NCBI RefSeq assembly: GCF_018141525.1
Contig: NZ_CP064655.1
Coordinates: 2,574,501 to 2,638,500, forward strand
DNA: 64,000 nucleotides
Reading direction: 5' to 3'
Source: Miltoncostaea marina
GTDB lineage: Bacteria > Actinomycetota > Thermoleophilia > Miltoncostaeales > Miltoncostaeaceae
In this document: in pieces, positions 1-64,000 of the stretch
Layout: each line of letters begins with the position of its first letter
How positions within the stretch are numbered: position 1 is the stretch's first letter
Notes under the pieces: model-generated
What the model was told of the DNA's origin: nothing
Database searches by the model: none
Seen by the model: the letters and a program-made list of their open reading frames with translations, nothing else
Program-made: the position numbers and the translations under genes

Positions 1-383
1 CCGCCGCCGCGCTCGACGGCGGCGACCGAGTTGAACGGCAGGCCGGTGGCGTCGGCGCCGACGCGCTCGCGCATGGCGTCTGCCCCCAGGCGCTCGCAGA
101 CGAGCGCGAAGACGAACGGCTTGGCCACGCTCTGGATGGTGAACGGGTGGTCGGCGTCGCCGGCCGCGGTCACGCGGCCGCTGGTGCCAACCACGCAGAG
201 CCCGAAGAGGTCGGGCGGCACGCGCGTGAGCGCGGGGTAGACGTCGGAGGGGGCGCCCTCGGTGACGCCGGCGAAGCGGGCGTGGGCCTCGGCCAGCCGG
301 CGGTCGACGTCGCCGGGCTCGGGCAGCCGCCCTGTGGAGACGAACTGGGGCGGCTCGGGGACGGGGGGCGTCGGCGCGGTCAG
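1..383 (-). CDS. glsA: Glutaminase A, N-terminal part (runs off the window)
   Basis: Hydrolyses glutamine to glutamate and ammonia in the cytoplasm. The visible 127 residues match the N-terminal half of the serine-dependent glutaminase family (beta-lactamase-like fold): a FGLCVVG strand, then GDADHPFTIQSVAKPF, which holds the family Ser-x-x-Lys catalytic pair (S-V-A-K), and later GLPFNSVAA. The C-terminal part lies outside the window. No ATG, GTG or TTG occurs near the N-terminus. The frame begins naturally at a CTG (383-381) inside a CTGA overlap with the stop of the upstream DUF1385 gene, giving an N-terminus (M)TAPTPPVPEPPQ. Family assignment is firm; the CTG start is inference. Confidence 0.85.
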   Translation of the reverse strand, partial: MTAPTPPVPEPPQFVSTGRLPEPGDVDRRLAEAHARFAGVTEGAPSDVYPALTRVPPDLFGLCVVGTSGRVTAAGDADHPFTIQSVAKPFVFALVCERLGADAMRERVGADATGLPFNSVAAVERGG

Positions 384-1435
384 GCCAGCGGCTGCGGCTG
401 GACGGCCCCCGGGTCGCCGCCGCGCCGCTCGCGGCCGTCGGCGCGCTCGGCATCGACGCCGGCGCCGGCCTCGGCGACGGCGGGCTCGGCCTCGGGCGCC
501 TCGAGCGCGGTGGCGAGGGCGGCGCAGGCGACCTCGAGCTCCGGCGGGTCGGGCGGCGCGGTCGTCAGGCCCTGGGCCCACATGCCGGGCCACGAGAGGA
601 AGCGCAGGCGCCCCTCGGCGCGCATGGCGGCCTGCCGCTGCAGCTCGAAGGCGATGGCGGTGACGATGGGCGCGCCCAGCAGGCGGGTGGCGATGAGCGC
701 CGGGTAGGTGAACACGCCCGTGATCGCCAGCACGGCGCCGTAGACCGCGATCGAGACGACCGCCGAGACCACGAGGAACGAGGTGCCGCAGCGGGGATGG
801 AAGCGGCTGAACCCGGCGGCGGCCGCGGCGGTGAGCGGGGCGCGCGCCTCGTGGGCGGCGATCGCCTGGTGCTCGGCGCCGTGGTACTTGAGAATCTTGC
901 GGAACGGCGGCAGCAGGCTCAGAAGCAGCAGCATCCCGAGCATCAGGACCAGCCGGATCGCGGCGTCGGCCACGATGAAGGCGGCGCCCTCGAGGCCCGC
1001 CTCCTTCGCGATGACGATCGGGCCGATGCGGAAGGCGGCGATCTGGACGCCCGCGCCGAGCAGCGCGCCCGCGCCGATCGCCACCTTGCCCCAGAAGCCG
1101 ATCGTGTCGTCGCGATCGTCCTCGGGGCCGGGCTCCTCGCCCTCCGGGACGACCTCCTCCCAGCGCAGGCGCTCGGAGATCGACATCGCCTTCTGGCCCG
1201 TGGTGAGCGCGGTGCGGATGGCGACCACGCCGCGCATGAAGGGCCAGCGGGCCCAGCGCCCGGACGGCGGCTCCACCGGGAAGCCCTCGGTCACGATCAC
1301 GCCGTCCTGCTCCCGCCGCACCGCGATGCCCACCCGGTCACGGGTGCGCATCATCACGCCGCCGGGAAGGGCGCTCCCCCCGACGGTGGCCGGGGCGTCA
1401 TCGGCTGGTTGGGCTGGGATAGCGGTCCTCCGCAT
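380..1435 (-). CDS. DUF1385 family membrane protein
   Basis: A 351-residue multi-pass membrane protein of the DUF1385 (YqhQ-like) family, whose biochemical role is unknown. The family landmarks are visible: GGVMMRTRDR near residue 25, a basic then hydrophobic segment near 113-142, a second at about 150-176, the conserved YHGAEHQAIAAHE near 185, FHPRCGTSFL near 210, then further membrane segments. It starts at ATG 1435. A TACACT box (1472-1477, minus strand) could be its -10. It is followed by glsA with a 4-nt overlap, so the two are probably cotranscribed. The C-terminal 50 residues are an Ala/Glu-rich low-complexity tail beyond the conserved domain. Confidence 0.85.
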   Translation of the reverse strand: MRRTAIPAQPADDAPATVGGSALPGGVMMRTRDRVGIAVRREQDGVIVTEGFPVEPPSGRWARWPFMRGVVAIRTALTTGQKAMSISERLRWEEVVPEGEEPGPEDDRDDTIGFWGKVAIGAGALLGAGVQIAAFRIGPIVIAKEAGLEGAAFIVADAAIRLVLMLGMLLLLSLLPPFRKILKYHGAEHQAIAAHEARAPLTAAAAAGFSRFHPRCGTSFLVVSAVVSIAVYGAVLAITGVFTYPALIATRLLGAPIVTAIAFELQRQAAMRAEGRLRFLSWPGMWAQGLTTAPPDPPELEVACAALATALEAPEAEPAVAEAGAGVDAERADGRERRGGDPGAVQPQPLA

Positions 1436-1497
1436 CGGGTCGCCCGCCCTGCATCGGCGATCGACCCGCAGAGTGTAGGCGACCGGCCGAGCGGCCC

Positions 1498-1821
1498 CTA
1501 CGCGGGCGGCGCGCCGCCGTCGACCGACGCCGGTCGCTCGCCCATGGCGACCGAGAGCTCCACGAGCTGGGCCTCGCCCATGCCGGCCACCTTCAGCGCC
1601 TCCTTGGCGAGCCGGCTGCCGTCGCGCGCGGCGTCGGCCATGCCCAGCCGCACCTCGATCCAGAAGGCGGCGGTGACCCGCCTGCGGCGGCGGTCGTGGG
1701 CGGTGGCCTCGACGCCGTTCGCCCCGGGCATGCCGGCGAGCGCCGTGGCCAGGCGGTCGCGGGCGTCGGGCGCGATCGACGCGGAGGACGTGGCCGTGAA
1801 CTCAACGCGGTAGTCGGTCAT
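1498..1821 (-). CDS. Hypothetical protein, 107 aa
   Basis: Not recognised. A small soluble protein starting MTDYRVEFTATSS with alternating strand-helix character and a central basic run (HDRRRRRV). No membrane segment or cysteine motif. ATG at 1821 is preceded on the minus strand by a GGAG-containing stretch. It lies 34 nt downstream of another unknown gene on the same strand (1856-2353), so the two probably form an operon. GC-biased third positions support coding. Confidence 0.6.
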   Translation of the reverse strand: MTDYRVEFTATSSASIAPDARDRLATALAGMPGANGVEATAHDRRRRRVTAAFWIEVRLGMADAARDGSRLAKEALKVAGMGEAQLVELSVAMGERPASVDGGAPPA

Positions 1822-1855
1822 CGCCTGGCGCTCTCCGGAGGGTGCACCGGCCAGC

Positions 1856-2353
1856 CTAGCCGCGCCCCGAGACGGCCCAGCCCCGGGCCGCCTCCAGGTC
1901 GTCGCACGCCGCCAGGCCGTCGAGCGCCCCCACCCGTCCGTCCTCGCCCACGTGGGCGCTGGCGAGCCACCGCCACACCGCCCTGCCGGCCGGCCGCACG
2001 AGGCCCATGCGGTGCAGGGGCGCCGGCTCACCCATCGCCACGTGGGCATCGTCGATGGCCGGGTGCGGGCCGAGCACGAGGGTGACCCGGCCGTCGAAGT
2101 CGAGCAGGTACGGCCCCGCGCCGTCGCTCAGCACCACCGGCAGGGCCACCTGCACGAGAAGCTCCTCCCACGCCGCGTGGCCCGCGGCGGCCAGCGCCGG
2201 GATCGCCGCCTCGGCCTCCGGGCGGGTGACGCCGTGGAAGCGGGCGAACCCGCCGGGCGTGGCGAGCGCCCAGCGGCGGCTCGGGTCGGCCGTGCCGACC
2301 GGTGCCGCCCTGCTGGGGACGATCTCGACACCCTGGCTGGCGGGGACCTCCAC
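1856..2353 (-). CDS. Hypothetical protein, 165 aa
   Basis: Not recognised. A soluble 165-residue protein beginning VEVPASQGVEIVPS and ending in a small helical region. It has features of an alpha/beta fold but no diagnostic motif. The GTG start at 2353 is chosen because a perfect TATCCT -10-like box lies only 7 nt upstream (2361-2366, minus strand), implying a leaderless message. Probably cotranscribed with the small gene at 1498-1821. Confidence 0.6.
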   Translation of the reverse strand: MEVPASQGVEIVPSRAAPVGTADPSRRWALATPGGFARFHGVTRPEAEAAIPALAAAGHAAWEELLVQVALPVVLSDGAGPYLLDFDGRVTLVLGPHPAIDDAHVAMGEPAPLHRMGLVRPAGRAVWRWLASAHVGEDGRVGALDGLAACDDLEAARGWAVSGRG

Positions 2354-2360
2354 GCGAGGC

Positions 2361-2366
2361 AGGATA
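2361..2366 (-). promoter_or_regulatory. -10 box for a leaderless transcript
   Basis: TATCCT on the minus strand, 7 nt before the GTG at 2353. With the usual 6-7 nt from the -10 to +1, transcription would begin at or next to the start codon. The same hexamer and spacing occur before guaB and the HAD gene at 50565-51269. Confidence 0.5.
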
Positions 2367-2412
2367 GGCGCCCGGGGGCCCGGCCGCGCCGGCCGCGCCC
2401 CCGGGGCGACGG

Positions 2413-2643
2413 TCAGATGCCGCCCGACGCCTTCTTGATCGCGTCGGCGATCGCCTCGCGCAGGCTGCCGCCCACGCTCGGCGCCCAGCCCTTCGCGGCC
2501 ACCGCCACGGCGCCGATCAGCAACGTGACCATCACGACCACGCCGACGTACTCGACGGTGCCCTGCCCCGCGCGGTCGTCGCGCGCGCGCTCGAGCGCGG
2601 TGAGCGCCGCCGCGTGGAGCCATGCCGCCATCCACTGTCCCAT
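2413..2643 (-). CDS. Small Flp/TadE-like pilin-type protein, 76 aa
   Basis: A short N-terminal region ends in GQGTVEYVGVVVMVTLLIG (about 27-45). This is the signature of type IV/Flp pilin-like class III signal peptides: G or Q, a Glu at +5 (TVEYV), then a 20-residue hydrophobic helix. After it come an amphipathic stretch and KKASGGI at the end. It would be a membrane-anchored, prepilin-peptidase-processed subunit. ATG 2643 has a GGGAG-like site upstream. A second protein with the same N-terminal logic lies 98 nt upstream. No Tad ATPase, platform or peptidase gene is in the window. Confidence 0.65.
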   Translation of the reverse strand: MGQWMAAWLHAAALTALERARDDRAGQGTVEYVGVVVMVTLLIGAVAVAAKGWAPSVGGSLREAIADAIKKASGGI

Positions 2644-2741
2644 CGTCTCGTCTCCCGTGTGGAGGGTGAAGGTGGACCGATGGTCCGCGGCCGCCCTGCG
2701 CGGTCGCGACGCCGGGATGTGACGAGTGCGCGACGGGGGCG

Positions 2742-3419
2742 TCACGAGCGCGGTGCGTCCCCCGGGCCGGGCGCGGGCCCACCGCCGCCGGAGGGCCGCG
2801 GCCCCCGGGCGATGCGCCCGGCCGAGCGGCGCGCGATCACCTCGAGCACCTCCACGGTGGCGTCGGCGGACAGCTCGCCGAGGTCGCCGGCGGCGGTCGT
2901 GATCGCCCGCCGGGCGGGCATGACGCGCAGGCGGGCGAGGTACGCCCGCAGCTCGTCGCGCCGGGCGATCGCGCGGCGCAGCAGGGCGCCCGGCGCGAGG
3001 TCGGCCGGGTCGGGCAGCGCGGCGAGCTCGCCGAGCGGGTCCTCCACGATGCGGCGCAGCTGCTCCACCAGCCGCCGGTTGAAGCCGGTGGAGAACTCGT
3101 GCCGGGCCTGCAGGGCGATGATCGCGCCCGTGCGCAGGTCGCCCACGGCGCGCCGCAGGACGCGCCCGATGGGGCGGTCGCCGCGCGGCGCGCGCAGCAG
3201 GGCGAGGCGCTCGAGCGCCGCCTGGCGGGCGGCCTCGCGCAGCGAGTCGGCGGTGGGCGCGAGGGGTCGGGCGACCGCGCCGACGAGGTCCGGCGGCGCG
3301 GCCGGCGGGCGGAGCGCCGGCAGCATCCAGGCCGTCAGCGCGACCAGCATCAGCGCGAGCGCGGCGGTGAGGCCGATCCACTCGGCCGCCGCCTGTCCGC
3401 CCTGACGCCCCCGGTCCAC
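2742..3419 (-). CDS. TadE/pilin-like protein with long helical domain, 225 aa
   Basis: The N-terminus MDRGRQGGQAAAEWIG followed by a hydrophobic helix (about 17-38) matches the class III signal peptide of TadE/Flp-type minor pilins: a Gly-Gln junction, a Glu five residues on, then the membrane segment. The remaining about 180 residues are predicted mostly helical, charged, and end in a Gly/Pro-rich tail. No characterised domain was recognised. It precedes the small pilin-like gene at 2413-2643 on the same strand, so the two may be partners in a surface structure. ATG 3419 is the only start that keeps the basic n-region. Confidence 0.6.
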   Translation of the reverse strand: MDRGRQGGQAAAEWIGLTAALALMLVALTAWMLPALRPPAAPPDLVGAVARPLAPTADSLREAARQAALERLALLRAPRGDRPIGRVLRRAVGDLRTGAIIALQARHEFSTGFNRRLVEQLRRIVEDPLGELAALPDPADLAPGALLRRAIARRDELRAYLARLRVMPARRAITTAAGDLGELSADATVEVLEVIARRSAGRIARGPRPSGGGGPAPGPGDAPRS

Positions 3420-3500
3420 GACCCGACGCTACGGCCGGCCCCTGCGCCGGATCCGCACGCGATCGCGCCGGGATGCGCGCGTGCCGGTGCGGGGTGCGGA

Positions 3501-3506
3501 TACAAT
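3501..3506 (+). promoter_or_regulatory. -10 box upstream of the coiled-coil gene
   Basis: TACAAT lies 38 nt before the ATG at 3545, within otherwise GC-only sequence. No clear -35 is visible at 17 nt, which is common in this genome. Confidence 0.4.
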
Positions 3507-3544
3507 CTCGCGGGACGCCGGGCCACCGCACGAGGGAGGCGACC

Positions 3545-3973
3545 ATGACGGTCCTGGACAACATCGCCAAGCAGGCAAACCGCCTCGCGACGGACGTCCA
3601 GATGTCGTTGAAGCGGGCGCGCGTGGAGGGCGAGCGGCGCCTGCTGCAGCGGCAGCACCGCGCCGCGCTCGAGGAGCTCGGCGAGCGGGCCTACGAGCTC
3701 GTGCGGGCCGGGGAGCTGCCGGAGGGGCCCATCGCGACCGAGGTCGCGGCGGTCGAGTCGAAGCTCATGGAGATCGAGGCCAAGGTCGCCGAGATCGACG
3801 CGCTGCGCACCGAGGAGGAGCAGGCGGCGGCCGGCGACGGCGACGCCCCGAGCGCCGAGGAGGCCTCGCGGACCGCCTTCCCGATGGTCGACGCGCCCGC
3901 GTCCGGGGGCGGCCCCGGACCGGGCTGGGAGGCCGCCGAGAAGTTCTTCGGCGGCGGCGCGCCGAAGGACTGA
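3545..3973 (+). CDS. Coiled-coil protein of unknown function, 142 aa
   Basis: Not recognised by family name. Residues 1-100 are strongly helical with heptad character (KQANRLATDVQMSLKRAR, then LEELGERAYELVRAGELP and VESKLMEIEAKVAEIDAL). This suggests a two-helix coiled coil like zinc-ribbon-associated regulators. A disordered acidic/Gly tail follows. ATG 3545 has a strong GGGAGG site 8 nt upstream, and a TACAAT box precedes it. It is followed by a strong terminator hairpin, so it is probably monocistronic. Confidence 0.65.
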   Translation: MTVLDNIAKQANRLATDVQMSLKRARVEGERRLLQRQHRAALEELGERAYELVRAGELPEGPIATEVAAVESKLMEIEAKVAEIDALRTEEEQAAAGDGDAPSAEEASRTAFPMVDAPASGGGPGPGWEAAEKFFGGGAPKD

Positions 3974-3978
3974 CGAAC

Positions 3979-4015
3979 ACACCGCGGGGGCCTCTGGCCG
4001 GGGCCCCCGCGGTGT
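3979..4015 (+). terminator. Hairpin terminator after the coiled-coil gene
   Basis: A 14-bp perfect stem (3979-3992 with 4002-4015) with a 9-nt loop follows the stop at 3973. The tail has only a short T run, as is usual for GC-rich actinobacterial terminators. Confidence 0.7.
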
Positions 4016-4101
4016 TGCCCGGGTGGGGGTCGGGTGTATCCTCAGCCCACGCCGGGCCCGCCCGGCCGTCGATCGTTCACGCAGGACGGGGAGCCACCGG
4101 C

Positions 4102-4380
4102 GTGAGAGCCGAGTCCGATCTGCAGGGCCACCACCGCTCGGAGACCCCCGCCTGCCACCGCTGCGGCCTCCCGCTCCTCGCCGAGGCCCGCTTCTGCCCC
4201 TACTGCGAGCGCTGGCTCGACGAAGGCGGGCTGCCCCGCCTGCTGTCGAAGGCGCGCGTCGCGACGGACGTCCGTCAGCGGCGCTTCGCCGGCGTACCCG
4301 AGCGGGTCCTGCTGATGGTGGGCCTGGTGCTGTTCACGCTCGTCGCCGCGGCGAGCATCGTCGCGGCGGTCGCCACCTAG
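4102..4380 (+). CDS. Zinc-ribbon protein with C-terminal membrane anchor, 92 aa
   Basis: Residues about 18-37 hold a four-cysteine zinc ribbon (CHRCG then FCPYCERW). The C-terminus ends in a single hydrophobic helix (VLLMVGLVLFTLVAAASIVAAVAT), giving a tail-anchored topology with the ribbon in the cytoplasm. The GTG at 4102 is chosen for the GGGAG site upstream. A TATCCT box lies about 60 nt upstream. Function unknown; similar small ribbon-plus-helix proteins are common in Actinobacteria. Confidence 0.65.
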   Translation: MRAESDLQGHHRSETPACHRCGLPLLAEARFCPYCERWLDEGGLPRLLSKARVATDVRQRRFAGVPERVLLMVGLVLFTLVAAASIVAAVAT

Positions 4381-4500
4381 CCCCAGCGGGACCCGCTCGC
4401 CCCGCCCCGCCCCGCCCCGCACCCGCGGGCGGACCGTCCCCGCGCCGCCGCCGGAGGAGCCGGCCGCGGAGCACACCCCTTGACCCACGGAGACACGCGC

Positions 4501-4671
4501 GTGCCCCAGACCGAGAACATCGAGCTGCACACGGTCGGCGACGAGGTGTCGGGCAGCTTCCGCTGCGCCGACTGCGACCTGCTGGTGAAGTCCCCCGCCG
4601 AGGCCGACGGCGTGCTGGTGCTCCCGCCCTGCCCGCTGTGCGCATGCGAGGAGTGGCGCCGGGTGGCCTGA
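4501..4671 (+). CDS. Small rubredoxin-like zinc-ribbon protein
   Basis: A 56-residue protein with two Cys pairs (CADC near 20, CPLCAC near 45) separated by 24 residues, a rubredoxin/zinc-ribbon arrangement, ending EEWRRVA. The GTG at 4501 has GGAG 8 nt upstream. A TTG at 4480 would add seven residues and also has a GGAG, so the start is uncertain. Possibly a redox or metal-binding accessory protein. A related ribbon with CVAC and CPQC is at 41152-41547. Confidence 0.6.
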   Translation: MPQTENIELHTVGDEVSGSFRCADCDLLVKSPAEADGVLVLPPCPLCACEEWRRVA

Positions 4672-4685
4672 CGGCCGCGCGCGGG

Positions 4686-4982
4686 TCAGGGGCCGGGCGA
4701 CTCCAGCGCCTCGATCAGCTCCTCGACCGGCAGCGCGACCATCGTCTCGAAGGTCGCGCTGCCCCGCGAGGCGAGCTCCACCGTGAGCTTCGAGACGGTG
4801 AAGCCGTCGGGCGCCTCGACCTCGCTGAGGAAGTCGTACGCGCCGAGCAGCGCCCACTGGCGGAGCACCCGCCCGCCGAGGCGCTCGACCTCCCGGTTGA
4901 CCTCGAAGAGGCGCTCGGGCGTGGCGACCAGGGTCTGCAGCCCCTGCGAGCTGAGCGACGAGAAGAGCAGGAAGCGCTTCAT
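4686..4982 (-). CDS. GYD domain protein
   Basis: A 98-residue protein of the GYD family. It has an N-terminal strand MKRFLLFSSLSSQGLQTL, then RLGGRVLRQWALLGAYDFL, which carries the family G-x-YD motif (here GAYD), and EVEAPDGFTVSKLTVELAS, which matches the dimeric ferredoxin-like fold. Role unknown; such proteins are stand-alone small cytoplasmic dimers. ATG 4982 fits the family N-terminus, whereas an upstream ATG would add an atypical basic leader. Confidence 0.75.
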   Translation of the reverse strand: MKRFLLFSSLSSQGLQTLVATPERLFEVNREVERLGGRVLRQWALLGAYDFLSEVEAPDGFTVSKLTVELASRGSATFETMVALPVEELIEALESPGP

Positions 4983-5080
4983 CGGCGCGAGTCTACGCCC
5001 CGCGGCGCGGAAGGCCACGCGCGACGGGCGGGGGGCGGCGCCCTCTAGACTCGGTCGCTCCGCAACGATCCGAGGTGAGC

Positions 5081-5404
5081 ATGCTCCGCGACGACGACGC
5101 GACCCCGAACGACCTCCAGAGGGCGCTGCTCGAGTACGACCCCACCACGCTCGAGACGGCGCTCATCGAGTGGACCAAGGAGCACTGGCCGATGGCCGCG
5201 CGGGCCATGGTCTACAACCGCGCCGAGGCCGACAAGACCGTCGAGGGCGTGCCGGGGATCCGCAACGACGACGCGCGCCTGGCGCTCGAGGTGGCCGCGC
5301 GGGTGGCGATCTCCGAGCGCGAGCTGCTCTGCCGCGGCATCGCCGCCGTGCTGCCGCAGTGGCTCGAGAGCACCTACGGCCTCACGCCGAAGGCGAAGTC
5401 CTAG
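5081..5404 (+). CDS. Conserved hypothetical protein, 107 aa
   Basis: Not recognised. A helical soluble protein: LEYDPTTLETALIEWTKEHW, MAARAMVYNRAEADKTVEG, then AISERELLCRGIAAVLPQW. ATG 5081 is selected over GTG 5075 because GAGG sits 5 nt before it. A TAGACT -10-like box lies at 5046-5051. It converges on the rhodanese gene with a 4-nt overlap of stop codons. Confidence 0.65.
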   Translation: MLRDDDATPNDLQRALLEYDPTTLETALIEWTKEHWPMAARAMVYNRAEADKTVEGVPGIRNDDARLALEVAARVAISERELLCRGIAAVLPQWLESTYGLTPKAKS

Positions 5405-5748
5405 GCGGAGGGCTTGGGCTCCACCGGGTAGCCGGCGTCCTGCCAGGCGGACCATCCGCCGACCAGGACGCCGACCCGGGAGCGCCCGTTGTCGAACGCC
5501 CACATGGCGATCTTGAGGCTGGTCGCCTCGCCGGGGCGATCGCAGTAGAAGATGAGCTCCTTGCCCTCGGGCAGCTCCAGCACCTGGCGCTCGAACTCCA
5601 TCGGATCGACCCGGATGGCGTTCTTCACCTGCTGGTCGGACTCGCGATAGCCCATGTCGCGCACGTCGACCGGCTGCACGGCGTCGCCCATCTTGAAGGC
5701 GGCGGCCAGGTCCACCGGCTGCCAGCGCGACACGTCATCCCAGGCCAT
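5401..5748 (-). CDS. Rhodanese-like domain protein
   Basis: A single rhodanese domain (115 aa) for persulfide or sulfur transfer. It has PVDVRDMGYRESDQ near 29, then the active-site loop FYCDRPGEAT with the catalytic Cys (about 77) and the Arg of a CxxxxxR-type loop, and GVLVGGWSAWQDAGYP, the family C-terminal signature. ATG 5748 overlaps the stop of the upstream gene by one base (TGATG), so the two are translationally coupled. Confidence 0.85.
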   Translation of the reverse strand: MAWDDVSRWQPVDLAAAFKMGDAVQPVDVRDMGYRESDQQVKNAIRVDPMEFERQVLELPEGKELIFYCDRPGEATSLKIAMWAFDNGRSRVGVLVGGWSAWQDAGYPVEPKPSA

Positions 5749-6341
5749 CAGCCCTCCAGGTCCTCCGCGGGTCGGGCCAACGCTAGCAGCCGCTCCGCCT
5801 CCTCCAGCGAGCCCGCGCCGGTCAGCGCGCAGAGCGCCTCTGCGTAGGCCTCGCTGCGTGGCGTGCGGACGCCGCACGCCAGCGCGCCGCGCAGGTAGCT
5901 GACCCCGTTGCGCGGCCCGTGCGCCGCGCTGCGCAGCGCCCGGCGGGCGAGCGCCTCGGGGGTCATGTCGGGCGCCGGCAGGTTGCGCGGCAGCGCCGCG
6001 GTCAGCACCGTCCGCCCGCCGGGCAGGTCGACCTCGAGGATGCCGCGCGCCGTGGCGAGGCCCTCACGCTCGGCGAGCAGGTCGACCGCCGTGCCGAGCT
6101 CGACGCCGTCGGCCAGGAGCAGCAGCGCGCCGTCGACCGGCCCGCCGTCGGGGTGCGGCACCAGCACGGGCCCCCCGCCCCAGCGGCGCGAGGCCCGGCC
6201 GTACTCCACCGGGAAGGGCGTCCGGCACGGCTCCCGGCCGGCGATCACCGCCGCGAGCCCCGGCCCGGGGGTGTGCAGCAGCGAGCCGTAGGCGAGGATC
6301 GCCAGGCGCCGCTGTGGGACCGGGGAGCGCAGCGCCCGCAC
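5748..6341 (-). CDS. Gamma-glutamylcyclotransferase-like fold protein
   Basis: The N-terminal LAILAYGSLLHTPGPG matches the glycine-rich YGSL motif of the GGCT/AIG2 fold, where it binds the gamma-glutamyl or similar amide substrate. The later VDGALLLLADGVEL fits the beta-barrel core. The usual catalytic Glu is not obvious, so the substrate is uncertain; a gamma-glutamyl or ureide cyclotransferase-type activity is possible. GTG 6341 begins the longest frame. It is followed directly by the rhodanese gene, hinting at sulfur/thiol (glutathione-like) metabolism. Confidence 0.6.
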   Translation of the reverse strand: MRALRSPVPQRRLAILAYGSLLHTPGPGLAAVIAGREPCRTPFPVEYGRASRRWGGGPVLVPHPDGGPVDGALLLLADGVELGTAVDLLAEREGLATARGILEVDLPGGRTVLTAALPRNLPAPDMTPEALARRALRSAAHGPRNGVSYLRGALACGVRTPRSEAYAEALCALTGAGSLEEAERLLALARPAEDLEG

Positions 6342-6350
6342 CCTCGCGCG

Positions 6351-6818
6351 CTACGCCGCCCGGGCCAGCCCGAGCACCGAGGCCGCGTGCCCCTTGGGCT
6401 TCACCTTGTAGAGCGCCTGCCGCAGCACGCCGTCCGGGCCGATCACGAAGGTGCTGCGCTCCACGCCCCAGTAGGTGCGCCCGTACATCGACTTCTCAAC
6501 CCAGACGCCGTACGCCTCGGCCACCTCGTGATCGGGGTCGCTGAGCAGGGTGAACGGCAGGCCGTGCTTGTCGCGGAACGAGACGTGGCTCGCGATCGGG
6601 TCGGGGCTCACCCCGATCACGCGCAGGCCGGCCGCGTCGTACTCCGCCTGCGCGTCGCGGAACTCGCACGCCTGGGTGGTGCAGCCCGACGTGTCGTCCT
6701 TGGGGTAGAAGTAGAGCACGACCGTCTGGCCGCGCAGGTCCTCCAGGCTCACCGTGGAGCCGTCGTCGGCCTGCAGTGTGAACGCCGGGGCCGGCCGCCC
6801 CGCCTCGAGTCGCGCCAT
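6351..6818 (-). CDS. bcp: Thioredoxin-dependent peroxiredoxin, Bcp/PrxQ type
   Basis: Reduces hydrogen peroxide and alkyl hydroperoxides with thioredoxin as electron donor. The sequence YFYPKDDTSGCTTQACEFRD carries the peroxidatic Cys46 and the resolving Cys51 five residues on, the PrxQ spacing. The family motifs VIGVSPDPIASHVSF and FTLLSDPDHEVAEAYGVW follow. The length (155 aa) is standard. Nine nt separate it from the downstream cyclotransferase-like gene, so the three genes 6818 to 5401 are probably one operon for thiol/redox chemistry. Confidence 0.93.
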   Translation of the reverse strand: MARLEAGRPAPAFTLQADDGSTVSLEDLRGQTVVLYFYPKDDTSGCTTQACEFRDAQAEYDAAGLRVIGVSPDPIASHVSFRDKHGLPFTLLSDPDHEVAEAYGVWVEKSMYGRTYWGVERSTFVIGPDGVLRQALYKVKPKGHAASVLGLARAA

Positions 6819-6880
6819 GTCGCCTCCTCGCCGTGGAGTCCCCAGGCTACCCGGGAGGCCCGCGTAGCATCGCGGGCCGG

Positions 6881-7498
6881 ATGAGCGCCACGCCCCCAGG
6901 GATCCTCCTACGCCCCGCGCGTCCGGCCGATGCGCCGGCGATCGCCGCGATCGTCGCCGAGGCGCTGCGCGACAAGTACCGTCCCGCGCTCGGCGCCGCG
7001 GCCGAGCGCGCCGCGGCCGCGCTGCTGCTGCGCGACCTGCGCGAGATGCCCGGCTCGCGGCACCTCGTGGCGGAGCTCGACGGCCGGGTGGCCGGCGCGG
7101 CGCACGTCATGTTCGAGGACGACGCCGGCCTGGGCGCCGTGCGGGCGCTCGCCGCCGAGGTCGGCTGGCCGGGCGCGCTGCGGGCCGTGCTCGTCTTCAG
7201 CCTGCTCGCACACGGGCGCATCGGCCCCGACGAGGCCTACATCGACGAGCTCGCCGTGGCGCCCTGGGCGCGCCGGCGCGGCGTGGCGCGGGCGCTGCTG
7301 TGGCGCTGCGAGCACGAGGCGCGCGCCCGCGGCCGCGCGCGTCTGACCCTGCTCGTGACCGTCACCAACGACGCCGCCCGCCCGCTCTACGCGAGCGCGG
7401 GCTTCCGCGAGGTGCGGCGCATCCGCTGGCTGGCCGGACGGCTGCTGTTCCGCGCGCCCGGCGCGATCCTCATGGAGCGGCGGCTGGCTCCGGGGTGA
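6881..7498 (+). CDS. GNAT family N-acetyltransferase
   Basis: A GCN5-related acyltransferase that uses acetyl-CoA; substrate unknown. It shows the N-terminal LRPARPADAPAIAAIV, the beta4 strand AYIDELAVAPWARRRGVARALL with the R/Q-x-x-G-x-G/A-type CoA loop (RRRGVA), and VTNDAARPLYASAGF as motif B. An arginine-rich C-terminus follows. ATG 6881 lies 10 nt after a TAGCAT box (6865-6870), so the leader is nearly absent. It converges on the histidine kinase gene with a 29-nt overlap. Confidence 0.85.
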   Translation: MSATPPGILLRPARPADAPAIAAIVAEALRDKYRPALGAAAERAAAALLLRDLREMPGSRHLVAELDGRVAGAAHVMFEDDAGLGAVRALAAEVGWPGALRAVLVFSLLAHGRIGPDEAYIDELAVAPWARRRGVARALLWRCEHEARARGRARLTLLVTVTNDAARPLYASAGFREVRRIRWLAGRLLFRAPGAILMERRLAPG

Positions 7499-9203
7499 GC
7501 GCCGCGGCCCCCGCCTCCGGCGCCGGCGGACCGGGGGCGGGGGCGGCCGGGGGCGGCGCCGACGGCAGCTGCAGCCGCGCCCGCCCGCCGGGCCCCGCCT
7601 CGACGCTCAGCCGCCCGCCCAGGCGCTCGGCGAGCGCCGCCGCCACGCCGAGGCCGAGGCCGGCGCCGGGGAAGCCCGCGGCGCCCTCGCCGCGGGCGAA
7701 GCGCTCCGTGGCGGCGGCGAGCTCGGGGCCCGGGATGCCCGGGCCGGTGTCGGTGACGCGCAGCTCCACGTCGCCGTCCGGCAGCGCCCGGCCCGACAGC
7801 GTGATGACCCCGCCGCGCGGCGTGAAGGTGGCCGCGTTCGCGACGAGCTCGCCCAGGATCTCGTGCAGCAGGGCGGCGTCGGTGCGCAGGGGCGGCAGGT
7901 CGTCGGGCAGCGCGGTCTCCAGGCGCAGGCCGCGATCGCGCAGGCGCCGGTCGAAGGCCGTGCCCAGGCCGTAGGCGACGCCGGCCGCGCCCACCGGGCG
8001 CAGGCGCACGGGGCGCGCGCGCGGGTCGTTGTCGGTGCCGCGCAGCAGCTGCGCCACCAGGCGCTCCATCCGGTCGCCGGCCGACTGCACGCGGCGCACC
8101 GTCGGCGCCGCGCCGGCGGGCACCTGGCCCAGCAGGTCGGAGGCGAGCGCCTGCACCTCGCTGACCGGCGCCTGCAGGTGGCGGGCCGCCGCCCCGGTCA
8201 CCTGGCGGCGCACGGCGGCCATGCGGGCCTGCTCGGTGCGGTCGCCGACCGCCACCACGCGACCGCCCGGCACGGCCCACGCCTCCAGCTCGAGGTGGCG
8301 CCCATCCGAGAGGGCGAGCCGCCGCGCCACGGCGCCGCTGGCGGCGAGGCCGAGCCGGACGGCCTCCTCCACCTGGGTCGCGTCGGCGAGGGCGAGCCCG
8401 CCCACGAGGTCCTCCAGGGCGTCGTTGCGGATGATGCCGCCCGAGGGGGTGCGCGCGGCGACCGGGTGCGGCAGCGGGGCGAGGGCGGCGCCCAGCGACT
8501 CGACGCCCGACTCGGCGGCCGCCTGCAGCGACGAGGCGCGCGCCGCGAGGGCGCCGACCGCGCGCGCGAGGCGCCCCCACTCGCCCGGGCCGTCCGCCGG
8601 CACGGGCTGGGGGCGCCCGGCCGCGGCCGCCTCGGCGGCTTCGGACAGCCGGCGGGCGCGGCGCGTGCGACGCGACCCGGCGACCCACGCGGCGGTGCCG
8701 GCCAGCAGGGCGAGGGCGCCCGCCACGGCAAGCGCCGGCGCGAGCGTCGCGTCGAGGGTCCCGGCGCCGGCGGCCAGCGGCCGGCGCAGCACCACGCGGG
8801 CGCCGGAGGGCAGCGTGCGGGACGCCTCCACGGCGCCGTCGCGCAGCGTCCAGCCGGACGCGCCGGCGGTGGCCAGCGAGGCGGCCGGACCGGCCGGGCC
8901 GGCGCCCCACAGGCCGCCGGGGTCGCCGCCGGCCGAGGCCCGCAGGCGGCCGCCCGGGCCGACGAGGCGCGCCGGCGCGCCGGCCTCGGCGAGCGCCGCG
9001 CGCGCGGCGGGGGACGGGCGGGGGTCGACGGCCGCCGCGAGGGCGTCGGCGCGATCGGCGAGCGGCCCGCCGGCGCGCGAGGCCTCCTCGCGCAGCGCCA
9101 GGCCGAGCGCGACCACGGCGACGAGGCCGAGCGCGGCCGCCGAGACCGCGAACGTGACGAGCGCGGCCCGCCACGGGCGGCGTGGGCGGGGGTCGGGGTG
9201 CAT
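7470..9203 (-). CDS. Membrane sensor histidine kinase with degenerate H-box
   Basis: A 577-aa two-TM sensor (TM about 13-37 and 150-175, with a periplasmic domain between). A PAS-like segment follows (about 255-335), then AARHLQAPVSEVQAL where a canonical kinase has SHELRTPLT. The His is kept but the following acidic residue is lost. The ATPase domain is intact: HEILGELVANAATF (N box), DTGPGIPG (G1), GAGLGLGVA (G2). A Pro/Ala tail ends it. No response regulator is adjacent; the divergent neighbour is a BldC/MerR-like regulator. ATG 9203 is the first start before the basic n-region and TM1. Confidence 0.85.
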   Translation of the reverse strand: MHPDPRPRRPWRAALVTFAVSAAALGLVAVVALGLALREEASRAGGPLADRADALAAAVDPRPSPAARAALAEAGAPARLVGPGGRLRASAGGDPGGLWGAGPAGPAASLATAGASGWTLRDGAVEASRTLPSGARVVLRRPLAAGAGTLDATLAPALAVAGALALLAGTAAWVAGSRRTRRARRLSEAAEAAAAGRPQPVPADGPGEWGRLARAVGALAARASSLQAAAESGVESLGAALAPLPHPVAARTPSGGIIRNDALEDLVGGLALADATQVEEAVRLGLAASGAVARRLALSDGRHLELEAWAVPGGRVVAVGDRTEQARMAAVRRQVTGAAARHLQAPVSEVQALASDLLGQVPAGAAPTVRRVQSAGDRMERLVAQLLRGTDNDPRARPVRLRPVGAAGVAYGLGTAFDRRLRDRGLRLETALPDDLPPLRTDAALLHEILGELVANAATFTPRGGVITLSGRALPDGDVELRVTDTGPGIPGPELAAATERFARGEGAAGFPGAGLGLGVAAALAERLGGRLSVEAGPGGRARLQLPSAPPPAAPAPGPPAPEAGAAALTPEPAAAP

Positions 9204-9312
9204 CGTGTGGGAGGGCTTCGCGCCCCGCGGGCGAAAGTCCTTCCGCCGCCGCCGACCACGTGGCGGCCGCGGGCGCGACCCGTGGACCTGGACGACGCGC
9301 TGGGGGCGGCGG

Positions 9313-10044
9313 GTGATCGACGACGAGGACGAGCCGGGCTGGCCGCGGGTCAGGTCCCCGCGCGGCGAGGTCGGCCGGGGGCCGCGCACGCTGACCGCCA
9401 GCGAGGCGGCCGCGCTCCTCGGCGTGAGCGTGGCGACCATCCGCGGCTGGGCCGACCAGGGGCGGGTCCCCTCGCACCGCACGGTCGGCGGCCACCGCCG
9501 CTTCGAGGTGGACGAGCTGCGCGACTGGCTGGCGCGCCGGGGGGCGCCGCCGCCGGAGCCGCGCCGACTGCGCCGCGCGCCGCAGGAGCTGCCGCCCTGC
9601 CCCCTGCTCGCGCGCGCGCTCAACGCCCGCACCGAGGCGATCGTCGACCGCGTGCTCGCCGGCTACGACGAACGCATCGTCACACCGCTCCCCGCGCCGA
9701 GCGGACCGGCCGCGCGCCGCGTGGCCGTGCGGTTCGTGCGGGTGGTCGCCGCGGCGCTGGAGGACGGGCGCCCCGGCGCCCCCACCGGCCGCGTGGAGCT
9801 CGCGGGGCTGCGCGGCGGGCTGGAGGGTCCCATGGGCGCGCGCGTGATCGCGGAGCACACCCGCGTGGCGGCGGCCGTGATCGCCGAGGCCGAGGCCGCG
9901 CGCGCGGCCGGCGTGCCGATGGAGCCGCTGGCCATCCCCGCCCTGCACGCCGTGATCGACCACGCCCGGGCCGCCGTGGTGCGCGGGTTCGAGCAGGCCG
10001 TCGCGGCGCGCGAGCCTTCCCCCCGGGCGCCCGCCCCGCGCTGA
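9313..10044 (+). CDS. BldC/MerR-like helix-turn-helix regulator with C-terminal sensor region
   Basis: Residues about 27-75 form an excisionase/BldC-type winged HTH: LTASEAAALLGVSVATIRGW, then GRVPSHRTVGGHRRF, where the Arg-rich wing contacts DNA, and VDELRDWLARRG. The remaining about 150 residues are helical with no recognised domain (they may bind a ligand or dimerise). It is a likely transcription factor. GTG 9313 gives an acidic N-tail; other starts upstream are possible. It is divergent from the histidine kinase, with 109 nt between them. Whether they form one signalling unit is inference. Confidence 0.75.
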   Translation: MIDDEDEPGWPRVRSPRGEVGRGPRTLTASEAAALLGVSVATIRGWADQGRVPSHRTVGGHRRFEVDELRDWLARRGAPPPEPRRLRRAPQELPPCPLLARALNARTEAIVDRVLAGYDERIVTPLPAPSGPAARRVAVRFVRVVAAALEDGRPGAPTGRVELAGLRGGLEGPMGARVIAEHTRVAAAVIAEAEAARAAGVPMEPLAIPALHAVIDHARAAVVRGFEQAVAAREPSPRAPAPR

Positions 10045-10077
10045 AAATGCCTGACGCCCACCGAGGTGGGCGTCAGG
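10043..10077 (-). terminator. Intrinsic terminator of rnpB
   Basis: A perfect 13-bp stem (10050-10062 with 10065-10077) with a 2-nt loop is followed on the minus strand by CATTTTCA, a real T-tract. The hairpin also abuts the stop of the convergent regulator gene (TGA 10042-10044), so it may serve both directions. Confidence 0.85.
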
Positions 10078-10424
10078 GGTAGCAGGCCGTAAGCCGGATT
10101 CTGTCGTGGGCAGCCATCCATCTGGGACGACCGTCGCCGGTCGCCTCGTGCGGCCTACCTGGGGCTGGGCGAGCAACCCGTGGCGCCCCGGTTTGGCCTT
10201 GCACCGGGTGGGGTTTACCGAGCCGGCCTGTCACCAGGCCGCTGGTGCGCTCTTACCGCACCATTTCACCGTTGCCGCCGACGCCGGGGCGCCGATGGCT
10301 GTGTCTTTTCTGTGGCACTTTCCCTGGGGTTTCCCCCGCTGGCCGTTAACCAGCACCCTGCTCTGCGGTGTCCGGACTTTCCTCAGGCCGCCGGAGCGGC
10401 CCGCGGCTGCCTGGCCTGCCCCGC
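10076..10424 (-). ncRNA. rnpB: RNase P RNA, bacterial type A
   Basis: The catalytic RNA that matures tRNA 5' ends. On the minus strand the conserved core is unmistakable: GAGGAAAGTCCGGAC near the 5' side, then GCTGGTTAACGGCCAG, GGGGGAAACCCCAGGGAAAG, GTGCCACAGAAAA, and near the 3' end AGAATCCGGCTTAC. Helix P1 is formed by GGGGCAGGCC at the 5' end with GGCCTG-CTA-CCCC at the 3' end, which sets the limits given. The terminator follows immediately. Confidence 0.95.
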
Positions 10425-10462
10425 CAGCCTAGCGCGCCCGGACGGGCGCGGACGACGCCGGG

Positions 10463-11077
10463 CTAGAGCTTGCGCAGCACCCCGACGACCACGCCCGCCA
10501 GCGTGACCTCGTCGGGCACGATCGGCTCATAGGCCGGGTTCTCCGGCATGAGGTGCACGCGCCCGTCCACGCGGCGCAGGCGCTTGACCGTGGCCTCGTC
10601 CTCGATCATCGCGACCACGATCTCGCCCTCCGAGGCCGTGGGCGTGCGCTTCACCACCACGAGGTCGCCGTCGAGGATGCCGGCCTCGATCATCGAGTCG
10701 CCGCGCACCCGCAGCAGGAAGTCGCCCGGGAAGGGCGAGGCCACCCAGTCCTCCACGTGCTGCTCCGCGAGCAGCGGGGCTCCGGCGGCGACGGAGCCGA
10801 CCAGCGGCAGGGCCGCGGCCTCGCGAGCGGGCTCGCTCGGCGCGGGCGCCGGGGCGGCCGCGTCGTCGCGCACCACGAACATCGCGCGCGGCTTGGTGGG
10901 GTCGCGCCTGATGTGCCCGGCGGCCTCGAGCTTGGCGAGGTGCGCGTGCACCGTCGAGGGCGACGCGAGGCCCACGCCCAGGCCGATCTCCCGCACGGTG
11001 GGCGGGTACCCGTTGTCCCGGCAATGCCGGGAGATGAAGGCCAGGATGGCGGCCTGCCGTTCGCTCAACTGATCCAT
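10463..11077 (-). CDS. lexA: SOS repressor LexA
   Basis: Repressor of DNA-damage genes, inactivated by RecA-stimulated self-cleavage. The N-terminal winged HTH is visible (MDQLSERQAAILAFI, YPPTVREIGLGVGLASPSTV). The C-terminal peptidase domain has the Ala-Gly cleavage site in SVAAGAPLLAEQ, the catalytic Ser in GDSMIEAG, and Lys in EATVKRLRR. Length 204 aa is typical. A near-consensus SOS box lies 22 nt before the start, so it is autoregulated. A TACGGT box (minus strand, about 11118-11123) just upstream of the operator may be the -10. Confidence 0.97.
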   Translation of the reverse strand: MDQLSERQAAILAFISRHCRDNGYPPTVREIGLGVGLASPSTVHAHLAKLEAAGHIRRDPTKPRAMFVVRDDAAAPAPAPSEPAREAAALPLVGSVAAGAPLLAEQHVEDWVASPFPGDFLLRVRGDSMIEAGILDGDLVVVKRTPTASEGEIVVAMIEDEATVKRLRRVDGRVHLMPENPAYEPIVPDEVTLAGVVVGVLRKL

Positions 11078-11098
11078 GCCGTCGTCGCCTCCGGGACG

Positions 11099-11112
11099 CG
11101 AACAGGTGTTCT
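11099..11112 (-). promoter_or_regulatory. LexA operator (SOS box)
   Basis: CGAACAGGTGTTCT matches the actinobacterial consensus CGAAC-N4-GTTCG at all fixed positions but the last. It lies between the probable -10 and the lexA start codon, a position for autorepression. Confidence 0.85.
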
Positions 11113-11182
11113 CGCGACCGTACCAGGGATGCGCCGGGGGCGAAAGTCGGGTGGCGCACGCCGGGCGCGTGGGCGACTGCTC

Positions 11183-11188
11183 TATACT
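11183..11188 (+). promoter_or_regulatory. -10 box of tRNA-Leu
   Basis: TATACT, 14 nt before the first base of the tRNA, the best -10 in the region. No convincing -35 is seen. Confidence 0.6.
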
Positions 11189-11202
11189 GCCCGGGCCCTC
11201 AG

Positions 11203-11288
<86 letters not shown>

Positions 11289-12065
11289 CTGCGACGCGGC
11301 CCCGGCCAGCCCTGGCCGGGGCCGCGGTCGTTCCGGGGCCGTCGCGGGCGGGCGGACCCGTCATGTGGTCAGCGCGACCGCGCGCCCCGTCGCCCGCCGG
11401 GTCCGCCCCGGCGAGCCCGCACGCGACCGGGTGAGGCCCATGCCCGCCCGTCGTTCCCCCGCGTCCTGTCCGGCCTCCACCGACGTCGCCGCCGGCCCTT
11501 CGTGCGCACGCTCCCGCCGGACGGCATGGGGTGGGTCCCCTTCACCGGCGGCGACGCCACGCCGTACCGGGCCCGGCCGCCGCGGTCGGGTCGCGGGCAC
11601 CGCGGCGTGGGTCGCGACCGTCGGCAGCTGCGCCTGGGACGCCGGGGCCCGCGCGGGCGTCGGCTACCTCGACGGCGTCGCGATCGGCAGCGTGGCCGAC
11701 GCCGTGCGTCACGGCCTACCGGGCCGCGGACGCGATCCCCGGCCTGCGGATCACCTGACCCGCGGGCGCGCGAGGGCCTCCGCCGCGGCGGGGCCCTCGC
11801 CGCGCGGCGGCGCGGCTAGCGGAAGCAGGAGCGGCGCCAGAGGACCACGACCCCCAGCAGCCAGTGCCGTGCGTGTCGCAGGTGCATGTCGACTCCATCG
11901 GCCACGCGGCCCGGACGGTTGAGCCGCCGTGTCCCCGTGTACCCACGGGACGCCGGGAGTCCTCCCCCGCCGGCGCGGGCGCCGGCGACCACGGGGGCGC
12001 CGGCCATCCGGAACGCGCCCCGTCCCGGCGGCCGCCGCGAGCGGCGGGCCGGGACGAGCGTCGAT
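11289..12065. other. 777-nt stretch with no intact gene; broken reading frames
   Basis: No frame gives a credible intact protein. A coding-like fragment at about 11590-11757 changes frame. One frame reads VATVGSCAWDAGARAG and GYLDGVAIGSVADAV, and the next frame continues TAYRAADAIPGLRIT before a stop at 11757. This looks like the 3' remnant of a decayed gene. The stretch begins right at the 3' end of tRNA-Leu, a common integration point, but no att-like duplication of the tRNA end was found. Confidence 0.4.
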
Positions 12066-12197
12066 CTAGAAGATCGTCCCGATCAGCCAGACGACCCACG
12101 CGATGATGTAGACGTGCAGCACCGCGAAGAGGTAGATCGCGATGGCGAGCACGGGGACGGCGATCGCGCTCCCGACCCATTTGGCGGCGACGTTCAT
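12066..12197 (-). CDS. Small single-span membrane protein, 43 aa
   Basis: Unannotated-type small protein: MNVAAKWVGSAIAVPVLAIA, then IYLFAVLHVYIIAWVVWLIG and TIF. It is almost entirely hydrophobic with one Lys at residue 6 and a His near 27, so one or two tight membrane helices. Codon third positions are G or C throughout except one, supporting coding. It is isolated between degenerate sequence and a divergent small gene. Function unknown; it could be a regulatory membrane peptide. Confidence 0.6.
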   Translation of the reverse strand: MNVAAKWVGSAIAVPVLAIAIYLFAVLHVYIIAWVVWLIGTIF

Positions 12198-12351
12198 GGC
12201 GCGGAACCCTACCCGGCGCCGCGGCGCTCCGAAAGGGCGGGCCGCCCGGCAGGTGCACCCGGCCCCGGAGGGTGGGCGCGAGGTCCCGGGGGCCGCGGCC
12301 GGGGGGCACTAGACTCGGCCGGCACCGACCCCGAGCCAGGACCCGACCCAC

Positions 12352-12519
12352 ATGAGCACCGACGCCAGCGCGGCCGACCAGGCGCGCGACGCCCTCCTCT
12401 CCGCCATCGCGACGCAGGTCGCGCTCGCCCCCAACGCGACGACACTGCTGCGCCTGGCCGAGGCCTACGCCTGGGTGATCGAGCCCGGCCAGGCCCACGG
12501 CACCAGCGAGAGGGCCTGA
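12352..12519 (+). CDS. Small hypothetical protein, 55 aa
   Basis: A short helical protein: MSTDASAADQARDALLSAIA, then TQVALAPNATTLLRLAEAYA, WVIEPGQAHGTSERA. Conserved-looking alanine-rich helices, no motif recognised. ATG 12352 lies 38 nt after a TAGACT box (12309-12314), a promoter-like context. The 3' end overlaps the convergent ABC ATPase gene by 55 nt. Confidence 0.6.
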   Translation: MSTDASAADQARDALLSAIATQVALAPNATTLLRLAEAYAWVIEPGQAHGTSERA

Positions 12520-14018
12520 GCGGCGGCCACCAGCCGCCGCGACGCCGGGTGCCCCGGCGCGCCCAGCACCCGCGCGGGGTCGCCCTCCTCGACGATGCGG
12601 CCGGCGTCCATCACCGCCAGCCGGTCCACCCCGCCCGCGACCGCGCCGAGGTCGTGTGAGATGAGCAGGTAGGCGAGCCCCCGCTCGGCGCGCAGGCGGG
12701 CGAGCAGGCCCATCACGGCGGCCGCCGTGGGCGGGTCGAGCGCCGAGGTCGGCTCGTCCAGCACCACCAGTCGAGGCGACATCGCGAGCGCCCGGGCGAT
12801 GGCGACGCGCTGGCGCTGGCCGCCGGAGAGCCCCGCCGGCCGCCGGTCGGCGGCCCCGGCCGGCAGCCCGACCGCCGCGACCAGCGCGGCCACGCGCGCC
12901 GCCCGCTCGCGGGGCCGAACCCCCGCGATCGCCATCGGCTCGGCGATGGAGGCCTTCACACTCATCCTCGGGTCGAGGCTGAGATATGGGTCCTGGAAGA
13001 CGATCCCCGGCCGGCCGGCGCGCCACACGGTGCCCGCATCCGGCCCGACCAGCCCGCACGCCAGGCGGGCGACCGTGGTCTTGCCGCTGCCGGAGGCGCC
13101 GACCAGCCCGACCGCCTCGCCCGCGCCCACCACGAGGCTCAGGTCGTCGACGGCCCGCACGGGGGCGCCCCCTCGCCCGGGCATCTCGCGCCGCACGCCC
13201 CGCAGCTCCAGGACGGGCGGCCCGGGGGCGGCCGGCGGGGCGGGCGGCGGCGCCGGGGCGGTGCCGGCGCGGGCGGCGCCCGGCGGCGCCATGGCCGCAC
13301 GCCGGCGGCCGGGCGCGCCGAGCAGCGACCGGGCGGGGCCCTCCGCCACGATGCGGCCGTCGTCGATCACCGCGACCCGGTCCGCGAGCCGGGCGACCGC
13401 GCCGAGGTCGTGCGAGATCAGCAGCACGCCCAGGCCGTCCGCCCGGCGGCGGGCGTCGATGAGGTCGAGCACGGCCGTGCGGGCCGCGGCGTCGATCGCC
13501 GCGGTGGGCTCGTCGGCCACGAGCACCGCCGGCCCGGGGGCGAGCGCCATCGCGATGAGCGCCCGCTGGCGCTGACCGCCCGAGAGCCGGTGCGGGTGGT
13601 CGTCGCGCGGCACGCCGAGCTCCGCGAGCGCCGCGGCGGCACGGGCGCGCGCCTCGCGGCGGCCGAGCGGCGCGTGAGCGCGCAGGGTCTCGGCCACGCC
13701 GGCGCCCACGCGCTGCACGGGGTCGAGCGCCGCCAGCGGGTCCTGCGGCACCAGCGCGACGCCCCGTCCGCGGATCCGGCGCAGCTCCGCGCCGGCCAGC
13801 GTCCTGCCGCGCAGGGTGACCTCGCCCCCGGTCTGCCGCGCCGGCGGCGGCACGAGCCCCAGCAGGGCGAGCCCGGTGAGCGTCTTGCCTGCCCCGCTCG
13901 CGCCCACCAGCCCGAGCACCTCGCCGCGGCGCACCACGAGCGACACGCCGTCGACCAGCGCCCGCCCGTCCGGGCCCTCCACGCGCAGCCCGCGCGCGGC
14001 CAGCACGGGGGCGCTCAC
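12465..14018 (-). CDS. Peptide ABC transporter ATPase, two ABC domains fused (DppD-DppF type)
   Basis: Energises import of peptides (or nickel) by the adjacent permeases. It is one 517-aa chain with two complete nucleotide-binding domains. Domain 1 has Walker A GASGAGKT (39-46), signature LSGGQRQRALIAM and Walker B VLVADEPT. Domain 2 starts near 275 and has GASGSGKTT, LSGGQRQRVAIARAL and LVVLDEPTSALD. A Pro/Ala linker joins them. Most systems use two separate proteins. The GTG start at 14018 overlaps the permease stop (GTGA). The C-terminal oligopeptide-binding Cys motif of OppD/OppF is missing. Confidence 0.9.
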   Translation of the reverse strand: MSAPVLAARGLRVEGPDGRALVDGVSLVVRRGEVLGLVGASGAGKTLTGLALLGLVPPPARQTGGEVTLRGRTLAGAELRRIRGRGVALVPQDPLAALDPVQRVGAGVAETLRAHAPLGRREARARAAAALAELGVPRDDHPHRLSGGQRQRALIAMALAPGPAVLVADEPTAAIDAAARTAVLDLIDARRRADGLGVLLISHDLGAVARLADRVAVIDDGRIVAEGPARSLLGAPGRRRAAMAPPGAARAGTAPAPPPAPPAAPGPPVLELRGVRREMPGRGGAPVRAVDDLSLVVGAGEAVGLVGASGSGKTTVARLACGLVGPDAGTVWRAGRPGIVFQDPYLSLDPRMSVKASIAEPMAIAGVRPRERAARVAALVAAVGLPAGAADRRPAGLSGGQRQRVAIARALAMSPRLVVLDEPTSALDPPTAAAVMGLLARLRAERGLAYLLISHDLGAVAGGVDRLAVMDAGRIVEEGDPARVLGAPGHPASRRLVAAAQALSLVPWAWPGSITQA

Positions 14019-14875
14019 ACCCCCTCCCGGCGCGGCGGCGGCGTGGCGCGCGGGTCGAGGCCGCGGCGCACCCCCTCGCCGATCAGGCTGACGGCCAGCA
14101 CGGTGACGACGATCGCGAGCCCCGGGGCGAGCGTGAGCCAGGGGTGCTCCTCGAGCGTGTCCCCCGCCCCCGACGCCATCGCGCCCCACGAGCGGTCGCC
14201 GTCGGGGTCGATGCCCAGGCCGAGGAACGACAGGGCGCTCTCGGCGAGCACCGCCACGCCGACCGCCAGCGCGCCGAAGGAGGCGATCTCGGGCGCCGCG
14301 GCCGGCAGCAGGTGCCGCAGCACGACGCGCGGCGCCGCGGCGCCGGCGGCCCGGGCCGCCTCGACGTAGGGCAGCTCGCGGGTGCGCATGGCCGACGCCC
14401 GCGCGAGGCGGAACAGCGGCGGCCAGGACATGAGCGCGAGGATGAGGACCACCTCGGCCGGGCCGACCCGCTCGAAGGCGAGGCTCAGCACGATCAGCAC
14501 CACGAAGGCCGGGACGATCAGGAAGAGGTCGGTGACCCGCGACAGCAGCGCGTCGACCCAGCCGCCGCGCCAGCCGGCGGCGAGGCCGAGGCCCGCGCCG
14601 ACGAGCGTCGCCGCGAGGGCGGTCGCCAGGCCGACGACCAGCGAGACGCGCCCCGACACGAGCGTCTGGGTGAGCACGTCCTCGCCGAGCTCGGCGGTGC
14701 CGAACGGGTGCGTCCACGAGGGCCCCTGCAGGCGGGCGCCCAGCTCCTGCTCGGCGGCCCCGTACGGCGAGATCGCCGGGCCGGCCGCCACCGCGAGCGC
14801 GACGGCCGCGAGCAGGCCGAGCCCCGCCAGCCCCGCGGGGCCGAGGAACGCCGCGGCGGCGCGCGCGCGCCTCAT
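14015..14875 (-). CDS. Peptide ABC transporter permease, DppC type
   Basis: An inner-membrane channel subunit, 286 aa. A first TM (about 14-33) is followed by the OppC-type loop THPFGTAELGEDVLTQTL. Then come the permease helices and the EAA loop YVEAARAAGAAAPRVVLRHLLP, which docks on the ATPase, and ALSFLGLGIDPDGDRSWGAM, a DppC hallmark. It overlaps the upstream permease stop (ATGA) and the downstream ATPase start (GTGA). Confidence 0.92.
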   Translation of the reverse strand: MRRARAAAAFLGPAGLAGLGLLAAVALAVAAGPAISPYGAAEQELGARLQGPSWTHPFGTAELGEDVLTQTLVSGRVSLVVGLATALAATLVGAGLGLAAGWRGGWVDALLSRVTDLFLIVPAFVVLIVLSLAFERVGPAEVVLILALMSWPPLFRLARASAMRTRELPYVEAARAAGAAAPRVVLRHLLPAAAPEIASFGALAVGVAVLAESALSFLGLGIDPDGDRSWGAMASGAGDTLEEHPWLTLAPGLAIVVTVLAVSLIGEGVRRGLDPRATPPPRREGV

Positions 14876-16017
14876 CGCCGCCCCCGCGGGTCGACGCGCG
14901 GGTCGAGCGCGGCGCTCAGCAGGTCGGCGAGCAGGTTCGCCACGACCACCGCCACCGCCCCGATCATCACGATGCCCATCGCCACGTTGACGTCGCGGGC
15001 CAGCGCTGCGTCGCGCAGCAGGCGGCCCATGCCGGGCCACGAGAACACGGTCTCGGTGACCACGGCCCCGCTCAACATGGCCCCCAGGTCCAGGGCCACG
15101 AGGGTCACCAGGGGCACGAGCGCGTTGCGCAGCGCGTGGCCCCACACGACGCGCCGCTCCGACAGGCCGCGGGCGCGGGCCGCCGCCACATGGTCGGACG
15201 ACAGCTCGGCGATGAGCGCGGCGCGCTGGTAGCGGCTCCAGACCGCCACGTTGACCAGCGCGAGCGTGACCACGGGCAGCACGAGGTGCTGCAGGTGGTT
15301 GAGCGAGAGCAGCTCGCCCTCGTGCTCGAAGGACCAGCGCCGGCCGGTGTAGAGGACCACCCGGCCGTCGCCGCCCAGGCGGTCCCACAGCGCGAGGGCG
15401 GCCGCGCTCAGCGCGACCCCGCCCGCGAGCAGCGCGGCCGTCGCCGGGCCGGGCCGGCGCAGCCGGGCCAGCCCGGCGAGCACCAGCAGCAGCCCGATCG
15501 CGAAGGGCACGACGGCCCACCCGTGGTCGCGCATCCAGACCGCCCAGAGCTGCAGCAGCACCCCGGCGACGAAGGTCGGCGTGGCGAAGGCCACCAGCGC
15601 GCCGCCGCTCAGCAGGTGGTCGGTCGCGCCGCCGGCGCGGGTGGCCGACGCCACGCCGAGCGCCACCGCCAGCAGCGCCGAGACCACGAGCGCGATCAGC
15701 ATCAGCTCGAGCGTGGCCGGCAGCGCGTCGAGGATCGGCTCGATCGCGTCCCTGCCGCGGTCGGTGGCGCTGACCCCCCAGTCGCCGCGCACGAACCCGC
15801 TCAGCCAGCGCCAGTAGCCGACGTGCCACGGCTCGTCGAGCCCCTGCTGCTCGATCAGCCGCTGCACGTCCTCCTCGCGCACCGCGGGCAGCTGCCGCAG
15901 CCGCGCCACGGGGTCGGCCGCCCGGTAGAGCAGCCAGTGCGCCACGACGCTGACCACCGCGAGCAGCGGCAGGGCGGCGAGCAGCCGCCGCCCGGCGAGC
16001 GCGGCTACCGCGCCCAC
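14872..16017 (-). CDS. Peptide ABC transporter permease, DppB type
   Basis: A 381-aa membrane subunit that pairs with the DppC-type permease. It shows an N-terminal TM, the DppB loop with GLDEPWHVGYWRWLSGFVRG and DWGVS, then multiple TMs and the EAA loop HVAAARARGLSERRVVWGHA followed by LRNALVPLVT. An insertion of about 70 residues (near 165-235, with extra hydrophobic segments and WSFEHEGELLSLNHLQHLVLP) makes it longer than the usual 310-340 aa. It starts at ATG 16017, 16 nt after the binding-protein gene. Confidence 0.9.
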   Translation of the reverse strand: MGAVAALAGRRLLAALPLLAVVSVVAHWLLYRAADPVARLRQLPAVREEDVQRLIEQQGLDEPWHVGYWRWLSGFVRGDWGVSATDRGRDAIEPILDALPATLELMLIALVVSALLAVALGVASATRAGGATDHLLSGGALVAFATPTFVAGVLLQLWAVWMRDHGWAVVPFAIGLLLVLAGLARLRRPGPATAALLAGGVALSAAALALWDRLGGDGRVVLYTGRRWSFEHEGELLSLNHLQHLVLPVVTLALVNVAVWSRYQRAALIAELSSDHVAAARARGLSERRVVWGHALRNALVPLVTLVALDLGAMLSGAVVTETVFSWPGMGRLLRDAALARDVNVAMGIVMIGAVAVVVANLLADLLSAALDPRVDPRGRR

Positions 16018-16033
16018 CGGCCCCGCCCGGGCC

Positions 16034-17710
16034 TCAGCCCAGCGACCACACCCCGCTGTTCCAGAAGACCTCCGCCTGCGTCGGGTTCTGGCGCACGCCC
16101 TCCAGCGCCGCGACGTGGGCGACCGTGTTGGGCTGCTGGTAGAGCGGGATGAGCGGCACCTGCTCGGCGATCAGGTCCTGGAGCCGGGCGAGGGTGGCCG
16201 TGCGGGCCTCGTCGTCGACCTGGCGGTCGGAGAGGCGCATCAGCCGGTCCGCCGCGGGCTCGGTCCACCGGTACACGTTCTGGCCGGCGAACCCGTTCTC
16301 CTCCGAGGGCACCGCGTCCGAGGCCAGCACGGCGGTCACGCTCGGGTCGACCGGGCCGCCGGTGGCGAACATGGCCGCGTCGAACGACCCCGCGCCGAGC
16401 GTCTCGCCGTAGAGCCGGTCCGACGACTGCCCCCGCGGCACCACGCGGATCCCCGCCGCCGCGGCCTGCTCGGCGATGAGCCGGGCGGTGGTGCGGCGCA
16501 GGTCGCCTTCGTTGGGGTAGACCAGCCGGATCTCGAGCGGGCGGCCGCCGCGGGCGAAGACGCCGTCGGCGCCGCGCCGCCAGCCCGCCCGCTCGAGCAG
16601 CCCGGCGGCCGCCCCGGGGTCGTGTCCGTAGCGCTCGAACGCCGGCGTGTGGCCCAGCTGCTGCGGGCGCACGATGCTCTGGAGCGGCTCCACGGTGCCG
16701 TCGAGGAGCACCTCGGTGATCTGCTTGCGGTCGATCGCCAGCGCGAGCGCGCGGCGCACCCGGGCGTCGCGCAGCGGCCCGGCGGCCGTGTTGAGCGCGA
16801 TGTGCTCGAAGAACAGCGAGGGCACCGACTGCAGCTCCACCCCCTCGATGCGGGCGGCGCGGCGGAACAGCGCCGGGTCGGGGCCGGGGCTGACGATCTG
16901 GGCCTCGCCCTCGCGCAGCGCGGCGATGGCCGCGGCGGGGCCGTCGTAGAAGGTGAACACCAGGCGGTCGATGAACGGGCCGCCGCCGGCCTCCTCGGTG
17001 CCCCACCACTCCGGGTCGCGCTGCAGCACGGCGCGCTGGCGCGGCGTGTAGCCGGTCAGCGTGAAGGGGCCGCTGCCGAGGACGCCGCCCTCGTTCCAGG
17101 CGGTGTTGAAGTCCTCGCCCGCCAGGGCGTGCCGGGGCAGCACGTAGGCGCCGCTCGCGACGCTGAAGACGTCGCGCCACGGCGCGTAGTCGCCGCGGAA
17201 GGCGACGGTGAAGCAGGTGGCCCGGGGGCAGCGCTCGCCGGTGGCCGTGACGCCGGGCCGGATCGCCCTGATCTCCTCCCAGCCCGCCCGGGAGGCGACC
17301 TGGTTGGCGGGGTCGGTCATCGTGCGCCAGGTGAAGACGACGTCGGCGCTGGTCACCGGCCGGCCGTCGGACCAGCTCGCCTCGGGCCGCAGGCGGAAGG
17401 TCACCCGCAGCGGCCCCTCGCGCACGTCGTCGCCGCCCGGCACCTCGGCCGCGAGCTGGGGCGTGTAGGCGCCCGAGTCGTCGGCCGTCAGCAGGTTCTG
17501 CAGCACGTTGGAGAGGATGCGCTGCGCCGGCACGGTCGCGCCGTCGGCGAGCATCACGTTGAGGATCGGCGGGATCTGATCCTCGGCGTCGATGAGCGTG
17601 CCGCCGCCCGCGGGCGGCTCGTCGCCCCCCGAGCCGCAGCCCGCCGCGACCGCCGCGGCCGAGCACAGCGCCACGGCCGCCAGACGCCTCACCCACGATC
17701 GAGCCCGCAC
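16034..17710 (-). CDS. Extracellular solute-binding lipoprotein, family 5 (peptide/nickel)
   Basis: Captures the substrate for the following permeases. The signal peptide ends in a lipobox AAVAAGC (Cys25), so it is lipid-anchored on the outside. The family 5 signatures are visible: FRLRPEASWSDGRPVTSADV, where the SDGRP-type loop is diagnostic, RDPEWWGTEE, ALAIDRKQI and ENGFAGQNVYRWTEPAADRL. It is 558 aa, normal length. It is the first gene of a four-gene minus-strand operon; secG lies 49 nt upstream on the same strand. Confidence 0.93.
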   Translation of the reverse strand: MRARSWVRRLAAVALCSAAAVAAGCGSGGDEPPAGGGTLIDAEDQIPPILNVMLADGATVPAQRILSNVLQNLLTADDSGAYTPQLAAEVPGGDDVREGPLRVTFRLRPEASWSDGRPVTSADVVFTWRTMTDPANQVASRAGWEEIRAIRPGVTATGERCPRATCFTVAFRGDYAPWRDVFSVASGAYVLPRHALAGEDFNTAWNEGGVLGSGPFTLTGYTPRQRAVLQRDPEWWGTEEAGGGPFIDRLVFTFYDGPAAAIAALREGEAQIVSPGPDPALFRRAARIEGVELQSVPSLFFEHIALNTAAGPLRDARVRRALALAIDRKQITEVLLDGTVEPLQSIVRPQQLGHTPAFERYGHDPGAAAGLLERAGWRRGADGVFARGGRPLEIRLVYPNEGDLRRTTARLIAEQAAAAGIRVVPRGQSSDRLYGETLGAGSFDAAMFATGGPVDPSVTAVLASDAVPSEENGFAGQNVYRWTEPAADRLMRLSDRQVDDEARTATLARLQDLIAEQVPLIPLYQQPNTVAHVAALEGVRQNPTQAEVFWNSGVWSLG

Positions 17711-17759
17711 GCCGTCCTCCCCGATGACGCCAGCGGGGAACGTACAGGCCCGGCCCGGA

Positions 17760-17990
17760 CTACAGGCTCTTCGCCAGGAAGAAGGTGAGGACGAAGAAGA
17801 GGACCGCCGAGACCACGGTCACGCGGTCGAGGTTCTTCTCGACGATGGCGGTCGAGCCGCCGTAGGCGCTCGACGAGCCGCCCACGCCGAAGGCGCCGGA
17901 CAGGCCGGCGTCCTTCCCCGAGTGCAGCAGCACGAGGAAGATGAGCAGGACGGCGTTGAGCGAGTGGACGACGACCAGGAAGGCGGTCAC
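17760..17990 (-). CDS. secG: Preprotein translocase subunit SecG
   Basis: Small accessory subunit of the SecYEG channel. 76 aa with two TMs (about 3-22 and 52-72) around the conserved cytoplasmic loop LLHSGKDAGLSGAFG, then AYGGS, and the LDRVTVV stretch into TM2. All are SecG hallmarks. GTG 17990 gives the normal N-terminus VTAFLVVVHSLNAVL. The start is 28 nt from the divergent thioesterase pseudogene. Confidence 0.93.
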   Translation of the reverse strand: MTAFLVVVHSLNAVLLIFLVLLHSGKDAGLSGAFGVGGSSSAYGGSTAIVEKNLDRVTVVSAVLFFVLTFFLAKSL

Positions 17991-18018
17991 GGCCGGGACG
18001 GTAGCATGGCGCCCGCCC

Positions 18019-18440
18019 GTGGACGATCTGCCGCTCCTCAACCCGCCCGAGTTCCCGCACTGCTTCGTGTGCGGTCCGGAGAACGCCGAGGGCCTCGGCC
18101 TGCGGATCCACCAGGACGGCACCGACGCCGTCGCCCGCTACACGCCGCGGGCGGCCCACGTCGGCTACCCCGAGCGGTGCACGGCGGCCTCATCGGGATG
18201 CTGGTCGACGAGATGCTCGTCTACGCCGGCGCGCCTCACGGCGTCTGGGGGATGACCGCCAAGGTGCGCTACTGGCTGCGGCGCCCGATCCCCGTGGGCG
18301 AGGAGCTCACCCTGCGCGGGCGCCTGGTGCAGCGCAGCGACCGAGGCTTCCGCGCGGTCGTGACCGTCCGCCTGCCGGACGACTCCCTGGCAGCCGAGGG
18401 CGAGGGCATGTGCGTGATCCGCAGCGCCCCGGTGCCCTGA
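18019..18440 (+). pseudogene. PaaI-like hotdog thioesterase, broken by a one-base deletion
   Basis: Frame 1 from GTG 18019 reads VDDLPLLNPPEFPHCFVCGP and on to HVGYPER. After 18177 the homologous sequence continues in another frame as VHGGLIGMLVDEMLVYAG and on to the stop at 18440. Together they make a complete hotdog thioesterase with the FVCGPEN start and the HGG-x(6-8)-DE catalytic segment. The span is 422 nt, one short of a multiple of three. One G appears lost in CGG-GTG at 18177/18178. It could be a true mutation, a sequencing error, or a programmed shift. A TAGCAT box lies 11 nt before the GTG. The cupin gene follows with TGATG. Confidence 0.8.
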
Positions 18441-18799
18441 TGGAGGTCCGCTCCCGCGCCGGCGCCGAGCCGTTCGTGACCACCGACGGCAGCGTCATCC
18501 GCTCGCTGCTCGACCGCGCCAACGCGCCGGTCGCCAACGCGAGCCTCGCCGAGGCGACCCTCGAGGCCGGCGAGTCGACCACGCGCCACCGCCACGCGGT
18601 CAGCGAGGAGATGTACTACCTCGTGGAGGGCGAGGGCGAGATGGAGTTCGACGGGGAGGTCCGGCGCGTCGGCGTGGGCGACGCGATCCTGATCCCGCCC
18701 GGCGCCCGCCACCGCATCACCGCCCTCGGCCCCGGGCCGCTGCGCCTGCTGTGCGTGTGCGCCCCGCCGTGGACCGCGGAGGACACCCTCTTCGATTAG
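18440..18799 (+). CDS. Cupin domain protein
   Basis: A single-domain cupin, 119 aa. Motif 1 is TTRHRHAVSEEMYYLVEGEG (the two His and Glu bind a metal) and motif 2 is GDAILIPPGARHRI. A C-terminal VCAPPWTAEDTLFD follows. Function is likely a metal-dependent isomerase, dioxygenase or sugar-binding protein; the substrate cannot be read. ATG 18440 shares its A with the stop of the thioesterase pseudogene. Confidence 0.85.
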   Translation: MEVRSRAGAEPFVTTDGSVIRSLLDRANAPVANASLAEATLEAGESTTRHRHAVSEEMYYLVEGEGEMEFDGEVRRVGVGDAILIPPGARHRITALGPGPLRLLCVCAPPWTAEDTLFD

Positions 18800-18801
18800 C
18801 A

Positions 18802-18949
18802 CCGGCGTACGGGCGCCCTCTCGCGCGGCGCCCGGGACGCGCGGACCGCCCCTGACCGGGGCGGTCCGCAGACGGCGGCACCGCCTTCGGCGGGGCGGGC
18901 CGCCGAAAGGGCGGGCATGGGCGGCCCCAGCGGGCGCCCGTACGCCGGG
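18802..18949. repeat. 148-bp element bounded by 17-bp perfect inverted repeats
   Basis: CCGGCGTACGGGCGCCC at 18802-18818 is repeated exactly in reverse complement at 18933-18949. Inside lie a 12-bp hairpin (18841-18852 with 18858-18869) and a smaller pair TTCGGCGG / CCGCCGAA. No coding sequence and no clear flanking duplication. It could be a MITE-like relic or a highly structured RNA between the cupin gene and mqnD. Confidence 0.55.
18841..18869 (+). terminator. Hairpin downstream of the cupin gene
   Basis: GCGGACCGCCCC (18841-18852) pairs perfectly with GGGGCGGTCCGC (18858-18869) around a 5-nt loop. There is no T-tract, so it is a terminator or structural hairpin inside the larger inverted repeat. 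Confidence 0.5.
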
Positions 18950-18997
18950 GCCGGGCTAGGCTTGGCCCCGAGGACCCTTCCCGAGCCGAGGAGCGAC

Positions 18998-19855
18998 GTG
19001 GCAGACCGCCGCCTGATCCGCCTGGGGCACAGCCCCGACCCCGACGACGCCTTCATGCACTACGCCCTTGCCGAGGAGCTGATCCCCATGGACGGCTTCC
19101 GCTTCGAGCACGTGCTCCAGGACATCGAGACGCTCAACGACTGGGCGCACGAGGGCCGGCTCGAGGTGACCGCGATCTCCATCCACGCCTACCCCTACGT
19201 GGCCGACAAGTACCGGCTGCTGCCGCACGGGGCGTCGATGGGCGAGGGCTACGGGCCCATGGTGGTGGTGCGCGAGGACCGGTCGATCGAGCCGGGGCAG
19301 CTGCCGTCGCTGCGCGTCGCGGTGCCGGGCCGCCTGACGAGCGCCTTCCTCGAGCTGCAGCTCGCGGTGGGACGCATCGCCGAGCCGGTGTTCACGCCGT
19401 TCGACCGCATCCTGGACGTCGTGGAGTCGGGCGAGGTCGACGCGGGCCTGGTCATCCACGAGGGCCAGCTCACCTACGGCAGCCAGGGCCTGCGCTCGAT
19501 CATCAACCTCGGCGAGTGGTGGCGCGACCTGACCGGGGGCCTGCCGCTGCCGCTCGGCGGCAACACCGTGCGGCGCGACCTGGACGAGGGCGACACGATG
19601 CCGCGCCTGTCGCGGCTGCTGCGGGCCTCGATCGCCTACGGCCTGGAGCACCGGGCGCCGGCGCTGGCCTACGCGGAGCGGTTCGGCCGCGGGCTCGACC
19701 GCGGCCTGGCCGACGAGTTCGTGGGCATGTACGTCAACGAGCGCACCCTCGACTACGGCGAGGACGGCCGCGCGGCGATCACGGAGCTGCTGCGCCGCAG
19801 CCACGAGGCCGGCCTGCTGCCGAGCGCGCCCGTCGTCGACTTCGTGGAGGACTGA
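18998..19855 (+). CDS. mqnD: 1,4-dihydroxy-6-naphthoate synthase MqnD
   Basis: Last ring-forming step of the futalosine menaquinone pathway: cleaves cyclic dehypoxanthinyl futalosine to 1,4-dihydroxy-6-naphthoate. The periplasmic-binding-protein-like fold begins with the family signature LGHSPDPDDAFMHYALAE. Then come YPYVADKYRLLPHGASMGEG, FDRILDVVESGEVDAGLVIH, GEWWRDLTGGLPLPLGGNTV (all strongly conserved), and EHRAPALAYAERFGRGLD. 285 aa, normal. GTG 18998 has GAGGAGCG upstream. No other mqn genes are in the window. A Cys-rich unknown gene overlaps its end. Confidence 0.95.
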   Translation: MADRRLIRLGHSPDPDDAFMHYALAEELIPMDGFRFEHVLQDIETLNDWAHEGRLEVTAISIHAYPYVADKYRLLPHGASMGEGYGPMVVVREDRSIEPGQLPSLRVAVPGRLTSAFLELQLAVGRIAEPVFTPFDRILDVVESGEVDAGLVIHEGQLTYGSQGLRSIINLGEWWRDLTGGLPLPLGGNTVRRDLDEGDTMPRLSRLLRASIAYGLEHRAPALAYAERFGRGLDRGLADEFVGMYVNERTLDYGEDGRAAITELLRRSHEAGLLPSAPVVDFVED

Positions 19856-20289
19856 GCGCCCTGGGCGACGCCCGCGACTGGGGGGCCGAGATCGACCGCT
19901 GGACCGAGCGCTTCCGGTCGGTCGAGGACCCGCCCGAGCCCTTCGCCACGGCGCTGCGCGAGGGGTGGACCGACGAGGCGCGGGCCGCGCTCGCCCGCGA
20001 GGCGGAGGACTACAGCCGGCGCCACCGCTCCTGGCTCGACCAGATCGGCGGCGCCGGCGAGGACCTGGTGCGGCTCGACTGCCGCTCCGGCTCGTGCGGC
20101 GTGTGCGCCAAGTACTGCGGCAAGGCGTTCAGCCTCAACGGTGAGACGCCCGGCCTGCCCGACCCGCCGCCGCTGCCGATCTGCCCGGCCTGCCGGCACA
20201 CCCTCAACCTGCTGACGCCGTTCTTCATGTCGAGCCTCGGGATCGACGTGGAGGACCTGATCGACGAGGCGCAGCCCTTCGTCGACTAG
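19852..20289 (+). CDS. Cys-rich protein of unknown function coupled to mqnD, 145 aa
   Basis: Not recognised. A helical N-terminal half (WTERFRSVEDPPEPFATALR) leads to LDCRSGSCGVCAKYCGKAF and LPICPACRHTLNLLTPFFM: six cysteines in a C-x4-C-x2-C-x3-C plus C-x2-C pattern, fit for a zinc or Fe-S site. It then ends with an acidic helix. The frame has no ATG, GTG or TTG near its N-terminus. It fits a CTG at 19852 inside a CTGA overlap with the mqnD stop. Tight coupling suggests a role linked to menaquinone or redox, but that is inference. Confidence 0.65.
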   Translation: MSALGDARDWGAEIDRWTERFRSVEDPPEPFATALREGWTDEARAALAREAEDYSRRHRSWLDQIGGAGEDLVRLDCRSGSCGVCAKYCGKAFSLNGETPGLPDPPPLPICPACRHTLNLLTPFFMSSLGIDVEDLIDEAQPFVD

Positions 20290-20359
20290 GAGCACGTCGA
20301 AGAACAGAGGGCGCGCGATCCGCCGAGCGACCACCGGGCCATCCGGATGGCCGCGGCCG

Positions 20360-20384
20360 ACGCCGATGCCGGGTGCATCGGCGT
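20360..20384. terminator. Hairpin between convergent transcription units
   Basis: ACGCCGATGC (20360-20369) and GCATCGGCGT (20375-20384) form a perfect 10-bp stem with loop CGGGT, between the mqnD operon and the convergent DtxR-family gene. Probably a bidirectional terminator. The rest of 20290-20470 shows nothing else. Confidence 0.55.
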
Positions 20385-20470
20385 TGACGCGGACGCCGGA
20401 GGGCGACGGTGCGCAGCGGGCGGGCGCGTGGCCGACTGCTTCGACAGGCTCCTCGGGCCGGCGCCGCCCG

Positions 20471-21136
20471 CTACTCGACGTGGACCGCGTCGGCGGCGGC
20501 GGGCGGCACGTCGACCACCCGCTCGTCGTCGACGCGCACGGAGATGGGCCCGCCGAAGGGCGCGTGGGCCAGCACCTCCACCCGGGCGTCCGGCACGAGC
20601 CCGCGCTCCGCCAGGAAGCGCAGCAGGGCGTCGTCGCGGTCATCGACCCGGCCGACCACGGCGCTCGCCCCCTCGGCGAGCGCGGACAGGCGCCGCGAGG
20701 GCGTGGTCACGAGGTGGCCCGCGCTCGTGGGGATGGGGTGGCCGTGGGGGTCGCGCTCGGGGTGCCCCAGCACCTCGGCGATGCGGTCGGCGAGCGCGCC
20801 CGAGACGTGGTGCTCCAGCACCTCGGCCTCGCGGTGGACCTCGTCCCAGGGCATGCCGAGCCGGGTGGCGAGGAAGGTCTCGAGCAGGCGGTGGTGGCGG
20901 ATCACCTCGAGCGCCGCCTGCCGGCCGCTGCCGGTCAGCTCGACCCCCTGGCGCTTGACCTGGGTGGCGTAGCCCAGCCCGTCGAGCTTCTTCAGCATGT
21001 TGCTGGCCGACGCCGTGGTGACGCCGAGCGCCTCGGCGACCTGCGACGTCGTGACCGGCCCCGGGACCTCGGCCGACTCGTCGAGCTGATAGATCGCCTT
21101 CAGGTAGTCCTGAACGGCGGGGCTGGGCCGATCCAC
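20471..21136 (-). CDS. DtxR/MntR family metal-dependent repressor
   Basis: A 221-aa regulator controlled by Fe(II) or Mn(II). Its winged HTH is VTTSQVAEALGVTTASASNM (about 28-47) followed by LKKLDGLGYATQVKRQGVEL. The dimerisation/metal domain carries EVIRHHRLLETFLATRLGMP and EAEVLEHHVSGALADRI with the His/Glu ligands, and GHPERDPHGHPIP, a strong DtxR-family motif. The C-terminal SH3-like domain is present. Whether it senses iron or manganese cannot be told. No target metal-transport gene is adjacent. Confidence 0.9.
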   Translation of the reverse strand: MDRPSPAVQDYLKAIYQLDESAEVPGPVTTSQVAEALGVTTASASNMLKKLDGLGYATQVKRQGVELTGSGRQAALEVIRHHRLLETFLATRLGMPWDEVHREAEVLEHHVSGALADRIAEVLGHPERDPHGHPIPTSAGHLVTTPSRRLSALAEGASAVVGRVDDRDDALLRFLAERGLVPDARVEVLAHAPFGGPISVRVDDERVVDVPPAAADAVHVE

Positions 21137-21230
21137 CGGGAACGCTTCCTCTCTCCGCGCGCGCTCGGGATCGTACCGCCCCGCGGCGCGGGTGATTCGC
21201 GCGCGCCCGACGGGGCATCACCAACACATC

Positions 21231-21259
21231 TTGCGATGGTCCTCAGCGTTCCATAACAA
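21231..21259 (+). promoter_or_regulatory. Putative promoter of the Crp/Fnr gene
   Basis: TTGCGA (21231-21236) and TAACAA (21254-21259) are spaced 17 nt apart, 21 nt before the ATG at 21281, in a locally AT-richer patch. Confidence 0.4.
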
Positions 21260-21280
21260 ACCGCTGCGACGATCCCGGCC

Positions 21281-22033
21281 ATGGCGACGGCGCTCTCCGT
21301 CCTGCGCGAGAACGGCATCCGGAGCTCCGGCGTGAGCGCCCAGGGCCGCATCGCGCTGTCCCGGATGGACCTGTTCGCCGGCCTGCCCGAGCGCGACCTG
21401 GCGCTGCTCGACAGCCGCCTGCCGCTGGTGCGCTGGCCGCGCGGGGCCTCCATGCCCGAGCCCCTCGGCCGCCCCGACCACCTCTTCGTGGTGCGCGACG
21501 GGCGCCTGGCGATGTTCGAGAGCACCGCGCCGGGGCACGAGATCATGATCTCGCTGCTCGACGCCGGCGCCATCTACTCCACGCTCGGGTCCGCGCCGGC
21601 CGCGAGCGTCGCGGCGCTCGAGGACTCCGCCGTCTCCCCCCTCTCCGGCCGCGCCATCGAGGGGCTGATCGCCCGCTACCCGCGCCTCGGCCGCAACCTG
21701 GCCGAGCTGCTCTCGGACCGGGTCGCGATGCTGCGCGAGACGGTCGCGCTGGTGAGCGAGATGCGGGTCGAGGACCGCCTGCGGGCGCGGCTCCACCAGC
21801 TCGCCGACCGCTTCGGCGTGGCCACCCGCGACGGCGTCGAGCTGCGGCTCGACCTGACGCACGCCCAGTGGGCCTCGCTGGTGGGCGCCTCGCGCGAGGC
21901 CGTGACCACCGCGTTCAGCAAGCTGCGCGCGAGCGGGGCGGTGGAGATGGACGGACGCTCCATCACCCTGCCCTGGGACGTGGTGCGCGCCCGCGAGGAG
22001 GCGCTCAGCCTCGCCGCGGCGGAGAACGGCTAG
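21281..22033 (+). CDS. Crp/Fnr family transcription regulator
   Basis: A 250-aa regulator: a cNMP-binding-like beta-roll (about 30-150: LFAGLPERDLALLDSRLPLV, PGHEIMISLLDAGAIYSTLG), a long dimer helix, and a winged HTH (AQWASLVGASREAVTTAFSK then LRASGAVEMDGRSITL). The classic cAMP-contacting R-T/S pair of the beta-roll is not evident and there is no N-terminal Fe-S cysteine set. The signal is therefore unknown. It is divergent from the DtxR gene and tandem with an M14 peptidase. Confidence 0.9.
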   Translation: MATALSVLRENGIRSSGVSAQGRIALSRMDLFAGLPERDLALLDSRLPLVRWPRGASMPEPLGRPDHLFVVRDGRLAMFESTAPGHEIMISLLDAGAIYSTLGSAPAASVAALEDSAVSPLSGRAIEGLIARYPRLGRNLAELLSDRVAMLRETVALVSEMRVEDRLRARLHQLADRFGVATRDGVELRLDLTHAQWASLVGASREAVTTAFSKLRASGAVEMDGRSITLPWDVVRAREEALSLAAAENG

Positions 22034-22139
22034 CCCGGGGGGCGCCCTCGCCGGCGCCGCCGCCTGCGGGGCGGCCGTCGCCGGGCTCCTCCTGACCGCG
22101 CCGCCGCAGGGCGGCGCAGCGCCCGCCGGCCGGCCGGCC

Positions 22140-22811
22140 GTGCGCGACGCCGTGCTCGGCCGGTCGGTCGAGGGCCGGCCCGTCCGGCTGAGCGTGATCG
22201 GCCCGCGCGCGGCGCCGGTCCGGGTGCTGGTGGTGGGCGCCGTGCACGGCACCGAGCCGGCAGGCCGGGCGATCGCGGCGCGGCTGCGCGCCCGCCCGCC
22301 GCGGCTGCCGGCCGGGGTGGCGCTGTGGGTGGTCCACGACCTCAACCCGGACGGCACGGCCGCGGGCACCCGCGGCAACGCGCGGGGCGTCGACCTGAAC
22401 CGCAACTTCCCCCACCGCTGGCGCGCGCAGGGGCGCCCCGGCGACGCGTACCACTCGGGCGCGCGGCCGCTCTCGGAGCGCGAGTCGCGCCTGGCGGCGC
22501 GGCTCATCCGGCGCCTGCGGCCCGCGGTGACGATCTGGTACCACCAGGCGCTGCGCATGGTGGACACGGGCACGGTGGCGCACCGGTCGGTGCCGGCCCG
22601 CTACGCCCGGCTCAGCGGCCTGCCGGCGGGGCGCATCGGGTTCCTCCCCGGCGTGGCGCCGCGGTGGCAGAACCGCCTGGTGCGCGGCTCGAGCGCGTTC
22701 GTGGTGGAGCTGCCCGGCGGGCCGGTCGGCGCGCGCGGCGCGGCGCGGCACGCGGGGGCGGTGCGGGACGCGGCGGCGCGGGCCGCGCGGCCCCGGGGCG
22801 GTGCTGCGTGA
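22140..22811 (+). CDS. M14 family zinc carboxypeptidase
   Basis: A compact secreted-type carboxypeptidase. All catalytic elements are visible: HGTE (zinc His and Glu) in VVGAVHGTEPAG, the Arg in GVDLNRNFPH, the third zinc His in TIWYHQALR, and the general-base Glu in SAFVVELPGG. GTG 22140 is the first allowed start. The same frame runs open upstream to 22033 and reads like a signal peptide (ALAGAAACGAAVAGLLLTAP), but has no ATG, GTG or TTG, so the true start may be an unusual codon there. It follows the Crp/Fnr gene directly. Confidence 0.85.
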   Translation: MRDAVLGRSVEGRPVRLSVIGPRAAPVRVLVVGAVHGTEPAGRAIAARLRARPPRLPAGVALWVVHDLNPDGTAAGTRGNARGVDLNRNFPHRWRAQGRPGDAYHSGARPLSERESRLAARLIRRLRPAVTIWYHQALRMVDTGTVAHRSVPARYARLSGLPAGRIGFLPGVAPRWQNRLVRGSSAFVVELPGGPVGARGAARHAGAVRDAAARAARPRGGAA

Positions 22812-22835
22812 GGGTGCCCGCGCGGGCACCCTCAC
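22808..22835 (+). terminator. Terminator hairpin overlapping the M14 stop codon
   Basis: GTGAGGGTGCCCG (22808-22820) pairs perfectly with CGGGCACCCTCAC (22823-22835), a 13-bp stem with a 2-nt loop. The TGA stop at 22809-22811 is part of the stem. Confidence 0.7.
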
Positions 22836-22843
22836 GGGTCGGT

Positions 22844-22942
22844 CTACCGGCGGATCCAGGTGGCGGCGACGGCGCCGTTGGCGACGACGAGGGAGGCGAC
22901 GGCGGCACCCGTGACGTAGAGACCGATGAGGTAACGGCGCAT
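22844..22942 (-). CDS. Small membrane peptide, 32 aa
   Basis: MRRYLIGLYVTGAAVASLVV then ANGAVAATWIRR: two Arg at each end of a single hydrophobic helix, a classic small membrane peptide. ATG 22942 has GAGG 9 nt upstream. Third positions are mostly G or C. It is unlinked to neighbours except by strand. Function unknown. Confidence 0.6.
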   Translation of the reverse strand: MRRYLIGLYVTGAAVASLVVANGAVAATWIRR

Positions 22943-23042
22943 GTGGTGTAACCTCGTGAGTGGAGGGGTCGATCCGGTGTGAGGCCCGGCTTGCCCCCTC
23001 TATCGGTGTCCGGGGTCCATTCCTTACGAGTGGGGCGAGCGC

Positions 23043-24146
23043 ATGGACATCTCTCGCCCCGCCCTGGGCGCGGGCCTCTGCGAGCTGCTCGGCATCCGCC
23101 ATCCGGTGTTGCTCGCCGGCATGGCCGGCGGCCCCACCAGCCCTGAGCTGGTCGCCGCCGTCTCGGAGGCGGGCGGGCTCGGCGCCTTCGGCCTGACCGG
23201 CATGGGCGCCGACGCGGCGCGCGCGGCGGTGCGCCGGGCCGTCGGGCTGACCTCCGCCCCGATCGGGGTCAACGTGCTGGTGGCGCCGGCGACGGAGCCG
23301 GACCCCTCCGGCGGCGACCCGTTCGCCGCCGTGCGCCCGCTGCGCGAGGAGCTCGGGCTGCCGCCCACCCCCGCCCCGCGCGCCGAGCAGCCGCCCGACG
23401 CGCGCCGGCTCGTGACCATGGCGCTCGAGGAGGGCGCGCGCGTGGTGAGCGTCGGCCTGGGCGACCCCGGCGCCGTCGCCGACATCGCCCGCGACGCCGG
23501 CGCGCCGCTCGTGGCGATGGCCGCCTCGGTCGCCGACGCCGTGCGCGCCGTCGAGTCGGGCGCCGACGTGATCGTGGCCCAGGGCTCCGAGGCCGGCGGG
23601 CATCGCTCCACCTTCGACGTGCCGCGCGACGGCACCGTCCCGCTCGTCGGCACGATGGCCCTCGTGCCGCAGGTGGTCGACGCGGTGGACGTCCCCGTGG
23701 TCGCCGCCGGCGGCATCATGGACGGCCGCGGCCTCGCCGCGGCGATCGCCCTGGGGGCCCAGGGCGTGCAGATGGGCACCGCCTTCCTCGTCGCCGCCGA
23801 GAGCGGCGCGCCCGAGGGCTACCGCCGCCGCGTGGCGCGCGCCCGCGACACCGACACGGTGATCACCCGGGCCGTCTCCGGCCGCCCGGCCCGCGGCATC
23901 CGCAACCGGCTGATCGAGACCCTCGAGTCGGCCGGGCCGCCCGCCCTCGGCTACCCCGCCCAGAACGCGGCGAGCGCCGAGCTGCGCGCCGCCGCCGCGC
24001 GGGCCGACGAGCCGGAGCTGCTGGCGCTGTGGGCCGGCCAGGCCGCCGGCCTGGCGGGCGCCCCGCGCCCCGCCGCCGAGATCCTGCGCGCGGCGGTCGA
24101 CGAGGCGGTCGCCGTCATCCGCCGCCTGGCGGACGCGGCCGGCTGA
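23043..24146 (+). CDS. Nitronate monooxygenase
   Basis: An FMN-dependent TIM-barrel enzyme that oxidises alkyl nitronates (formerly 2-nitropropane dioxygenase). The sequence shows HPVLLAGMAGGPTSPELVAA, GVNVLVAPA, the FMN phosphate/catalytic loop VIVAQGSEAGGHRST with the family His, and VVAAGGIMDGRGLAAAIALG plus VQMGTAFL. 367 aa, typical of class I/II enzymes. ATG 23043. A hairpin follows. The role may be detoxification of nitronates or a related dehydrogenase activity. Confidence 0.9.
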   Translation: MDISRPALGAGLCELLGIRHPVLLAGMAGGPTSPELVAAVSEAGGLGAFGLTGMGADAARAAVRRAVGLTSAPIGVNVLVAPATEPDPSGGDPFAAVRPLREELGLPPTPAPRAEQPPDARRLVTMALEEGARVVSVGLGDPGAVADIARDAGAPLVAMAASVADAVRAVESGADVIVAQGSEAGGHRSTFDVPRDGTVPLVGTMALVPQVVDAVDVPVVAAGGIMDGRGLAAAIALGAQGVQMGTAFLVAAESGAPEGYRRRVARARDTDTVITRAVSGRPARGIRNRLIETLESAGPPALGYPAQNAASAELRAAAARADEPELLALWAGQAAGLAGAPRPAAEILRAAVDEAVAVIRRLADAAG

Positions 24147-24190
24147 TCGCGGGCCCGGCGCGCCGCCGGGCCCCCGCGCCGTCCCCGCGC

Positions 24191-24225
24191 CCGGAGGGGG
24201 CCTGCCTCCCGAAGGCCCCCTCCGG
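24191..24225. terminator. Hairpin between nitronate monooxygenase and the LuxR gene
   Basis: CCGGAGGGGGCC (24191-24202) pairs perfectly with GGCCCCCTCCGG (24214-24225), with an 11-nt loop, lying between two convergent genes. Confidence 0.65.
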
Positions 24226-24236
24226 CGCGGGTCCCA

Positions 24237-24995
24237 TCACCCGCGCGGCAGCCCGGGCGTGGGCCTGGTCGCCGCGGAGACGTCCAATTGGACCTCGGCC
24301 CGAGGTCCAATTGGACCCGTCGCGGCGGAACCGGTCGTCGCGGCCACCGGGCCCGGCTCGCCCATGCGGGCGTCCCAGGCGTCGAGGTCGCGACGGGAGT
24401 GGACGCCGAACTTGCGCAGGATCGACTGCGCGTGCGTCCGGACGGTGTGCCAGGAGACGCCCAGGCGCAGGGCGATCTCCTTGTAGGTGAGCCGCTGGCG
24501 CATGAGCCGCAGCACCACGCGCTCCTGCTCGGTGAGCGTCACCTCGCGGGGGTTGGTGCGGCGGGCGAGGTCGGCCAGCGGGCGCAGCGCCTCGGCGTCG
24601 AAGCGGCCCACGCCGCGCAGGGCGTCGGTGACGGCCTCGACGACCGCCTCGCGCGTCCAGGTGGTCAGCAGCCAGCCGCAGGCGCCCGCGGCGAGCGCCT
24701 CGAGCTGCTGCTCGGGCGAGTCGTCGTCGAGGGCGAACAGCATCCGCGCCCCGGGCAGCCGGCGGCGCACCTCGTCGGCGAGCTCGGCGCCGGGCGCGTC
24801 GGCGAGCAGCCGGCCCACGATGACCAGGTCGGCCGGCGTCGCCAGGCGCGCGAGGGCGCCGTCGACCGTGTGCGCGCCGTCGGTGCACAGCGGCTCGTAG
24901 GCGAGGAACGCCGCCACGCCCGCCGTCCAGGCGGGGCTGCGGTGAGCGATGACGACCCGCACCGGGGCTCCCTGCACGCGCACCCCCCTCTGCAT
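24237..24995 (-). CDS. LuxR/NarL-type regulator with degenerate receiver domain
   Basis: 252 aa. The N-terminal half has the response-regulator fold but lost its active site: VRVVIAHRSPAW where an acidic pair is expected, DLVIVGRLL with Gly in place of the phospho-acceptor Asp, and no conserved Lys after GACGWLL. The C-terminal HTH is intact: LTEQERVVLRLMRQRLTYKE then IALRLGVSWHTVRTHAQSIL. It is probably regulated by something other than phosphorylation. The last about 30 residues (TGPIGPRAEVQLDVSAATRP) are encoded by a dispersed palindromic repeat, so the original stop has probably been lost. Confidence 0.85.
   Translation of the reverse strand: MQRGVRVQGAPVRVVIAHRSPAWTAGVAAFLAYEPLCTDGAHTVDGALARLATPADLVIVGRLLADAPGAELADEVRRRLPGARMLFALDDDSPEQQLEALAAGACGWLLTTWTREAVVEAVTDALRGVGRFDAEALRPLADLARRTNPREVTLTEQERVVLRLMRQRLTYKEIALRLGVSWHTVRTHAQSILRKFGVHSRRDLDAWDARMGEPGPVAATTGSAATGPIGPRAEVQLDVSAATRPTPGLPRG
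24282..24316. repeat. 35-bp palindrome, GTCC-N4-GGAC repeat family member A
   Basis: Two identical GTCCAATTGGAC arms (24282-24293 and 24305-24316) surround CTCGGCCCGAG. The whole 35 bp is a perfect inverted repeat about one central base. It sits inside the 3' end of the LuxR-type gene. Confidence 0.85.
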
Positions 24996-25089
24996 CGACC
25001 CGACACGCGACGGGCCCGTGCGCCCGCAGGGTGGTCATCGGCAGGCCCGCGCGCGAGCATGACCCCCCTCGGACGCCGGCCCGGCGCCG

Positions 25090-25569
25090 TCAGGACTCGT
25101 CGGGCAGGCTCCGCAGCGCGCCGACGGCGGTCGCGAAGCCCGCGGCGGCCGACGCCGCGGCCGCGCCGTCCTCGCGCTCGGCGGCGGCGACCACCCGGGC
25201 CATCGCGTCGGCGACCCGATCGAGGGCGCCGGCGGCCCCCTCGCGCTGGCGCTCCAGCCGCCGGTCCTCCAGCCGCTGCGCGGCCAGCCGGTCGGCGTGG
25301 GCCCGGGTGCGCTCCTGGGCGTCGCGCAGCCGCGGCGCGAGCCGACGCAGCACGGCGGGGCGCGCGACGCCGTCGGTCTCGGCGAGGGCGAGCGAGAAGT
25401 CGCTCACCGCGTCGGCGGCGGCGGAGGCGTCGGCCAGGTACTGGCGCGACGAGACCGTGGTCCCCTCCTCGACCGGCGTGGTCGAGGCCACGACCGCGTC
25501 GCCCGCGCCGCACCCGGCGAGGGCGGCGGCGGCGGCGATCAGCGCGGCGACGGCGAGGCGGCGGCGGAT
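25090..25569 (-). CDS. Lipoprotein, 159 aa (second of a tandem pair)
   Basis: The N-terminus RRRLAVAALIAAAAALAGCG is a textbook lipoprotein signal peptide with a lipobox LAGC. The mature part is helical and Arg/Ala-rich (RPAVLRRLAPRLRDAQERTR), no enzyme motif. It resembles the gene just upstream in length (both 159 aa) and layout, so the pair probably arose by duplication. No ATG, GTG or TTG fits: the signal peptide begins exactly at an ATC (25569-25567) preceded by AGGGAG 5 nt before. The start is therefore proposed as ATC. Confidence 0.7.
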   Translation of the reverse strand: MRRRLAVAALIAAAAALAGCGAGDAVVASTTPVEEGTTVSSRQYLADASAAADAVSDFSLALAETDGVARPAVLRRLAPRLRDAQERTRAHADRLAAQRLEDRRLERQREGAAGALDRVADAMARVVAAAEREDGAAAASAAAGFATAVGALRSLPDES

Positions 25570-26018
25570 GGCAGCTCCCTGAGTGCGTCGAGGAACGGGT
25601 CGGCGGCGCGGCGCAGTCCGGCGCGCTCGGCCTCGGCCAGGCCGTCGGCGGCCCGGGCCATGGCCGGCAGCATGCGCGCGTAGGCGCCCGCGAGGCGGTC
25701 GCGCTGGCGCCGCAGCGCGGGGTCGTCGAGCCGCAGCCCGCGGAAGGCCGCGAGCCGCTCGCCGGCGCGGTCGGTCAGCCCCGCCAGGCGGCGTCGCGTG
25801 GCCGGCGGCGGCACGCCCCGGTCGGCGGCGTCGGCGATCGAGGCGGCCAGCTGCGACGGCGGGTCGAGCAGCGCCTCGACCGCCGCGATGTAGCCCGCGG
25901 GGCCCGCGCCGGCGGCCGGGGCCTCGGCGTCCGGCGCGGTGGCGCCGTCGGAGCAGCCGGCCAGCGCCGCGGTCGCGAGGGCCCCGGCGACGAGGGCGGC
26001 GTGCAGGCGGGGCGCCAT
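25539..26018 (-). CDS. Lipoprotein, 159 aa (first of a tandem pair)
   Basis: The signal peptide MAPRLHAALVAGALATAALA ends with lipobox ALAGC; the mature part is acidic at first, then helical (PPATRRRLAGLTDRAGERLA, RRQRDRLAGAYARMLPAMAR). No known domain. It overlaps the second lipoprotein gene by 31 nt. ATG 26018 fits the signal peptide. It is divergent from guaB with 71 nt between. Likely cell-surface, function unknown. Confidence 0.8.
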   Translation of the reverse strand: MAPRLHAALVAGALATAALAGCSDGATAPDAEAPAAGAGPAGYIAAVEALLDPPSQLAASIADAADRGVPPPATRRRLAGLTDRAGERLAAFRGLRLDDPALRRQRDRLAGAYARMLPAMARAADGLAEAERAGLRRAADPFLDALRELPSAAASPSPR

Positions 26019-26077
26019 CGGGCGATGGTAACCGACGGGGTCGGCGGCGCACCGGTCGGCGGCACGGGGGCGTGGGC

Positions 26078-26083
26078 TATCCT
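26078..26083 (+). promoter_or_regulatory. -10 box of guaB, leaderless
   Basis: TATCCT, 6 nt before the GTG start at 26090. Transcription would begin at the first base of the start codon. The 13-mer TATCCTCGCCCGG recurs before the small gene at 53107. Confidence 0.6.
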
Positions 26084-26089
26084 CGCCCG

Positions 26090-27529
26090 GTGAACCCGGC
26101 CGGCATCCCGCTCGCCCTGTCCTACGACGACGTGCTCCTGGTGCCCCGCCGCAGCGGCCTGGGGTCGCGCGCGGACGTCGACGTGTCGACCCGGCTCACT
26201 CGCGGGCTGCGGCTCGCCACCCCCGTGATCTCGGCCAACATGGACACGGTCACGGAGTCCGAGATGGCGATCGCGATGGCCCGCGCCGGCGGCATCGGCA
26301 TCGTGCACCGGTTCCTGTCGGTGGAGGGCCAGGTCGGGGAGGTCGCCCGCGTGAAGCGCGCGGAGGCGCTCGTCATCCACGACCCGCACACCGTGGCGCC
26401 CGACGCGCCGCTGGTTGACGCGCTCGCGCTGATGCGCCGGCACGGCGTGACGAGCCTCGTGGTGGCCGGCGCCGACGGACGCCTGGCCGGGCTGCTGACC
26501 CGGCGCGACGTGATGCTGCGCGACGACGCCACCCAGCAGGTGCGCGAGCTGATGACGCCGCGCGAGCGGCTGGTCACCGGCACCCCCGAGACGACGAGCG
26601 ACGAGGCGACCCGCCTGCTGCGTGACCACCGGGTGCAGAAGCTGCCGCTGGTCGACGCCGGCGACCGGGTGGCCGGGCTCATCACCCTCCGCGACCTGCT
26701 GCAGCGCGCCGAGCGCCCGCAGGCCACGAAGGACGCCCTCGGCCGCCTCGCGGTGGGGGCGGCGATCGGCGTGCGCGGCGACTTCATCGAGCGGGCGCGG
26801 GCGCTGCAGGAGGCGGGCGCCGACGTGCTCGTGCTCGACATCGCCCACGGGCACGCCGAGCACGCGGTGCGGGCGATCGGCGAGGTGCGCGAGGCGCTCG
26901 GCGACGGCACGGGGATCATCGCCGGCAACGTCGCCACCGCCGAGGGCGCCCGCGACCTGGCCGAGGCCGGCGCCGACGCCGTCAAGGTCGGCGTCGGGCC
27001 CGGCTCGGTCTGCACGACCCGGGTGGTCGCCGGCGTCGGGGTCCCCCAGCTCACCGCGGTGATGGAGTGCGCCGAGGCCTGCGAGCCCTACGACGTCCCG
27101 GTGATCGCCGACGGCGGCATCCGGGCCGGCGGTGACGTGGCGAAGGCGATCGCCGCCGGCGCCGACAGCGTGATGATCGGCAACCTGCTGGCCGGCACGC
27201 CGGAGAGCCCGGGCGTGGTCGTCTCGCGCAACGGCTCGAAGGTGAAGGTCTTCCGCGGCATGGCGTCCGCAGCGGCCGCGGAGGCGCGCCGCGCGGCGGA
27301 GGGCCTCGAGGAGACCGAGTTCACCCCCGTCGTGGCGGAGGGCGTCGAGGCCGTCGTGCCGCTGCGCGACGCCGTCGGCTCCGTGCTGCACGGGCTCGTG
27401 GGCGGCCTGCGCTCGGGCATGAGCTACTCGGACGCCCGCAGCATCCCCGAGTTCCACCGCAACGCCCGCTTCGTCCGCATCACCCCGGGTGGCCTCCGGG
27501 AGAGCTACCCGCACGACGTCTCGTACTGA
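26090..27529 (+). CDS. guaB: Inosine-5'-monophosphate dehydrogenase
   Basis: Oxidises IMP to XMP with NAD, the committed step to guanine nucleotides. 479 aa. N-terminal barrel start [15 protein letters not shown], then a CBS pair (about 92-205, with [20 protein letters not shown] and [18 protein letters not shown]). The catalytic loop [11 protein letters not shown] carries Cys308. [20 protein letters not shown] follows, then the IMP-binding MIGNLLAGT and the flap. GTG 26090 is set by the -10 spacing and the conserved N-terminus. Confidence 0.97.
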
Positions 27530-27548
27530 CACCGCAGAGGAGCAGCCC

Positions 27549-29543
27549 TTGCGCTCGACGCTCGCACCCCCCGAGCTCGCCGTCACGACGGTCCGGACGC
27601 TGGCCATCGACGCCGTGCAGGCGGCCAACAGCGGCCACCCCGGCGCGCCGATGGGGCTGGCGCCGGTGGGCTGGACGCTCTTCTCGCGCCACCTGCGGCA
27701 CAACCCCGCCGACCCCGAGTGGCCGGAGCGCGACCGCTTCGTGCTCTCCGCGGGGCACGCGTCGATGCTGCTGTACGCGCTGCTGCACCTGACCGGCTAC
27801 GACCTGCCGATGGAGCAGCTGAAGGCGTTCCGCCAGCTCGGCTCCGAGACGCCCGGCCACCCCGAGCGCGCCGACACGCCCGGCGTCGAGATCACGACCG
27901 GCCCCCTCGGCCAGGGCGTCGCCAACGCCGTGGGCTTCGCCATCGCCGAGCGCATGCTGGCCGCGCGGTACAACCGGCCCGACCACGACATCGTCGACCA
28001 CCGCACCTGGTTCATCTGCTCCGACGGCGACCTGATGGAGGGCATCTCGCACGAGGCGGCCTCCATCGCCGGGTTCCTCGGCCTGGAGCGCCTGATCGGC
28101 GTCTGGGACGACAACCTCGTGAGCCTCGACGGCCCCACGAGCCTGGCCTTCGACGAGGACGTCCCCGCGCGCTTCCGGGCGTACGGCTGGCGGGTGCTGC
28201 GGGTCGAGGACGGCAACGACCTCGAGGCGATCGACGAGGCCATGCGCACCGCGCGCGAGGAGCCCGACGGCCGCCCCACCCTCATCGCCTGCCGCACCCA
28301 CATCGGCTACGGCTCGCCCAACAAGCAGGACACGGCCGCCGCCCACGGCTCGCCGCTCGGCCCCGAGGAGGTCGCGGCGACCAAGCGGGCCTACGGCTGG
28401 CCGGAGGACGCGCGGTTCCTCGTGCCCGACGAGGTCGCCGCGTGGGCCGGCGAGCTCCGCGAGCGCGGCCGCGGCCTGCAGGAGCAGTGGGAGGCGCGGC
28501 TGGCCGCCTACGCCGCCGACTACCCGCACGAGGCGGCCGAGCTCGCCCGCGTCGGCGCCGGCCGCCTGCCGGAGGGCTGGGAGTCGGCGGCGCCGGCGTT
28601 CGCGCCCGGCGAGGCGCTCGCCACCCGCGCGGCCGGCGGCAGGGCGCTGAACGCCTTCGCGGCGGTCATCCCCGAGCTGGTGCAGGGGGCGGCCGACCTG
28701 TCGACCTCCACCTCGACTGACCTGAAGGGCATGGGGGCGGTCACCCGCGGCGACTTCGCCGGGCGCAACCTCTTCTACGGCGTCCGCGAGCACGCGATGG
28801 GCGCGATCACCAACGGCATCGCCGCCCACGCGGGCCTGCGGCCGGTGTGCTCCACCTTCTTCACGTTCTCGGACTACATGAAGAACACGATCCGCCTCGC
28901 CGCGCTCATGCGGCTGCCGTCGATCTTCGTGTTCACCCACGACTCCGTCGCGCTCGGCGAGGACGGGCCCACCCACCAGCCGGTGGAGCACCTCGCCGGC
29001 CTGCGGGCGATCCCGGACCTGGTCACGATCCGACCGGCCGACGCGCGCGAGACCGCGCAGGCCTGGCGCATCGCGATCGCCCGCACCGGCGCGCCGACCG
29101 CGCTCATCCTGAGCCGGCAGGGGCTGCCGACGCTCGAGGCCGAGCCGCAGGTGGAGCGGGGCGCCTACGTGCTCGCCGACGGCGCCGACTGCATCCTCAT
29201 CGCCACCGGCTCGGAGGTGGTCACGGCGCTCGCCGCGCGTGACCTGCTCGCGGACGAGGGCGTGTCGGCCCGCGTCGTGTCGATGCCCTCCTTCGAGCTC
29301 TTCCGCGAGCAGGACGCGGGCTACCGCGAACGTGTGCTGCCGCCGTCGATGCCGGCGCGGGTCGCAGTGGAGGCGGCCAGCCCGTTCGGCTGGGCCGAGT
29401 GGACCGGCTCGGCCGGCGCCGTGGTGGGGATCGACCGGTTCGGGGTCTCCGCCCCCGGCGCGCAGGCCCTCGAGGCGCTCGGCATCACGCCCGAGGCCGT
29501 CGCCGGGGCCGCGCGGGGGCTGTTGGTCGGGCGCCCGCGGTGA
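27549..29543 (+). CDS. tkt: Transketolase
   Basis: A thiamine-diphosphate enzyme of the non-oxidative pentose phosphate pathway. 664 aa. It shows [40 protein letters not shown], the TPP motif [39 protein letters not shown], and the pyrimidine-domain [20 protein letters not shown] with the catalytic Glu. [20 protein letters not shown] follows. TTG 27549 is chosen for GAGGAGC 6 nt upstream and the conserved start. It leads the tkt-zwf-opcA-pgl operon, 19 nt after guaB. Confidence 0.97.
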
Positions 29544-29581
29544 AGCTCACCGTCGACTCGAGCCTGATGGTGCCGGGATGA
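29540..29581 (+). CDS. 13-codon mini-ORF bridging tkt and zwf
   Basis: GTG 29540 overlaps the tkt stop (GTGA) and the TGA at 29579-29581 overlaps the zwf start (ATGA). The peptide would be [13 protein letters not shown]. With no other space between the genes, it would carry ribosomes from tkt to zwf. A translational-coupling relay or the remnant of a lost gene are both possible; no proof that it is translated. Confidence 0.4.
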
Positions 29582-31137
29582 GCACCGCCGGGAGCGACGC
29601 GCCGGCCCTCGCCGAGCTCGCGCCCGGCGACCCCCGCCTCATGCGCACGCCCGCGCCCGCCGCCATCGTGATCTTCGGCGCCACGGGCGACCTCACCCAG
29701 CGCAAGCTCCTGCCCGCCCTCTACTCCCTGGCGGCGCAGCTGCTGCTGCCGCCCGAGACGATCATCATCGGCGCCGCGCGCACCGTGCTGAGCGACGACG
29801 ACTTCCGCGACCGCATGCGCGCCGGCGTCGAGGAGCACGGGAGGCTGCCGATCGACAGGGACGTCTGGGCGGGGTTCGCGCGGCGCCTGCAGTACGTGCC
29901 GCTGCCCTTCGACGACGCCGCCGCCTACGGGCGCCTGCGCGCCGCGATCGAGGAGGCCGACGAGCACCGGGGCACCCGCGGCAACCGCCTCTACTACCTC
30001 GCCACGGCGCCCGAGTTCTTCCCCGTCATCGCCGAGCAGCTCGGGCGCGCCGGGCTCGCCGCCGAGCCGGACGACGGGGCCCGCTTCGCCCGCCTGGTCA
30101 TCGAGAAGCCGTTCGGCTCGGACCTCGACTCGGCGCGTCGGCTCAACGCCCGCCTGAGCGCCGTCTTCCGCGAGCGTCAGGTCTACCGGATCGACCACTA
30201 CCTCGGGAAGGAGACGGTCCAGAACCTGATGGCGCTGCGGTTCGGCAACGCGATCTTCGAGCCCATCTGGAACCGGCGCTACGTCGACCACGTGCAGATC
30301 ACGGTCGCCGAGGACCTCGGCATCGGCTCGCGCGGCGGCTACTACGACCGCTCGGGCGCGCTGCGGGACATCGTGCAGAACCACATGATGCAGGTGCTCT
30401 CGCTCGTGGCCATGGAGCCGCCCGCCCGCTTCGAGAGCCGCGACGTGCGCGACGAGAAGGTCAAGGTGCTGCGCGCGGTGCCGGCCTTCGACGCCGCGGC
30501 CGCCGTCACCGACGCGGTGCGCGGGCAGTACGGGGCCGGCTGGATCGCCGGCGAGCGGGTGCCCGGCTACGGCGAGGAGCGCGGTGTCGAGCCGGGCTCG
30601 GCCACGGAGACGTTCGTGGCGATGCGGCTCACGATCGAGAACTGGCGCTGGTCGGGGACCCCGTTCTACCTGCGCACCGGCAAGCGCCTGCCGCGCCGCG
30701 CCACCGAGGTGGCGATCCAGTTCAAGCCCGCCCCCCACCTGCCGTTCGCCGCCGGCGCGGTCGAGGAGGTGCAGCCCAACGTGCTGACCCTGCGCATCCA
30801 GCCCGACGAGGGCGCCTCGCTGCGCTTCGTCGCCAAGGTGCCGGGGCCCCGCATCGACCTGCGCGTGGTGTCGATGGACTTCGCCTACGGCAGCGCGTTC
30901 CTGCGGGCCTCGCCCGAGGCCTACGAGCGGCTGCTGCTCGACGCCCTGCTGGGCGACTCCACGCTGTTCGCCCGCTGGGACGAGGTCGAGCGGGCGTGGG
31001 AGGTCGTGGACGAGGTGATCCGCTGCTGGGAGGACGGCGCCGCGCCGCCGCCGCCGGTCTACGAGGCCGGCTCGTGGGGCCCCCCGGCGGCCGACGACCT
31101 GCTGGAGCGGGACGGCCGGCGGTGGCGGCGGCTGTGA
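29578..31137 (+). CDS. zwf: Glucose-6-phosphate 1-dehydrogenase
   Basis: First enzyme of the oxidative pentose phosphate pathway, making NADPH. 519 aa. The Rossmann motif is IVIFGATGDLTQRKLLPALY. The substrate site contains RIDHYLGKETVQNLMALRFG with the conserved His and Lys. VIEKPFGSDLDSA, YVDHVQITVAEDLGIGSRGG and FYLRTGKRLPRRATEVAIQF are all present. ATG 29578. It overlaps opcA by 4 nt, consistent with the OpcA protein being its assembly partner. Confidence 0.97.
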   Translation: MSTAGSDAPALAELAPGDPRLMRTPAPAAIVIFGATGDLTQRKLLPALYSLAAQLLLPPETIIIGAARTVLSDDDFRDRMRAGVEEHGRLPIDRDVWAGFARRLQYVPLPFDDAAAYGRLRAAIEEADEHRGTRGNRLYYLATAPEFFPVIAEQLGRAGLAAEPDDGARFARLVIEKPFGSDLDSARRLNARLSAVFRERQVYRIDHYLGKETVQNLMALRFGNAIFEPIWNRRYVDHVQITVAEDLGIGSRGGYYDRSGALRDIVQNHMMQVLSLVAMEPPARFESRDVRDEKVKVLRAVPAFDAAAAVTDAVRGQYGAGWIAGERVPGYGEERGVEPGSATETFVAMRLTIENWRWSGTPFYLRTGKRLPRRATEVAIQFKPAPHLPFAAGAVEEVQPNVLTLRIQPDEGASLRFVAKVPGPRIDLRVVSMDFAYGSAFLRASPEAYERLLLDALLGDSTLFARWDEVERAWEVVDEVIRCWEDGAAPPPPVYEAGSWGPPAADDLLERDGRRWRRL

Positions 31138-32162
31138 CGACGGCCGCCGCCACCGGCCGGCGTGCCTGGGCCGGCCGCGCCGTGTCGGTCGACGAGGTGG
31201 CCGGCCGCCTGGCCGAGCTGCGGCGGCCGGCCGACGGCGGGCAGCCCCTGAGCCTCGCGGCCGTGCTCAACCTCGTCGCCTACGCGCCCGCCGACGAGGA
31301 GCTGCCGGCCATGCGCTCCACCATCGAGCTGCTGGCCGACCACCAGCCCTCGCTCGCCGTGCTCGTGCGCGAGGACGACGACGGCGACGGCCTCGACGCT
31401 GAGGCGCTCTCGCACTGCGGCACCGGCGGCCGCCCGGCCTGCGTGGCGGTCGAGCTGGTGGTGCTGCGCCTCGGCGCCGGCATGCGCGGCGGCGCCGCGA
31501 GCGCCGTGGCGCCGCTGCTGCGCACCGGCCTGCCGACCTTCCTCTGGTGGCCCGGCGCGCCCTCGCCGGAGGGCGACGCGCCGCCCGCGCGCCTGGTGGC
31601 GATGGCCGACCGGGTCGTCACCGAGGCCGGCAGGGCCGCCGACGGCCCGGCCGGCGTGCGCGCCCTGGCCGCGTGGGCGCCCGGCTGCGGCGCGGCGGTC
31701 ACCGACCTCGGCTGGGCGGCCATCACGACCTGGCGCCAGCTGATCGCTCAGGTGCTCGACCGGCGCGGCCTGGACGACCTGCGCGCCGGCCACGGCGCGG
31801 TCGCGGTGGGCCACGGCGGCGCCGTCCCGCCCGTGGATGCCCTGCTCCTGGCCGGATGGCTCGCCGACCTGATAGGACCCCGGTCGATGATCGAGATGCG
31901 CCCCGAGCGACCCTCCGCCCACCGCATCGCGGCGATCGAGCTGACGGGCGCGCGCTCCGGGCGCACGATGACGATCCGGCGCCTTCCCGGGCGGCACGCC
32001 GCCGAGGTGCGCGTCGACGGCCCGGGGGGCGCGCAGCGGCGCACCCTGCCCCTGCCGCGCCTCGACCGCGCCAGCCTCCTCGCCGGCGAGCTCGAGCTGC
32101 AGCGCCGCGACCCGGTCTTCGAGCGCGCCGTGGCCGCCGCCGCCGCGCTGGCGGCGGGATGA
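31134..32162 (+). CDS. opcA: OpcA-type glucose-6-phosphate dehydrogenase assembly protein
   Basis: Promotes assembly or activity of Zwf in Actinobacteria and cyanobacteria. 342 aa. Matching segments are RTGLPTFLWWPGAPSPEGDA, LAVLVREDDDGDGLDAEAL, TTWRQLIAQVLDRRGLDDLR and LLLAGWLADLIG. GTG 31134 overlaps the zwf stop (GTGA), so it is translationally coupled to its partner. The next gene, pgl, overlaps its stop by ATGA. Confidence 0.85.
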   Translation: MTTAAATGRRAWAGRAVSVDEVAGRLAELRRPADGGQPLSLAAVLNLVAYAPADEELPAMRSTIELLADHQPSLAVLVREDDDGDGLDAEALSHCGTGGRPACVAVELVVLRLGAGMRGGAASAVAPLLRTGLPTFLWWPGAPSPEGDAPPARLVAMADRVVTEAGRAADGPAGVRALAAWAPGCGAAVTDLGWAAITTWRQLIAQVLDRRGLDDLRAGHGAVAVGHGGAVPPVDALLLAGWLADLIGPRSMIEMRPERPSAHRIAAIELTGARSGRTMTIRRLPGRHAAEVRVDGPGGAQRRTLPLPRLDRASLLAGELELQRRDPVFERAVAAAAALAAG

Positions 32163-32881
32163 GCGGCCCCGAGGTCGTCGTGGTGCCCGACCTGCCGGCG
32201 CTCGCCGACCAGGCGGCGCACCGGATGGAGCGGGTGGCGCTCGACGCCCCGCCGGGCGCCCGGGCGAGCATCGCGCTGGCCGGCGGCAGCACGCCGCGCG
32301 CGGCCTACCAGCAGCTCGCCGGCCGCTGCCCGCCCTGGGGCCGCATCGACTTCTTCTTCGGCGACGAGCGCTGCGTGCCGCCCGACGACCCCGCCTCGAA
32401 CTACGGCATGGCCGACGAGGCGCTGCTCAGCCGCCTGCCGCTGCGCCCGGACCAGGTGCACCGGGTGCGCGGCGAGCTGCCGCCCGAGGAGGCCGCGCGG
32501 CTGGCCGAGGAGGACCTGCGCGCCTCGGTGCCCGGCCGGCCCTGGCCGGTGCTCGACCTCGTCGTGCTCGGCATGGGGGCCGACGGGCACACCGCCTCGC
32601 TGTTCCCCGGGGCGCCCGAGCTCGACGAGATGCGCCGGCTGATGGTGCCCGTGCACCGGCCCGAGCTGCCGCAGCCGTGGCGGGTGTCGATGACGCTGCC
32701 GGTGCTGAACGCCGCCCGGGCCGTGCTCGTGCTGGTCGGCGCGCCGGAGAAGGGGCCGATGGTGCGGCGGGCGATCGAGGGCGACCCCACGCTGCCCGCC
32801 GGACGGCTGCGCGCCGACGCCGGCCGGGTCACCTGGCTGCTCACCGAGGAGACCGCCGCGGCGCTCGACCGCGCCGGGTAG
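32159..32881 (+). CDS. pgl: 6-phosphogluconolactonase
   Basis: Hydrolyses 6-phosphogluconolactone after Zwf. 240 aa. ASIALAGGSTPRAAYQQLAG (phosphate loop), WGRIDFFFGDERCVPPDDPA and SNYGMADEALL, then LVVLGMGADGHTASLFPGAP, the active-site signature. It is the last gene of the operon, ending 4 nt from a convergent gene. The gene for 6-phosphogluconate dehydrogenase is not in the window. Confidence 0.95.
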   Translation: MSGPEVVVVPDLPALADQAAHRMERVALDAPPGARASIALAGGSTPRAAYQQLAGRCPPWGRIDFFFGDERCVPPDDPASNYGMADEALLSRLPLRPDQVHRVRGELPPEEAARLAEEDLRASVPGRPWPVLDLVVLGMGADGHTASLFPGAPELDEMRRLMVPVHRPELPQPWRVSMTLPVLNAARAVLVLVGAPEKGPMVRRAIEGDPTLPAGRLRADAGRVTWLLTEETAAALDRAG

Positions 32882-32884
32882 GGG

Positions 32885-33796
32885 CTACAGCTCGATCAGC
32901 TCGTCGTCGGGCTCGCCGGGGCGGCCCGCGTAGCGCAGCTTGGCGCCCCGGTCGAGCAGCCGCTGGCCGAGCAGGTAGAGGGCGATCGCGCCCAGCACCC
33001 CGCCGACGAGCCACGGGTTGCGGGCCGCGTCGGCCACGGCTTCGCCGGCGCCCTCCAGCGTGCGGACCGCGAAGCGGACCGGCGCGGGCCGGTCGTCGCG
33101 GGCCGGCGCGGCGGCGGAGCGGGCCTCCGGCGCGGCCACGGCGCGCGGCGCGGGCGGCGCCCGGGGCGGCCTGGGCGGCGGCGCGGCGGGCGGGCGCGGG
33201 GGTCGCGGCGGGCCGGCGCGCGGCTGCGACGGCGGCCCGGGGCGGGCGCGGCGCGGCGCGGCGCGGGGCGCGGGCCCCCTGGACGCGGGGCCTGCGGGCG
33301 ACGCGGCGGGCGCCGGCGCCGGCGCCGCGTGGGCGGGTGCCTGCGGGGCGGCGGGCCGCTGCGGGGCGGTCGGGCGGGTGGGCGCCGCCGGCGCGGCGGG
33401 GGCCGTGGGGCCAGAGCCGCCGGGGGCGGGCGCGCCGGCGCCGGCGCCGGCCCCGGCGCCGACGTCCAGCGCGACCGAGGGCACGATCGACTCGCCGGGC
33501 GCCACGCGGGCGCCGGCGTCCACGCCGACCTCGGCCACGCCGGGCACGGTGGCGTCCACGCCGGCGTCGACGTCGAGCAGCGCGCCGCCGGTGCCGACGC
33601 CCACGCCGAGCGTGACGTCGAGGCCGAGCGCCGAGACGCCGACCGTCGTGGTGCCGGGCGACTCGCGCCCCGGCAGGCCGATCGACAGCAGCGGCGCGGC
33701 GACGGCCGCCGACGGGGCCGCCGCCAGGGCGAGCGCGGCGAGGGCGACGGTCAGGCGGGCGCGGCGGGGCGCGCGCGTGGCGGTGGCGGGAGCCAT
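32885..33796 (-). CDS. Secreted Pro/Ala-rich protein with C-terminal membrane anchor, 303 aa
   Basis: Not recognised. A signal peptide (about 1-34, cleaved near SAAVAAP) leads to a Gly/Val-rich beta-type segment (TTTVGVSALGLDVTLGVGVG) and then about 110 residues of low-complexity Pro/Ala/Arg. A C-terminal TM (NPWLVGGVLGAIALYLLGQR) with a short cytoplasmic tail ends it. It looks like a wall-spanning surface protein. ATG 33796. It is divergent from the diguanylate cyclase at 33900. Confidence 0.65.
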   Translation of the reverse strand: MAPATATRAPRRARLTVALAALALAAAPSAAVAAPLLSIGLPGRESPGTTTVGVSALGLDVTLGVGVGTGGALLDVDAGVDATVPGVAEVGVDAGARVAPGESIVPSVALDVGAGAGAGAGAPAPGGSGPTAPAAPAAPTRPTAPQRPAAPQAPAHAAPAPAPAASPAGPASRGPAPRAAPRRARPGPPSQPRAGPPRPPRPPAAPPPRPPRAPPAPRAVAAPEARSAAAPARDDRPAPVRFAVRTLEGAGEAVADAARNPWLVGGVLGAIALYLLGQRLLDRGAKLRYAGRPGEPDDELIEL

Positions 33797-33899
33797 GGAG
33801 GTCCCCCCTATCGGCAGGCGGGGCGACGACCTTTAGCCCTTTCGCGAAGGGATTCACGAGGGGCTAACGTGCAGGGCGGGAACACCCGATCGGGAGCCG

Positions 33900-35318
33900 A
33901 TGGCGCAACAGGTCGAGACCCCCGCCGACCGGACCGGCGACGATCGCCGGCGGCGGGACTGGTATGCGCTCGAGGAGCGCCACGCGACGCTGCAGAAGGT
34001 CCGCGTGGCCGGGCTGGCCGCCGTGGCCGTGGCCGCCCTCGCCGTGCCCCGCGACCTCTCCCCGGGCGAGCGCGGGCTGGCGGTGGCCGCGTGCCTCGCG
34101 GCGATCCTGCTGCACGTGGTGCTCGCGCTGGTCCCGCTGCGCTGGGAGCGCCGCCTGCTGCTGGCCGCCGACGCCAGCCTGCTCGTCGACGCCGCGCTCG
34201 TCGTGGTGCTGGCGGAGCTGTCCGGCGGGCCCGGCGGGCTCGGGCTGTGGCTGCTGCCGGTCGTGGCCCTCGCGGTGACGCTCGGCTACTCGGTGTGGTT
34301 CGGGGTGAAGGCGCTCGTGCTGGGCGGCATCGCGGCGGCGGGGCTGGTGGCGCTCGCCCAGCCCGACGGGCCGGGCGCGGAGGAGGTGGCGGGGCCGCTG
34401 GTGCTCGCCGCCGTCGTCGTGGCGGTGTCGGGCGTCCTGATCGGCGTCGACCGGCGCGACACGGAGCGCAGCGCCCGCAAGGCGACCCGCCTGCACGCGG
34501 CGTCGTCCGCGCTGCTGATCGCCGAGGACCGGGACGCCGTCCTGCTGACCGCCCGCATCGGCGTCGAGGAGATCCTGCCCGGGTGGGAGGTCACCGTCGC
34601 CCTCGGCGAGGCGCCCGCCACGACCCGCTTCTGGCGCGACGGCGAGCGGTCGCTGATCGAGATCCCGATCACCGCCGCCGGCGGCCGCCCGCTCGGGCGC
34701 ATCACGGCGTCGCGGCGGCTGCCCCGCCTGCGCGCCCACGTGCGCGCGCGCCAGCTCGACGAGGCCCGCGGCATCGCGGCCGCGGCCGGCGCCGCCCTCG
34801 AGCGCATCGCCGACATCGAGCGGCTGTCGGAGCTGTCGATGGCCGACGGGCTGACCGGCCTGGGCAACCGCCGCGCCTTCGACCAGGCGCTCGACGAGGA
34901 GCTCGCCCGCGCGGCGCGCACCGGCGCGCCGCTCGGCCTGGTGATCCTGGACGTCGACCACTTCAAGCGCTTCAACGACCGCCACGGCCACCAGGCCGGC
35001 GACGGGGCGCTCACGGCGGTCGCCGCCGTGCTGGCGAGCGAGGCCCGCACGGAGGACCGGGCCTGCCGCATCGGCGGCGAGGAGTTCGCGCTGCTGCTGC
35101 CCGGCGCCGACGAGGCCGCCGCGGCCGGCGTCGCCGAGCGCATCCGGCGCGGCGTCGAGGCGGCCGACCCGCCGGGCGAGCCGGTCACCGTGAGCCTCGG
35201 CGTGGCCGCGGCGCGCGGCGAGGGCGACGCGCGCGCCCTCTTCGCCGAGGCGGACGCCCGCCTCTACGCCGCCAAGTCGGGCGGCCGCAACCGGGTCGTG
35301 GCGACCGCGCCGACCTGA
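33900..35318 (+). CDS. Membrane-bound diguanylate cyclase (GGDEF)
   Basis: Makes cyclic di-GMP. 472 aa. About six N-terminal TMs (35-195) form an unknown sensor. A GAF-like linker (about 200-290) follows. The catalytic domain starts DGLTGLGNRRAFDQALDEEL, then ILDVDHFKRFNDRHGHQAGD, and the active-site GGEEF is at 392-396. The RxxD inhibitory site upstream of GGEEF is RTED, so product inhibition may apply. ATG 33900. No EAL phosphodiesterase is nearby. The gene abuts a convergent ABC ATPase. Confidence 0.92.
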   Translation: MAQQVETPADRTGDDRRRRDWYALEERHATLQKVRVAGLAAVAVAALAVPRDLSPGERGLAVAACLAAILLHVVLALVPLRWERRLLLAADASLLVDAALVVVLAELSGGPGGLGLWLLPVVALAVTLGYSVWFGVKALVLGGIAAAGLVALAQPDGPGAEEVAGPLVLAAVVVAVSGVLIGVDRRDTERSARKATRLHAASSALLIAEDRDAVLLTARIGVEEILPGWEVTVALGEAPATTRFWRDGERSLIEIPITAAGGRPLGRITASRRLPRLRAHVRARQLDEARGIAAAAGAALERIADIERLSELSMADGLTGLGNRRAFDQALDEELARAARTGAPLGLVILDVDHFKRFNDRHGHQAGDGALTAVAAVLASEARTEDRACRIGGEEFALLLPGADEAAAAGVAERIRRGVEAADPPGEPVTVSLGVAAARGEGDARALFAEADARLYAAKSGGRNRVVATAPT

Positions 35319-36140
35319 TCAGGGGGCGACGGGCAGCCCCTCCATCGTCGCGAACACGCGCCCCCCGCGGCGCACGAGGGCGACCGGCGCGCCGAAGCAG
35401 CGCGACAGCGGCCCCTCGCGCAGCACCTCGTCGGCGGGCCCGCCGGCGACCACCCGGCCCTCGCGCAGCAGCAGCGCGTGGGTCACCGAGCCCGCGAGCT
35501 CCTCCAGGTGGTGGCTCACCTGGACGGTCGCGAGCGCCGGCTCGGCCCGGGCGAGGCCGTCGAGCCGCGCGAGGAAGGCCTCCCGGCCGGGCAGGTCGAG
35601 CCCGGTGGTGGGCTCGTCCAGCAGCAGCAGGCGGGGCCGCCCCACGAGCGCGCGGGCGAGCAGCATGCGCTGGCGCTCGCCCCGCGAGAGGCGGTCGAAG
35701 CGGTGGGCCGCCAGCCGCCCGCAGCCGACCTCGTCGAGCAGGGCCTCCGCCCGCTCGGCCGCCTCCGGCGCCACGTCGGGCCGCAGCGGCGCGATGGTGG
35801 CGTCGGCCCCGGTGCGGACGACGTCGAGCGCCGTGGCCCGGGGACGGAACCGGCCGGCCATCGCGGCGTCGACGTGGCCGATCGCGGCCCGCAGGGCGCG
35901 GGTGTCGACCGCGCCGAGGCGCTCGCCGAGCACCCGCACGCGCCCCTCGCTGGGGTGCAGGCGCGCGCCGGCCAGCGACAGGAGCGTCGTCTTGCCGGCC
36001 CCGTTCGGACCCACCACCGCCCAGCGCTCGCCCGGGGCGACCCGCCAGTCGATCCCGGCCAGCAGCGTGGCGCGCCGGCCGCCGGGCAGCGACCGCCAGA
36101 CGCCCGCCCCGGACGCCTCGATGGCCGCCGGCCCGCTCAG
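35319..36140 (-). CDS. ABC transporter ATP-binding protein
   Basis: A 273-aa ATPase with Walker A VGPNGAGKTTLL (about 47), signature LSRGERQRMLLARALVG, Walker B RLLLLDEPTTGLD and switch-His QVSHHLEE. The N-terminal A-loop region upstream of Walker A (IEASGAGVWRSLPGGRRATL, IDWRVAPGERWAV) is required for the fold, so the start must lie upstream of the GTG just before GPNGAG. The frame begins at CTG 36140 inside a CTGA overlap with the upstream acuC-like gene. No permease is adjacent; it resembles ModF/soluble-type ABC proteins. Confidence 0.8.
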   Translation of the reverse strand: MSGPAAIEASGAGVWRSLPGGRRATLLAGIDWRVAPGERWAVVGPNGAGKTTLLSLAGARLHPSEGRVRVLGERLGAVDTRALRAAIGHVDAAMAGRFRPRATALDVVRTGADATIAPLRPDVAPEAAERAEALLDEVGCGRLAAHRFDRLSRGERQRMLLARALVGRPRLLLLDEPTTGLDLPGREAFLARLDGLARAEPALATVQVSHHLEELAGSVTHALLLREGRVVAGGPADEVLREGPLSRCFGAPVALVRRGGRVFATMEGLPVAP

Positions 36141-37294
36141 CGCAGGAACAGGGCCCGGGCCTCGTCGACCACGCGGTCGCCCTCAGCGTCGGCGCGGATG
36201 CGCTCCTCCTCCGAGACCTCCGGCGGCGGATCGTCGGACATGCGCCGCGGCAGCGGCACGCCCAGCGCCTGCTCGGCGGGCTGCCACCACTCGCTCGGGA
36301 TCTCGTCGTCGAGCTCCGCGCCGATCATCTCGGCGAACAGCATCGTCCAGGCCCGCGGGACCACCTGGAAGGTGTAGCCCCCGCCGCCCAGGGCGACCCA
36401 CCGGCCGTCGCACGCCTCGCGGGCGAGCCGGTGCAGGGCGCGGTAGGCGCGCGGGAAGGCGGACAGCGTGACCTGCAGGTGGGCGAGCGGGTCGGCGTGG
36501 TGCGGGTCGGCGCCGTCCTGGGTGACGATCACGTCGGGGTCGAACGCCAGCACCGCCGGGGCGATGACCTCCTCGATCGCCCGCAGGTAGGGACGGTCGC
36601 CGGCGTGCGGCGGCAGCGGCACGTTGAGCGCGGTGCCCTCGGCGGCGCCCACGCCGCGCTCGGAGAGGAAGCCGGTCCCGGGGAACAGGTAGCGCCCGGT
36701 CTCGTGCACGGACGCCGTCAGCACGCGCGGCTCCTCGAAGAAGATCCACTGCGTGCCGTCGCCGTGGTGCACGTCGATGTCGATGTAGGCGACCCGCTCG
36801 GCGCCGGCGTCGAGCAGCGCCTGGATCGCCACGGCCGTGTCGTTGTAGACGCAGAAGCCCGCCGCCCGGTTGGCGAAGGCGTGGTGCAGCCCGCCGCTGG
36901 CCACGAACGCCTGGTCGGCCCGGCCCTCCCAGACCTCCATCGCGCCGGCGATCGACGCCCCGCAGATCGCGGCGGCGGCCTCGTGCATGCCGGCGAAGGC
37001 CGGCGTGTCGCCGCCCGCCGCGAGCCCCCACTGGCCCGCCTCCCACGCGGCGGCGAGGGCCGGGTTCCGGCTGTAGCGGCGCACCGCCGCGACGAACGCC
37101 GGCGCGTGGACGCGCTCGATCTGCTCGTCGGTGGCCGACCCGGGCACCACCGGCACCACGCCGGGCCGGCGGTCGAGGCCGTAGGCCTTGATCAGGCTCA
37201 CGGCGAGCTGGCGCCGCAGCGGCGTCATGGGGTGCTCGTCGCCCAGGTTGTACGAGGGCCCGCCCTCGGCGTGGACGAAGGCGGTCGTGGTCAC
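36137..37294 (-). CDS. Histone deacetylase / acetoin utilisation family deacetylase (AcuC-like)
   Basis: A zinc-dependent deacetylase, possibly acting on acetyl-CoA synthetase or acetylpolyamines. 385 aa. DEHPMTPLRRQLAVSLIKAY near the start, GGLHHAFANRAAGFCVYNDT, the core YIDIDVHHGDGTQWIF with the His-His pair and metal Asp, and VTQDGADPHHADPLAHLQVT with the second metal Asp. GGGGYTFQVVPRAWTML carries the catalytic glycine-rich loop. GTG 37294 overlaps the YCII gene stop (GTGA). Confidence 0.93.
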   Translation of the reverse strand: MTTTAFVHAEGGPSYNLGDEHPMTPLRRQLAVSLIKAYGLDRRPGVVPVVPGSATDEQIERVHAPAFVAAVRRYSRNPALAAAWEAGQWGLAAGGDTPAFAGMHEAAAAICGASIAGAMEVWEGRADQAFVASGGLHHAFANRAAGFCVYNDTAVAIQALLDAGAERVAYIDIDVHHGDGTQWIFFEEPRVLTASVHETGRYLFPGTGFLSERGVGAAEGTALNVPLPPHAGDRPYLRAIEEVIAPAVLAFDPDVIVTQDGADPHHADPLAHLQVTLSAFPRAYRALHRLAREACDGRWVALGGGGYTFQVVPRAWTMLFAEMIGAELDDEIPSEWWQPAEQALGVPLPRRMSDDPPPEVSEEERIRADAEGDRVVDEARALFLR

Positions 37295-37581
37295 GGCGCG
37301 GCCGCCACGACGGTCCAGGGCAGCACCCGCCGCCCGGCGACGAGGCCGGCGGCGCGGTAGGGGTCGCCGTCGGCGAAGCGCTCCACCTCGCCCGCCGGCA
37401 CGTCGCCGAACACGAACAGCGCCCCGGCGGGCGGGGCGCCGAGCGCGCCGGCGCTCAGCAGGCTGCCGCCGTCGACCCACTCGCGGATCCACGCCAGGTG
37501 GGCCTCGCGGTGCGGCGCGCGGCGCTCCACCACGTCGGCGACGTAGTCGTAGAGCAGCACGGTGTGCGGGCCGGCGGTCAT
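37291..37581 (-). CDS. YCII-related domain protein
   Basis: A 96-aa dimeric ferredoxin-like protein. HTVLLYDYVADVVERRAPHR, EAHLAWIREWVDGGSLLSAG, ALFVFGDVPAGEVERFADGD and PYRAAGLVAGRRVLPWTVV match YCII, including the conserved His-Asp-type pair (H for the R-x-x-H loop). Catalytic role unknown. ATG 37581 overlaps the subtilase stop (ATGA); it lies in a tightly coupled operon. Confidence 0.85.
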   Translation of the reverse strand: MTAGPHTVLLYDYVADVVERRAPHREAHLAWIREWVDGGSLLSAGALGAPPAGALFVFGDVPAGEVERFADGDPYRAAGLVAGRRVLPWTVVAAAP

Positions 37582-39314
37582 CCCCCCCGCACCATACGCA
37601 AGGTGTACGGGCCGCCGCCGCGCCGGGCGAAGACGTTGACGTAGTGGGTGCCCGCCCGGGTGGCGCGGTGGGCGATCGCGCCGGGGCCCCTCGTGCCGCG
37701 CCGGTAGCGCAGCAGGTTGCGGCGCATGTTGGCGTCGCCGGTCGTCACGGTGCGGGTGCCCGGCCCCCACAGGTACAGGTCGAGCATGCCCGAGGTGGGC
37801 CGCAGCAGCACCCGCAGGCGCTCGCCCTTGCGCAGCCGCACGGCGTAGACGTCGTCGGCGTCCTCCTGCTGGTCGATCGTCGCCAGGATGGAGACCGGCC
37901 GGTTGCGCGAGTGGAGGCGGGTCACGCCGCGCAACCACTTGACGTCGTCGTTGACCTCCGAGGCGTCGTCGGCCGGCGCGCGCAGGGTCACGGCGGCCCG
38001 CGGGTTGACGATCCCGTGGCCGCTCGCGTCGTCGCGCCCGCGGCGGCCGGTGTCGGTGGCCGTGTTCAGGATCTGCTTCGCCACCTGGTAGGGGCTCAGG
38101 GCGTTGCGGTTCGCGCCCATCACCAGCGCCGCCACGCCGGCCACGTAGGGCGCCGCCATCGAGGTGCCGTCCTTCAGGGCGTATCCGGGCGCGACGGCCC
38201 GCTCGCCCACGCGGCGCGGGACGCTCGAGAGGATGCCGACGCCCGGGGCGATCACGTCGACCGAGCGGTTGCGGTTGGAGAAGGTGGCCGCGCCGAACGC
38301 CCGCAGGCAGTCGAAGGTCACGACGCCGTCGCACTGCGCCCCCACCCCGAGCACCCGCCGGTAGGCCGCCGGGTAGTTCAGCGCGTTGACGTCCTGCCCC
38401 TGGTTGCCCACCGAGGCGACCACGAGGGCGCCGCGCCGGGTGGCCCACAGGATCGTGTCCTGGAACGCCCGCGAGTAGCCGGGCCCGCCGGCCGAGATGT
38501 TGATCACGCGCGCGCCGTTCAGCACCGCGTGGCGGATGCCGCGGATCATCGTCTCGTCGGTGCTGCTGCCCGCCCGGTCGGCGATCTGCACCGGGATGAC
38601 CGGCGCCGCCCCGGCGGCCGCGGGGGCGGTGCCCACGACGCCGACGCCGTTGGCGGGCGCGGCGGCGATGCCCGCCACGTGCGTGCCGTGGCCCGACAGG
38701 CCGTGGTCGGAGGCGTCGGCGTCGCCGCGCAGGGTGCTGCGCCCGGCGATCAGCGGGCTGCCTGGGCCGCCCCATTCCTCGTGGGTCGGGTCGACCCCGC
38801 TGTCGAGGATGGCGATCGGCGGCCGCGGCCCGGTCGTGGTGAGCTCGGCCCCCCAGTTCGACCGCGGCTGCAGGCCCCACTGCGCCCCCGACAGCAGGAA
38901 CCCGTCGGTGAAGGCGGGCGGCGCCGACGGCGGGGCGGGCGGCGGCGGGCGGTCGTCCGCGCGCCGGGCCAGCGACCACTCCGCCGAGACGACGGCCGGC
39001 CGGCGCAGGGTCCGCTCGCGCGCGGCCGCCGGCCGCAGGGGCACCAGGCGCCAGACGCCGGCCTCCGGCAGCACCGGCGCCGCGGCGCCCAGGCCGGCGA
39101 GCCGTCGCCCGGCGGCGGCCCGCCCGGGGCGGTCGGCGAACGTGACCAGCAGGGTGGCCTCGCCCACGGGGGTGCGGGCCATGGCCGCCTGCCCGGCGCC
39201 GGCGGCGGCCGGCTCGGGCGGCTTCGCGGGCCCCGCCGCGGCGGGGCCCGCGCCGGTGGCGAGGGCGCCGAGGACGGCGGCGAGCGCGGCGGCGCGGAGG
39301 GAGGGCCTAGACAT
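37578..39314 (-). CDS. Secreted subtilisin-like serine protease (S8)
   Basis: A 578-aa exported protease. The signal peptide (1-27) precedes an inhibitor I9-like propeptide. The catalytic triad is visible: Asp in PIAILDSGVDPTHE, His in SGHGTHVAGIAAAPANGVGV, Ser in LKDGTSMAAPYVAGVAALV, plus the oxyanion Asn in ASVGNQGQDVNALNYP. A C-terminal PPC-like beta domain ends it. ATG 39314 overlaps the nadE stop. It heads the stretch of minus genes coupled to YCII and AcuC. Confidence 0.93.
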   Translation of the reverse strand: MSRPSLRAAALAAVLGALATGAGPAAAGPAKPPEPAAAGAGQAAMARTPVGEATLLVTFADRPGRAAAGRRLAGLGAAAPVLPEAGVWRLVPLRPAAARERTLRRPAVVSAEWSLARRADDRPPPPAPPSAPPAFTDGFLLSGAQWGLQPRSNWGAELTTTGPRPPIAILDSGVDPTHEEWGGPGSPLIAGRSTLRGDADASDHGLSGHGTHVAGIAAAPANGVGVVGTAPAAAGAAPVIPVQIADRAGSSTDETMIRGIRHAVLNGARVINISAGGPGYSRAFQDTILWATRRGALVVASVGNQGQDVNALNYPAAYRRVLGVGAQCDGVVTFDCLRAFGAATFSNRNRSVDVIAPGVGILSSVPRRVGERAVAPGYALKDGTSMAAPYVAGVAALVMGANRNALSPYQVAKQILNTATDTGRRGRDDASGHGIVNPRAAVTLRAPADDASEVNDDVKWLRGVTRLHSRNRPVSILATIDQQEDADDVYAVRLRKGERLRVLLRPTSGMLDLYLWGPGTRTVTTGDANMRRNLLRYRRGTRGPGAIAHRATRAGTHYVNVFARRGGGPYTLRMVRGG

Positions 39315-41016
39315 GCCTGGTGGTGATCGGCATCCGGCGCTCGCGCCCGAAGGCGCGCGGGCTGACCTTGATGCCGACGGGGCCCTGGCGTCGCTTGTAC
39401 TCGGCGCGGTCGACCATGCGGACGACCTCCGTCACCACGTGCTCCGGGTGCCCCTGGGCCACGAGCTCGGCGGGCTCGAGCCCTCGTTCGACGTACGCCT
39501 CGAGGATCGCATCGAGGACGTCATACGGCGGCAGCGCGTCGCTGTCGAGCTGCCCGGGCCGCAGCTCCGCCGTGGGCGGGCGGCGGATGGTCTCCTCGGG
39601 GATCAGCTCGCGGCCCTCCGAGTCGTTGCGCCACCGCGACAGGCGGTAGACCCAGGTCTTGGAGAGGTCGCGCAGCGGGGCGAAGCCGCCGACCATGTCG
39701 CCGTAGAGCGTGCTGTAGCCGACCGAGATCTCGCTCTTGTTGCCGGTCGCCAGCACCAGCGGGCCGAGCTTGTTCGACAGCGCCATCAGCAGCGTGCCGC
39801 GCGCCCGGGCCTGCAGGTTCTCCTCGGTGATGTCGGGCTCGCGGCCGGCGAAGACGCCGGCGAGCGTGTCCTCGAAGGCGCTCACGACGTCGGCGATCGG
39901 CAGCTCGAGCAGCCGCACGCCGAGCGCCTCCGCCAGGGCGCGGGCCCCCTCCAGGCTCGCGGGCGACGAGTAGGCCGACGGCAGCGCCACGCCGGTGACC
40001 CGCTCGGCTCCGAGGGCGTCGGCGGCGAGGGCCGCCGTGAGCGCCGAGTCGATGCCGCCGGACAGCCCCAGGATGACGCCCGGGAAGCGGTTCTTCTCCA
40101 CGTAGTCGCGCAGGCCCAGCCGCAGCGCGGCCCAGATCTCCTCCTCCGGGCCGGGCGCCGGGGCGAGCGGCCGCGGCCCCTCGCGTCGTGCGGGCGGGTC
40201 GGGCCGCCGGGCCTCGACTGCGGTGGTCGCGCACGCCGGCGCGGCCGGCAGCAGGCGGGCGAGCGGCTCGCGCAGCCGGCGCAGCACGGACATGCCGGGG
40301 TCGACGTCGACCACGAGCAGGTGCTCCTCGAAGGCCGGCGCGCGCGCGACCACCCCGCCGGCGGCGTCGAAGACCGTCGATCGCCCGTCGAAGACCAGCT
40401 CGTCCTGGCCGCCCACGAGGTTGCAGAAGGCCAGCGGCGCGGCGCAGTCGTCGGCGCGGGTGGCGAGCATGCCCTCGCGGCGGTCCGCCTTGCCGCGGTG
40501 GAAGGGCGAGGCCGAGATGCAGCAGACCAGATCGACCGCCGCGGCCGCGAGGTCGGCGGCGACCGGGTACGGGTACCAGATGTCCTCGCACACGGCGATG
40601 CCGATGCGCAGGCCCGCCGCCTCGACCACCATGGGCTCCGTGCCGGCGCGGAAGTAGCGCGCCTCGTCGAAGACGCCGTAGTTCGGCAGGAAGCGCTTGC
40701 GGTAGACGGCCTGCACCCTCCCGTCGGCGACGATCGCCGCGGCGTTGTGGCAGTCGCCGTTCCAGTGCGGCATGCCGATGATCGCGACGCCCTCGCGGAC
40801 GCCCTCGGCCACCCGGTCGACGGCCTCGCGGGCGGCGGCGGCGAAGCCCGGGCTGAGCAGCAGGTCCTCGGGCGGGTAGCCGGTGATCGCCAGCTCGGGG
40901 ACGAGCGTGACGTCGGCGCCCTGCGCGGCGGCCTCGGCCAGGGCGTCGGCGATGCGGCGGGCGTTGCCGTCGATGTCGCCCACGACCGTGTTGAGCTGGG
41001 CCAGCGCGACGCGCAC
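39307..41016 (-). CDS. nadE: Glutamine-dependent NAD synthetase
   Basis: Amidates nicotinic acid adenine dinucleotide to NAD, using glutamine. The N-terminal nitrilase domain shows the Glu in LVPELAITGYPPEDLL, the Lys in RKRFLPNYGVFDE and the Cys in IAVCEDIWYP. The C-terminal synthetase has the P-loop LGLSGGIDSALTAALAA and NKSEISVGYSTLYGDMVGGF. 569 aa from the GTG at 41016, which has GGGAGG 7 nt upstream. ATG 41037 would add seven residues. Confidence 0.95.
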   Translation of the reverse strand: MRVALAQLNTVVGDIDGNARRIADALAEAAAQGADVTLVPELAITGYPPEDLLLSPGFAAAAREAVDRVAEGVREGVAIIGMPHWNGDCHNAAAIVADGRVQAVYRKRFLPNYGVFDEARYFRAGTEPMVVEAAGLRIGIAVCEDIWYPYPVAADLAAAAVDLVCCISASPFHRGKADRREGMLATRADDCAAPLAFCNLVGGQDELVFDGRSTVFDAAGGVVARAPAFEEHLLVVDVDPGMSVLRRLREPLARLLPAAPACATTAVEARRPDPPARREGPRPLAPAPGPEEEIWAALRLGLRDYVEKNRFPGVILGLSGGIDSALTAALAADALGAERVTGVALPSAYSSPASLEGARALAEALGVRLLELPIADVVSAFEDTLAGVFAGREPDITEENLQARARGTLLMALSNKLGPLVLATGNKSEISVGYSTLYGDMVGGFAPLRDLSKTWVYRLSRWRNDSEGRELIPEETIRRPPTAELRPGQLDSDALPPYDVLDAILEAYVERGLEPAELVAQGHPEHVVTEVVRMVDRAEYKRRQGPVGIKVSPRAFGRERRMPITTRHV

Positions 41017-41151
41017 CTGGCGGCCTCCCGGGTCCATGTCACCCCGGCACGGCGTGCGCGCGGGCGGGCACGGTAGGATCGTGCCGGACACAGGATACCC
41101 CCGCGGCCGGGCGGTCCACGCCCGCGTGCCGCGGCTCGAGCGGGAGGACGT

Positions 41152-41547
41152 ATGAGCACCCTGCCACCTCAGCGCCGCCAGGCGGGGGGCGCGGGCGGCG
41201 GCCCCGGCGGCCGGCCGGCCCGGACCAACCTGAGCCCTCGCGAGGGGGCCGAGGAGGCCGAGCGCCGCACCGGGCTCCCGACCTTCCACGCCGGCCAGCG
41301 CGTCCAGGGCATGTTCGGCTGCGTGGCCTGCCAGTTCCAGATCCGCAACCGCGGCCCGCTGCCCACCTGCCCCCAGTGCGGCGAGATCATCTGGGCCTAC
41401 CTCGAGGGCGGGCCGCGGCCCGTGCCCGAGGGCGAGGACGCGGCGGCGCCGCCGGCCGCCGCCCAGGGTGAGGCGCCCTCGGTCGCCGAGGGCGTGAAGA
41501 TCGACGCGCCGCAGGTGAAGGTCGAGAGCGTCAAGCTCGAGCCCTGA
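41152..41547 (+). CDS. Zinc-ribbon protein, 131 aa
   Basis: A disordered N-terminus (Gly/Arg-rich) leads to GMFGCVACQFQIRN and LPTCPQCGEIIWAY: a CxxC-x(14)-CxxC ribbon of the type that follows aromatic turns in rubredoxin-like proteins. An Ala/Pro/Glu tail ends it. Function unknown. ATG 41152 has GGGAGG upstream. It is divergent from nadE. A hairpin (41553-41599) follows. Confidence 0.65.
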   Translation: MSTLPPQRRQAGGAGGGPGGRPARTNLSPREGAEEAERRTGLPTFHAGQRVQGMFGCVACQFQIRNRGPLPTCPQCGEIIWAYLEGGPRPVPEGEDAAAPPAAAQGEAPSVAEGVKIDAPQVKVESVKLEP

Positions 41548-41552
41548 CGGCC

Positions 41553-41599
41553 GATCCGTGCGGGGCGGCGGGCGCCCGGGCCCGCGCCCCACACGGATC
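41553..41599 (+). terminator. Long hairpin after the zinc-ribbon gene
   Basis: GATCCGTG (41553-41560) pairs with CACGGATC (41592-41599), then GGGG (41562-41565) with CCCC (41587-41590), enclosing a GC-rich apical stem. Likely terminator. Confidence 0.55.
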
Positions 41600-41720
41600 C
41601 CTGACGGCGGAGCAACAGATCGCTAACCCTTCCACCCTGCGGTGGACCATTCCCATCGCCGACCATGTGACGGCACGGGCGGCGCACAGGGCGCCGCCGT
41701 GCCCCCACCCCGGAGACGAT

Positions 41721-42212
41721 GTGACCCGCCGCGCCCTGGCGGCCCTGGCCGCGCTGCTGCTCGCCCTCCCCGCCGGCGCGCTCGCGCGCGGGCCCGGCGA
41801 GGGCGCCGACCGGCGCGAGGCGGAGCGGGGGCGGGTGCCCTCGGCGCAGCTCGCCGCCGCGGGCTCGGGGACGATGACCATCACGGGCCGCCTGGCGATC
41901 GCCGGCCACATCCCGGGCGGCGGCACGGTCACCATCCAGGACAAGGCCGGGGACGCGGTCGCGCGCCTCGCCGGCGAGCGGGTGCGGCTGCGCAGGGGCA
42001 CGGCCCGGGTGCGCGACGCGTCCGGGCTGCTGTTCGTGGCCGGCTCGAGGCTCACCGTCCGGGTGACCGGCGCGCGGCTGTCGTTCTCCATCGCCGGGCA
42101 CGGCCGCGCCCGCCTGCGCGGCAAGGGCGTGTACCGCCTCAACGGCGGGCCGGAGCGCGGCTGGCCGCGCGGCTGGATCGCGCTCGCGCCGGCGGGCCGG
42201 CGCGGCCGCTGA
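41721..42212 (+). CDS. Secreted beta-rich protein of unknown function, 163 aa
   Basis: Signal peptide VTRRALAALAALLLALPAGA (GTG 41721) then a mature region with TMTITGRLAIAGHIPGGGTV, TIQDKAGDAVARLAGERVRL and LLFVAGSRLTVRVTGARLSF, regularly alternating beta-strand pattern with small Gly turns. No enzyme motif; looks like an extracytoplasmic beta-sandwich. GGAG sits 6 nt upstream of the GTG. It lies upstream of the two-component system, perhaps its input or target (inference). Confidence 0.65.
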   Translation: MTRRALAALAALLLALPAGALARGPGEGADRREAERGRVPSAQLAAAGSGTMTITGRLAIAGHIPGGGTVTIQDKAGDAVARLAGERVRLRRGTARVRDASGLLFVAGSRLTVRVTGARLSFSIAGHGRARLRGKGVYRLNGGPERGWPRGWIALAPAGRRGR

Positions 42213-42274
42213 GGGCGCCGGCCGCGCGCGAGGCGGTGGACCGGGCCGGACGGCGCCACTACCATCCGGCGCCG

Positions 42275-42979
42275 ATGGCACCCGACGACCGCCAGCGGGT
42301 CCTGATCGTCGAGGACGAGCCCAACATCGCCTCGTTCGCGCGCATGTACCTGGAGGCCGCGGGCTTCGCGGTGACCGTGGCCGCGCGCGGCGACGAGGGC
42401 CTCCGGATGGCCGAGGCCGACCCGCCGCCGGACCTGATCGTGCTCGACCTGATGCTGCCCGGCATGGACGGCTACGAGATCACGCGGCGCCTGCGCCAGG
42501 ACGGCCACACGCCGATCATCATGCTCACCGCCCGCGACGACGCGGTCGACACGGTGGTGGGCCTCGAGCTCGGCGCCGACGACTACATCACGAAGCCCTT
42601 CAACCCGCGCGAGCTGGTGGCGCGGGCGCGGGCCGTGCTGCGGCGCGCCGAGGCGCGCCCCGCGGGCCCCGCGACGCCCGCCGCCGCGACCATCGAGGCC
42701 GGCCCCCTGCGGATCGACGTCGGCGGCCGCGAGGTGGCGGTCGACGGCGAGGACGTGCCGCTGACGCCGAAGGAGTTCGACCTCCTGGTGACGCTCATCG
42801 AGAACCGCGGCCTGGTGCTGACCCGCGAGCAGCTGCTCGAGCGCGTCTGGGGCTTCACCTTCCTCGGCGACTCGCGGACGATCGACGTGCACGTGCGCCA
42901 GCTGCGCCGCAAGCTCGGCGACGCGTGCCCCATCCAGACGGTGTGGGGCACCGGCTACAAGGTGCCCGCCAAGCGGTGA
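42275..42979 (+). CDS. OmpR/PhoB-family response regulator
   Basis: 234 aa. The receiver domain starts VLIVEDEPNIASFARMY (acidic pair), with phospho-acceptor Asp58 in LIVLDLMLPGMDGYEI, T in MLTARDDAVDTVV and K in YITKPFNPRELV. The C-terminal winged helix: LTPKEFDLLVTLIENRGLVL, then REQLLERVWGFTFLGDSRTI and DVHVRQLRRKLG. ATG 42275 is 9 nt after a TACCAT box, so the message is nearly leaderless. The kinase gene overlaps its stop (GTGA). Confidence 0.95.
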   Translation: MAPDDRQRVLIVEDEPNIASFARMYLEAAGFAVTVAARGDEGLRMAEADPPPDLIVLDLMLPGMDGYEITRRLRQDGHTPIIMLTARDDAVDTVVGLELGADDYITKPFNPRELVARARAVLRRAEARPAGPATPAAATIEAGPLRIDVGGREVAVDGEDVPLTPKEFDLLVTLIENRGLVLTREQLLERVWGFTFLGDSRTIDVHVRQLRRKLGDACPIQTVWGTGYKVPAKR

Positions 42980-44427
42980 GCCGCTGGCGCGCGCCGCGCC
43001 CGTGGCGCACGCTGCGCGGCCGGCTCGTGCTCGGCGCGGCGGTCGGCCTGACCGTCGCGGCGGTGGTCTTCGCCGCCGTCGGGGGCGGCCTCATCCGGGC
43101 CCAGTCGCAGGTGGTCGCGCGGGCCGAGCTCGACCGCCAGGCCCGCGCCCTGGCGGGCCTGGTCTCGACCCAGTACGAGCGCCAGGTGGCCGACGGACGC
43201 GAGTTCACCTTCTACCAGCCCGCCGCGCTCGAGGCGCTCGTGGGCGCCCGCACGCGCCTCTACTACACCGGCCTGGCGCTGACGCCCGGCTCCGACCGGC
43301 CCACGGCCGACATCCCGTCGGTGGCGGCCGAGGAGATCGACTACGGCGAGCTCGAGCGCGAGGGCGTGCAGCGCATCGACTTCCGCCTGGGCGACGGGCC
43401 GCAGCTCGAGGCCTCGGCGGCGCCGGTCTACCTGGGCGACGAGATCGTGGGCGCGATCCTGCTGGCCCGCCCCCCCGGCCAGCTCGCGTCGGCCTGGCCC
43501 GACGTGGCCGGCCGGGTGATCGGCGCGGCGGGCATCGGGCTGGGCGTCGCGCTGCTCCTCTCGCTGCTGATGACCACCCGCATCACCCGCCCGCTCACCG
43601 CCATGCAGGCCGCCACGCACCGGGTGGCGGGCGGCGATCTGCGCACGGAGCTCGGCCCCACCGGCACCCAGGAGCTCGACGAGCTGGCCGCCGACTTCAA
43701 CCGGATGGTGCGGCGGCTCGCCGAGCGCGAGGGCGAGACGCGCGACTTCCTGATGCGCGTCACCCACGACCTGCGCACACCGCTCACCGCCATCCGCGGC
43801 CACACCGCGGCGCTCGTCGACGGCGTCGTGCCCGAGGGCGAGGCGCCGCGCTCCCTGGCCGCCATCGCGAGCGAGGCCGGGCGGCTGGACGCGCTCGTCT
43901 CCGACCTGCTCGATCTGGCCCGCCTCGACGCGCGCCACTTCGCGCTCGACCTGGGCCGGGTGGAGCCCGCCGGCGTGCTGCGGCGCGCCGTCGAGGCGAT
44001 GCGCCCCGCGGCGGCGGCCGGCGGCGTGGAGCTGACCTGCGAGCTGGGCGGGATGGCGCCCGTCGTGACCGACGCCTCCCGGGTGCAGCGGATCGTCGGC
44101 AACCTGCTCGAGAACGCGATCCACTGGACGCCCCGCGGCGGCGCGGTGCGGCTGGAGGGCGCCGCGCGGCCGGGCGGGGGCTTCACGGCGGCGGTCTGCG
44201 ACACGGGCCCCGGGGTGCCCGCGGGGGACCGCGAGCGCATCTTCGAGCCGTTCCAGTCGCGCGAGACACCGTCGGGGCGGCGCGGCAGCGGCCTGGGCCT
44301 GGCGATCAGCCGCCAGCTCGCCCGGGCGCTCGGCGGCGACGTGCGGGTGGAGGCCCACGAGGGCGCCGGCAGCCGGTTCGTGCTCGAGGTGCCCGCGCGC
44401 GCCCCGCGCGGCCCGGGCCGCCCCTGA
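42976..44427 (+). CDS. Sensor histidine kinase
   Basis: 483 aa. TM1 (about 14-38), a periplasmic domain, TM2 (about 173-197), HAMP (TTRITRPLTAMQAATHRVAG), HisKA with the phospho-accepting His264 in VTHDLRTPLTAIRGHTAAL, and HATPase with NLLENAIHWTPRGG (N), DTGPGVPAG (G1) and GSGLGLAISRQLARALGG (G2). It is the partner of the response regulator at 42275. Ligand unknown; the periplasmic domain is not a recognised sensor. Confidence 0.95.
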   Translation: MSRWRAPRPWRTLRGRLVLGAAVGLTVAAVVFAAVGGGLIRAQSQVVARAELDRQARALAGLVSTQYERQVADGREFTFYQPAALEALVGARTRLYYTGLALTPGSDRPTADIPSVAAEEIDYGELEREGVQRIDFRLGDGPQLEASAAPVYLGDEIVGAILLARPPGQLASAWPDVAGRVIGAAGIGLGVALLLSLLMTTRITRPLTAMQAATHRVAGGDLRTELGPTGTQELDELAADFNRMVRRLAEREGETRDFLMRVTHDLRTPLTAIRGHTAALVDGVVPEGEAPRSLAAIASEAGRLDALVSDLLDLARLDARHFALDLGRVEPAGVLRRAVEAMRPAAAAGGVELTCELGGMAPVVTDASRVQRIVGNLLENAIHWTPRGGAVRLEGAARPGGGFTAAVCDTGPGVPAGDRERIFEPFQSRETPSGRRGSGLGLAISRQLARALGGDVRVEAHEGAGSRFVLEVPARAPRGPGRP

Positions 44428-44432
44428 GACGC

Positions 44433-44470
44433 GCCGGGCGCCGGCGACCCGGGGGTCGCCGGCGCCCGGC
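44433..44470. terminator. Very stable hairpin between convergent genes
   Basis: An 18-bp perfect stem (44433-44450 with 44453-44470) with a 2-nt loop, between the kinase gene and the convergent glnB. Probably a bidirectional terminator. Confidence 0.75.
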
Positions 44471-44496
44471 CGTGCGGGGTCCTGCGGAGGGCCCGC

Positions 44497-44862
44497 CTAG
44501 GCGGTGGCCTCCTCGGGGTGCGGGGCGAGGACCACGTCCCCGCGCTCGCCGGTGCGGACCCGGATCGACTCATCGACGGTGAGGACGAAGATCTTCCCGT
44601 CCCCCGGCTCGCCCGTGTGGGCGAGCTCGAGGATGCAGTCGATCGCGCGGTCCAGGTCGGCGTCGTCGACCACCATCTCCAGCTTGAGCTTCGGCCGGAG
44701 GAAGATGGTGGTCTTCGCGCCGCGGTAGCTCTCGGTGAACCCCTTCTGGCGGCCCGAGCCCTTGACCTCCGTGACGCTCATGGAGGGGAGCCCCATGGTC
44801 GCCAGGCGGTCGTGGATGGCCTCGAGCGCCTCGTGCCGGATGAACGCCTCGATCTTCTTCAC
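44497..44862 (-). CDS. glnB: P-II nitrogen regulatory protein lacking Tyr51
   Basis: Senses 2-oxoglutarate and ATP/ADP and controls AmtB and other targets. 121 aa; identity to known GlnB/GlnK is clear: MKKIEAFIRHEALEAIHDRL, TEVKGSGRQKGFTESYRGAK, LKLEMVVDDADLDRAIDCIL, AHTGEPGDGKIFVLTVDESI with the ATP-binding GDGKIF. Residue 51, the Tyr that is uridylylated or adenylylated in most P-II proteins, is Thr (YRGAKT). The T-loop is also altered in the next positions. It follows amtB by 18 nt. Confidence 0.95.
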   Translation of the reverse strand: MKKIEAFIRHEALEAIHDRLATMGLPSMSVTEVKGSGRQKGFTESYRGAKTTIFLRPKLKLEMVVDDADLDRAIDCILELAHTGEPGDGKIFVLTVDESIRVRTGERGDVVLAPHPEEATA

Positions 44863-44880
44863 GGTGCGGTCTCCTTCCCC

Positions 44881-46311
44881 TTACGAGGCGGTCGCGGGCT
44901 TGGTGACCGTCGCCGCGCCGGCCGGCGCGGGGGCCTGCTGGTGCGAGTCGGACTCGGGCTCGGCGCCCTGGACGTCGATGAAGCGCTCCGGGTAGCCGAA
45001 CATCCCGTGCTCGGAGATGTCGAGGCCGGCGAGCTCGTGCTCCTCGGAGACGCGCAGGCCGACCGTGTACTTGATCGCCGCGAAGACGATCAGGCACGCG
45101 ACGAACGTGAAGCCGACGGTGGCCGCGATGCCGTAGAACTGGACCCAGAGCTGCTCGCCGCCGCCGCCGAGGAACAGGCCCTCGCGGGCGCCGGTGCGCT
45201 CGGCCGTCGCGAACAGGCCGATCGCGAGCGTGCCCCAGATGCCGGCCAGGCCGTGGGCCGGCAGGGCGCCGACCGGGTCGTCCACCCGCAGGCGGTCCAC
45301 CGCGACGACGACCGGCGGGACGATCAGGCCGCCGACGAGGCCGATGAGGACGGCCGCCCACGGGTCCACGAAGGCGCACGGGGCGGTGATCGCCACGAGG
45401 CCCGCGATGGCGCCGTTGCCCATCTGCGACACGTCGAGGGTCCTGAACATGATCAGCGAGCCGATGGTGGCGCCGATGACGCCCGCGCCGGCGGCCAGGT
45501 TGGTGTTGACCGCCACGTCGGCGAAGTTGGCGCCGATCGCGCTGAGGAAGGAGGCCGGGTTGAAGCCCATCCAGCCCACCCAGAGGATGATCACGCCGAG
45601 CACCATGAGCGGGATGGAGTGGCCGGGGATCGGGCTCGCCTTGCCGTCGCGGAACTTGCCGATGCGCGGGCCGAGGATGAGCGTGCCGGCGAGGGCCGCG
45701 AGGGCGCCCTGCAGGTGCACGATCGAGGACCCGGCGAAGTCGAGGAAGCCGTCCTCGAAGAGCCAGCCACCACCCCACGTCCAGTGGGCGACGGTCGGGT
45801 AGATCAGGCCGATGTACAGGATCCCGAAGATGACGTACGCGGCGAACTTGGTGCGGTCGAGCATCGTCCCGAACACGATCGCCAGCGAGACGGCGGCGAA
45901 CGTGGCCTGGAAGAAGAACGTCGCCTCGAAGTTGACGGCGTAGCCGGCCAGCGACGAGAAGTCCGTCGCGGGATCGCTCACGTCCATGAACCAGCCGGAC
46001 GAGCCGATGAAGCCGTTCCCGTCGCCGAAGGCGAACGAGAAGCCGACCGCCCAGAAGATGATGAACGTGACGGACAGGTTGATGATGATCTTCGCCATCA
46101 CCGCGCCCGCGTTCTTCATCCGGGACAGGCCGACCTCCAGCATGGCGAAGCCCGCCTGCATGAACAGGACGAGCACTGCACCCAGGAAGACCAGGAGCGT
46201 GTTGATCGCGATGTCCTGATCGGTGGCGTCCTGCGCCGCGGCGAGCGCCGGGATGCCCAGCAGCAACATCGCCGCGAGCACCGGCACGAGCCGGAATGAC
46301 CTCAAACGCAT
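44881..46311 (-). CDS. amtB: Ammonium transporter
   Basis: A 476-aa trimeric channel of the Amt/MEP/Rh family. A signal peptide (1-26) is followed by 11 TMs. The pore His pair is visible (HWTWGGGW, near 168-type, and LPAHGLAGIWG), as are FMQAGFAMLEVGLSRMKNAG, GWMGFNPASFLSAIGANFAD and VAVNTNLAAGAG. The C-terminal cytoplasmic EHGMFGYPE helps bind GlnK. ATG 46311 has AAGGAGAG upstream. It forms an operon with glnB, as in most bacteria. Confidence 0.96.
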   Translation of the reverse strand: MRLRSFRLVPVLAAMLLLGIPALAAAQDATDQDIAINTLLVFLGAVLVLFMQAGFAMLEVGLSRMKNAGAVMAKIIINLSVTFIIFWAVGFSFAFGDGNGFIGSSGWFMDVSDPATDFSSLAGYAVNFEATFFFQATFAAVSLAIVFGTMLDRTKFAAYVIFGILYIGLIYPTVAHWTWGGGWLFEDGFLDFAGSSIVHLQGALAALAGTLILGPRIGKFRDGKASPIPGHSIPLMVLGVIILWVGWMGFNPASFLSAIGANFADVAVNTNLAAGAGVIGATIGSLIMFRTLDVSQMGNGAIAGLVAITAPCAFVDPWAAVLIGLVGGLIVPPVVVAVDRLRVDDPVGALPAHGLAGIWGTLAIGLFATAERTGAREGLFLGGGGEQLWVQFYGIAATVGFTFVACLIVFAAIKYTVGLRVSEEHELAGLDISEHGMFGYPERFIDVQGAEPESDSHQQAPAPAGAATVTKPATAS

Positions 46312-46513
46312 GAGCTCTCCTTGCGCGTCGGGACAGGGCGTGGTTCGGGCCCCTCGTGTCCCGGCCACGCTAGGAGCCGACCGCCGCCAGGGGCTTTGGA
46401 CACAGGGAGCAGCCGCGGCCCCCGCGGTTCGCCCGATGCACAAGGCCCCGGCCGGCGGGCGGCCGCGACGCCCGCCCTTGAGGCCCGTGGGGCGGGCGTG
46501 CAACGGTTCCGCG

Positions 46514-47194
46514 GTGCCGACGCCCGACGACGAGCGCCGCGACGAGAAGCGCCTGCCGGCCGAGCTCTCGCCGCTCACCCTGTTCCTCGCCGCCTTCGGC
46601 TCCGTGGTGGCGACCCTGCTCGTGTCGCGGTTCGGCCTCGCCGGGACGATCACCGGCGCGGCGCTGACGCCCATCGTGATCACCGTCGCCCGCGAGCTCG
46701 CCCGCCGGCCGGCCGAGCGGGTCGCCCGCCTGCCCTCGGAGGTGGTCCGGCTGCCCACCGGCGGCCGCGGCCTGGTCGAGCGCCTGCCGCAGGTGCGCCC
46801 GAAGGTGATCGCCGCCACCGCGGCCGCCGCCTTCGCCATCGCGGTCGCCGTCTTCACCGTCCCCGACCTGATCGCCGGCGAGTCCGTCGTCGCCGACCGC
46901 CCCTCGACCTTCTTCAGCGGCGGCGGGCGCGGCGGAGGCGGCGAGGCCCCGGCGACCACCACGACCACCACCACCACGCCCGCCGGCACGATCACCGCTC
47001 CGGCCGAGACGGTCGAGGCGCCGGCCACGACGGCGCCCGACACCACGACCGCGCCGGCGACCACCGCTCCGCCGGCCACGACGCCCGCCCCGCCGGCGCC
47101 CGCGCCGACGCCGGCGCCCGAGGCCCCCGTCGCGCCCGCGCCCGTCCCGGCCACCACCGCCCCCGCCGTCCCCCCGCCCACCCCGGCCCCCTGA
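46514..47194 (+). CDS. Membrane protein with Thr/Pro-rich extracellular tail, 226 aa
   Basis: Not recognised. Two TMs (about 20-45 LSPLTLFLAAFGSVVATLLV and 97-117 VIAATAAAAFAIAVAVFTVP) with a charged middle. A long low-complexity Thr/Pro/Ala tail (about 150-226, beginning ATTTTTTTT) is typical of wall-exposed proteins. GTG 46514 fits a short acidic N-terminus. It is divergent from amtB. The 202-nt gap before it shows no other feature. Confidence 0.6.
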   Translation: MPTPDDERRDEKRLPAELSPLTLFLAAFGSVVATLLVSRFGLAGTITGAALTPIVITVARELARRPAERVARLPSEVVRLPTGGRGLVERLPQVRPKVIAATAAAAFAIAVAVFTVPDLIAGESVVADRPSTFFSGGGRGGGGEAPATTTTTTTTPAGTITAPAETVEAPATTAPDTTTAPATTAPPATTPAPPAPAPTPAPEAPVAPAPVPATTAPAVPPPTPAP

Positions 47195-47288
47195 ACGCGC
47201 GGCCGGGTCGCGGGGTCGCGGCCGGTGGCCCGATCGCCCCCGGCGCCGTGCCCATCCGGGGCGCCAGGGATCCCGTCGCCGGGTGACG

Positions 47289-47465
47289 CCCAAGTGGACC
47301 TCGGCGCCGGGTCCATTCGGCGCGATCGGCCGCCCCGGGCAGACCGCGGGCACATGTCCAAGTGGACCTCGGCGCCGGGTCCATTCGGGACGACCGGCCG
47401 CCCCGGGGCGCACCGCGGGCCCATGTCCAAGTGGACGTCGGCGCCGGGTCCATTCGGACCATGAC
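47289..47465. repeat. Three tandem copies of a 68-69-bp repeat, family member B
   Basis: Each unit holds CCAAGTGGACCTCGGCGCCG followed by GGTCCATTCGG, then a variable GC-rich middle and ATG. Units begin near 47290, 47358 and 47427 (periods of 68 and 69). The unit itself is conserved, not just a short core, so it is not a CRISPR array. Confidence 0.85.
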
Positions 47466-47510
47466 GGCGCCGAGGGTCGGATCGCCTGCGATCCACCCCC
47501 CGTGCCCGCC

Positions 47511-47539
47511 TTGACTCGATGCTCGGACGTCCGAATACT
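47511..47539 (+). promoter_or_regulatory. Promoter of the acyl-CoA dehydrogenase gene
   Basis: TTGACT (47511-47516), 17-nt spacer, AATACT (47534-47539), 28 nt before the GTG start. The spacer holds the palindrome CGGACGTCCG (47524-47533), a plausible operator for a TetR-type regulator of fatty-acid genes. Confidence 0.65.
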
Positions 47540-47567
47540 GGACTCCCAACGATCCTGGAGAGCACCC

Positions 47568-48728
47568 GTGAGCACCGCCGCGCCGCCCGAGCTGGACGCG
47601 ACCCACCGTGAGATCCAGGGCCTCGCCCGCGAGTTCGCCCGGGGCGAGATCGCGCCCCACGCCGAGCGCTGGAACCGCGAGCACCACGTGCCCGTGGAGG
47701 CCCTCCGCCGCATGGGCGAGCTCGGCTTCCTCGGCGTGATCATCCCCGAGGAGTACGGCGGCGCCGGGCTCGACTACACGTGCCTCGCGCTCGTCATCGA
47801 GGAGATCGCCGCCGTCGACGCCGGGACGTCGGTCGGGGTCGCCGCCCAGAACTCGCTCGGAGCGTCGCCGATCGTGGCGCACGGCACCGAGGAGCAGCGG
47901 GCCCGCCTGCTGCCGCCGCTCGCCTCCGGGGAGCGCTTCGCCGCCTACGCGCTCACCGAGCCCGACGCCGGCTCGGACGCCGCCGGCCTGCGCACCAGCG
48001 CGACGCGGGACGGCGACCACTGGGTCGTGCGCGGCTCGAAGCAGTGGATCACGAACGGCGGCTTCGCCGACCTGTTCGTCCTGTTCGCCCGCACCGGCGG
48101 GCCCGGGGCGCGGGGCGTGTCGGCGTTCGTGGCCGAGCGCGGCGATGGCTTCACGGTCGGCCGCGAGATGCCCAAGATGGGCCTCCACACCTCGTCGACG
48201 GTCGAGCTGGCCTTCGACGGGTACCGCTTGCCGGCGGACGCGATGCTGGCCGACGAGGGCGCCGGCATGAAGGTCGCCTTCTCGACCCTCGACTCCGGCC
48301 GGGTGATCATCGCCGCCCAGGCCTGCGGCATCGCCCGGGCCGCCCTCGAGACGGCCGTCGACTACGCCCGCGAGCGCACCGCGTTCGGCGGCCCCATCGG
48401 CCGCTTCCAGGGCGTTCAGTTCCCCCTCGCGGAGATCGCCGCCCGGCTCGACGCGGCCCGCCTGCTCACCCTGCACGCCGCCCGCCTGCGGGACGCGGGC
48501 CGGCCGCACACGGCCGTCGGGGCGAAGGCCAAGCTCGTCGCCTCCCAGGTGGCCGTGGACGCGGCGAACGCCTGCGTGCAGACGCTCGGCGGCTACGGCT
48601 ACTCGGCGGAGTACCCGGCCGAGCGCTACTACCGCGACGCCAAGATCACCCAGATCTACGAGGGCACGAGCGAGATCCAGCGCCTGGTGATCGCCCGCGA
48701 CCTGCTCGGCGAGGCCGCCCGGGGGTGA
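47568..48728 (+). CDS. Acyl-CoA dehydrogenase
   Basis: FAD enzyme of beta-oxidation or short-chain acyl-CoA oxidation. 386 aa. N-terminal helices (LDATHREIQGLAREFARGEI), EEYGGAGLDYTCLALVIEEI, YALTEPDAGSDAAGL (the family signature), NGGFADLFVLFARTGG, ERTAFGGPIGRFQGVQFPLA and the C-terminal YRDAKITQIYEGTSEIQRLV with the catalytic-base Glu in EGT. GTG 47568. It is monocistronic, with its own -35/-10 promoter. Confidence 0.95.
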   Translation: MSTAAPPELDATHREIQGLAREFARGEIAPHAERWNREHHVPVEALRRMGELGFLGVIIPEEYGGAGLDYTCLALVIEEIAAVDAGTSVGVAAQNSLGASPIVAHGTEEQRARLLPPLASGERFAAYALTEPDAGSDAAGLRTSATRDGDHWVVRGSKQWITNGGFADLFVLFARTGGPGARGVSAFVAERGDGFTVGREMPKMGLHTSSTVELAFDGYRLPADAMLADEGAGMKVAFSTLDSGRVIIAAQACGIARAALETAVDYARERTAFGGPIGRFQGVQFPLAEIAARLDAARLLTLHAARLRDAGRPHTAVGAKAKLVASQVAVDAANACVQTLGGYGYSAEYPAERYYRDAKITQIYEGTSEIQRLVIARDLLGEAARG

Positions 48729-48813
48729 GCGCCGGGCGGCACGCCGTCGGGCGCCGGTCGCCGGCGTGGCGTCGAGGCGCCGCCGGCCGCGCGCCGTGCG
48801 AGGTCGCCGCCGG

Positions 48814-49575
48814 TCAGCCGGGCGCAGCCAGGAGCGTCGCCGCCCGGTTGAGCAGGCGGGCCGCCTCGTCCGGCACGCCGGCCGCCAGGTACCAGGCGCC
48901 CGCGTCGGCCGCGGCGAGCGCGCGCCAGGCGCTCACCCGCCGGCCCATCGCCGGGTCGCCGTAGCCGGCGAGGACGGCGGCGAGGTCGGCGTCGTCGAGC
49001 CCGTTGATCTCCGCCAGGTAGGCGAGCTCCTCGGCGGGGTCGCCCATGCGCCAGAACTCCCAGTCGACCAGCCCGGGGCCATCCGGCCCCCACACCACGT
49101 TGGCGGCCACCAGGTCGCCGTGGAGCATGCGGAACGGACGGGCGTGGTCCCCCTCCCCGTCCCCCGCGGCCGGCCCCGCCGCGACGCGGCGCCCGAGCCC
49201 CTCCCAGGCGGTCCCGCCGAGCGCGCGCTCGGCGTCGTCGGCGCGCATCGCGCGGTACTCGGCCGCCGAGCGCGCGGGGCGCGGCCACCATGGCAGCCCG
49301 CCCTCGCGCGCCGCCCGCATGCCGTGCAGCTCCGCGAGCAGCGCGCCCAGCCGCCCGAGGTCCGCGGCGCCCGCGCCCGCGAGCGGCCGCGGCGCCCCCG
49401 GCAGCCGCGTGGACACCAGCACCCCCGGCGCGTGCCGCACGGGCCGCGGGGCGCGCGGCCACCCGTCCAGCAGGCGCAGCGCCCCGGCCTCGCGGTCCAG
49501 GGCGGCCGGGTCGCCGCGCTTCTCCACGAGCGGCGGATCGCCGCCCAGCTCGCGCACCGTGAAGCGGTCCGACAC
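48814..49575 (-). CDS. Aminoglycoside phosphotransferase-like (APH) family protein
   Basis: A small-molecule kinase fold, 253 aa. The catalytic loop MLHGDLVAANVVWG (HGD-x(4)-N) and LVDWEFWRMGDPAEELAYLA (the DFG-equivalent DWE) are intact. The N-lobe is compact, beginning VSDRFTVRELGGDPPLVEKR. The substrate is unknown (choline, macrolide, homoserine or fructosamine are possible). GTG 49575, 49 nt from the divergent pyruvate-kinase relic. Confidence 0.85.
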   Translation of the reverse strand: MSDRFTVRELGGDPPLVEKRGDPAALDREAGALRLLDGWPRAPRPVRHAPGVLVSTRLPGAPRPLAGAGAADLGRLGALLAELHGMRAAREGGLPWWPRPARSAAEYRAMRADDAERALGGTAWEGLGRRVAAGPAAGDGEGDHARPFRMLHGDLVAANVVWGPDGPGLVDWEFWRMGDPAEELAYLAEINGLDDADLAAVLAGYGDPAMGRRVSAWRALAAADAGAWYLAAGVPDEAARLLNRAATLLAAPG

Positions 49576-49624
49576 ACCCGGAACCTAGACCGCGCGCCGG
49601 GGGCTGACTACGGTTCGCCTCCGG

Positions 49625-50212
49625 ATGAGCCGGCGGCGTACGAAGATCCCGGCGACGCTCGGCCCCTCGACCGACGCCTCGGGCCGGCTCGACGAGCTGG
49701 TGGCGGCCGGGATGGACGGCGGGCGGATCGCCTGCGCCCACGACGCCCCGGACGAGTGGCGCCGGCGAGCGCGGGCGCCGCGCGAGCAGGGCCGGCGGGC
49801 GGGGCGCCCGCGGGCCCTGCTCGCCGACATCGCCGGGCCCAGGATGCGGCTGGCCGCCGACGCGCCCGACCCGCGCCGTGGCGGCCGGCGTCAACTGGCC
49901 GGGCCTCGCCGACGCAGGCGCGGCCGGCCGCTCGACGCGGCCCGGGCCGCGCCCAGGCACCGGCCGCGCCTGCGGGTGGTGGCGCTGAGCGAGGACCAGG
50001 GCGTGCGCCGCGAGCTCGCGATGGAGTTGGGCGTCGTGCCGGGCGCCCTGCCGCCGCGCCGCGACGACCTGTCGCTCCATCGCCGGATCATGCTGCGGCG
50101 GGCGCGCGAGGTCGCGGGCCTCGCGCCGGGCGACCTCGTGGTGTTCACCGACGCGCCGCCCGTCTCCTGCCCGTCCGAGACGACCCACCTCGCCCTGCGC
50201 GAGGTCCCCTGA
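49625..50212 (+). pseudogene. Decayed pyruvate kinase
   Basis: 195 codons instead of about 470. The start MSRRRTKIPATLGPSTDASG and LVAAGMDGGRI is pyruvate kinase N-terminal barrel. ALLADIAGPRMRL equals the conserved LQ-GPKIR region. Then a different frame reads AAGVNWPGLADAG, matching the conserved KGVNLPG segment, so a frameshift has occurred. The main catalytic barrel is missing. The tail RLRVVALSEDQGVRRELAME then VVPGALPPRRDD and LAPGDLVVFTDAPPV is the C-terminal domain. The gene cannot be a functional kinase. A TACGGT box lies 10 nt upstream of ATG 49625. Confidence 0.75.
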
Positions 50213-50685
50213 CGCGACCGGCGCGCGCCGCGGCGGGTGTCGCCTCCGTGCTCGCGGCCGTCGCGCTCGCCGCGGCCGGCTGCGCCGCCGACGGCGGCGA
50301 CCGCCCGACCGGCCCGTCGCCCCCGGACCGCCTGTCCGTGACCCTCCACGGCGGCGGCTTCGGCGGCTTCCGGGTGGAGCTCGAGTGCGTGGTCGCCGAC
50401 CGCGGGCCGTGCGCCGAGATCCTCGACGCCCTGCGCGCGCTCGACGAGGACGAGCGCTGCTCCCCGCTGGCGGGCCGCGACGGCCGCGCGGAGCTGGACG
50501 GGACGATCGGCGGCGACGAGGTGCGCGCCGTCGTCGCGCGCCGCACGGACTGCGAGGAGCGCGCCTACGCGCGGGTGGTCGCCGCGCTCGGCCTGGGCGC
50601 GCCCGACCAGCCGGCGAGCACCTCGGCCGCACCCACCAGGCCCGGGGCCACCGCGTCCGCGGCGGCGAGCGCCATCTCGTCGTAG
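50209..50685 (+). CDS. Lipoprotein, 158 aa
   Basis: A lipoprotein signal peptide (M)TRPARAAAGVASVLAAVALA ending in a lipobox AAAGC begins exactly at CTG 50209, inside a CTGA overlap with the pyruvate-kinase relic stop. The mature part is Gly/Phe-rich (VTLHGGGFGGFRVELECVVA), with a Cys pair and ERCSPLAGRDG; it resembles small secreted serine-protease-inhibitor-like folds but this is not certain. It ends 121 nt inside the convergent HAD gene. Confidence 0.65.
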   Translation: MTRPARAAAGVASVLAAVALAAAGCAADGGDRPTGPSPPDRLSVTLHGGGFGGFRVELECVVADRGPCAEILDALRALDEDERCSPLAGRDGRAELDGTIGGDEVRAVVARRTDCEERAYARVVAALGLGAPDQPASTSAAPTRPGATASAAASAISS

Positions 50686-51269
50686 GCCCCGGTCGTCACC
50701 GCCACGCACCGCGCGGCGCCGGCGCGCGCGCAGGTGATGTCCCGGGGCGTGTCGCCGACCACGACGGCCGCCGCCGGGCGGCCGTGGCGGGCCAGCGCGA
50801 CGGGCACCAGCTCGTCGCGGTGCTCGCGGTCCGAGCCGAACGCGCCGCCCCCGGGCGGGAACCAGCCGGCGAGGCCGGCCGCCGCCATCTTGGCGCGGGC
50901 GATCGGCTCGAGGTTGCCGGTGAGCAGTGCCAGCGCGACGCCGGCCTCGCGCATCAGCGCGAGCCCCTCCGCCGCCCCGGGCGCAACCGCGGGCGGCGGC
51001 GCCTCCCGCTCGAGGTCGGCGTGCAGCTCCACGGCGCGCGCGATCCAGGTCGCCATCCGGTCCGAGATCCGCTCGTCGGCCACGCCGTGGGCGCGCAGGA
51101 CGAGGCGGGCGATCTCCCGGTCGGTGCGGCCGGCCGGCCGGATCGCGGTGACGTCGCCGGGCGTGGCCGCCACGTCCCAGACGTCCGCCATCGCGGTCGC
51201 CAGGGCCGCGGTGTGCGCCGCCGGGGCGCCGAGCAGCAGCGTGCCGTCGATGTCGATCAGCGCGAGCAC
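50565..51269 (-). CDS. HAD-like phosphatase (phosphoglycolate phosphatase type)
   Basis: 234 aa of the haloacid dehalogenase superfamily. Motif I LIDIDGTLLLG (nucleophile D-x-D), cap domain (about 15-95), motif II ALLTGNLEP, and motif III/IV GRPAAAVVVGDTPRDITCAR with the metal-binding Asp. It dephosphorylates a small phosphate ester, substrate unknown. GTG 51269 is 6 nt after a TATCCT box (51276-51281), so the message is leaderless. Confidence 0.88.
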   Translation of the reverse strand: MLALIDIDGTLLLGAPAAHTAALATAMADVWDVAATPGDVTAIRPAGRTDREIARLVLRAHGVADERISDRMATWIARAVELHADLEREAPPPAVAPGAAEGLALMREAGVALALLTGNLEPIARAKMAAAGLAGWFPPGGGAFGSDREHRDELVPVALARHGRPAAAVVVGDTPRDITCARAGAARCVAVTTGAYDEMALAAADAVAPGLVGAAEVLAGWSGAPRPSAATTRA

Positions 51270-51275
51270 CGCCAG

Positions 51276-51281
51276 AGGATA
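51276..51281 (-). promoter_or_regulatory. -10 box of the HAD gene, leaderless
   Basis: TATCCT on the minus strand, 6 nt before GTG 51269, the same geometry as guaB. Confidence 0.55.
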
Positions 51282-51338
51282 GGGGGCCGTCCGGCGTGCC
51301 AGACTGGACCCCCCGGCCGGGACGGCCGGAGGGGGTGC

Positions 51339-53072
51339 ATGGGCAGGCGTCGTCTGACATGGCTGAACGTGCTGGTGCTGGCGGCGATCCTCGCGGCCGG
51401 CACGATCGCCACGCTCGCCGCCGTGCGCCACGAGCGCGACGGCGCCGAGCGCCGGCAGGCCGAGGCCGCCGACCCGGTGGTGCGCGCGCTCGCGGGCGAG
51501 GTCGGGTCGATCGCCGACGGCCTGGAGGGGGTGCGCGCGTTCTTCGAGTCGTCGGACGCGGTCACGTCGGCCGACCTGTCCCGGTTCGCGGCGCCGCTGC
51601 TGCGGCGCCACCCGGCCCTCGAGTACGTCGCCTGGAGCCCGGTGGACGCGTCCGGCGCGCCGCGCACCGCGATCGTCGCGCGGCGCGGCTCGGTCACCGT
51701 GCCGGTGGCGGGGGCGCTCGCCACGCCCGAGGTGGGCCGCGCCCTCGCCGCGGCGCGGGACGCCGCCCTGCCGCGGATGACGCCGCCGCTGACCGCCCCC
51801 GACGGCCGGCGGGTGGTCGTGATGGCGGCCCCGGTCTACGACGCGGGGGCACCGCTCGGGCGCCGGGCCGAGCGGCGGGCCGCGCTGCGCGGCTACGTCA
51901 CCGGCGCCGCGCTCGTGGCCGAGCTGGGCCGGCCGGCCGGGGCCCGGCTGCCCGCCGGCGCCACCATCGACGTCCGCGACGGCGCCGTTCCGGTGCTCGG
52001 CGGGGGTGGCGGCGACCGGGCGGGGACGATCGACACGGGCGGGCGGCGCTGGAGCGTCGCGATCGCGGGCCTGCCCGGCCCGTCGGCGACGCTGCCGCTG
52101 TCGATCGGGGCCAGCGGGCTCCTGCTGACGGCGCTCGTCGGGCTCATGCTCGTCAGCTCCGCCGGCCGCGAGGCGAGCGCGCGCGACGAGCTCGAGCGGC
52201 TGCGCTCGCGCCACGACCTGATCCTCGCCTCGGCGGGCGACGGCATCGTCGGCCTTGACCGCGACTGCCGCGCCGGCTTCGTCAACCCGGCGGCCGCCGC
52301 GATGCTCGGATGGGACGTCGAGGACCTGACCGGCGGACGCATCGACCAGCTGGTGCTGCCCGAGATCGGGCGGCCGGTGCGCGCCGGGCACGACGCCTCC
52401 GGCGAGGCACGGGCCCGGCGGCGCGACGGCGGGACCCTCCCGATCGAGTACTCGGTCACCCCCATCGACGAGGGCGGGGGGCCGCGCGGCGCCGTGCTCG
52501 TCTTCCGCGACGTCACCGAGCGCAAGCGGGCCGAGCAGCGCACCCTGCGAGATCTCGCGCTGGCCGAGGAGCGCGCCGCGGTGGACGCGCTCACCGGCCT
52601 GGCCAACCAGCGCGTCTTCCACGAGCGGCTGCGCGAGGAGATCCGGCGGGCCGCACGCCACGGGCGGGGCCTGGCGCTGGTGCTGATGGACTTCGACCAC
52701 TTCAAGCGGGTCAACGACCGCTTCGGCCACCAGGTGGGCGACCAGGCGCTGCGGCACGCCGCCGGCGTGCTGGCGGCGGAGACGCGCTCGGGCGAGCTCG
52801 TGGCGCGGGTGGGCGGCGAGGAGTTCGCGATGCTGCTGCCCGACGCCGACGGCGACGAGGCCGCACGGGCGGCCGAGCGGGTGCGCCGCGGGATCGAGGC
52901 CACGAGCTTCCCGGAGGTCGGCTCGATGACGATCTCTGCCGGAGTCTGCGACCTTTCCCACGCCCGGGACGCGGAGACGCTCTACCGGCTTGCGGATACC
53001 GCGCTGTACGCCGCCAAGAGCGCGGGGCGCAACACCGTTCGCCGCTACCGGCCGCCGATCGCGCCCGATTGA
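51339..53072 (+). CDS. Diguanylate cyclase with CHASE-like periplasmic and PAS domains
   Basis: 577 aa. TM1 (about 8-30), a large extracytoplasmic domain with FAAPLLRRHPALEYVAWSPV resembling CHASE, TM2 (about 247-270), a PAS domain (HDLILASAGDGIVGLDRDCR, AAMLGWDVEDLTGGRIDQLV), and a GGDEF domain: ALTGLANQRVFHERLREEI, LMDFDHFKRVNDRFGHQVGD and GGEEF at 492-496. The RxxD inhibitory motif is absent at the usual place (SGEL). Makes c-di-GMP in response to an external signal. Confidence 0.92.
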   Translation: MGRRRLTWLNVLVLAAILAAGTIATLAAVRHERDGAERRQAEAADPVVRALAGEVGSIADGLEGVRAFFESSDAVTSADLSRFAAPLLRRHPALEYVAWSPVDASGAPRTAIVARRGSVTVPVAGALATPEVGRALAAARDAALPRMTPPLTAPDGRRVVVMAAPVYDAGAPLGRRAERRAALRGYVTGAALVAELGRPAGARLPAGATIDVRDGAVPVLGGGGGDRAGTIDTGGRRWSVAIAGLPGPSATLPLSIGASGLLLTALVGLMLVSSAGREASARDELERLRSRHDLILASAGDGIVGLDRDCRAGFVNPAAAAMLGWDVEDLTGGRIDQLVLPEIGRPVRAGHDASGEARARRRDGGTLPIEYSVTPIDEGGGPRGAVLVFRDVTERKRAEQRTLRDLALAEERAAVDALTGLANQRVFHERLREEIRRAARHGRGLALVLMDFDHFKRVNDRFGHQVGDQALRHAAGVLAAETRSGELVARVGGEEFAMLLPDADGDEAARAAERVRRGIEATSFPEVGSMTISAGVCDLSHARDAETLYRLADTALYAAKSAGRNTVRRYRPPIAPD

Positions 53073-53089
53073 CGACCGACCCGGGACGG

Positions 53090-53095
53090 TATCCT
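53090..53095 (+). promoter_or_regulatory. -10 box upstream of a leader ORF
   Basis: TATCCT, 11 nt before the ATG at 53107. It is part of a 13-mer, TATCCTCGCCCGG, shared exactly with the guaB promoter. Confidence 0.45.
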
Positions 53096-53106
53096 CGCCC
53101 GGCAGG

Positions 53107-53181
53107 ATGGCTGTCGAGCGACCCCCGCGCCGAGCGGCGCTGACCCACCACGGACCGGCGCCGCGCCGGCCGGGCCCGTGA
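53107..53181 (+). CDS. 24-codon leader ORF
   Basis: MAVERPPRRAALTHHGPAPR then RPGP, ending in a TGA that overlaps the GTG start of the next gene (GTGA 53178-53181). Its sequence is Arg/Pro/His-rich and low in information. It is likely translated because its promoter geometry is good, and it may couple translation to the secreted Pro-rich gene downstream. Its ribosome-stalling potential (Pro/Arg runs) is a guess. Confidence 0.45.
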   Translation: MAVERPPRRAALTHHGPAPRRPGP

Positions 53182-54107
53182 CGCCGCCGCCGGGGCGCAC
53201 GGGCGTCGTCGTGGCATGCGCGCTGGCGGCCGGCGGAGCCGGCGGGCTGCTGCTGGTGGCCACGTCGCTGTGGCAGTCCGGGCCGGCGCGGGCGCCGCTC
53301 CACGTGACCGGGCAGGCCGCGCCGATCACCACGCCGGCCACGGGCCGGCCGGCGCCACCGCCGCCGGGCGTCGGCCGCCCCCCGGCCGACGGGGCGGCGG
53401 ATGCGCCCGTCCCGCCCTCGCCGCCGGCGCGCCCGTCGGCGCCGGTCCGGCCCGCGGCGTCGCGCCCGGTGGCGCGCCGGACGAGCCCTCCGCGAGCGGC
53501 GCCGGCGAGGGGCGGCGCCCCTGTGGTCCGGCCGGTGGGCGCCGTGCGGATCCCGCCCGCCCCGCGGCCCCTGACGCCCGCGCCCGTCGCTCCGGCGCCC
53601 GTGGCCCCGGCGCCGGGCGTCCCCCCCGTCGTCCCGGTGCCCGTGGCCGGGGCGCCCGCGCCCGTCGCGCCCGCTGCCCCGGCGCCGGTGGCGCCCGGGC
53701 CGGTGGCACCGGCGCCGATGACACCGGTGCCCGTGACGCCCGCGCGCCCGGTGCCCGCCGGACGGCCCGCCGGCGGCGGGGCGCCCCTGGCGCCGGAGCC
53801 CGCCATCCCCGTGCCGGATCAGGACGGAGCGCCGGCGCCCGATCCCGGCGGGACGCCCGTCCCGGAGCCGGACGGGAAGCCCGAGCCGGATCCGGACGGG
53901 ACGCCGGTGCCCGATCCCGGCGGGAAGCCCGTCCCGGATCCTGACGGGAAGCCCGAGCCGGTTCCCGGTGGAAAGCAGGAGTCGGATCCGGACGGGAAGC
54001 CCGAGCCGGTTCCCGGTGGGAAGCAGGAGGCGGTCGAGCAGCCGGAGCCGGCCACCGGCCCCGGCGACTGCGGCGTCAGGAGCGGGAGAACGGCAGCACG
54101 GTGGTGA
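53178..54107 (+). CDS. Secreted Pro-rich repeat protein, 309 aa
   Basis: An N-terminal signal or membrane helix (VVACALAAGGAGGLLLVATS) is followed by about 270 residues of Pro/Ala/Val low complexity. The stretch near 213-290 is built of repeats such as DPDGKPEPVPGGKQE. Two copies of 48 bp (from about 53936 and 53984) are nearly identical, so the repeat has expanded recently. It should be a rigid, wall-spanning spacer or surface protein. It overlaps the convergent AIM24 gene by 32 nt. Confidence 0.65.
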   Translation: MTPPPGRTGVVVACALAAGGAGGLLLVATSLWQSGPARAPLHVTGQAAPITTPATGRPAPPPPGVGRPPADGAADAPVPPSPPARPSAPVRPAASRPVARRTSPPRAAPARGGAPVVRPVGAVRIPPAPRPLTPAPVAPAPVAPAPGVPPVVPVPVAGAPAPVAPAAPAPVAPGPVAPAPMTPVPVTPARPVPAGRPAGGGAPLAPEPAIPVPDQDGAPAPDPGGTPVPEPDGKPEPDPDGTPVPDPGGKPVPDPDGKPEPVPGGKQESDPDGKPEPVPGGKQEAVEQPEPATGPGDCGVRSGRTAARW

Positions 54108-54759
54108 GCCACTGGACGAGCGCGTCCGGGTTGCGGCTCTGCACCATCACCTCGCCGGGGCCGCGGAAGTCGAAGACGAAGCCCTCGCCGCTCTTCAGCG
54201 ACTGGATGGTGCGCCCGCCCGCGGCGCGGCGCAGGTCGAAGCCGACCGTCTCGCTGAAGGCGACCATGTGGCCGGAGTCGACGACCATCGTCTCGCCGTC
54301 GGCCAGCCGCACGCGGTCGATGGCCCCGTAGCTCGAGAGCACGACCGTGCCGCTCCCCGCGGCGCGGATCATGAACCCGCCCTCGCCGCCGATGAGGCTC
54401 TTGAAGCCGCCCCACTTGGTGTCGATCTCGACCCCCGACTCGGAGGCGATGTAGGAGCCGCGCTGGATGAACAGCGGCGTGGCGCCCACCTCCACCGTGA
54501 CCATGTCGCCCGGCAGGTGCGCGGCCACGTCGACCCACCCCCCGCCGGGCGGCGCCGTGTAGGTGGTGATGAAGAACGACTCGCCGCCGAGCACGCCGCG
54601 CCGCAGCGACTTCATCAGCCCGCCCTGCATCGCGGCCTGGATCTCGACGCCGTGGGAGTGGGCCATCATCGCGCCCGACTCGGCGCGGACGGTCTCCCCG
54701 CCGCCGAGCGTGCAGCGCGCCACGGCGAAGCTGGGGGCGTGCCTGATCGCGATCTCCAT
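54076..54759 (-). CDS. AIM24 / TIGR00266 family protein
   Basis: 227 aa; a beta-rich cupin-like barrel family of unknown biochemical role. The conserved pattern is clear: VRAESGAMMAHSHGVEIQAA, RGVLGGESFFITTYTAPPGG, GATPLFIQRGSYIASESGVE and VDSGHMVAFSETVGFDLRRA, and then GEGFVFDFRGPGEVMVQSRN. ATG 54759 has GGAGGAG upstream. It is a single gene; the 54802-54983 stretch next to it has no gene, only a weak 9-bp inverted repeat (54912-54920 with 54950-54958). Confidence 0.88.
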   Translation of the reverse strand: MEIAIRHAPSFAVARCTLGGGETVRAESGAMMAHSHGVEIQAAMQGGLMKSLRRGVLGGESFFITTYTAPPGGGWVDVAAHLPGDMVTVEVGATPLFIQRGSYIASESGVEIDTKWGGFKSLIGGEGGFMIRAAGSGTVVLSSYGAIDRVRLADGETMVVDSGHMVAFSETVGFDLRRAAGGRTIQSLKSGEGFVFDFRGPGEVMVQSRNPDALVQWLTTVLPFSRS

Positions 54760-54983
54760 GATCTCCTCCGGGTGCGCTCGACGGGGCGCGCATCCAAGCA
54801 CGCGGCGCGGCCGTCATGGCCGGCCCGGCACCGCCGCAGGGAGCAAGCGCGGGGCCCGGACGCTGTGCCCAGGGCCAAGGACGGGCGCCCGGCCGTTCTC
54901 CAGACTGCCGAGTCGAACGGGGTGGAGTGCACTGCCTACCGGGTCAGCTCCGTTCGACACGGCGAGCGGCCCGGACCGGGAGG

Positions 54984-55751
54984 TCAGCCCCCTTCCTCCC
55001 GGTCCGCGCCCGCTCCGCCCCCATCGCGCGCCGCGTCCACCAGCGCGGCGATCACCCCGCTGTCCGGGTCGGCTTCGGGGTGCCACTGCACGCCCAGCAG
55101 CCATCCCGAGCCCGTGCCCTCGACGGCCTCGGGGACGCCGTCGCCCTCGGCCCGCGCGCTGACGCGCAGGCCCTCGCCGACGCGGGCGATCGCCTGGTGG
55201 TGGTGGGAGGCCACGAGGTCGGACGTGCCGCCGATCGCATCGAAGGCCCGCGTGCCGGGATCGGCCTCGACCTCGTGCTCGTTGCCGATGAACACGCCCG
55301 TGGCCCGCCGGTGCTCCGTCGTGCCGAGGTCCTCCGGCAGGTGCTGGCTGAGGGTCCCGCCGGCCGCCACGTTGATCACCTGGGCGCCCCGGCAGATGCC
55401 GAGCACCGGCAGTCCGCGGGCGACCGCGGCGCGCACGAGGGCGATCTCGGCCGCGTCGCGCAGCGGGATGGGCGGGTCGGCCTCGGGGTGGGGCGTGTCG
55501 CCGTAGTGGGCGGCGTCGACGTCGACCCCGCCGACCAGCAGCAGGCCGTCGAGGCGGTCGAGCACCGCCTCCGGGCGGTCCACGAGGACGGGGTCCGGCG
55601 GAATCAGCAGCGCCACCGCGCCCGCCCGCTGGAGGTGCTCGATGTAGTTCATCGGCACGAGCGCCGCCGGCATCTCCCAGACCGACCAGCGCGCCGGCTC
55701 CATGGCGGCGCAGATGCCGATGACGGGTGGGCTGGGGGCGGAGCGGGCGAT
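54984..55751 (-). CDS. Gamma-glutamyl hydrolase, peptidase C26 (PuuD-like)
   Basis: Class I glutamine amidotransferase-like hydrolase, likely cleaving gamma-glutamyl-GABA or similar. GLLLVGGVDVDAAHYGD, the nucleophile Cys in LPVLGICRGAQVINVAAGG, HHHQAIARVGEGLRVSARA and the His-Glu pair in GVQWHPEADPDSG. The family normally begins just before PVIGIC. No ATG, GTG or TTG lies there; an ATC (55751-55749) does, with a TACGCT box 6 nt upstream (55758-55763). GTG 55793 is the alternative but would include the promoter in the coding region. Confidence 0.85.
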   Translation of the reverse strand: MARSAPSPPVIGICAAMEPARWSVWEMPAALVPMNYIEHLQRAGAVALLIPPDPVLVDRPEAVLDRLDGLLLVGGVDVDAAHYGDTPHPEADPPIPLRDAAEIALVRAAVARGLPVLGICRGAQVINVAAGGTLSQHLPEDLGTTEHRRATGVFIGNEHEVEADPGTRAFDAIGGTSDLVASHHHQAIARVGEGLRVSARAEGDGVPEAVEGTGSGWLLGVQWHPEADPDSGVIAALVDAARDGGGAGADREEGG

Positions 55752-55757
55752 GCTCCC

Positions 55758-55763
55758 AGCGTA
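55758..55763 (-). promoter_or_regulatory. -10 box for a leaderless ATC start
   Basis: TACGCT on the minus strand, 6 nt before the ATC at 55751, the same geometry as the guaB and HAD promoters. Confidence 0.4.
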
Positions 55764-55822
55764 TCGAGACCGGCCCGGCGGCCGCTTGCGCACGATGTTC
55801 GGTGGACCTAAGGTGCGCCCCC

Positions 55823-56668
55823 GTGGCCACCGAACCGCTGCGCGCCCTCGCAGTCGCGCCCGCCCCCGCGGCCGGAGCGGTCCGATTGGACCTCGACCAC
55901 CCGCTCAATCGCGCGATACGGCGCCTCGGGGCGACACGCGTCGCCGAGCACCTGCCCCCGGGGCTGCGCGCCGGAGCGTTCGACGACCACGGCTGGCTGC
56001 GCCGCGAGGACCTGCTCGGCGCGGCGACCCTGGACCTGCTGACGGCCGCCGTCGCCTCCCAGGCCGGCTGCGACGACCCGCGCCTGACCGGCACGCTGCT
56101 GCTGGAGGGCTACGCCTGGCAGCTCGCCGCGCCGGCGCTCGGGCTCCTCCTCGCGGCCGGCCGCCTGCCCGACATCGACCCGGCCACGCTGTACGTCCGC
56201 CTGGCCGACGACGGCCGGGTGGAGGCGCTCGCCTACGCCTCGGGCCGGTTCGCCACGCTGGAGGACGACCCGGAGGCCGGCCACCCGGATGCGACCACGT
56301 TCGCCGACGACCATGCCCTGCTCGCCTGGTTCCGTCGCGCGCTCGTGCGCCATCTCGAGCCGGTCGTCGAGGCCGTCGCCCCGCGCGCCCGCCGCGGCCG
56401 CCGCGCGCTGTGGCGCTCCGTGGAGGACTGCTGCTCGGGCGCGATGACGTGGATCGGCGACGAGCTCGGCGACGGCGACGGCGCGCGGGCCCGCGCGGGG
56501 CTGCTCCTGGGGGTCGAGGAGCCGCTCGGCGACCCGCCGTGCTTCGAGGTCATCGGCGAGGACCCCGGCGCCCCGGTCGTGCGCCGGCGGATCGGCTGCT
56601 GCCAGAGCTTCCGCGCCCCCGGGGGCGCGCTCTGCCCGACCTGCCCCCGCGCCCGCGTGCGCGGGTAG
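55823..56668 (+). CDS. FhuF-like (2Fe-2S) ferric-iron reductase family protein
   Basis: 281 aa, likely a ferric-siderophore reductase. The C-terminal CCQSFRAPGGALCPTC is the FhuF C-C-x10-C-x2-C cluster. The rest is helical (VASQAGCDDPRLTGTLLLEG, DDHALLAWFRRALVRHLEPV and RALWRSVEDCCSGAMTWIGD). GTG 55823 is 8 nt after a TAAGGT box. GTCCGATTGGACCTCG at about 55879-55894, encoding VRLDLD, is identical to the arm of the dispersed palindromic repeat; the N-terminus may have captured one. It is divergent from the C26 gene. Confidence 0.85.
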   Translation: MATEPLRALAVAPAPAAGAVRLDLDHPLNRAIRRLGATRVAEHLPPGLRAGAFDDHGWLRREDLLGAATLDLLTAAVASQAGCDDPRLTGTLLLEGYAWQLAAPALGLLLAAGRLPDIDPATLYVRLADDGRVEALAYASGRFATLEDDPEAGHPDATTFADDHALLAWFRRALVRHLEPVVEAVAPRARRGRRALWRSVEDCCSGAMTWIGDELGDGDGARARAGLLLGVEEPLGDPPCFEVIGEDPGAPVVRRRIGCCQSFRAPGGALCPTCPRARVRG

Positions 56669-56670
56669 AG

Positions 56671-56705
56671 GTCCACTTGGACGGCGGCTCGCCGTCCAAG
56701 TGGAC
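56671..56705. repeat. 35-bp hairpin between convergent genes, repeat family member C
   Basis: GTCCACTTGGACGGCG (56671-56686) and its exact reverse complement (56690-56705) around GCT. It lies precisely in the 39-nt gap between two convergent stop codons and would act as a bidirectional terminator. Confidence 0.8.
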
Positions 56706-56707
56706 CG

Positions 56708-57016
56708 TCAGGCGCGCCACTCCCGCGTGTGGAGGGGCCGCATCTCGTAGGGGATCGCCCGCCCCGCGTCGGGACCGCGCACCACGCCCGTGCTCCCGTA
56801 GGCGGCGAGCGCCGGAGACGGCCGCTCGACGACGCGCTCGATCAGGGTCTCGAAGGCCTCGCGGCCGGTCGCGAACCGCCAGGCGGCACCCGGGTCACCG
56901 GGACAGCGGTCCGGGTGGTGGTCGCGGGCGAACCGACGCCATGCGCCGACCAGGTCGTCGCGACCGACCCGGGAGCCCCGGAGGCCCAGCACGCCGGCTG
57001 CCACGTCGATGTCCAT
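56708..57016 (-). CDS. J-domain (DnaJ-like) protein, 102 aa
   Basis: A small protein whose central part is a J domain: VLGLRGSRVGRDDLVGAWRR then FARDHHPDRCPGDPGAAWRF with the essential HPD tripeptide (about 35-37), and ATGREAFETLIERV as helices III-IV. It should stimulate an Hsp70 (DnaK). A short C-terminal tail. ATG 57016 fits. No dnaK is nearby. Confidence 0.8.
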   Translation of the reverse strand: MDIDVAAGVLGLRGSRVGRDDLVGAWRRFARDHHPDRCPGDPGAAWRFATGREAFETLIERVVERPSPALAAYGSTGVVRGPDAGRAIPYEMRPLHTREWRA

Positions 57017-57092
57017 GACGCGACGCTACGCCGGGGGGGTGGCCGGGGAGCCACCCGCGCGCAGGGTTCGCCCCTGGCCCCTCGGACGGGGC

Positions 57093-57098
57093 TAGAGT
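57093..57098 (+). promoter_or_regulatory. -10 box of the 47-aa membrane protein gene, leaderless
   Basis: TAGAGT, 6 nt before ATG 57105. Confidence 0.5.
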
Positions 57099-57104
57099 GG
57101 TCGC

Positions 57105-57248
57105 ATGATGGCGCTCGGCTACACGCTCGTCGGCCTGCTCGTGGGCGGGGGACTGATCCTCTGCGCGGGCGTCGCGGCGGGCATCTGGTTCGCGGTGTCG
57201 GCCGCACGGCCCGAGCTCATGGAGCGCCGCCGAGACCGCTCCCGCTGA
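57105..57248 (+). CDS. Small membrane protein, 47 aa
   Basis: MMALGYTLVGLLVGGGLILC then AGVAAGIWFAVSAARPELME with an Arg-rich tail (RRRDRSR). One hydrophobic helix with a Gly-rich face and a positive cytoplasmic tail. The leaderless promoter geometry and G/C third positions support it. Function unknown; no homologue named from memory. Confidence 0.7.
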   Translation: MMALGYTLVGLLVGGGLILCAGVAAGIWFAVSAARPELMERRRDRSR

Positions 57249-57288
57249 GGTCGCCGCCGTCCGGCGCGCGCTCTAGCGTCCGGCTCCC

Positions 57289-57807
57289 GTGCTGCGCGAG
57301 GACGTCAACGCCCGCTTTGAGACCGGCTTCCTGCGATGCCGGTTCGTCAGCGGCCGCCGCGAGTTCAGCTTCATCTCCGGGCTGACCCACCGCGCGATCC
57401 TGCGCGACCAGGAGGCCGCGCCCGTGCCGGTCGCCGAGGACGAGCGGCGCACCTGGTGGATGTTCCGCGGCCGGTTCTTCTGGGAGGACGACGGCCTGAC
57501 GGCCGACGAGGTGCGCGCGCTGATCCACGAGCGCGACCGGCGTCGCCGGCGGCGCATCGACCGCGCCATCGACCTCATGCTGGCCGACGAGGAGGGCGCG
57601 GGCGGCCCGCGCCGGGAGCCGATCCCCGAGGACGTGCGTCGCGAGGTCTTCCGCCGCGACGGCGGGCGCTGCGCGGAGTGCGGCTCCGACGAGCTGCTGC
57701 AGTTCGACCACGTCATCCCGGTGGCGCTCGGCGGCGCGTCGACGCCCGAAAACCTGCAGCTGCTGTGCGCACCCTGCAACCGCGCGAAGGGCGCCGCGCT
57801 CGCATGA
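57289..57807 (+). CDS. HNH endonuclease
   Basis: 172 aa. The C-terminal HNH domain begins DVRREVFRRDGGRCAECGSD, continues ELLQFDHVIPVALGGASTPE and NLQLLCAPCNRAKG, with two CxxC zinc pairs and the His-Asn-Asn-type catalytic set. The N-terminal half is a charged region (REDVNARFETGFLRCRFVSG, ERDRRRRRRIDRAIDLM). It would be a nicking or restriction-type nuclease, of the stand-alone HNH kind. GTG 57289, 9 nt after a TAGCGT box (57274-57279). It overlaps the next gene (ATGA). Confidence 0.85.
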   Translation: MLREDVNARFETGFLRCRFVSGRREFSFISGLTHRAILRDQEAAPVPVAEDERRTWWMFRGRFFWEDDGLTADEVRALIHERDRRRRRRIDRAIDLMLADEEGAGGPRREPIPEDVRREVFRRDGGRCAECGSDELLQFDHVIPVALGGASTPENLQLLCAPCNRAKGAALA

Positions 57808-58463
57808 GCGCGCCCGCCCCGATGGCCGCCGCGATGCTCGGCTGGATGCGCCGCCACGGCGACGTGCTGCGCGACCTGCTGGCCGACGAGGGCGCCGCCG
57901 ACGTCGGCTCGACCCCCGCCGGCGACGCCGCGATCCGGGCCCACCTGCGGTTCGCGGCCGCGGCGCTGCTCGCCACGGCGACGCCGCCCCTGCGCGACGA
58001 GCTCGAGGGCTTCGCGCAGGGGCTGCCCGGCTGGCTGGACGAAAGCCGCCCCCTGCTCGAGCGCCACCTCGTCACCGGCGCCGGCGCGATGGCGCTCGAG
58101 GAGCACCTGCAGTTCGGCGTCCGCCCCGGCGCCGACCCGTCGCTCGACGCGGCGCTCGAGCGGCGGCTGCGGATCGGCGGCTGGATCCGGATCCTCGCGC
58201 TCGGCCTCGAGACCCACCTCGGCCCGGGGCACGACGGCCTCGCCGGGCAGGTGCTCGACTGGATGGGCGGCCGCCACCGCGAGCTGTCGCGGCTCATCCT
58301 CTCGCTCGACCGGGAGCTCAAGGCGGCCGCGCGGCGCGCCGCGCCCGGTGGCGCCCTCGACCTCGCCACGCAGGACGAGATCGGGCAGGCCGCCAACGTC
58401 CAGGGCCACGTGCGCATGCTGGTGGAGGCGCTCGGCGCCACCCTGGGCGACGACCCCGCCTGA
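57804..58463 (+). CDS. Hypothetical protein coupled to the HNH gene, 219 aa
   Basis: Not recognised. An all-helical soluble protein ([80 protein letters not shown]). It starts at ATG 57804 by a 4-nt overlap with the HNH stop, so it is coupled and may be an immunity or helper protein; this is inference from context. Confidence 0.65.
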   Translation: MSAPAPMAAAMLGWMRRHGDVLRDLLADEGAADVGSTPAGDAAIRAHLRFAAAALLATATPPLRDELEGFAQGLPGWLDESRPLLERHLVTGAGAMALEEHLQFGVRPGADPSLDAALERRLRIGGWIRILALGLETHLGPGHDGLAGQVLDWMGGRHRELSRLILSLDRELKAAARRAAPGGALDLATQDEIGQAANVQGHVRMLVEALGATLGDDPA

Positions 58464-59030
58464 CGGCCCGCCGGACGCGCGCGGGCCGTCGTCGCCCCCG
58501 GGCGGGCTGCCGCCGCCGGGCGGGCCGGGCCGGCGGGGACCCGGGGGCCCGGGCGGGTCGTCGAGCAGCCAGCGCCCCTCGCGGAACCAGCGGCGCATGG
58601 TGCGCACGCTGGGCGGTCGGGCGGGACCGGCCTCGAGCGAGGCCAGCAGCGACCCGATCACCGCCGCCGGGTGCTCGCCGGCGGCGAAGCGCCGCTCGGC
58701 CTCGGCGCGCAGGGCCGGCCAGGCGTACGAGCCGGGGCGCGGGCGCCCCCGGTCGCCGCGCGACAGCAGGCGCGCCCGGTGCAGGTCGAGCGCCCGGTGG
58801 CGGCGCCGGTCAAGGCAGCCGGCCGCCCCCCAGACCGACATCAGGCTGACCACCAGGTCGCGCCCCACCCGCCGGCGCTGGAAGGCCGCCGAGCGGTGGG
58901 CCGCGCAGAGCCAGACCGACACCCCGGCCGGCAGGTGCAGCTCGGCCCGCGGCCCCTCGCCCGGGCCGGCGCAGATCGCACAGGGCGGCCGGCTGCCGAG
59001 CGAGCGGTCCTTGTAGTAGCTGCGCGCCAT
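58464..59030 (-). CDS. Conserved actinobacterial protein with CxxC; 3' end uncertain
   Basis: From ATG 59030: MARSYYKDRSLGSRPPCAIC, then AELHLPAGVSVWLCAAHRSA, RRRVGRDLVVSLMSVWGAAG, SYAWPALRAEAERRFAAGEH and ARPPSVRTMRRWFREGRWLL. This looks like a genuine family (a CAIC pair, basic helices that could bind DNA). After the Pro/Gly-rich segment (about residue 180) the frame stays open without a stop until 57273, antisense to other genes. The given end is where the convergent gene begins; a lost stop or frameshift is likely. Confidence 0.5.
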
Positions 59031-59117
59031 CGCCGGCCGAGCATCGCCCCGCCCGTCGTCACCGCGAAAGCCCCCGCCCGTGCCCGAAGGCGCACGGCCC
59101 CGCGCCGGCCCACGTCG

Positions 59118-59150
59118 CAATCGGACGCGCGCCCGAGGTCCGATCGGACC
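59118..59150. repeat. Repeat family member D
   Basis: CAATCGGAC on the left and GTCCGATCGGAC on the right, separated by GCGCGCCCGAG; the right arm is a perfect 12-bp palindrome. Confidence 0.6.
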
Positions 59151-59205
59151 GCTTCCCCGCACGAGGGGCGGGCGGGGGCGTCGGCAGCGGCCCTGAGCTC
59201 GGGCG

Positions 59206-59270
59206 TCAAATCGGACGGCGCGCCGGGCCGTGTCGCGATCGGACCACCGCTCGAGGTCCAATCGGACATC
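59206..59270. repeat. Repeat family member E, three arms
   Basis: Arms TCAAATCGGAC, CGCGATCGGAC and GTCCAATCGGAC, with GCTCGAG before the last. The minus-strand copy of the last arm starts ATGTCCGATTGGACC, as in other members. Confidence 0.6.
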
Positions 59271-59432
59271 GACGCGACGGCGGGCGCCCGAGGCGACCCC
59301 CTCGCTGATCGATCCCCGGGGCGGGAGGCCGCGAATGGCAGCGGGCCAACCCCGGGGCGCGAGCGGCGGCGAGCGCGTCGTGTGATGATTCCAGGCCGAC
59401 TCCGTCCACCGAACCGCAGAGGGCATCCACGC

Positions 59433-61055
59433 GTGCAGACGATCTACGTCACCGGCCACCGCAACCCGGACCTCGACTCCATCGCGTCGGCGATGGGGTA
59501 CGCGGAGCTGAAGGGACGGCTCGACCCGGCGAACCGCTACGTGCCGGTCCGGCTCGGTGAGATCAACGCGCAGGCGCGGTGGGCGCTCGAGCGCAGCGGC
59601 GCCCCGGCGCCGGAGCTGCTCGACCACGTGATGCTGCGGGCGCGGGACGTGATGCGCCACGACTACCCGCGCGCCGAGGACGCGTGCCCGCTGCGCGACG
59701 TGGGCCGCACGATGGCCGCGAACGACCTCGACCTGATCCCGATCGTCGACGGAGACGAGGCGATCGTGGGCATCCTGACGGCGCGCGACCTGGCGCGCAG
59801 GTACGTCAAGGAGTCGGGCGAGCCGTCGAGCTTCGCGGACCGGCCGGCGTCGGTCGAGCTGATCGTCGAGGTGCTCGGCGGCAGGCTGCTGGTGCCGCCG
59901 CAGCGGCGGCTCAACGGCCGGCTCTGGGCCGTGACGGTCGACGCGGAGACCATGGGGAGCACGATGGGCCCCAACGACATCGCGGTGATCGGCAACCGCA
60001 CGGACGCGCAGCGCAAGGCGGTGGAGATCGGCGTGGCGCTGCTGGTGGCGCCGTACGACGTCGAGCCGGACGCCGAGGTGCTCGCGGAGGCCGAGGCCGC
60101 CGGCACCGGCGTGGTGGTCTCGCCGCTGGACTCCTACGTGACGGGCCGCCTCGTGTCGCTGTCGGTGCCGGTGCGCGAGGTGATGACGCGCGACCCGCTG
60201 GTGGTCGACCCCGACGACCTGCTCACCGACGTCGCCGAGCGCATCAAGGGCGTCCACTACAGCGCCGCGATCGTCGCCGACGACGACGGGCGGCCGATGG
60301 GCGTGGTGACGCGCGCCGAGCTCGTCAACCCGGAGCCGCGGCACGTGCTGCTCGTGGACCACGCCGAGGAGGCCCAGAGCGCGCCCGGCGTCGGCGAGGC
60401 ACACATCGTGGAGATCCTCGACCACCACCACATCGGCTCGATCGAGACGCGCTTCCCGGTCACCGCCGTGTTCGACCCGGTCGGCAGCACGGCCACGCTG
60501 GTCGTGGAGCGCTTCCGCTCGCACGGGCGCGAGCCGCGGCAGCCCACCGCCGCGATGCTGCTGGCGGCGATCCTCTCGGACACGGTCATCCTCAGCTCGC
60601 CCACCACGACCGACCGGGACCGCGAGGTCGTGGAGTACCTCGAAGAGCTGCTGCGGATCGACGCGCGCTCCTACGGCACGGAGATGTTCGAGGCCTCGTC
60701 CGACGTCGGCGACGTCCCCGCGTCGGAGATCATCCGCCGCGACGCCAAGGAGTACGAGGTCAGCGGCGGCCGGCGGCTCTGCGTCGCCCAGATCGAGACC
60801 GTGGGCCGCGGCCTGCTGACCCGCAAGGACGAGCTGCTCGGCGCGATGGAGCTCGTGCGCGACCGCGAGGACTACGCGGTGTACGCGCTCATGGTCACGG
60901 ACATCGTCGAGAAGGGCACGGAGCTGCTCGTGGCGGGCGACGCGGCCGCGGTCGCGCGGGCCTTCGGGCTGGAGCCGAACGGCAGCGTGCTGGACCTGCC
61001 GGGGGTGATGAGCCGCAAGAAGCAGGTCGCGCCCAAGCTGCTGGCCGCCTTCTGA
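59433..61055 (+). CDS. ppaC: Manganese-dependent inorganic pyrophosphatase with CBS/DRTGG insert
   Basis: Family II pyrophosphatase, 540 aa. The DHH domain has GHRNPDLDSIASAMGYAELK (metal site), VEILDHHHIGSIETRFPVTA (DHH motif), LLAAILSDTVILSSPTTT and, in the C-terminal DHHA2 domain, SRKKQVAPKL, the active-site signature. The insert (about 70-300) has two CBS halves and a DRTGG domain, which bind adenine nucleotides and regulate the enzyme. GTG 59433. Hydrolyses pyrophosphate in the cytoplasm. A strong terminator follows. Confidence 0.94.
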   Translation: MQTIYVTGHRNPDLDSIASAMGYAELKGRLDPANRYVPVRLGEINAQARWALERSGAPAPELLDHVMLRARDVMRHDYPRAEDACPLRDVGRTMAANDLDLIPIVDGDEAIVGILTARDLARRYVKESGEPSSFADRPASVELIVEVLGGRLLVPPQRRLNGRLWAVTVDAETMGSTMGPNDIAVIGNRTDAQRKAVEIGVALLVAPYDVEPDAEVLAEAEAAGTGVVVSPLDSYVTGRLVSLSVPVREVMTRDPLVVDPDDLLTDVAERIKGVHYSAAIVADDDGRPMGVVTRAELVNPEPRHVLLVDHAEEAQSAPGVGEAHIVEILDHHHIGSIETRFPVTAVFDPVGSTATLVVERFRSHGREPRQPTAAMLLAAILSDTVILSSPTTTDRDREVVEYLEELLRIDARSYGTEMFEASSDVGDVPASEIIRRDAKEYEVSGGRRLCVAQIETVGRGLLTRKDELLGAMELVRDREDYAVYALMVTDIVEKGTELLVAGDAAAVARAFGLEPNGSVLDLPGVMSRKKQVAPKLLAAF

Positions 61056-61057
61056 GC

Positions 61058-61087
61058 CTGTGAGCCGCCCCCCGGGGCGGCTCACAG
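61058..61087 (+). terminator. Terminator after ppaC
   Basis: CTGTGAGCCGCCCC (61058-61071) pairs perfectly with GGGGCGGCTCACAG (61074-61087), a 14-bp stem with a 2-nt loop. Confidence 0.75.
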
Positions 61088-61143
61088 CGGGCTCTCAGGC
61101 ACTGCGGCTACCCTGACCTCCGGCGACGACGGAGCGGGGTGGC

Positions 61144-61857
61144 ATGGTCGGCGGCACGGCGGAGGGGCCCGAGGCGCGGATCCTGGTGGTGGACGACGAG
61201 GACCCGATCCGCCAGCTGCTGTGCACGGTGCTGCGCTACGAGGGCTTCGCGACCACCGAGGCGGCGAGCGGCCGCGACGCCCTGGCGAGCGCGGCCGACG
61301 TCCGGCCCGACCTGGTGCTGCTCGACGTGATGCTGCCCGACATGGACGGCTTCGAGGTGCACCGGCGCCTGACGGGGGCGGGCCCCGGCCGCCTGCCGGT
61401 GGTCTTCCTCACCGCCCGCCGCGCCACCGACGACCGCGTGCGGGGGCTGACGATCGGCGCGGACGACTACGTGGTCAAGCCGTTCAGCCTCGAGGAGCTC
61501 GTGGCGCGCGTGCGGGCCGTGCTGCGCCGCACCCGGGGCGAGGAGGCCGGCCGGCGGCGGCTGACGGTCGAGGACCTCGAGCTGGACGACGAGACGCGCG
61601 AGGTGCGGCGCGCCGGGCGGCTGGTGGAGCTGACGCCGACCGAGTACGGACTGCTGCGCTACCTGATGGCGAACGCGGGGCGCGTGCTGAGCAAGGCGCA
61701 GATCCTCGACCACGTGTGGAGCTACGACTTCGGCGGCGACTCCAACGTCGTCGAGACCTACATCTCCTACCTGCGCAAGAAGATCGACCGCGGCGCCGAG
61801 CCGCTCATCCAGACGGTGCGCGGGTTCGGCTACACCCTGCGGCCGCGCCGGGGGTAG
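61144..61857 (+). CDS. OmpR/PhoB-family response regulator
   Basis: 237 aa. Receiver: ILVVDDEDPIRQLLCTVLRY, phospho-acceptor Asp61 in LVLLDVMLPDMDGFEVHRRL, VVFLTARRATDDRVRGLTIG and YVVKPFSLEELVARVRAVL. DNA-binding: LTPTEYGLLRYLMANAGRVL, SKAQILDHVWSYDFGGDSNV and ETYISYLRKKIDRG. ATG 61144 with GGAG upstream; a TACCCT box at 61110-61115. The kinase gene starts 2 nt after its stop. Confidence 0.95.
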   Translation: MVGGTAEGPEARILVVDDEDPIRQLLCTVLRYEGFATTEAASGRDALASAADVRPDLVLLDVMLPDMDGFEVHRRLTGAGPGRLPVVFLTARRATDDRVRGLTIGADDYVVKPFSLEELVARVRAVLRRTRGEEAGRRRLTVEDLELDDETREVRRAGRLVELTPTEYGLLRYLMANAGRVLSKAQILDHVWSYDFGGDSNVVETYISYLRKKIDRGAEPLIQTVRGFGYTLRPRRG

Positions 61858-61859
61858 GC

Positions 61860-63311
61860 ATCGCCTCCCTCTCGCTGCGCGCACGCCTGGTGGCGGTCAC
61901 GCTGGCGATCGTGGTGCTCGCGCTGGCGGCGGCCGGATGGGCGACGCACGCCGCGCTGCGGTCCTTCCTGATCGACCGGGTCGACCGCGACCTGGCGAGC
62001 TCGCAGCTACCGGCGCTCGCCAGCGGGGACGCGCCGTTCGGGCGGGGCGAGCGCTTCGCCGCCGGCTTCCCGGTGGGCACGGTGGTGGAGGTGCGGGCGG
62101 CCGACGGCCGGGTGCTGCGCCGGGCGGTGGCGCGGGAGCTCACCCAGGACGCCGCCGCCGCCGACGCGGTCGCGCTGCCGGAGGACCTGCCCGAGGGCTT
62201 CTCGACGGTCGACATCCCGGAGGGCGGGGCCGGCGAGTACCGGGTGCTGGTGGCGGGCGCGGCGCCGGCCGGACCCGGCGCGATCCCCTTCGGCGGTTCC
62301 ATCGTGGTGGGCGTGCCGCTGGACGACGTCAACGAGACGCTCGGCCGGCTGCTGCTGATCGAGGTGGCCGTGGGCGCGGCCACCCTGGCGGCGCTGGCGT
62401 TCCTCGCGCTCTGGCTGGTGCGGCTGGGCTTGCGACCCCTCGACCGCATCCGCGAGACCGCCGACGCCATCGCCGCCGGCGACCTCGGCAGGCGGGTGGA
62501 GGACGACGACCCGCGCACCGAGATCGGGCGCCTCGGCCGCACGCTGAACGGGATGCTGGCCCGCATCGAGGAGCTCTTCGAGGAGCGGCGCGCCGCCGAG
62601 GAGCGGCTGCGCCGCTTCGTCGCCGACGCCTCGCACGAGCTGCAGACGCCGCTCACCTCGGTCCGCGGCTATGCGGAGCTGTTCCGGCGGGGCGCGTCCG
62701 GCCGCCCCGAGGACCTCGCCACGGCGATGCGCCGCATCGAGGCGGAGGCCGAGCGGATGGGCGTGCTCGTGGACGACCTGCTGCTGCTCGCCCACCTCGA
62801 CCAGCGCCGCCCCATGGCGCGCGAGCGCGTCGACCTGACCGCGCTCGCGGTCGAGCTCGCGGCCGACGCGGCCGTGGTCGAGCCGGACCGGCCGATCGAG
62901 GTGCGCGGCGGCGACCCGGTCGTCGTGGAGGGCGACGACGTACGCCTGCGCCAGGTCGTCGCCAACCTGCTGGGCAACGCGCGCGCCCACACGCCCGCCG
63001 GGACGCCGGTGACCGTCACCGTCGCCCGGCGCGGCGGCGAGGCCGTGCTCGAGGTGGCCGACCGCGGCCCCGGCCTCGCCGCCGAGGACGCCGCGCGCGT
63101 CTTCGAGCGGTTCTTCCGTGCCGACGCCTCGCGCGCCCGGGCGAGCGGCGGCAGCGGCCTGGGGCTGTCGATCGTGGCGGCGATCGCCGAGGCGCACGGC
63201 GGGCGCGCGGAGGTCGACGGGGCGCCCGGCGAGGGGGCGACCTTCCGGGTGGTCCTGCCGCTCGCCCCCGGCGAGGGCGCACCGCCCCCCGGGCCCTCCG
63301 GCGGGCGCTGA
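61860..63311 (+). CDS. Sensor histidine kinase, ATC start proposed
   Basis: 483 aa. TM1 (about 10-32), periplasmic region, TM2 (about 160-185), HAMP, HisKA with phospho-accepting His259 in VADASHELQTPLTSVRGYAE, and HATPase NLLGNARAHTPAGT (N), DRGPGLAAEDAARVFERFFR, GSGLGLSIVAAIAEAHGG. The natural N-terminus SLSLRARLVAVTL has no ATG, GTG or TTG before TM1; an ATC (61860) gives (M)ASLSLRARLV and lies 8 nt after GGGGG. The gene is directly coupled to the regulator. Partner of the regulator at 61144. Confidence 0.88.
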   Translation: MASLSLRARLVAVTLAIVVLALAAAGWATHAALRSFLIDRVDRDLASSQLPALASGDAPFGRGERFAAGFPVGTVVEVRAADGRVLRRAVARELTQDAAAADAVALPEDLPEGFSTVDIPEGGAGEYRVLVAGAAPAGPGAIPFGGSIVVGVPLDDVNETLGRLLLIEVAVGAATLAALAFLALWLVRLGLRPLDRIRETADAIAAGDLGRRVEDDDPRTEIGRLGRTLNGMLARIEELFEERRAAEERLRRFVADASHELQTPLTSVRGYAELFRRGASGRPEDLATAMRRIEAEAERMGVLVDDLLLLAHLDQRRPMARERVDLTALAVELAADAAVVEPDRPIEVRGGDPVVVEGDDVRLRQVVANLLGNARAHTPAGTPVTVTVARRGGEAVLEVADRGPGLAAEDAARVFERFFRADASRARASGGSGLGLSIVAAIAEAHGGRAEVDGAPGEGATFRVVLPLAPGEGAPPPGPSGGR

Positions 63312-63331
63312 GGCCGGATCGCGGCGCCCGC

Positions 63332-63442
63332 GTCCGATCGGACCTCGGGCCGTGGTCCATTCGGACATTCTGCGGGGGCGCTGAGGCCGGATCGCGACGA
63401 CGAGGTCCGATTGGACCTCAGGCCGTGGTCCATTCGGACATC
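63332..63442. repeat. Two tandem copies (73 bp apart), family member F
   Basis: GTCCGATCGGACCTCGGGCC at 63332 and GTCCGATTGGACCTCAGGCC at 63404, each followed by GTGGTCCATTCGGACAT. The flanking GGCGCTGAGGCCGGATCGCG is also duplicated (about 63304 and 63377). On the minus strand each begins ATGTCCGAATGGACCACGGC. It lies after the kinase gene and before the convergent LacI gene. Confidence 0.8.
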
Positions 63443-63477
63443 CCCGGCCTGCCGGGGCGCCGGCAAGCCGGGGGCGC

Positions 63478-64000
63478 CTACCCCGCTGCGGGGGCGCGGG
63501 CGGTGGTGGAGCGGATGGCGAGCGAGGTCGGCAGCGGCGGGGGCGGCGGCGCGTCCTCGCCCTCGACGAGGCGCGAGAGGGTGGCGCCGGCGAGCTCGCC
63601 GAGCGGGCGGTACGGGACGAAGGCGGTCGTCAGGCCGAGGGCGTCGCTGCCGTCGAGGTCGTCGATGCCCGCCACGGAGAGGTCGCGCGGCACGTCGAGG
63701 CCGGCCCAGCGGGCGGCGACGAGGGCGCCGCGGGCGAGGACGTCGGTCAGGGCGAGGACGGCCGTGGGACGGGGCTCGCGACCGAGGGCGACCTGGGCGA
63801 CGGTCTCGGCGTCGGCGCGGGTGGGGCCGGCCGCCGCGTCGGTGGCGCCCTCCGGGCTGCCGGCCATGAAGACGCGCACCGGGCCGGCCGCGGCCCAGCC
63901 GGCGCGGACCCCCTCCAGCCGCTCGCCCGCGCCCGCCCAGGTCAGCACGACCAGCTCTCGGTGGCCGAGCTCGCGCAGGTGGCGGGCGACGTGGGCGCCG
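63478..64000 (-). CDS. LacI/GalR-family regulator, C-terminal part (runs off the window)
   Basis: The periplasmic-binding-like ligand domain is visible: VARHLRELGHRELVVLTWAG near the edge, AVLALTDVLARGALVAARWA, GLDVPRDLSVAGIDDLDGSD and PLGELAGATLSRLVEGEDAP. The N-terminal HTH is outside the window. It would repress a sugar or nucleoside operon; ligand unknown. The stop is TAG at 63480-63478. Confidence 0.9.
   Translation of the reverse strand, partial: GAHVARHLRELGHRELVVLTWAGAGERLEGVRAGWAAAGPVRVFMAGSPEGATDAAAGPTRADAETVAQVALGREPRPTAVLALTDVLARGALVAARWAGLDVPRDLSVAGIDDLDGSDALGLTTAFVPYRPLGELAGATLSRLVEGEDAPPPPPLPTSLAIRSTTARAPAAG

Follow-up and report, generated by a model that had tools for sequence, protein, structure and literature searches.

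The stretch of DNA analysed here (the window: 64,000 nucleotides, positions 2574501-2638500 of a 3.37 Mb Thermoleophilia chromosome assembled as a single contig, hereafter G000) raises the question of what the short GTCC-N4-GGAC palindromes scattered through it are, and what protein might recognize them. A preliminary description had proposed that they form a dispersed family, a claim that would fall if the pattern were limited to the window or occurred at the frequency of shuffled sequence. Neither is the case: in DNA of 77% GC, the window holds 16 copies of the dyad where 3.5 are expected, a number reached in 0 of 100 shuffles, and across G000 the exact pair of dyads occurs 11 times (reversed control 0) and the pair with up to two mismatches 47 times (control 4). 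The second species of the genus (G001) has 123 GTCC pairs (control 0), and exact pairs number 7 and 5 in two further genomes of the genus (G002 and G003, respectively); among the 57 other genomes tried, one gave a single hit and the rest none. The sequences stand where they had first been placed, with small corrections to the coordinates (e.g. locus B comprises three pairs and locus F two), and an ATG before the first arm, which had been reported as frequent, does not characterize the family. The features of the window are as follows, the pairs, the lone arm and the duplicated unit being given without strand:

24282-24316, pair A, GTCCAATTGGAC-ctcggcccgag-GTCCAATTGGAC
47288-47322, pair B1, GCCCAAGTGGAC-N11-GTCCATTCGGCG
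47356-47390, pair B2, GTCCAAGTGGAC-N11-GTCCATTCGGGA
47425-47459, pair B3, GTCCAAGTGGAC-N11-GTCCATTCGGAC
55880-55914, pair with a degenerate right arm, GTCCGATTGGAC-N11-GCTCAATCGCGC
56671-56705, pair C, GTCCACTTGGAC-N11-GTCCAAGTGGAC, flanked by convergent genes
58478-59288, duplicated unit of the gene plus pair D (with pair E in two copies); further copies in G000 at 1085900-1086707 (99% identical) and 681201-681864 (96% identical, over a shorter span)
58560-59030, minus strand, gene for a small protein with a CxxC...CxxH and a predicted helix-turn-helix (P0001; GTCC type), start codon at 59030, conserved domain ending near 58560
59115-59149, pair D, left arm TCGCAATCGGAC; reading on the minus strand GTCCGATCGGAC-N11-GTCCGATTGCGA
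59205-59216, lone arm, GTCAAATCGGAC
59233-59267, pair E, TCGCGATCGGAC-N11-GTCCAATCGGAC
63332-63366, pair F1, GTCCGATCGGAC-N11-GTCCATTCGGAC
63405-63439, pair F2, GTCCGATTGGAC-N11-GTCCATTCGGAC

Pair A runs into the 3' end of an ORF (24237-24962, minus strand) predicted to encode a LuxR-type regulator, with a convergent gene adjoining; the array at locus B is also present in the orthologous region of G001, at about 897.8 kb; and pair D lies directly upstream of the P0001 gene, 116 bp separating its first core hexamer from the start codon. The repeated unit to which pairs D and E belong measures about 600-800 bp. The window additionally contains an imperfect direct repeat of ~155 bp at 53808-54034 (81% identical, offset 72 bp), and an Rfam search of it recovered RNase P and tRNA only.

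In every GTCC-N4-GGAC pair of the window the dyad centres lie exactly 23 bp apart. The shared unit is a 12-bp dyad, consisting of a 4-base half-site, an R-H-D-Y centre (including AATT, ACTT, AAGT, GAAT, ATTC and GATC) and the inverse half-site, while the spacers carry little information relative to the arms. The perfect pairing between the two arms of A and of C, initially put forward as a feature of the family, does not exceed chance: arm-arm complementarity is seen in 8 of 43 pairs of G000 against 6.0 in shuffled pairings, and in 5 of 136 pairs of G001 against 19.7. Some isolated pairs (A, C, and those at 609204 and 2423126) do form perfect 16-bp stems; given that complementarity is not above that of the shuffles, we regard the hairpins of A and C as a by-product of the small repertoire of central tetramers. 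The dyads also form arrays in which 3 to 12 arms follow one another in direct tandem every 23 bp (G000 547240-547487; G001 1627726-1628037 and 2770418-2770613), and both 23-bp and 77-127-bp tandem repeats are seen. A separate 776 bp tandem duplication, 99.5% identical, is present at about 611.0-612.6 kb of G000. By gene calls from a simple codon model written for this analysis, the loci are mostly intergenic; most of them lie at 3' ends or inside genes and avoid promoters, and 14 of the 30 intergenic loci fall between convergent genes as against 74 of 543 background intergenic regions (p 1e-5 by count, 3e-4 by length).

The suggestion that a cognate DNA-binding protein be sought proved productive, yielding the small gene at 58560-59030 as a candidate, along with paralogs associated with other site types. 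This gene, its paralogs and the territorial layout described below are the most informative features of the system, and they lie outside the coordinates to which the preliminary description drew attention. The P0001 product displays invariant C17, C20, C42 and H45, followed by a C-terminal helix-turn-helix-like segment of the form PS-x-x-TM-x-RWF, in which the predicted recognition helix reads PSVRTMRRW. As the single-sequence AlphaFold model of the protein is poor (pLDDT 44), the helix-turn-helix assignment rests on this sequence pattern and on a weak similarity to Xis (E about 1). No family for it was found among the Pfam, NCBIfam, PHROGs or PADLOC models, and tblastn against 50,697 phage records and 72,556 plasmid records came back empty. 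Neither a phage- or plasmid-borne family nor a known anti-phage defence system is thereby indicated, and the sole pointers, to Xis-type excisionases, fall below threshold, the match to the Xis family PF07825 scoring 16.7 bits against a cut-off of 23, and the PDB profile matches (E 0.94-1.6) lying below significance.

Matching segments of the gene number 7 in G000, 8 in G001 and 6-8 in G002 and G003, and homologues occur in 15 of 299 Thermoleophilia genomes, spanning 8 of 114 genera. Most members of the class lack it, and any role that it plays is therefore dispensable for the class. The CGCC-type gene is found at an orthologous place in G000 and G001, whereas GTCC-type copies come and go. The reading frame of the P0001 gene stays open for 585 codons; more generally, copies in this genus and in genus g7 run for 100 to >500 codons without an in-frame stop past the conserved ...EGRWL, and in the window this extension (58560-57273, minus strand) passes antisense into the convergent neighbour. 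Copies in family f11 reach a stop codon within 3-11 codons of the same motif. One G000 copy, at 1328989-1329457 (CGCC/GCGC class), is split over two reading frames and represents either a pseudogene or an assembly error. In one genome of family f11 (G194), near-identical copies of the gene are found on contigs C22, C13, C14, C71, C24 and others, several of them at contig ends, as expected of a recently multiplied repeat.

A pair upstream of the gene is a recurrent feature of the family. Among 40 gene copies surveyed, 30 upstream hexamer pairs were found at a spacing of 23 and 0-4 at any other spacing, with the first core hexamer usually about 110 bp before the start codon; both this position and the 23-bp spacing recur in another bacterial family. 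For about a third of the 40 copies, mostly outside the genus, neither a 20-bp nor a 23-bp pair was found upstream. In genus g7 (G009 and G018), which has a single gene copy, GTGCAATTGGAC or GCCCAATTGGAC and GTGCAATTGCAC dyads are located upstream, 20 bp apart, and the pattern GTGCAATTGNAC-N8-GTNCAATTGCAC, which this upstream pair predicts to be dispersed, does recur genome-wide, in 21 and 24 copies spread over many contigs (0 for the reversed control in both genomes). The half-site in the upstream pair differs between paralogs of the same genome: the G000 copies at 681, 1086 and 2633 kb have GTCC pairs, that at 2058 kb a GCCC pair, that at 1607 kb a CGYC pair and that at 1329 kb a CGCC/GCGC pair. 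These differences parallel differences in the predicted recognition helix, such that SVRTMRRW goes with GTCC, SRRTMQRW with CGCC (in two species), SRQTMERW with GCCC and SDRTMRRW with GGTC (permutation p 0.0012 over 16 pairs, uncorrected for relatedness). The variable helix positions align with residues 18, 19 and 22 of lambda Xis, in an alignment that is itself not significant. The base contact that matters most in lambda Xis is that of Glu19, with Arg22 in a supporting role (PMC7145599).

As the half-sites upstream of the paralogs differ, we scanned for any half-site at any spacing, taking in 1.54 Mb of G000, or 46% of it, and selected stretches that make up 19% of the G001 chromosome. This unsupervised scan returned 103 pairs at spacing 23 in G000, versus 0-9 at spacings of 17-22 and 24-29 (under a refined centre rule), and 194 pairs at spacing 23 in G001, versus 0-17 at other spacings. 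The prediction from the upstream sequences was borne out, in that CGCC and GCCC families were found near their genes within the first 1.2 Mb scanned. The G000 chromosome has at least three site types, namely GTCC, CGCC and GCCC. What had been described as a single palindrome family is indeed dispersed, intergenic and undescribed, but it is one of several site types with a common architecture.

These types are segregated along the chromosome. Genome-wide, GTCC-type pairs in G000 occur only at 547-1117 and 2386-2638 kb, aside from a few GC-rich matches without AT-rich centres; convincing members of the CGCC type occur only at 1329-1858 kb, with one more at 2385.6 kb; and, within the scanned 46%, the GCCC type lies at 1995-2172 kb. 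When 36 G000 loci are read in circular order the type changes 3 times, as against a permutation minimum of 10 (0 of 200,000 permutations reach 3). The genes follow the same layout, with the upstream pairs of the G000 copies listed above matching in type the territories in which these copies lie. In G001, the genome-wide search places convincing CGCC members only at 1803-1953 kb, and the CGCC gene (1930 kb) lies among them, while the GGTC gene (1040 kb) lies beside GGTC sites at 1041-1069 kb; GTCC/GGCC sites cover most of the G001 chromosome. Where the GCCC and GTCC territories of G000 meet, one region (2385573-2386140) has CGCC, GCCC and GTCC pairs within 600 bp.

The position of the CGCC type can be compared with that of a candidate dif, GCACGGGAACTGATGTTATGTCG, a 22 bp intergenic sequence common to both species amid otherwise diverged DNA (G000 1589950; G001 1951594), which resembles the right arm of the dif consensus (TTATGTC). 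It coincides in both species with a switch in coding strand and GC skew (near 1.59 Mb in G000). In G000 the candidate lies inside the CGCC territory, which extends from -261 to +268 kb of it, and in G001 it lies at the edge of that territory (about -148 to +2 kb). The outermost G000 sites of any type are found at -1043 and +1048 kb from the candidate, a near-perfect symmetry; as no symmetry about the candidate is seen in G001, we give it no weight. A symmetry of zones about the contig start or origin was also considered and rejected, the location of dnaA at position 436 and the strand and skew switch making the candidate dif the better centre for G000, where sites are absent near the origin.

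Comparison of the two species provides a view of how long these sites persist. Arrays are present at orthologous gene junctions in G001 for ten G000 loci, a count helped by the choice of G001 stretches, although the neighbouring proteins are only about 54-93% identical; in the contiguous stretch at 1860-1980 kb, 4 of 6 CGCC loci coincide between the species (p 0.00017). At 1767 kb the sites follow the same gene in both species, but they are of the CGCC type in G000 and the GTCC/GGCC type in G001. At two orthologous array loci the gene is present in one species only: the array at 1116.8 kb of G000 is without a gene, its orthologous array in G001 (2522 kb) has one, and the reverse holds at 1086 kb.

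At the level of sequence, we regard the site families, their fixed spacing, the territories, the link between gene and site type, and the retention at orthologous junctions as established. Together they suggest that these small proteins are probably a previously unnamed family of DNA-binding proteins, with the paired palindromes as their binding sites. That each paralog binds its own site type, with one dimer per 12-bp dyad, appears highly probable. In the mechanism that we propose, these lineage-specific Zn-ribbon/helix-turn-helix proteins would bind dispersed pairs in a 23-bp register and would have diversified into paralogs with differing recognition helices. The matching pair upstream of each paralog's own gene would probably be autoregulatory, and the dispersed sites of each paralog would populate one territory around its gene, with the CGCC paralog marking the terminus region and the GTCC and GCCC paralogs marking the flanking regions. 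Taken as a whole, an explanation in terms of paralogous DNA-binding proteins that mark chromosome territories is the one that we consider somewhat probable on these data. As to the purpose of such marking, we hypothesize, with a confidence that falls a little short of even, that it might serve chromosome organization or segregation in the manner of MatP/matS, with different regions bearing different protein labels. In its most specific form, the chromosome would be divided among the set of paralogs, each region having its own palindrome type and cognate paralog, with the terminus type at dif and the others flanking it; changes in the helix would diversify specificity, and sites would switch type when a boundary moves. 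We offer this detailed picture more tentatively still. An organizational role is held to be the likeliest because the sites avoid promoters, are long retained, can change type in place and are grouped into territories, of which the terminus type is conserved.

The main rival is selfish or mobile DNA, in which the gene and its upstream pair constitute a minimal element, and the solo arrays are left near their source by local hopping, recombination and slippage; the territories would then be a footprint of local spread combined with symmetric inversions, devoid of host function. We rank it so on account of the duplication of the gene units and the lack of the system in most relatives, and the three gene-plus-pair units of G000 (96-99% identical), the many copies at contig ends in G194, the occurrence of the gene at only one of two orthologous array loci, and the tandem repeats of both size classes are all in its favour. 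However, it is the dyads that are common to the sites and not the spacers or flanks, the protein has no transposase motif, many occupied junctions have been kept between species whose proteins there have diverged considerably, and copying alone does not readily explain how the sites at a conserved junction came to differ in type. On balance, we consider selfish spread by itself unlikely, and mixed histories of organization and selfish spread are possible. A second alternative is that the arrays are transcription-factor operators or roadblocks, which regulate their neighbours or stop transcription at 3' ends, the territories reflecting gene dosage or the locality of regulators. The pair at a fixed distance upstream of most gene copies is as expected for autoregulation, and the excess of loci between convergent genes would suit a roadblock. 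Nevertheless, the preponderance of loci at 3' ends or within genes, rather than at promoters, is against it, neighbour regulation alone leaves the territories unexplained, and several specificities would be needless for a roadblock, making this alternative quite improbable. Finally, the pairs might be hairpins at the RNA level or REP/BIME-like elements that terminate transcription or stabilize mRNA and are mobilized by a RAYT. This would account for the perfect stems of some isolated pairs and for loci near convergent 3' ends, but is largely refuted, and hardly credible, given the arm-arm complementarity at shuffled levels, the direct 23-bp arrays of identical arms, the same fixed spacing upstream of the genes and the absence of any Y1 transposase from the four members of the genus that were searched.

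If confirmed, the marking of territories by paralogous DNA-binding proteins would amount to a naturally occurring multi-colour label for chromosome regions, would allow the co-evolution of DNA-binding specificity with hundreds of sites to be studied, and would give access to how chromosome domains are specified outside Proteobacteria. Even under selfish spread, there would remain an unnamed protein and palindrome family with an unusually clear record of local spread. In the open-licence literature we found no account of repeats of this kind in Thermoleophilia, nor of paralogous binding proteins that are each specific to a territory. Markers of chromosome domains that consist of one protein, such as MatP/matS, are known, but no other set of paralogs is known to us whose members each have a site type and a chromosomal stretch of their own. 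A pattern search of GTDB species genomes recovered, outside the genus, only sporadic and apparently unrelated palindromes with a 23-bp period. In the Spirochaetaceae genome JAIRNN Cd354_bin30 they are GTCCCCACGGAC-type palindromes within a 23-bp minisatellite that is found across many contigs; in Acidovorax soli and IMG/VR viral contigs they are TGTCCCTTGGGACA palindromes in sets of two or three, spaced for the most part by 23 bp, and are possibly phage operators.

Several known systems bear comparison with these pairs and proteins. The predicted recognition helix is weakly similar to that of lambda Xis (PPSVRTMRRW versus PRSLETVRRW; E about 1, not significant), but these proteins differ from Xis in their additional CxxC...CxxH region and dispersed chromosomal sites. 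REP/BIME elements are short dispersed intergenic palindromes, often paired and often downstream of genes (PMC3733652), and the present pairs resemble them in being dispersed, intergenic and often near 3' ends. Unlike the GTAG and CGTC families of REP/BIME, however, the elements here are built of 12-bp dyads that recur every 23 bp, and arm-arm pairing does not exceed the shuffled level. A constant GTAG tag is absent from all listed pairs, and the CGTC/CGCC half-site is one variable class and not a common tag. The comparison with REP/BIME and RAYT that had been suggested thus ended in rejection of that identity: the Y1 transposase domain (PF01797) has no match in G000-G003, with 5 control genomes positive, and the arms show no pairing signal. 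The Neisseria dRS3 repeat, ATTCCC-N8-GGGAAT, has a variable centre, and to our knowledge it has a single site type, no linked paralogous binding protein and no territories; the Thermoleophilia pairs differ from it in their 12-bp dyads, 23-bp register and several types. Like them, dRS3/NIME form intergenic arrays of short palindromes, in large clusters (PMC3733652).

The nucleoid occlusion proteins SlmA and Noc have dispersed sites with an uneven ori-ter distribution and an exclusion around the terminus (PMC4786541). The sites described here are likewise dispersed and unevenly distributed along the ori-ter axis; in SlmA/Noc, however, a single protein has sites excluded from ter, whereas here there are several paralogs with mutually exclusive zones, and in G000 it is the vicinity of the origin that lacks sites. 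MatP, for its part, is a ribbon-helix-helix protein with one specificity serving one domain. The linked protein of the present system does not qualify as a MatP homologue, having a CxxC...CxxH and helix-turn-helix pattern with no Pfam or NCBIfam family, and the system further departs from MatP in its several specificities and territories borne by Zn-ribbon/helix-turn-helix paralogs, its tandem 23-bp arrays and the upstream pair at the gene. In E. coli, MatP is a sequence-specific protein whose more than 20 dispersed matS sites are confined to the terminus region (PMC12756933, PMC4786541). Like matS, the CGCC type is confined to the terminus region, where it surrounds or adjoins the sequence-based candidate dif.

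Follow-up and report, generated by a model that had tools for sequence, protein, structure and literature searches.

A putative CTG start codon at the CTGA junction of a Miltoncostaea marina lipoprotein gene, and recurrent apparent CTG starts in its order

The pyk remnant and the lipoprotein gene

The DNA analysed here is a stretch of 64,000 nucleotides from the genome of Miltoncostaea marina (contig NZ_CP064655.1, positions 2,574,501 to 2,638,500), hereafter the window, in which a lipoprotein gene lies between the remains of a pyruvate kinase gene (pyk) and a convergent gene. Its features, in window positions, are:

49625–50212, plus strand: decayed pyruvate kinase remnant, made up of about 80 N-terminal aa of the barrel, a scrap in a shifted frame and the alpha/beta part of the C-terminus
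50201–50205, plus strand: GAGGT, a weak Shine-Dalgarno-like element with a 5-base match to AAGGAGGTGA, 3 nt before the CTG
50209–50211, plus strand: CTG, putative start codon of the lipoprotein from homologue alignment, overlapping TGA 50210–50212
50209–50280, plus strand: predicted signal peptide of 24 aa, with R3 and R6, a hydrophobic core and the lipobox residues A-A-G before the Cys
50281–50595, plus strand: predicted mature lipoprotein, beginning at the lipobox Cys and ending with the conserved ALGL at the C-terminus, as delimited in a four-species alignment
50596–50685, plus strand: C-terminal extension of 29 codons and a stop, reading through into the HAD gene on its antisense strand
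50565–51269, minus strand: convergent HAD-like hydrolase (Pfam HAD, E=3.5e-13), whose own conserved stop is lost

The pyk remnant matches the Pfam families PK (residues 4–77, E=3.5e-8) and PK_C (residues 105–184, E=4.2e-5). Its frame is still open from ATG to TGA and its GC3 is coding-like, yet roughly 280 aa are gone, the active site included, and from its sequence it is frame-shifted and catalytically dead. The scrap between the two PK parts reads VNWPGLADAGAAGRS in a neighbouring frame, matching VIWPGLAEAVTVGRS of a congeneric full-length pyk, which points to a frame shift in addition to the large deletion. The genome also carries a pyk paralogue of full-length size at C1:2212295.

The stop codon of this upstream frame (ORF 49625–50212), TGA 50210–50212, shares two bases with CTG 50209–50211, so that the junction GCGCGAGGTCCC-CTGACGCGACCG contains CTGA; remnant and lipoprotein gene lie on the same strand, with stop and putative start sharing bases as NTGA. 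Translation begun at CTG 50209 gives (M)TRPARAAAGVASVLAAVALAAAG-C25, and the resulting protein start, LTRPARAAAGVASVLAAVALAAAGC, displays a charged n-region, a hydrophobic core and a Cys-ended lipobox. Sequence and translation thus bear out the preliminary description, which had reported a clean signal peptide from this codon, in a CTGA overlap with the upstream stop. Its further claim that no ATG, GTG or TTG could serve the signal peptide also stands: among the in-frame codons scanned upstream of the lipobox Cys, no usable one was found. The in-frame NTG codons before this Cys are GTG at −11 codons, CTG at −24, CTG at −38 and, as the nearest ATG, GTG or TTG upstream of the leader, GTG at −175, far inside the pyk remnant and out of frame with it. 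The internal GTG at −11 would yield MLAAVALAAAGC, a leader of 11 residues with no charged n-region.

The overlap itself is commonplace. The two strands of the window (76% GC) hold 257 copies of CTGA, 156 of them followed by 100 or more open codons, and in 800 kb of the genome C precedes 108 of the 217 TGA stops of conserved genes, making CTGA simply the commonest TGA context; the same 800 kb contain 22 GTGA and 13 ATGA four-base overlaps. The junction is therefore not notable in itself, contrary to what had been suggested. A CTGA followed by an open frame is cheap, but a signal peptide is not: among the CTGA copies of the window, only that at 50209 opens a lipoprotein-like signal peptide. The GAGGT element carries little distinction, since 5.7% of all CTG codons in a genome sample have a Shine-Dalgarno match of at least 5 bases, as it does, and its spacing to CTG 50209 is on the short side.

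The lipoprotein frame itself has GC contents of.856/.614/.985 by codon position (GC3 98.5%). Mature-part identities are 51/57/52% among three species pairs, with no faster change than in the relatives, and both C25 and four further cysteines occupy columns that are invariant in the four aligned species. Like signal peptidase II lipoproteins in general, the protein combines a charged n-region, a hydrophobic core, a Gly-Cys lipobox and conserved cysteines; unlike the usual bacterial ones, it found no family in a Pfam search and has an atypical Ala at lipobox position −3, where Leu, Val or Ile would be expected. The product would be exported, cleaved before C25 and lipidated.

Start codons in relatives and history of the locus

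We compared the window genome (G000) with two congeners (G001 and G002) and with more distant relatives from other genera. The lipoprotein gene of G002 (LNEQ01000184) starts with GTG-TCG-CGC behind AGGAG, and the aligned codons of G001 read CTG-TCG-CAC behind a perfect AGGAGGT; in a more distant homologue (G008), the start is ATG. No canonical start codon occurs in G001 from the upstream stop to the hydrophobic core, and the N-termini of G001 and G002 align without gaps from the start codon onward (W-[WR]-S-S ... L-L-S-A). A CTG start is thus the only reading in G001 too, where it would replace the GTG of G002. The window protein has a shorter leader, so its N-terminus is matched to theirs on the initial residues (L/V-S/T-R/H) and the alignment opens a gap beyond them; at the DNA level, the opening bases correspond (CTGACGCGACCG in the window, CTGTCGCACCG in G001). 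In the homologues, about 30 codons separate the start from the Cys. This comparison with homologues, which the preliminary description had called for, favours CTG 50209. The Shine-Dalgarno sequences of G001 and G002 are strong, in contrast to the weak GAGGT of the window.

Synteny places the junction in context. In G001 and G002, the gene order is a full-length pyk, a small opposing zinc-ribbon gene, the lipoprotein gene, an opposing HAD hydrolase gene and a gene for a GGDEF protein; the syntenic pyk encodes 475 aa in G002, and its C-terminal region is full length in G001. The window lacks the zinc-ribbon gene, and its lipoprotein gene abuts the pyk stop. The downstream side has changed as well: the lipoproteins of G001 and G002 end in ...ALGL* and the HAD protein of G002 in ...AEVISGWL*, whereas in the window both ancestral stops are lost and the two 3′ ends overlap by about 120 bp. 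Within positions 50565–50685, each of the two genes has a 3′ extension read from the antisense strand of its partner. The HAD gene of G001 (G001:C1:889614-890293) matches in two frames, reflecting an apparent frame shift or an assembly error.

As we reconstruct it, the most probable history is one in which a deletion moved the pyk stop onto the original NTG start of the lipoprotein gene. In the ancestor, the opposing zinc-ribbon gene would have lain between pyk and a free-standing lipoprotein gene that possessed its own Shine-Dalgarno sequence and started at an NTG codon (GTG or CTG). In G000, a deletion would have removed this spacer while pyk decayed in place, and at the new join the remnant's stop codon would have come to overlap the lipoprotein start as CTGA.

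Apparent CTG starts elsewhere in the order

As an independent test, we compared 800 kb each of G000 and G001, which yielded 324 conserved coding pairs. At least eight of these pairs leave CTG as the sole plausible start in one species or in both; this number counts cases inspected individually for orthology and is not an estimate with an error rate. The eight pairs, with putative start codons, are:

rplJ: CTG in both G000 and G001
ABC ATPase gene: CTGA in both G000 and G001
Cys-rich protein gene: CTGA in both G000 and G001
DUF354-like gene: CTG/GTG
AEC-transporter-like gene: CTG/GTG
gene at 970–990 kb of G001: CTGA in G001, GTGA in G000
guaA: CTG in G001, TTG in G000
lipoprotein gene: CTG

Apart from the neighbours of the lipoprotein gene, these genes are presumably what their names say, having been recognised from sequence and not through a family search. 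In G001 guaA, no ATG, GTG or TTG precedes the conserved N-terminus, and the CTG aligns with the TTG of G000. Several in-frame CTGA junctions were discarded, as they either read CTGATG, with the next ATG as the start, or had another start downstream.

The clearest case is rplJ, which encodes ribosomal protein L10 and lies in G000 at C1:2787030-2787560 on the minus strand. Both G000 and G001 read GGAGGTGACACC-CTG at its start, and in all 30 genomes with the locus, from nine genera of the order, the predicted start codon is CTG and the GGAGGTGA in front of it is perfectly conserved. Among 46 genomes from other families of the class and phylum, none has CTG at the aligned codon: it is ATG in 32, GTG in seven and TTG in one, and the remaining six encode an L10 with a different N-terminus.

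Other genes display more variation. The ABC ATPase junction is CTGA in all three congeners. At the Cys-rich gene (C1:2594352 in G000), the junction is CTGA in G000 and G001, TTGA in G002, GTGA in G007 and G020, and ATGA in G011, and the next 59 codons of this gene contain no canonical start in G000 or G001. The start column of the DUF354-like gene across 20 genomes comprises CTG (5), GTG (3), TTG (3), ATG (3), ATC (4), CTC (1) and CTT (1), with three of the four ATC codons behind AAGGAGG; some of these genomes also have a canonical codon a few codons upstream, so that not each of them proves a non-standard start. Taken from these alignments, start-codon choice appears loose in this order of Thermoleophilia, with CTG as a recurrent putative start codon. 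Most CTG starts are accompanied by a strong Shine-Dalgarno sequence (rplJ) or by a stop/start overlap (the ABC ATPase, Cys-rich and lipoprotein genes), which suggests that context may compensate for the weak codon.

Unsupervised statistics did not single out CTG. At Shine-Dalgarno distance after GGAGG, genome-wide codon counts revealed no enrichment even of GTG at 76% GC. A blind start model, in which each non-standard sense codon was tried in turn on the 324 ortholog pairs, did not make CTG outstanding (strong hits: CTG 6, GCC 8, GGC 7), because upstream regions are also conserved; the model did not separate CTG from the controls.

We also inspected the initiation machinery in genomes of the order. 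Their initiator tRNA has the standard anticodon, CAU, and the standard GGG/CCC stem, and a recognisable IF3 is present. The anticodon-stem variant M1 of the initiator tRNA is a known route to relaxed discrimination against CUG (PMC11497404); since the order's own initiator stem is normal and lacks the M1 change, we rejected such a tRNA as the cause of CTG use. In G000, the gene encoding IF3 (infC, C1:1070239) offers neither ATG nor GTG ahead of the conserved N-terminal RINDAIR, and the only canonical codon there is a TTG that lies 17 codons downstream of the preceding stop; the infC start may also be non-canonical.

Interpretation of the junction and of CTG use

We regard it as probable that the lipoprotein is translated from CTG 50209, in an order that tolerates CTG, and that CTGA arose by the deletion that joined the gene to the pyk remnant. 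The initiator fMet-tRNA would read CTG 50209, so that the lipoprotein would begin with methionine; a ribosome ending at TGA 50210 may re-initiate at the overlapping CTG, or ribosomes may bind at GAGGT 50201–50205, or both. The geometry is identical to that of ATGA and GTGA termination-reinitiation overlaps, except that N is C.

The chief doubt concerns expression, given the decay around the gene. The Shine-Dalgarno-like element is weak. The native upstream region and the native stop are lost and the neighbouring pyk is dead, which would also fit a gene on its way out. The lipoprotein gene could itself be a pseudogene in G000, with CTGA as the scar of a deletion that took promoter, Shine-Dalgarno sequence and real start, leaving little or no protein. 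The frame-shifted remnant with its loss of about 280 aa, the absence of the opposing spacer gene from the window and the run of the lipoprotein frame 29 codons into the HAD antisense all agree with this. We nevertheless consider it unlikely, as the lipoprotein ORF is intact, retains every conserved Cys and a GC3 of 98.5%, shows no acceleration relative to the congeners and keeps an in-frame signal peptide right up to the junction; moreover, CTG appears to function in other genes of the order, and G001 offers no other possible start for its lipoprotein. As the ancestral stop is gone and the neighbour has decayed, weak coupled expression or incipient decay of the gene is possible.

Much less probable still are starts at other codons. 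GTG 50248 is canonical, in frame and 11 codons before the Cys, but a start there would shorten the leader to a stretch without a charged n-region, well below the length of known lipoprotein leaders; the residues before this GTG (R3, R6) resemble the n-region of the homologues, which start much further upstream, and we give this reading very little weight. A different non-canonical start, such as the neighbouring ACG 50212 or a codon upstream in the pyk overlap, or a sequencing error hiding an ATG or GTG, seems equally improbable. Near-cognate codons besides CTG do exist nearby, and the apparent ATC start of the DUF354-like gene behind AAGGAGG in three relatives attests to a loose choice of starts; yet CTG 50209 aligns with the GTG and CTG starts of the congeners, the genome assembly consists of one 3.37 Mb contig with 99.4% completeness, and the recurrence of the pattern across several genes and species cannot be explained by sequencing errors.

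For the order as a whole, we lean, with moderate confidence, towards a relaxed start selection in which CTG, and perhaps ATC, is used regularly. Selection would have fixed and maintained the rplJ CTG in at least nine genera, with L10 synthesis possibly held below that of L7/L12, encoded in the same operon, and the lipoprotein gene of the window would be an ordinary member of this set.

In Escherichia coli, infC starts at AUU. Rare bacterial CUG and AUU starts likewise have a near-cognate codon in place of AUG, GUG or UUG behind a Shine-Dalgarno sequence. In 36 groups of related prokaryotes, CUG replaced two of 61,358 ancestral AUG starts and one of 5,080 GUG starts (PMC5622118), and in a mycobacterial start-codon selection, CTG made up 0.03% of recovered starts and was not enriched (PMC4633059). 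Compared with these surveys, the eight or more CTG pairs inspected among the 324 of this order, and most of all the fixation of CTG in rplJ, are surprising. CTG initiation as such, which the preliminary description had proposed, is thus supported by homologues and by other genes, although the word “rare” that accompanied it appears wrong for this lineage. We found no report of CTG starts in Thermoleophilia in the open-licence literature.

Initiation at CTG is generally regarded as negligible in bacteria, and gene callers in common use generally accept ATG, GTG and TTG only. Standard gene finders would misplace gene starts in this order, that of an essential ribosomal protein gene included, and since CTG appears to be used repeatedly and to be fixed in rplJ order-wide, many N-termini, signal peptides and essential genes of the group are likely misannotated. 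As neither the initiator tRNA nor IF3 appears unusual on first look, the order may offer a natural system for studying how ribosomes discriminate against CUG. The junction of the Cys-rich gene, where CTGA stands in the place of the ATGA, GTGA or TTGA of sister species, would provide a natural test of re-initiation codons, with A, G, T or C as the variable base.
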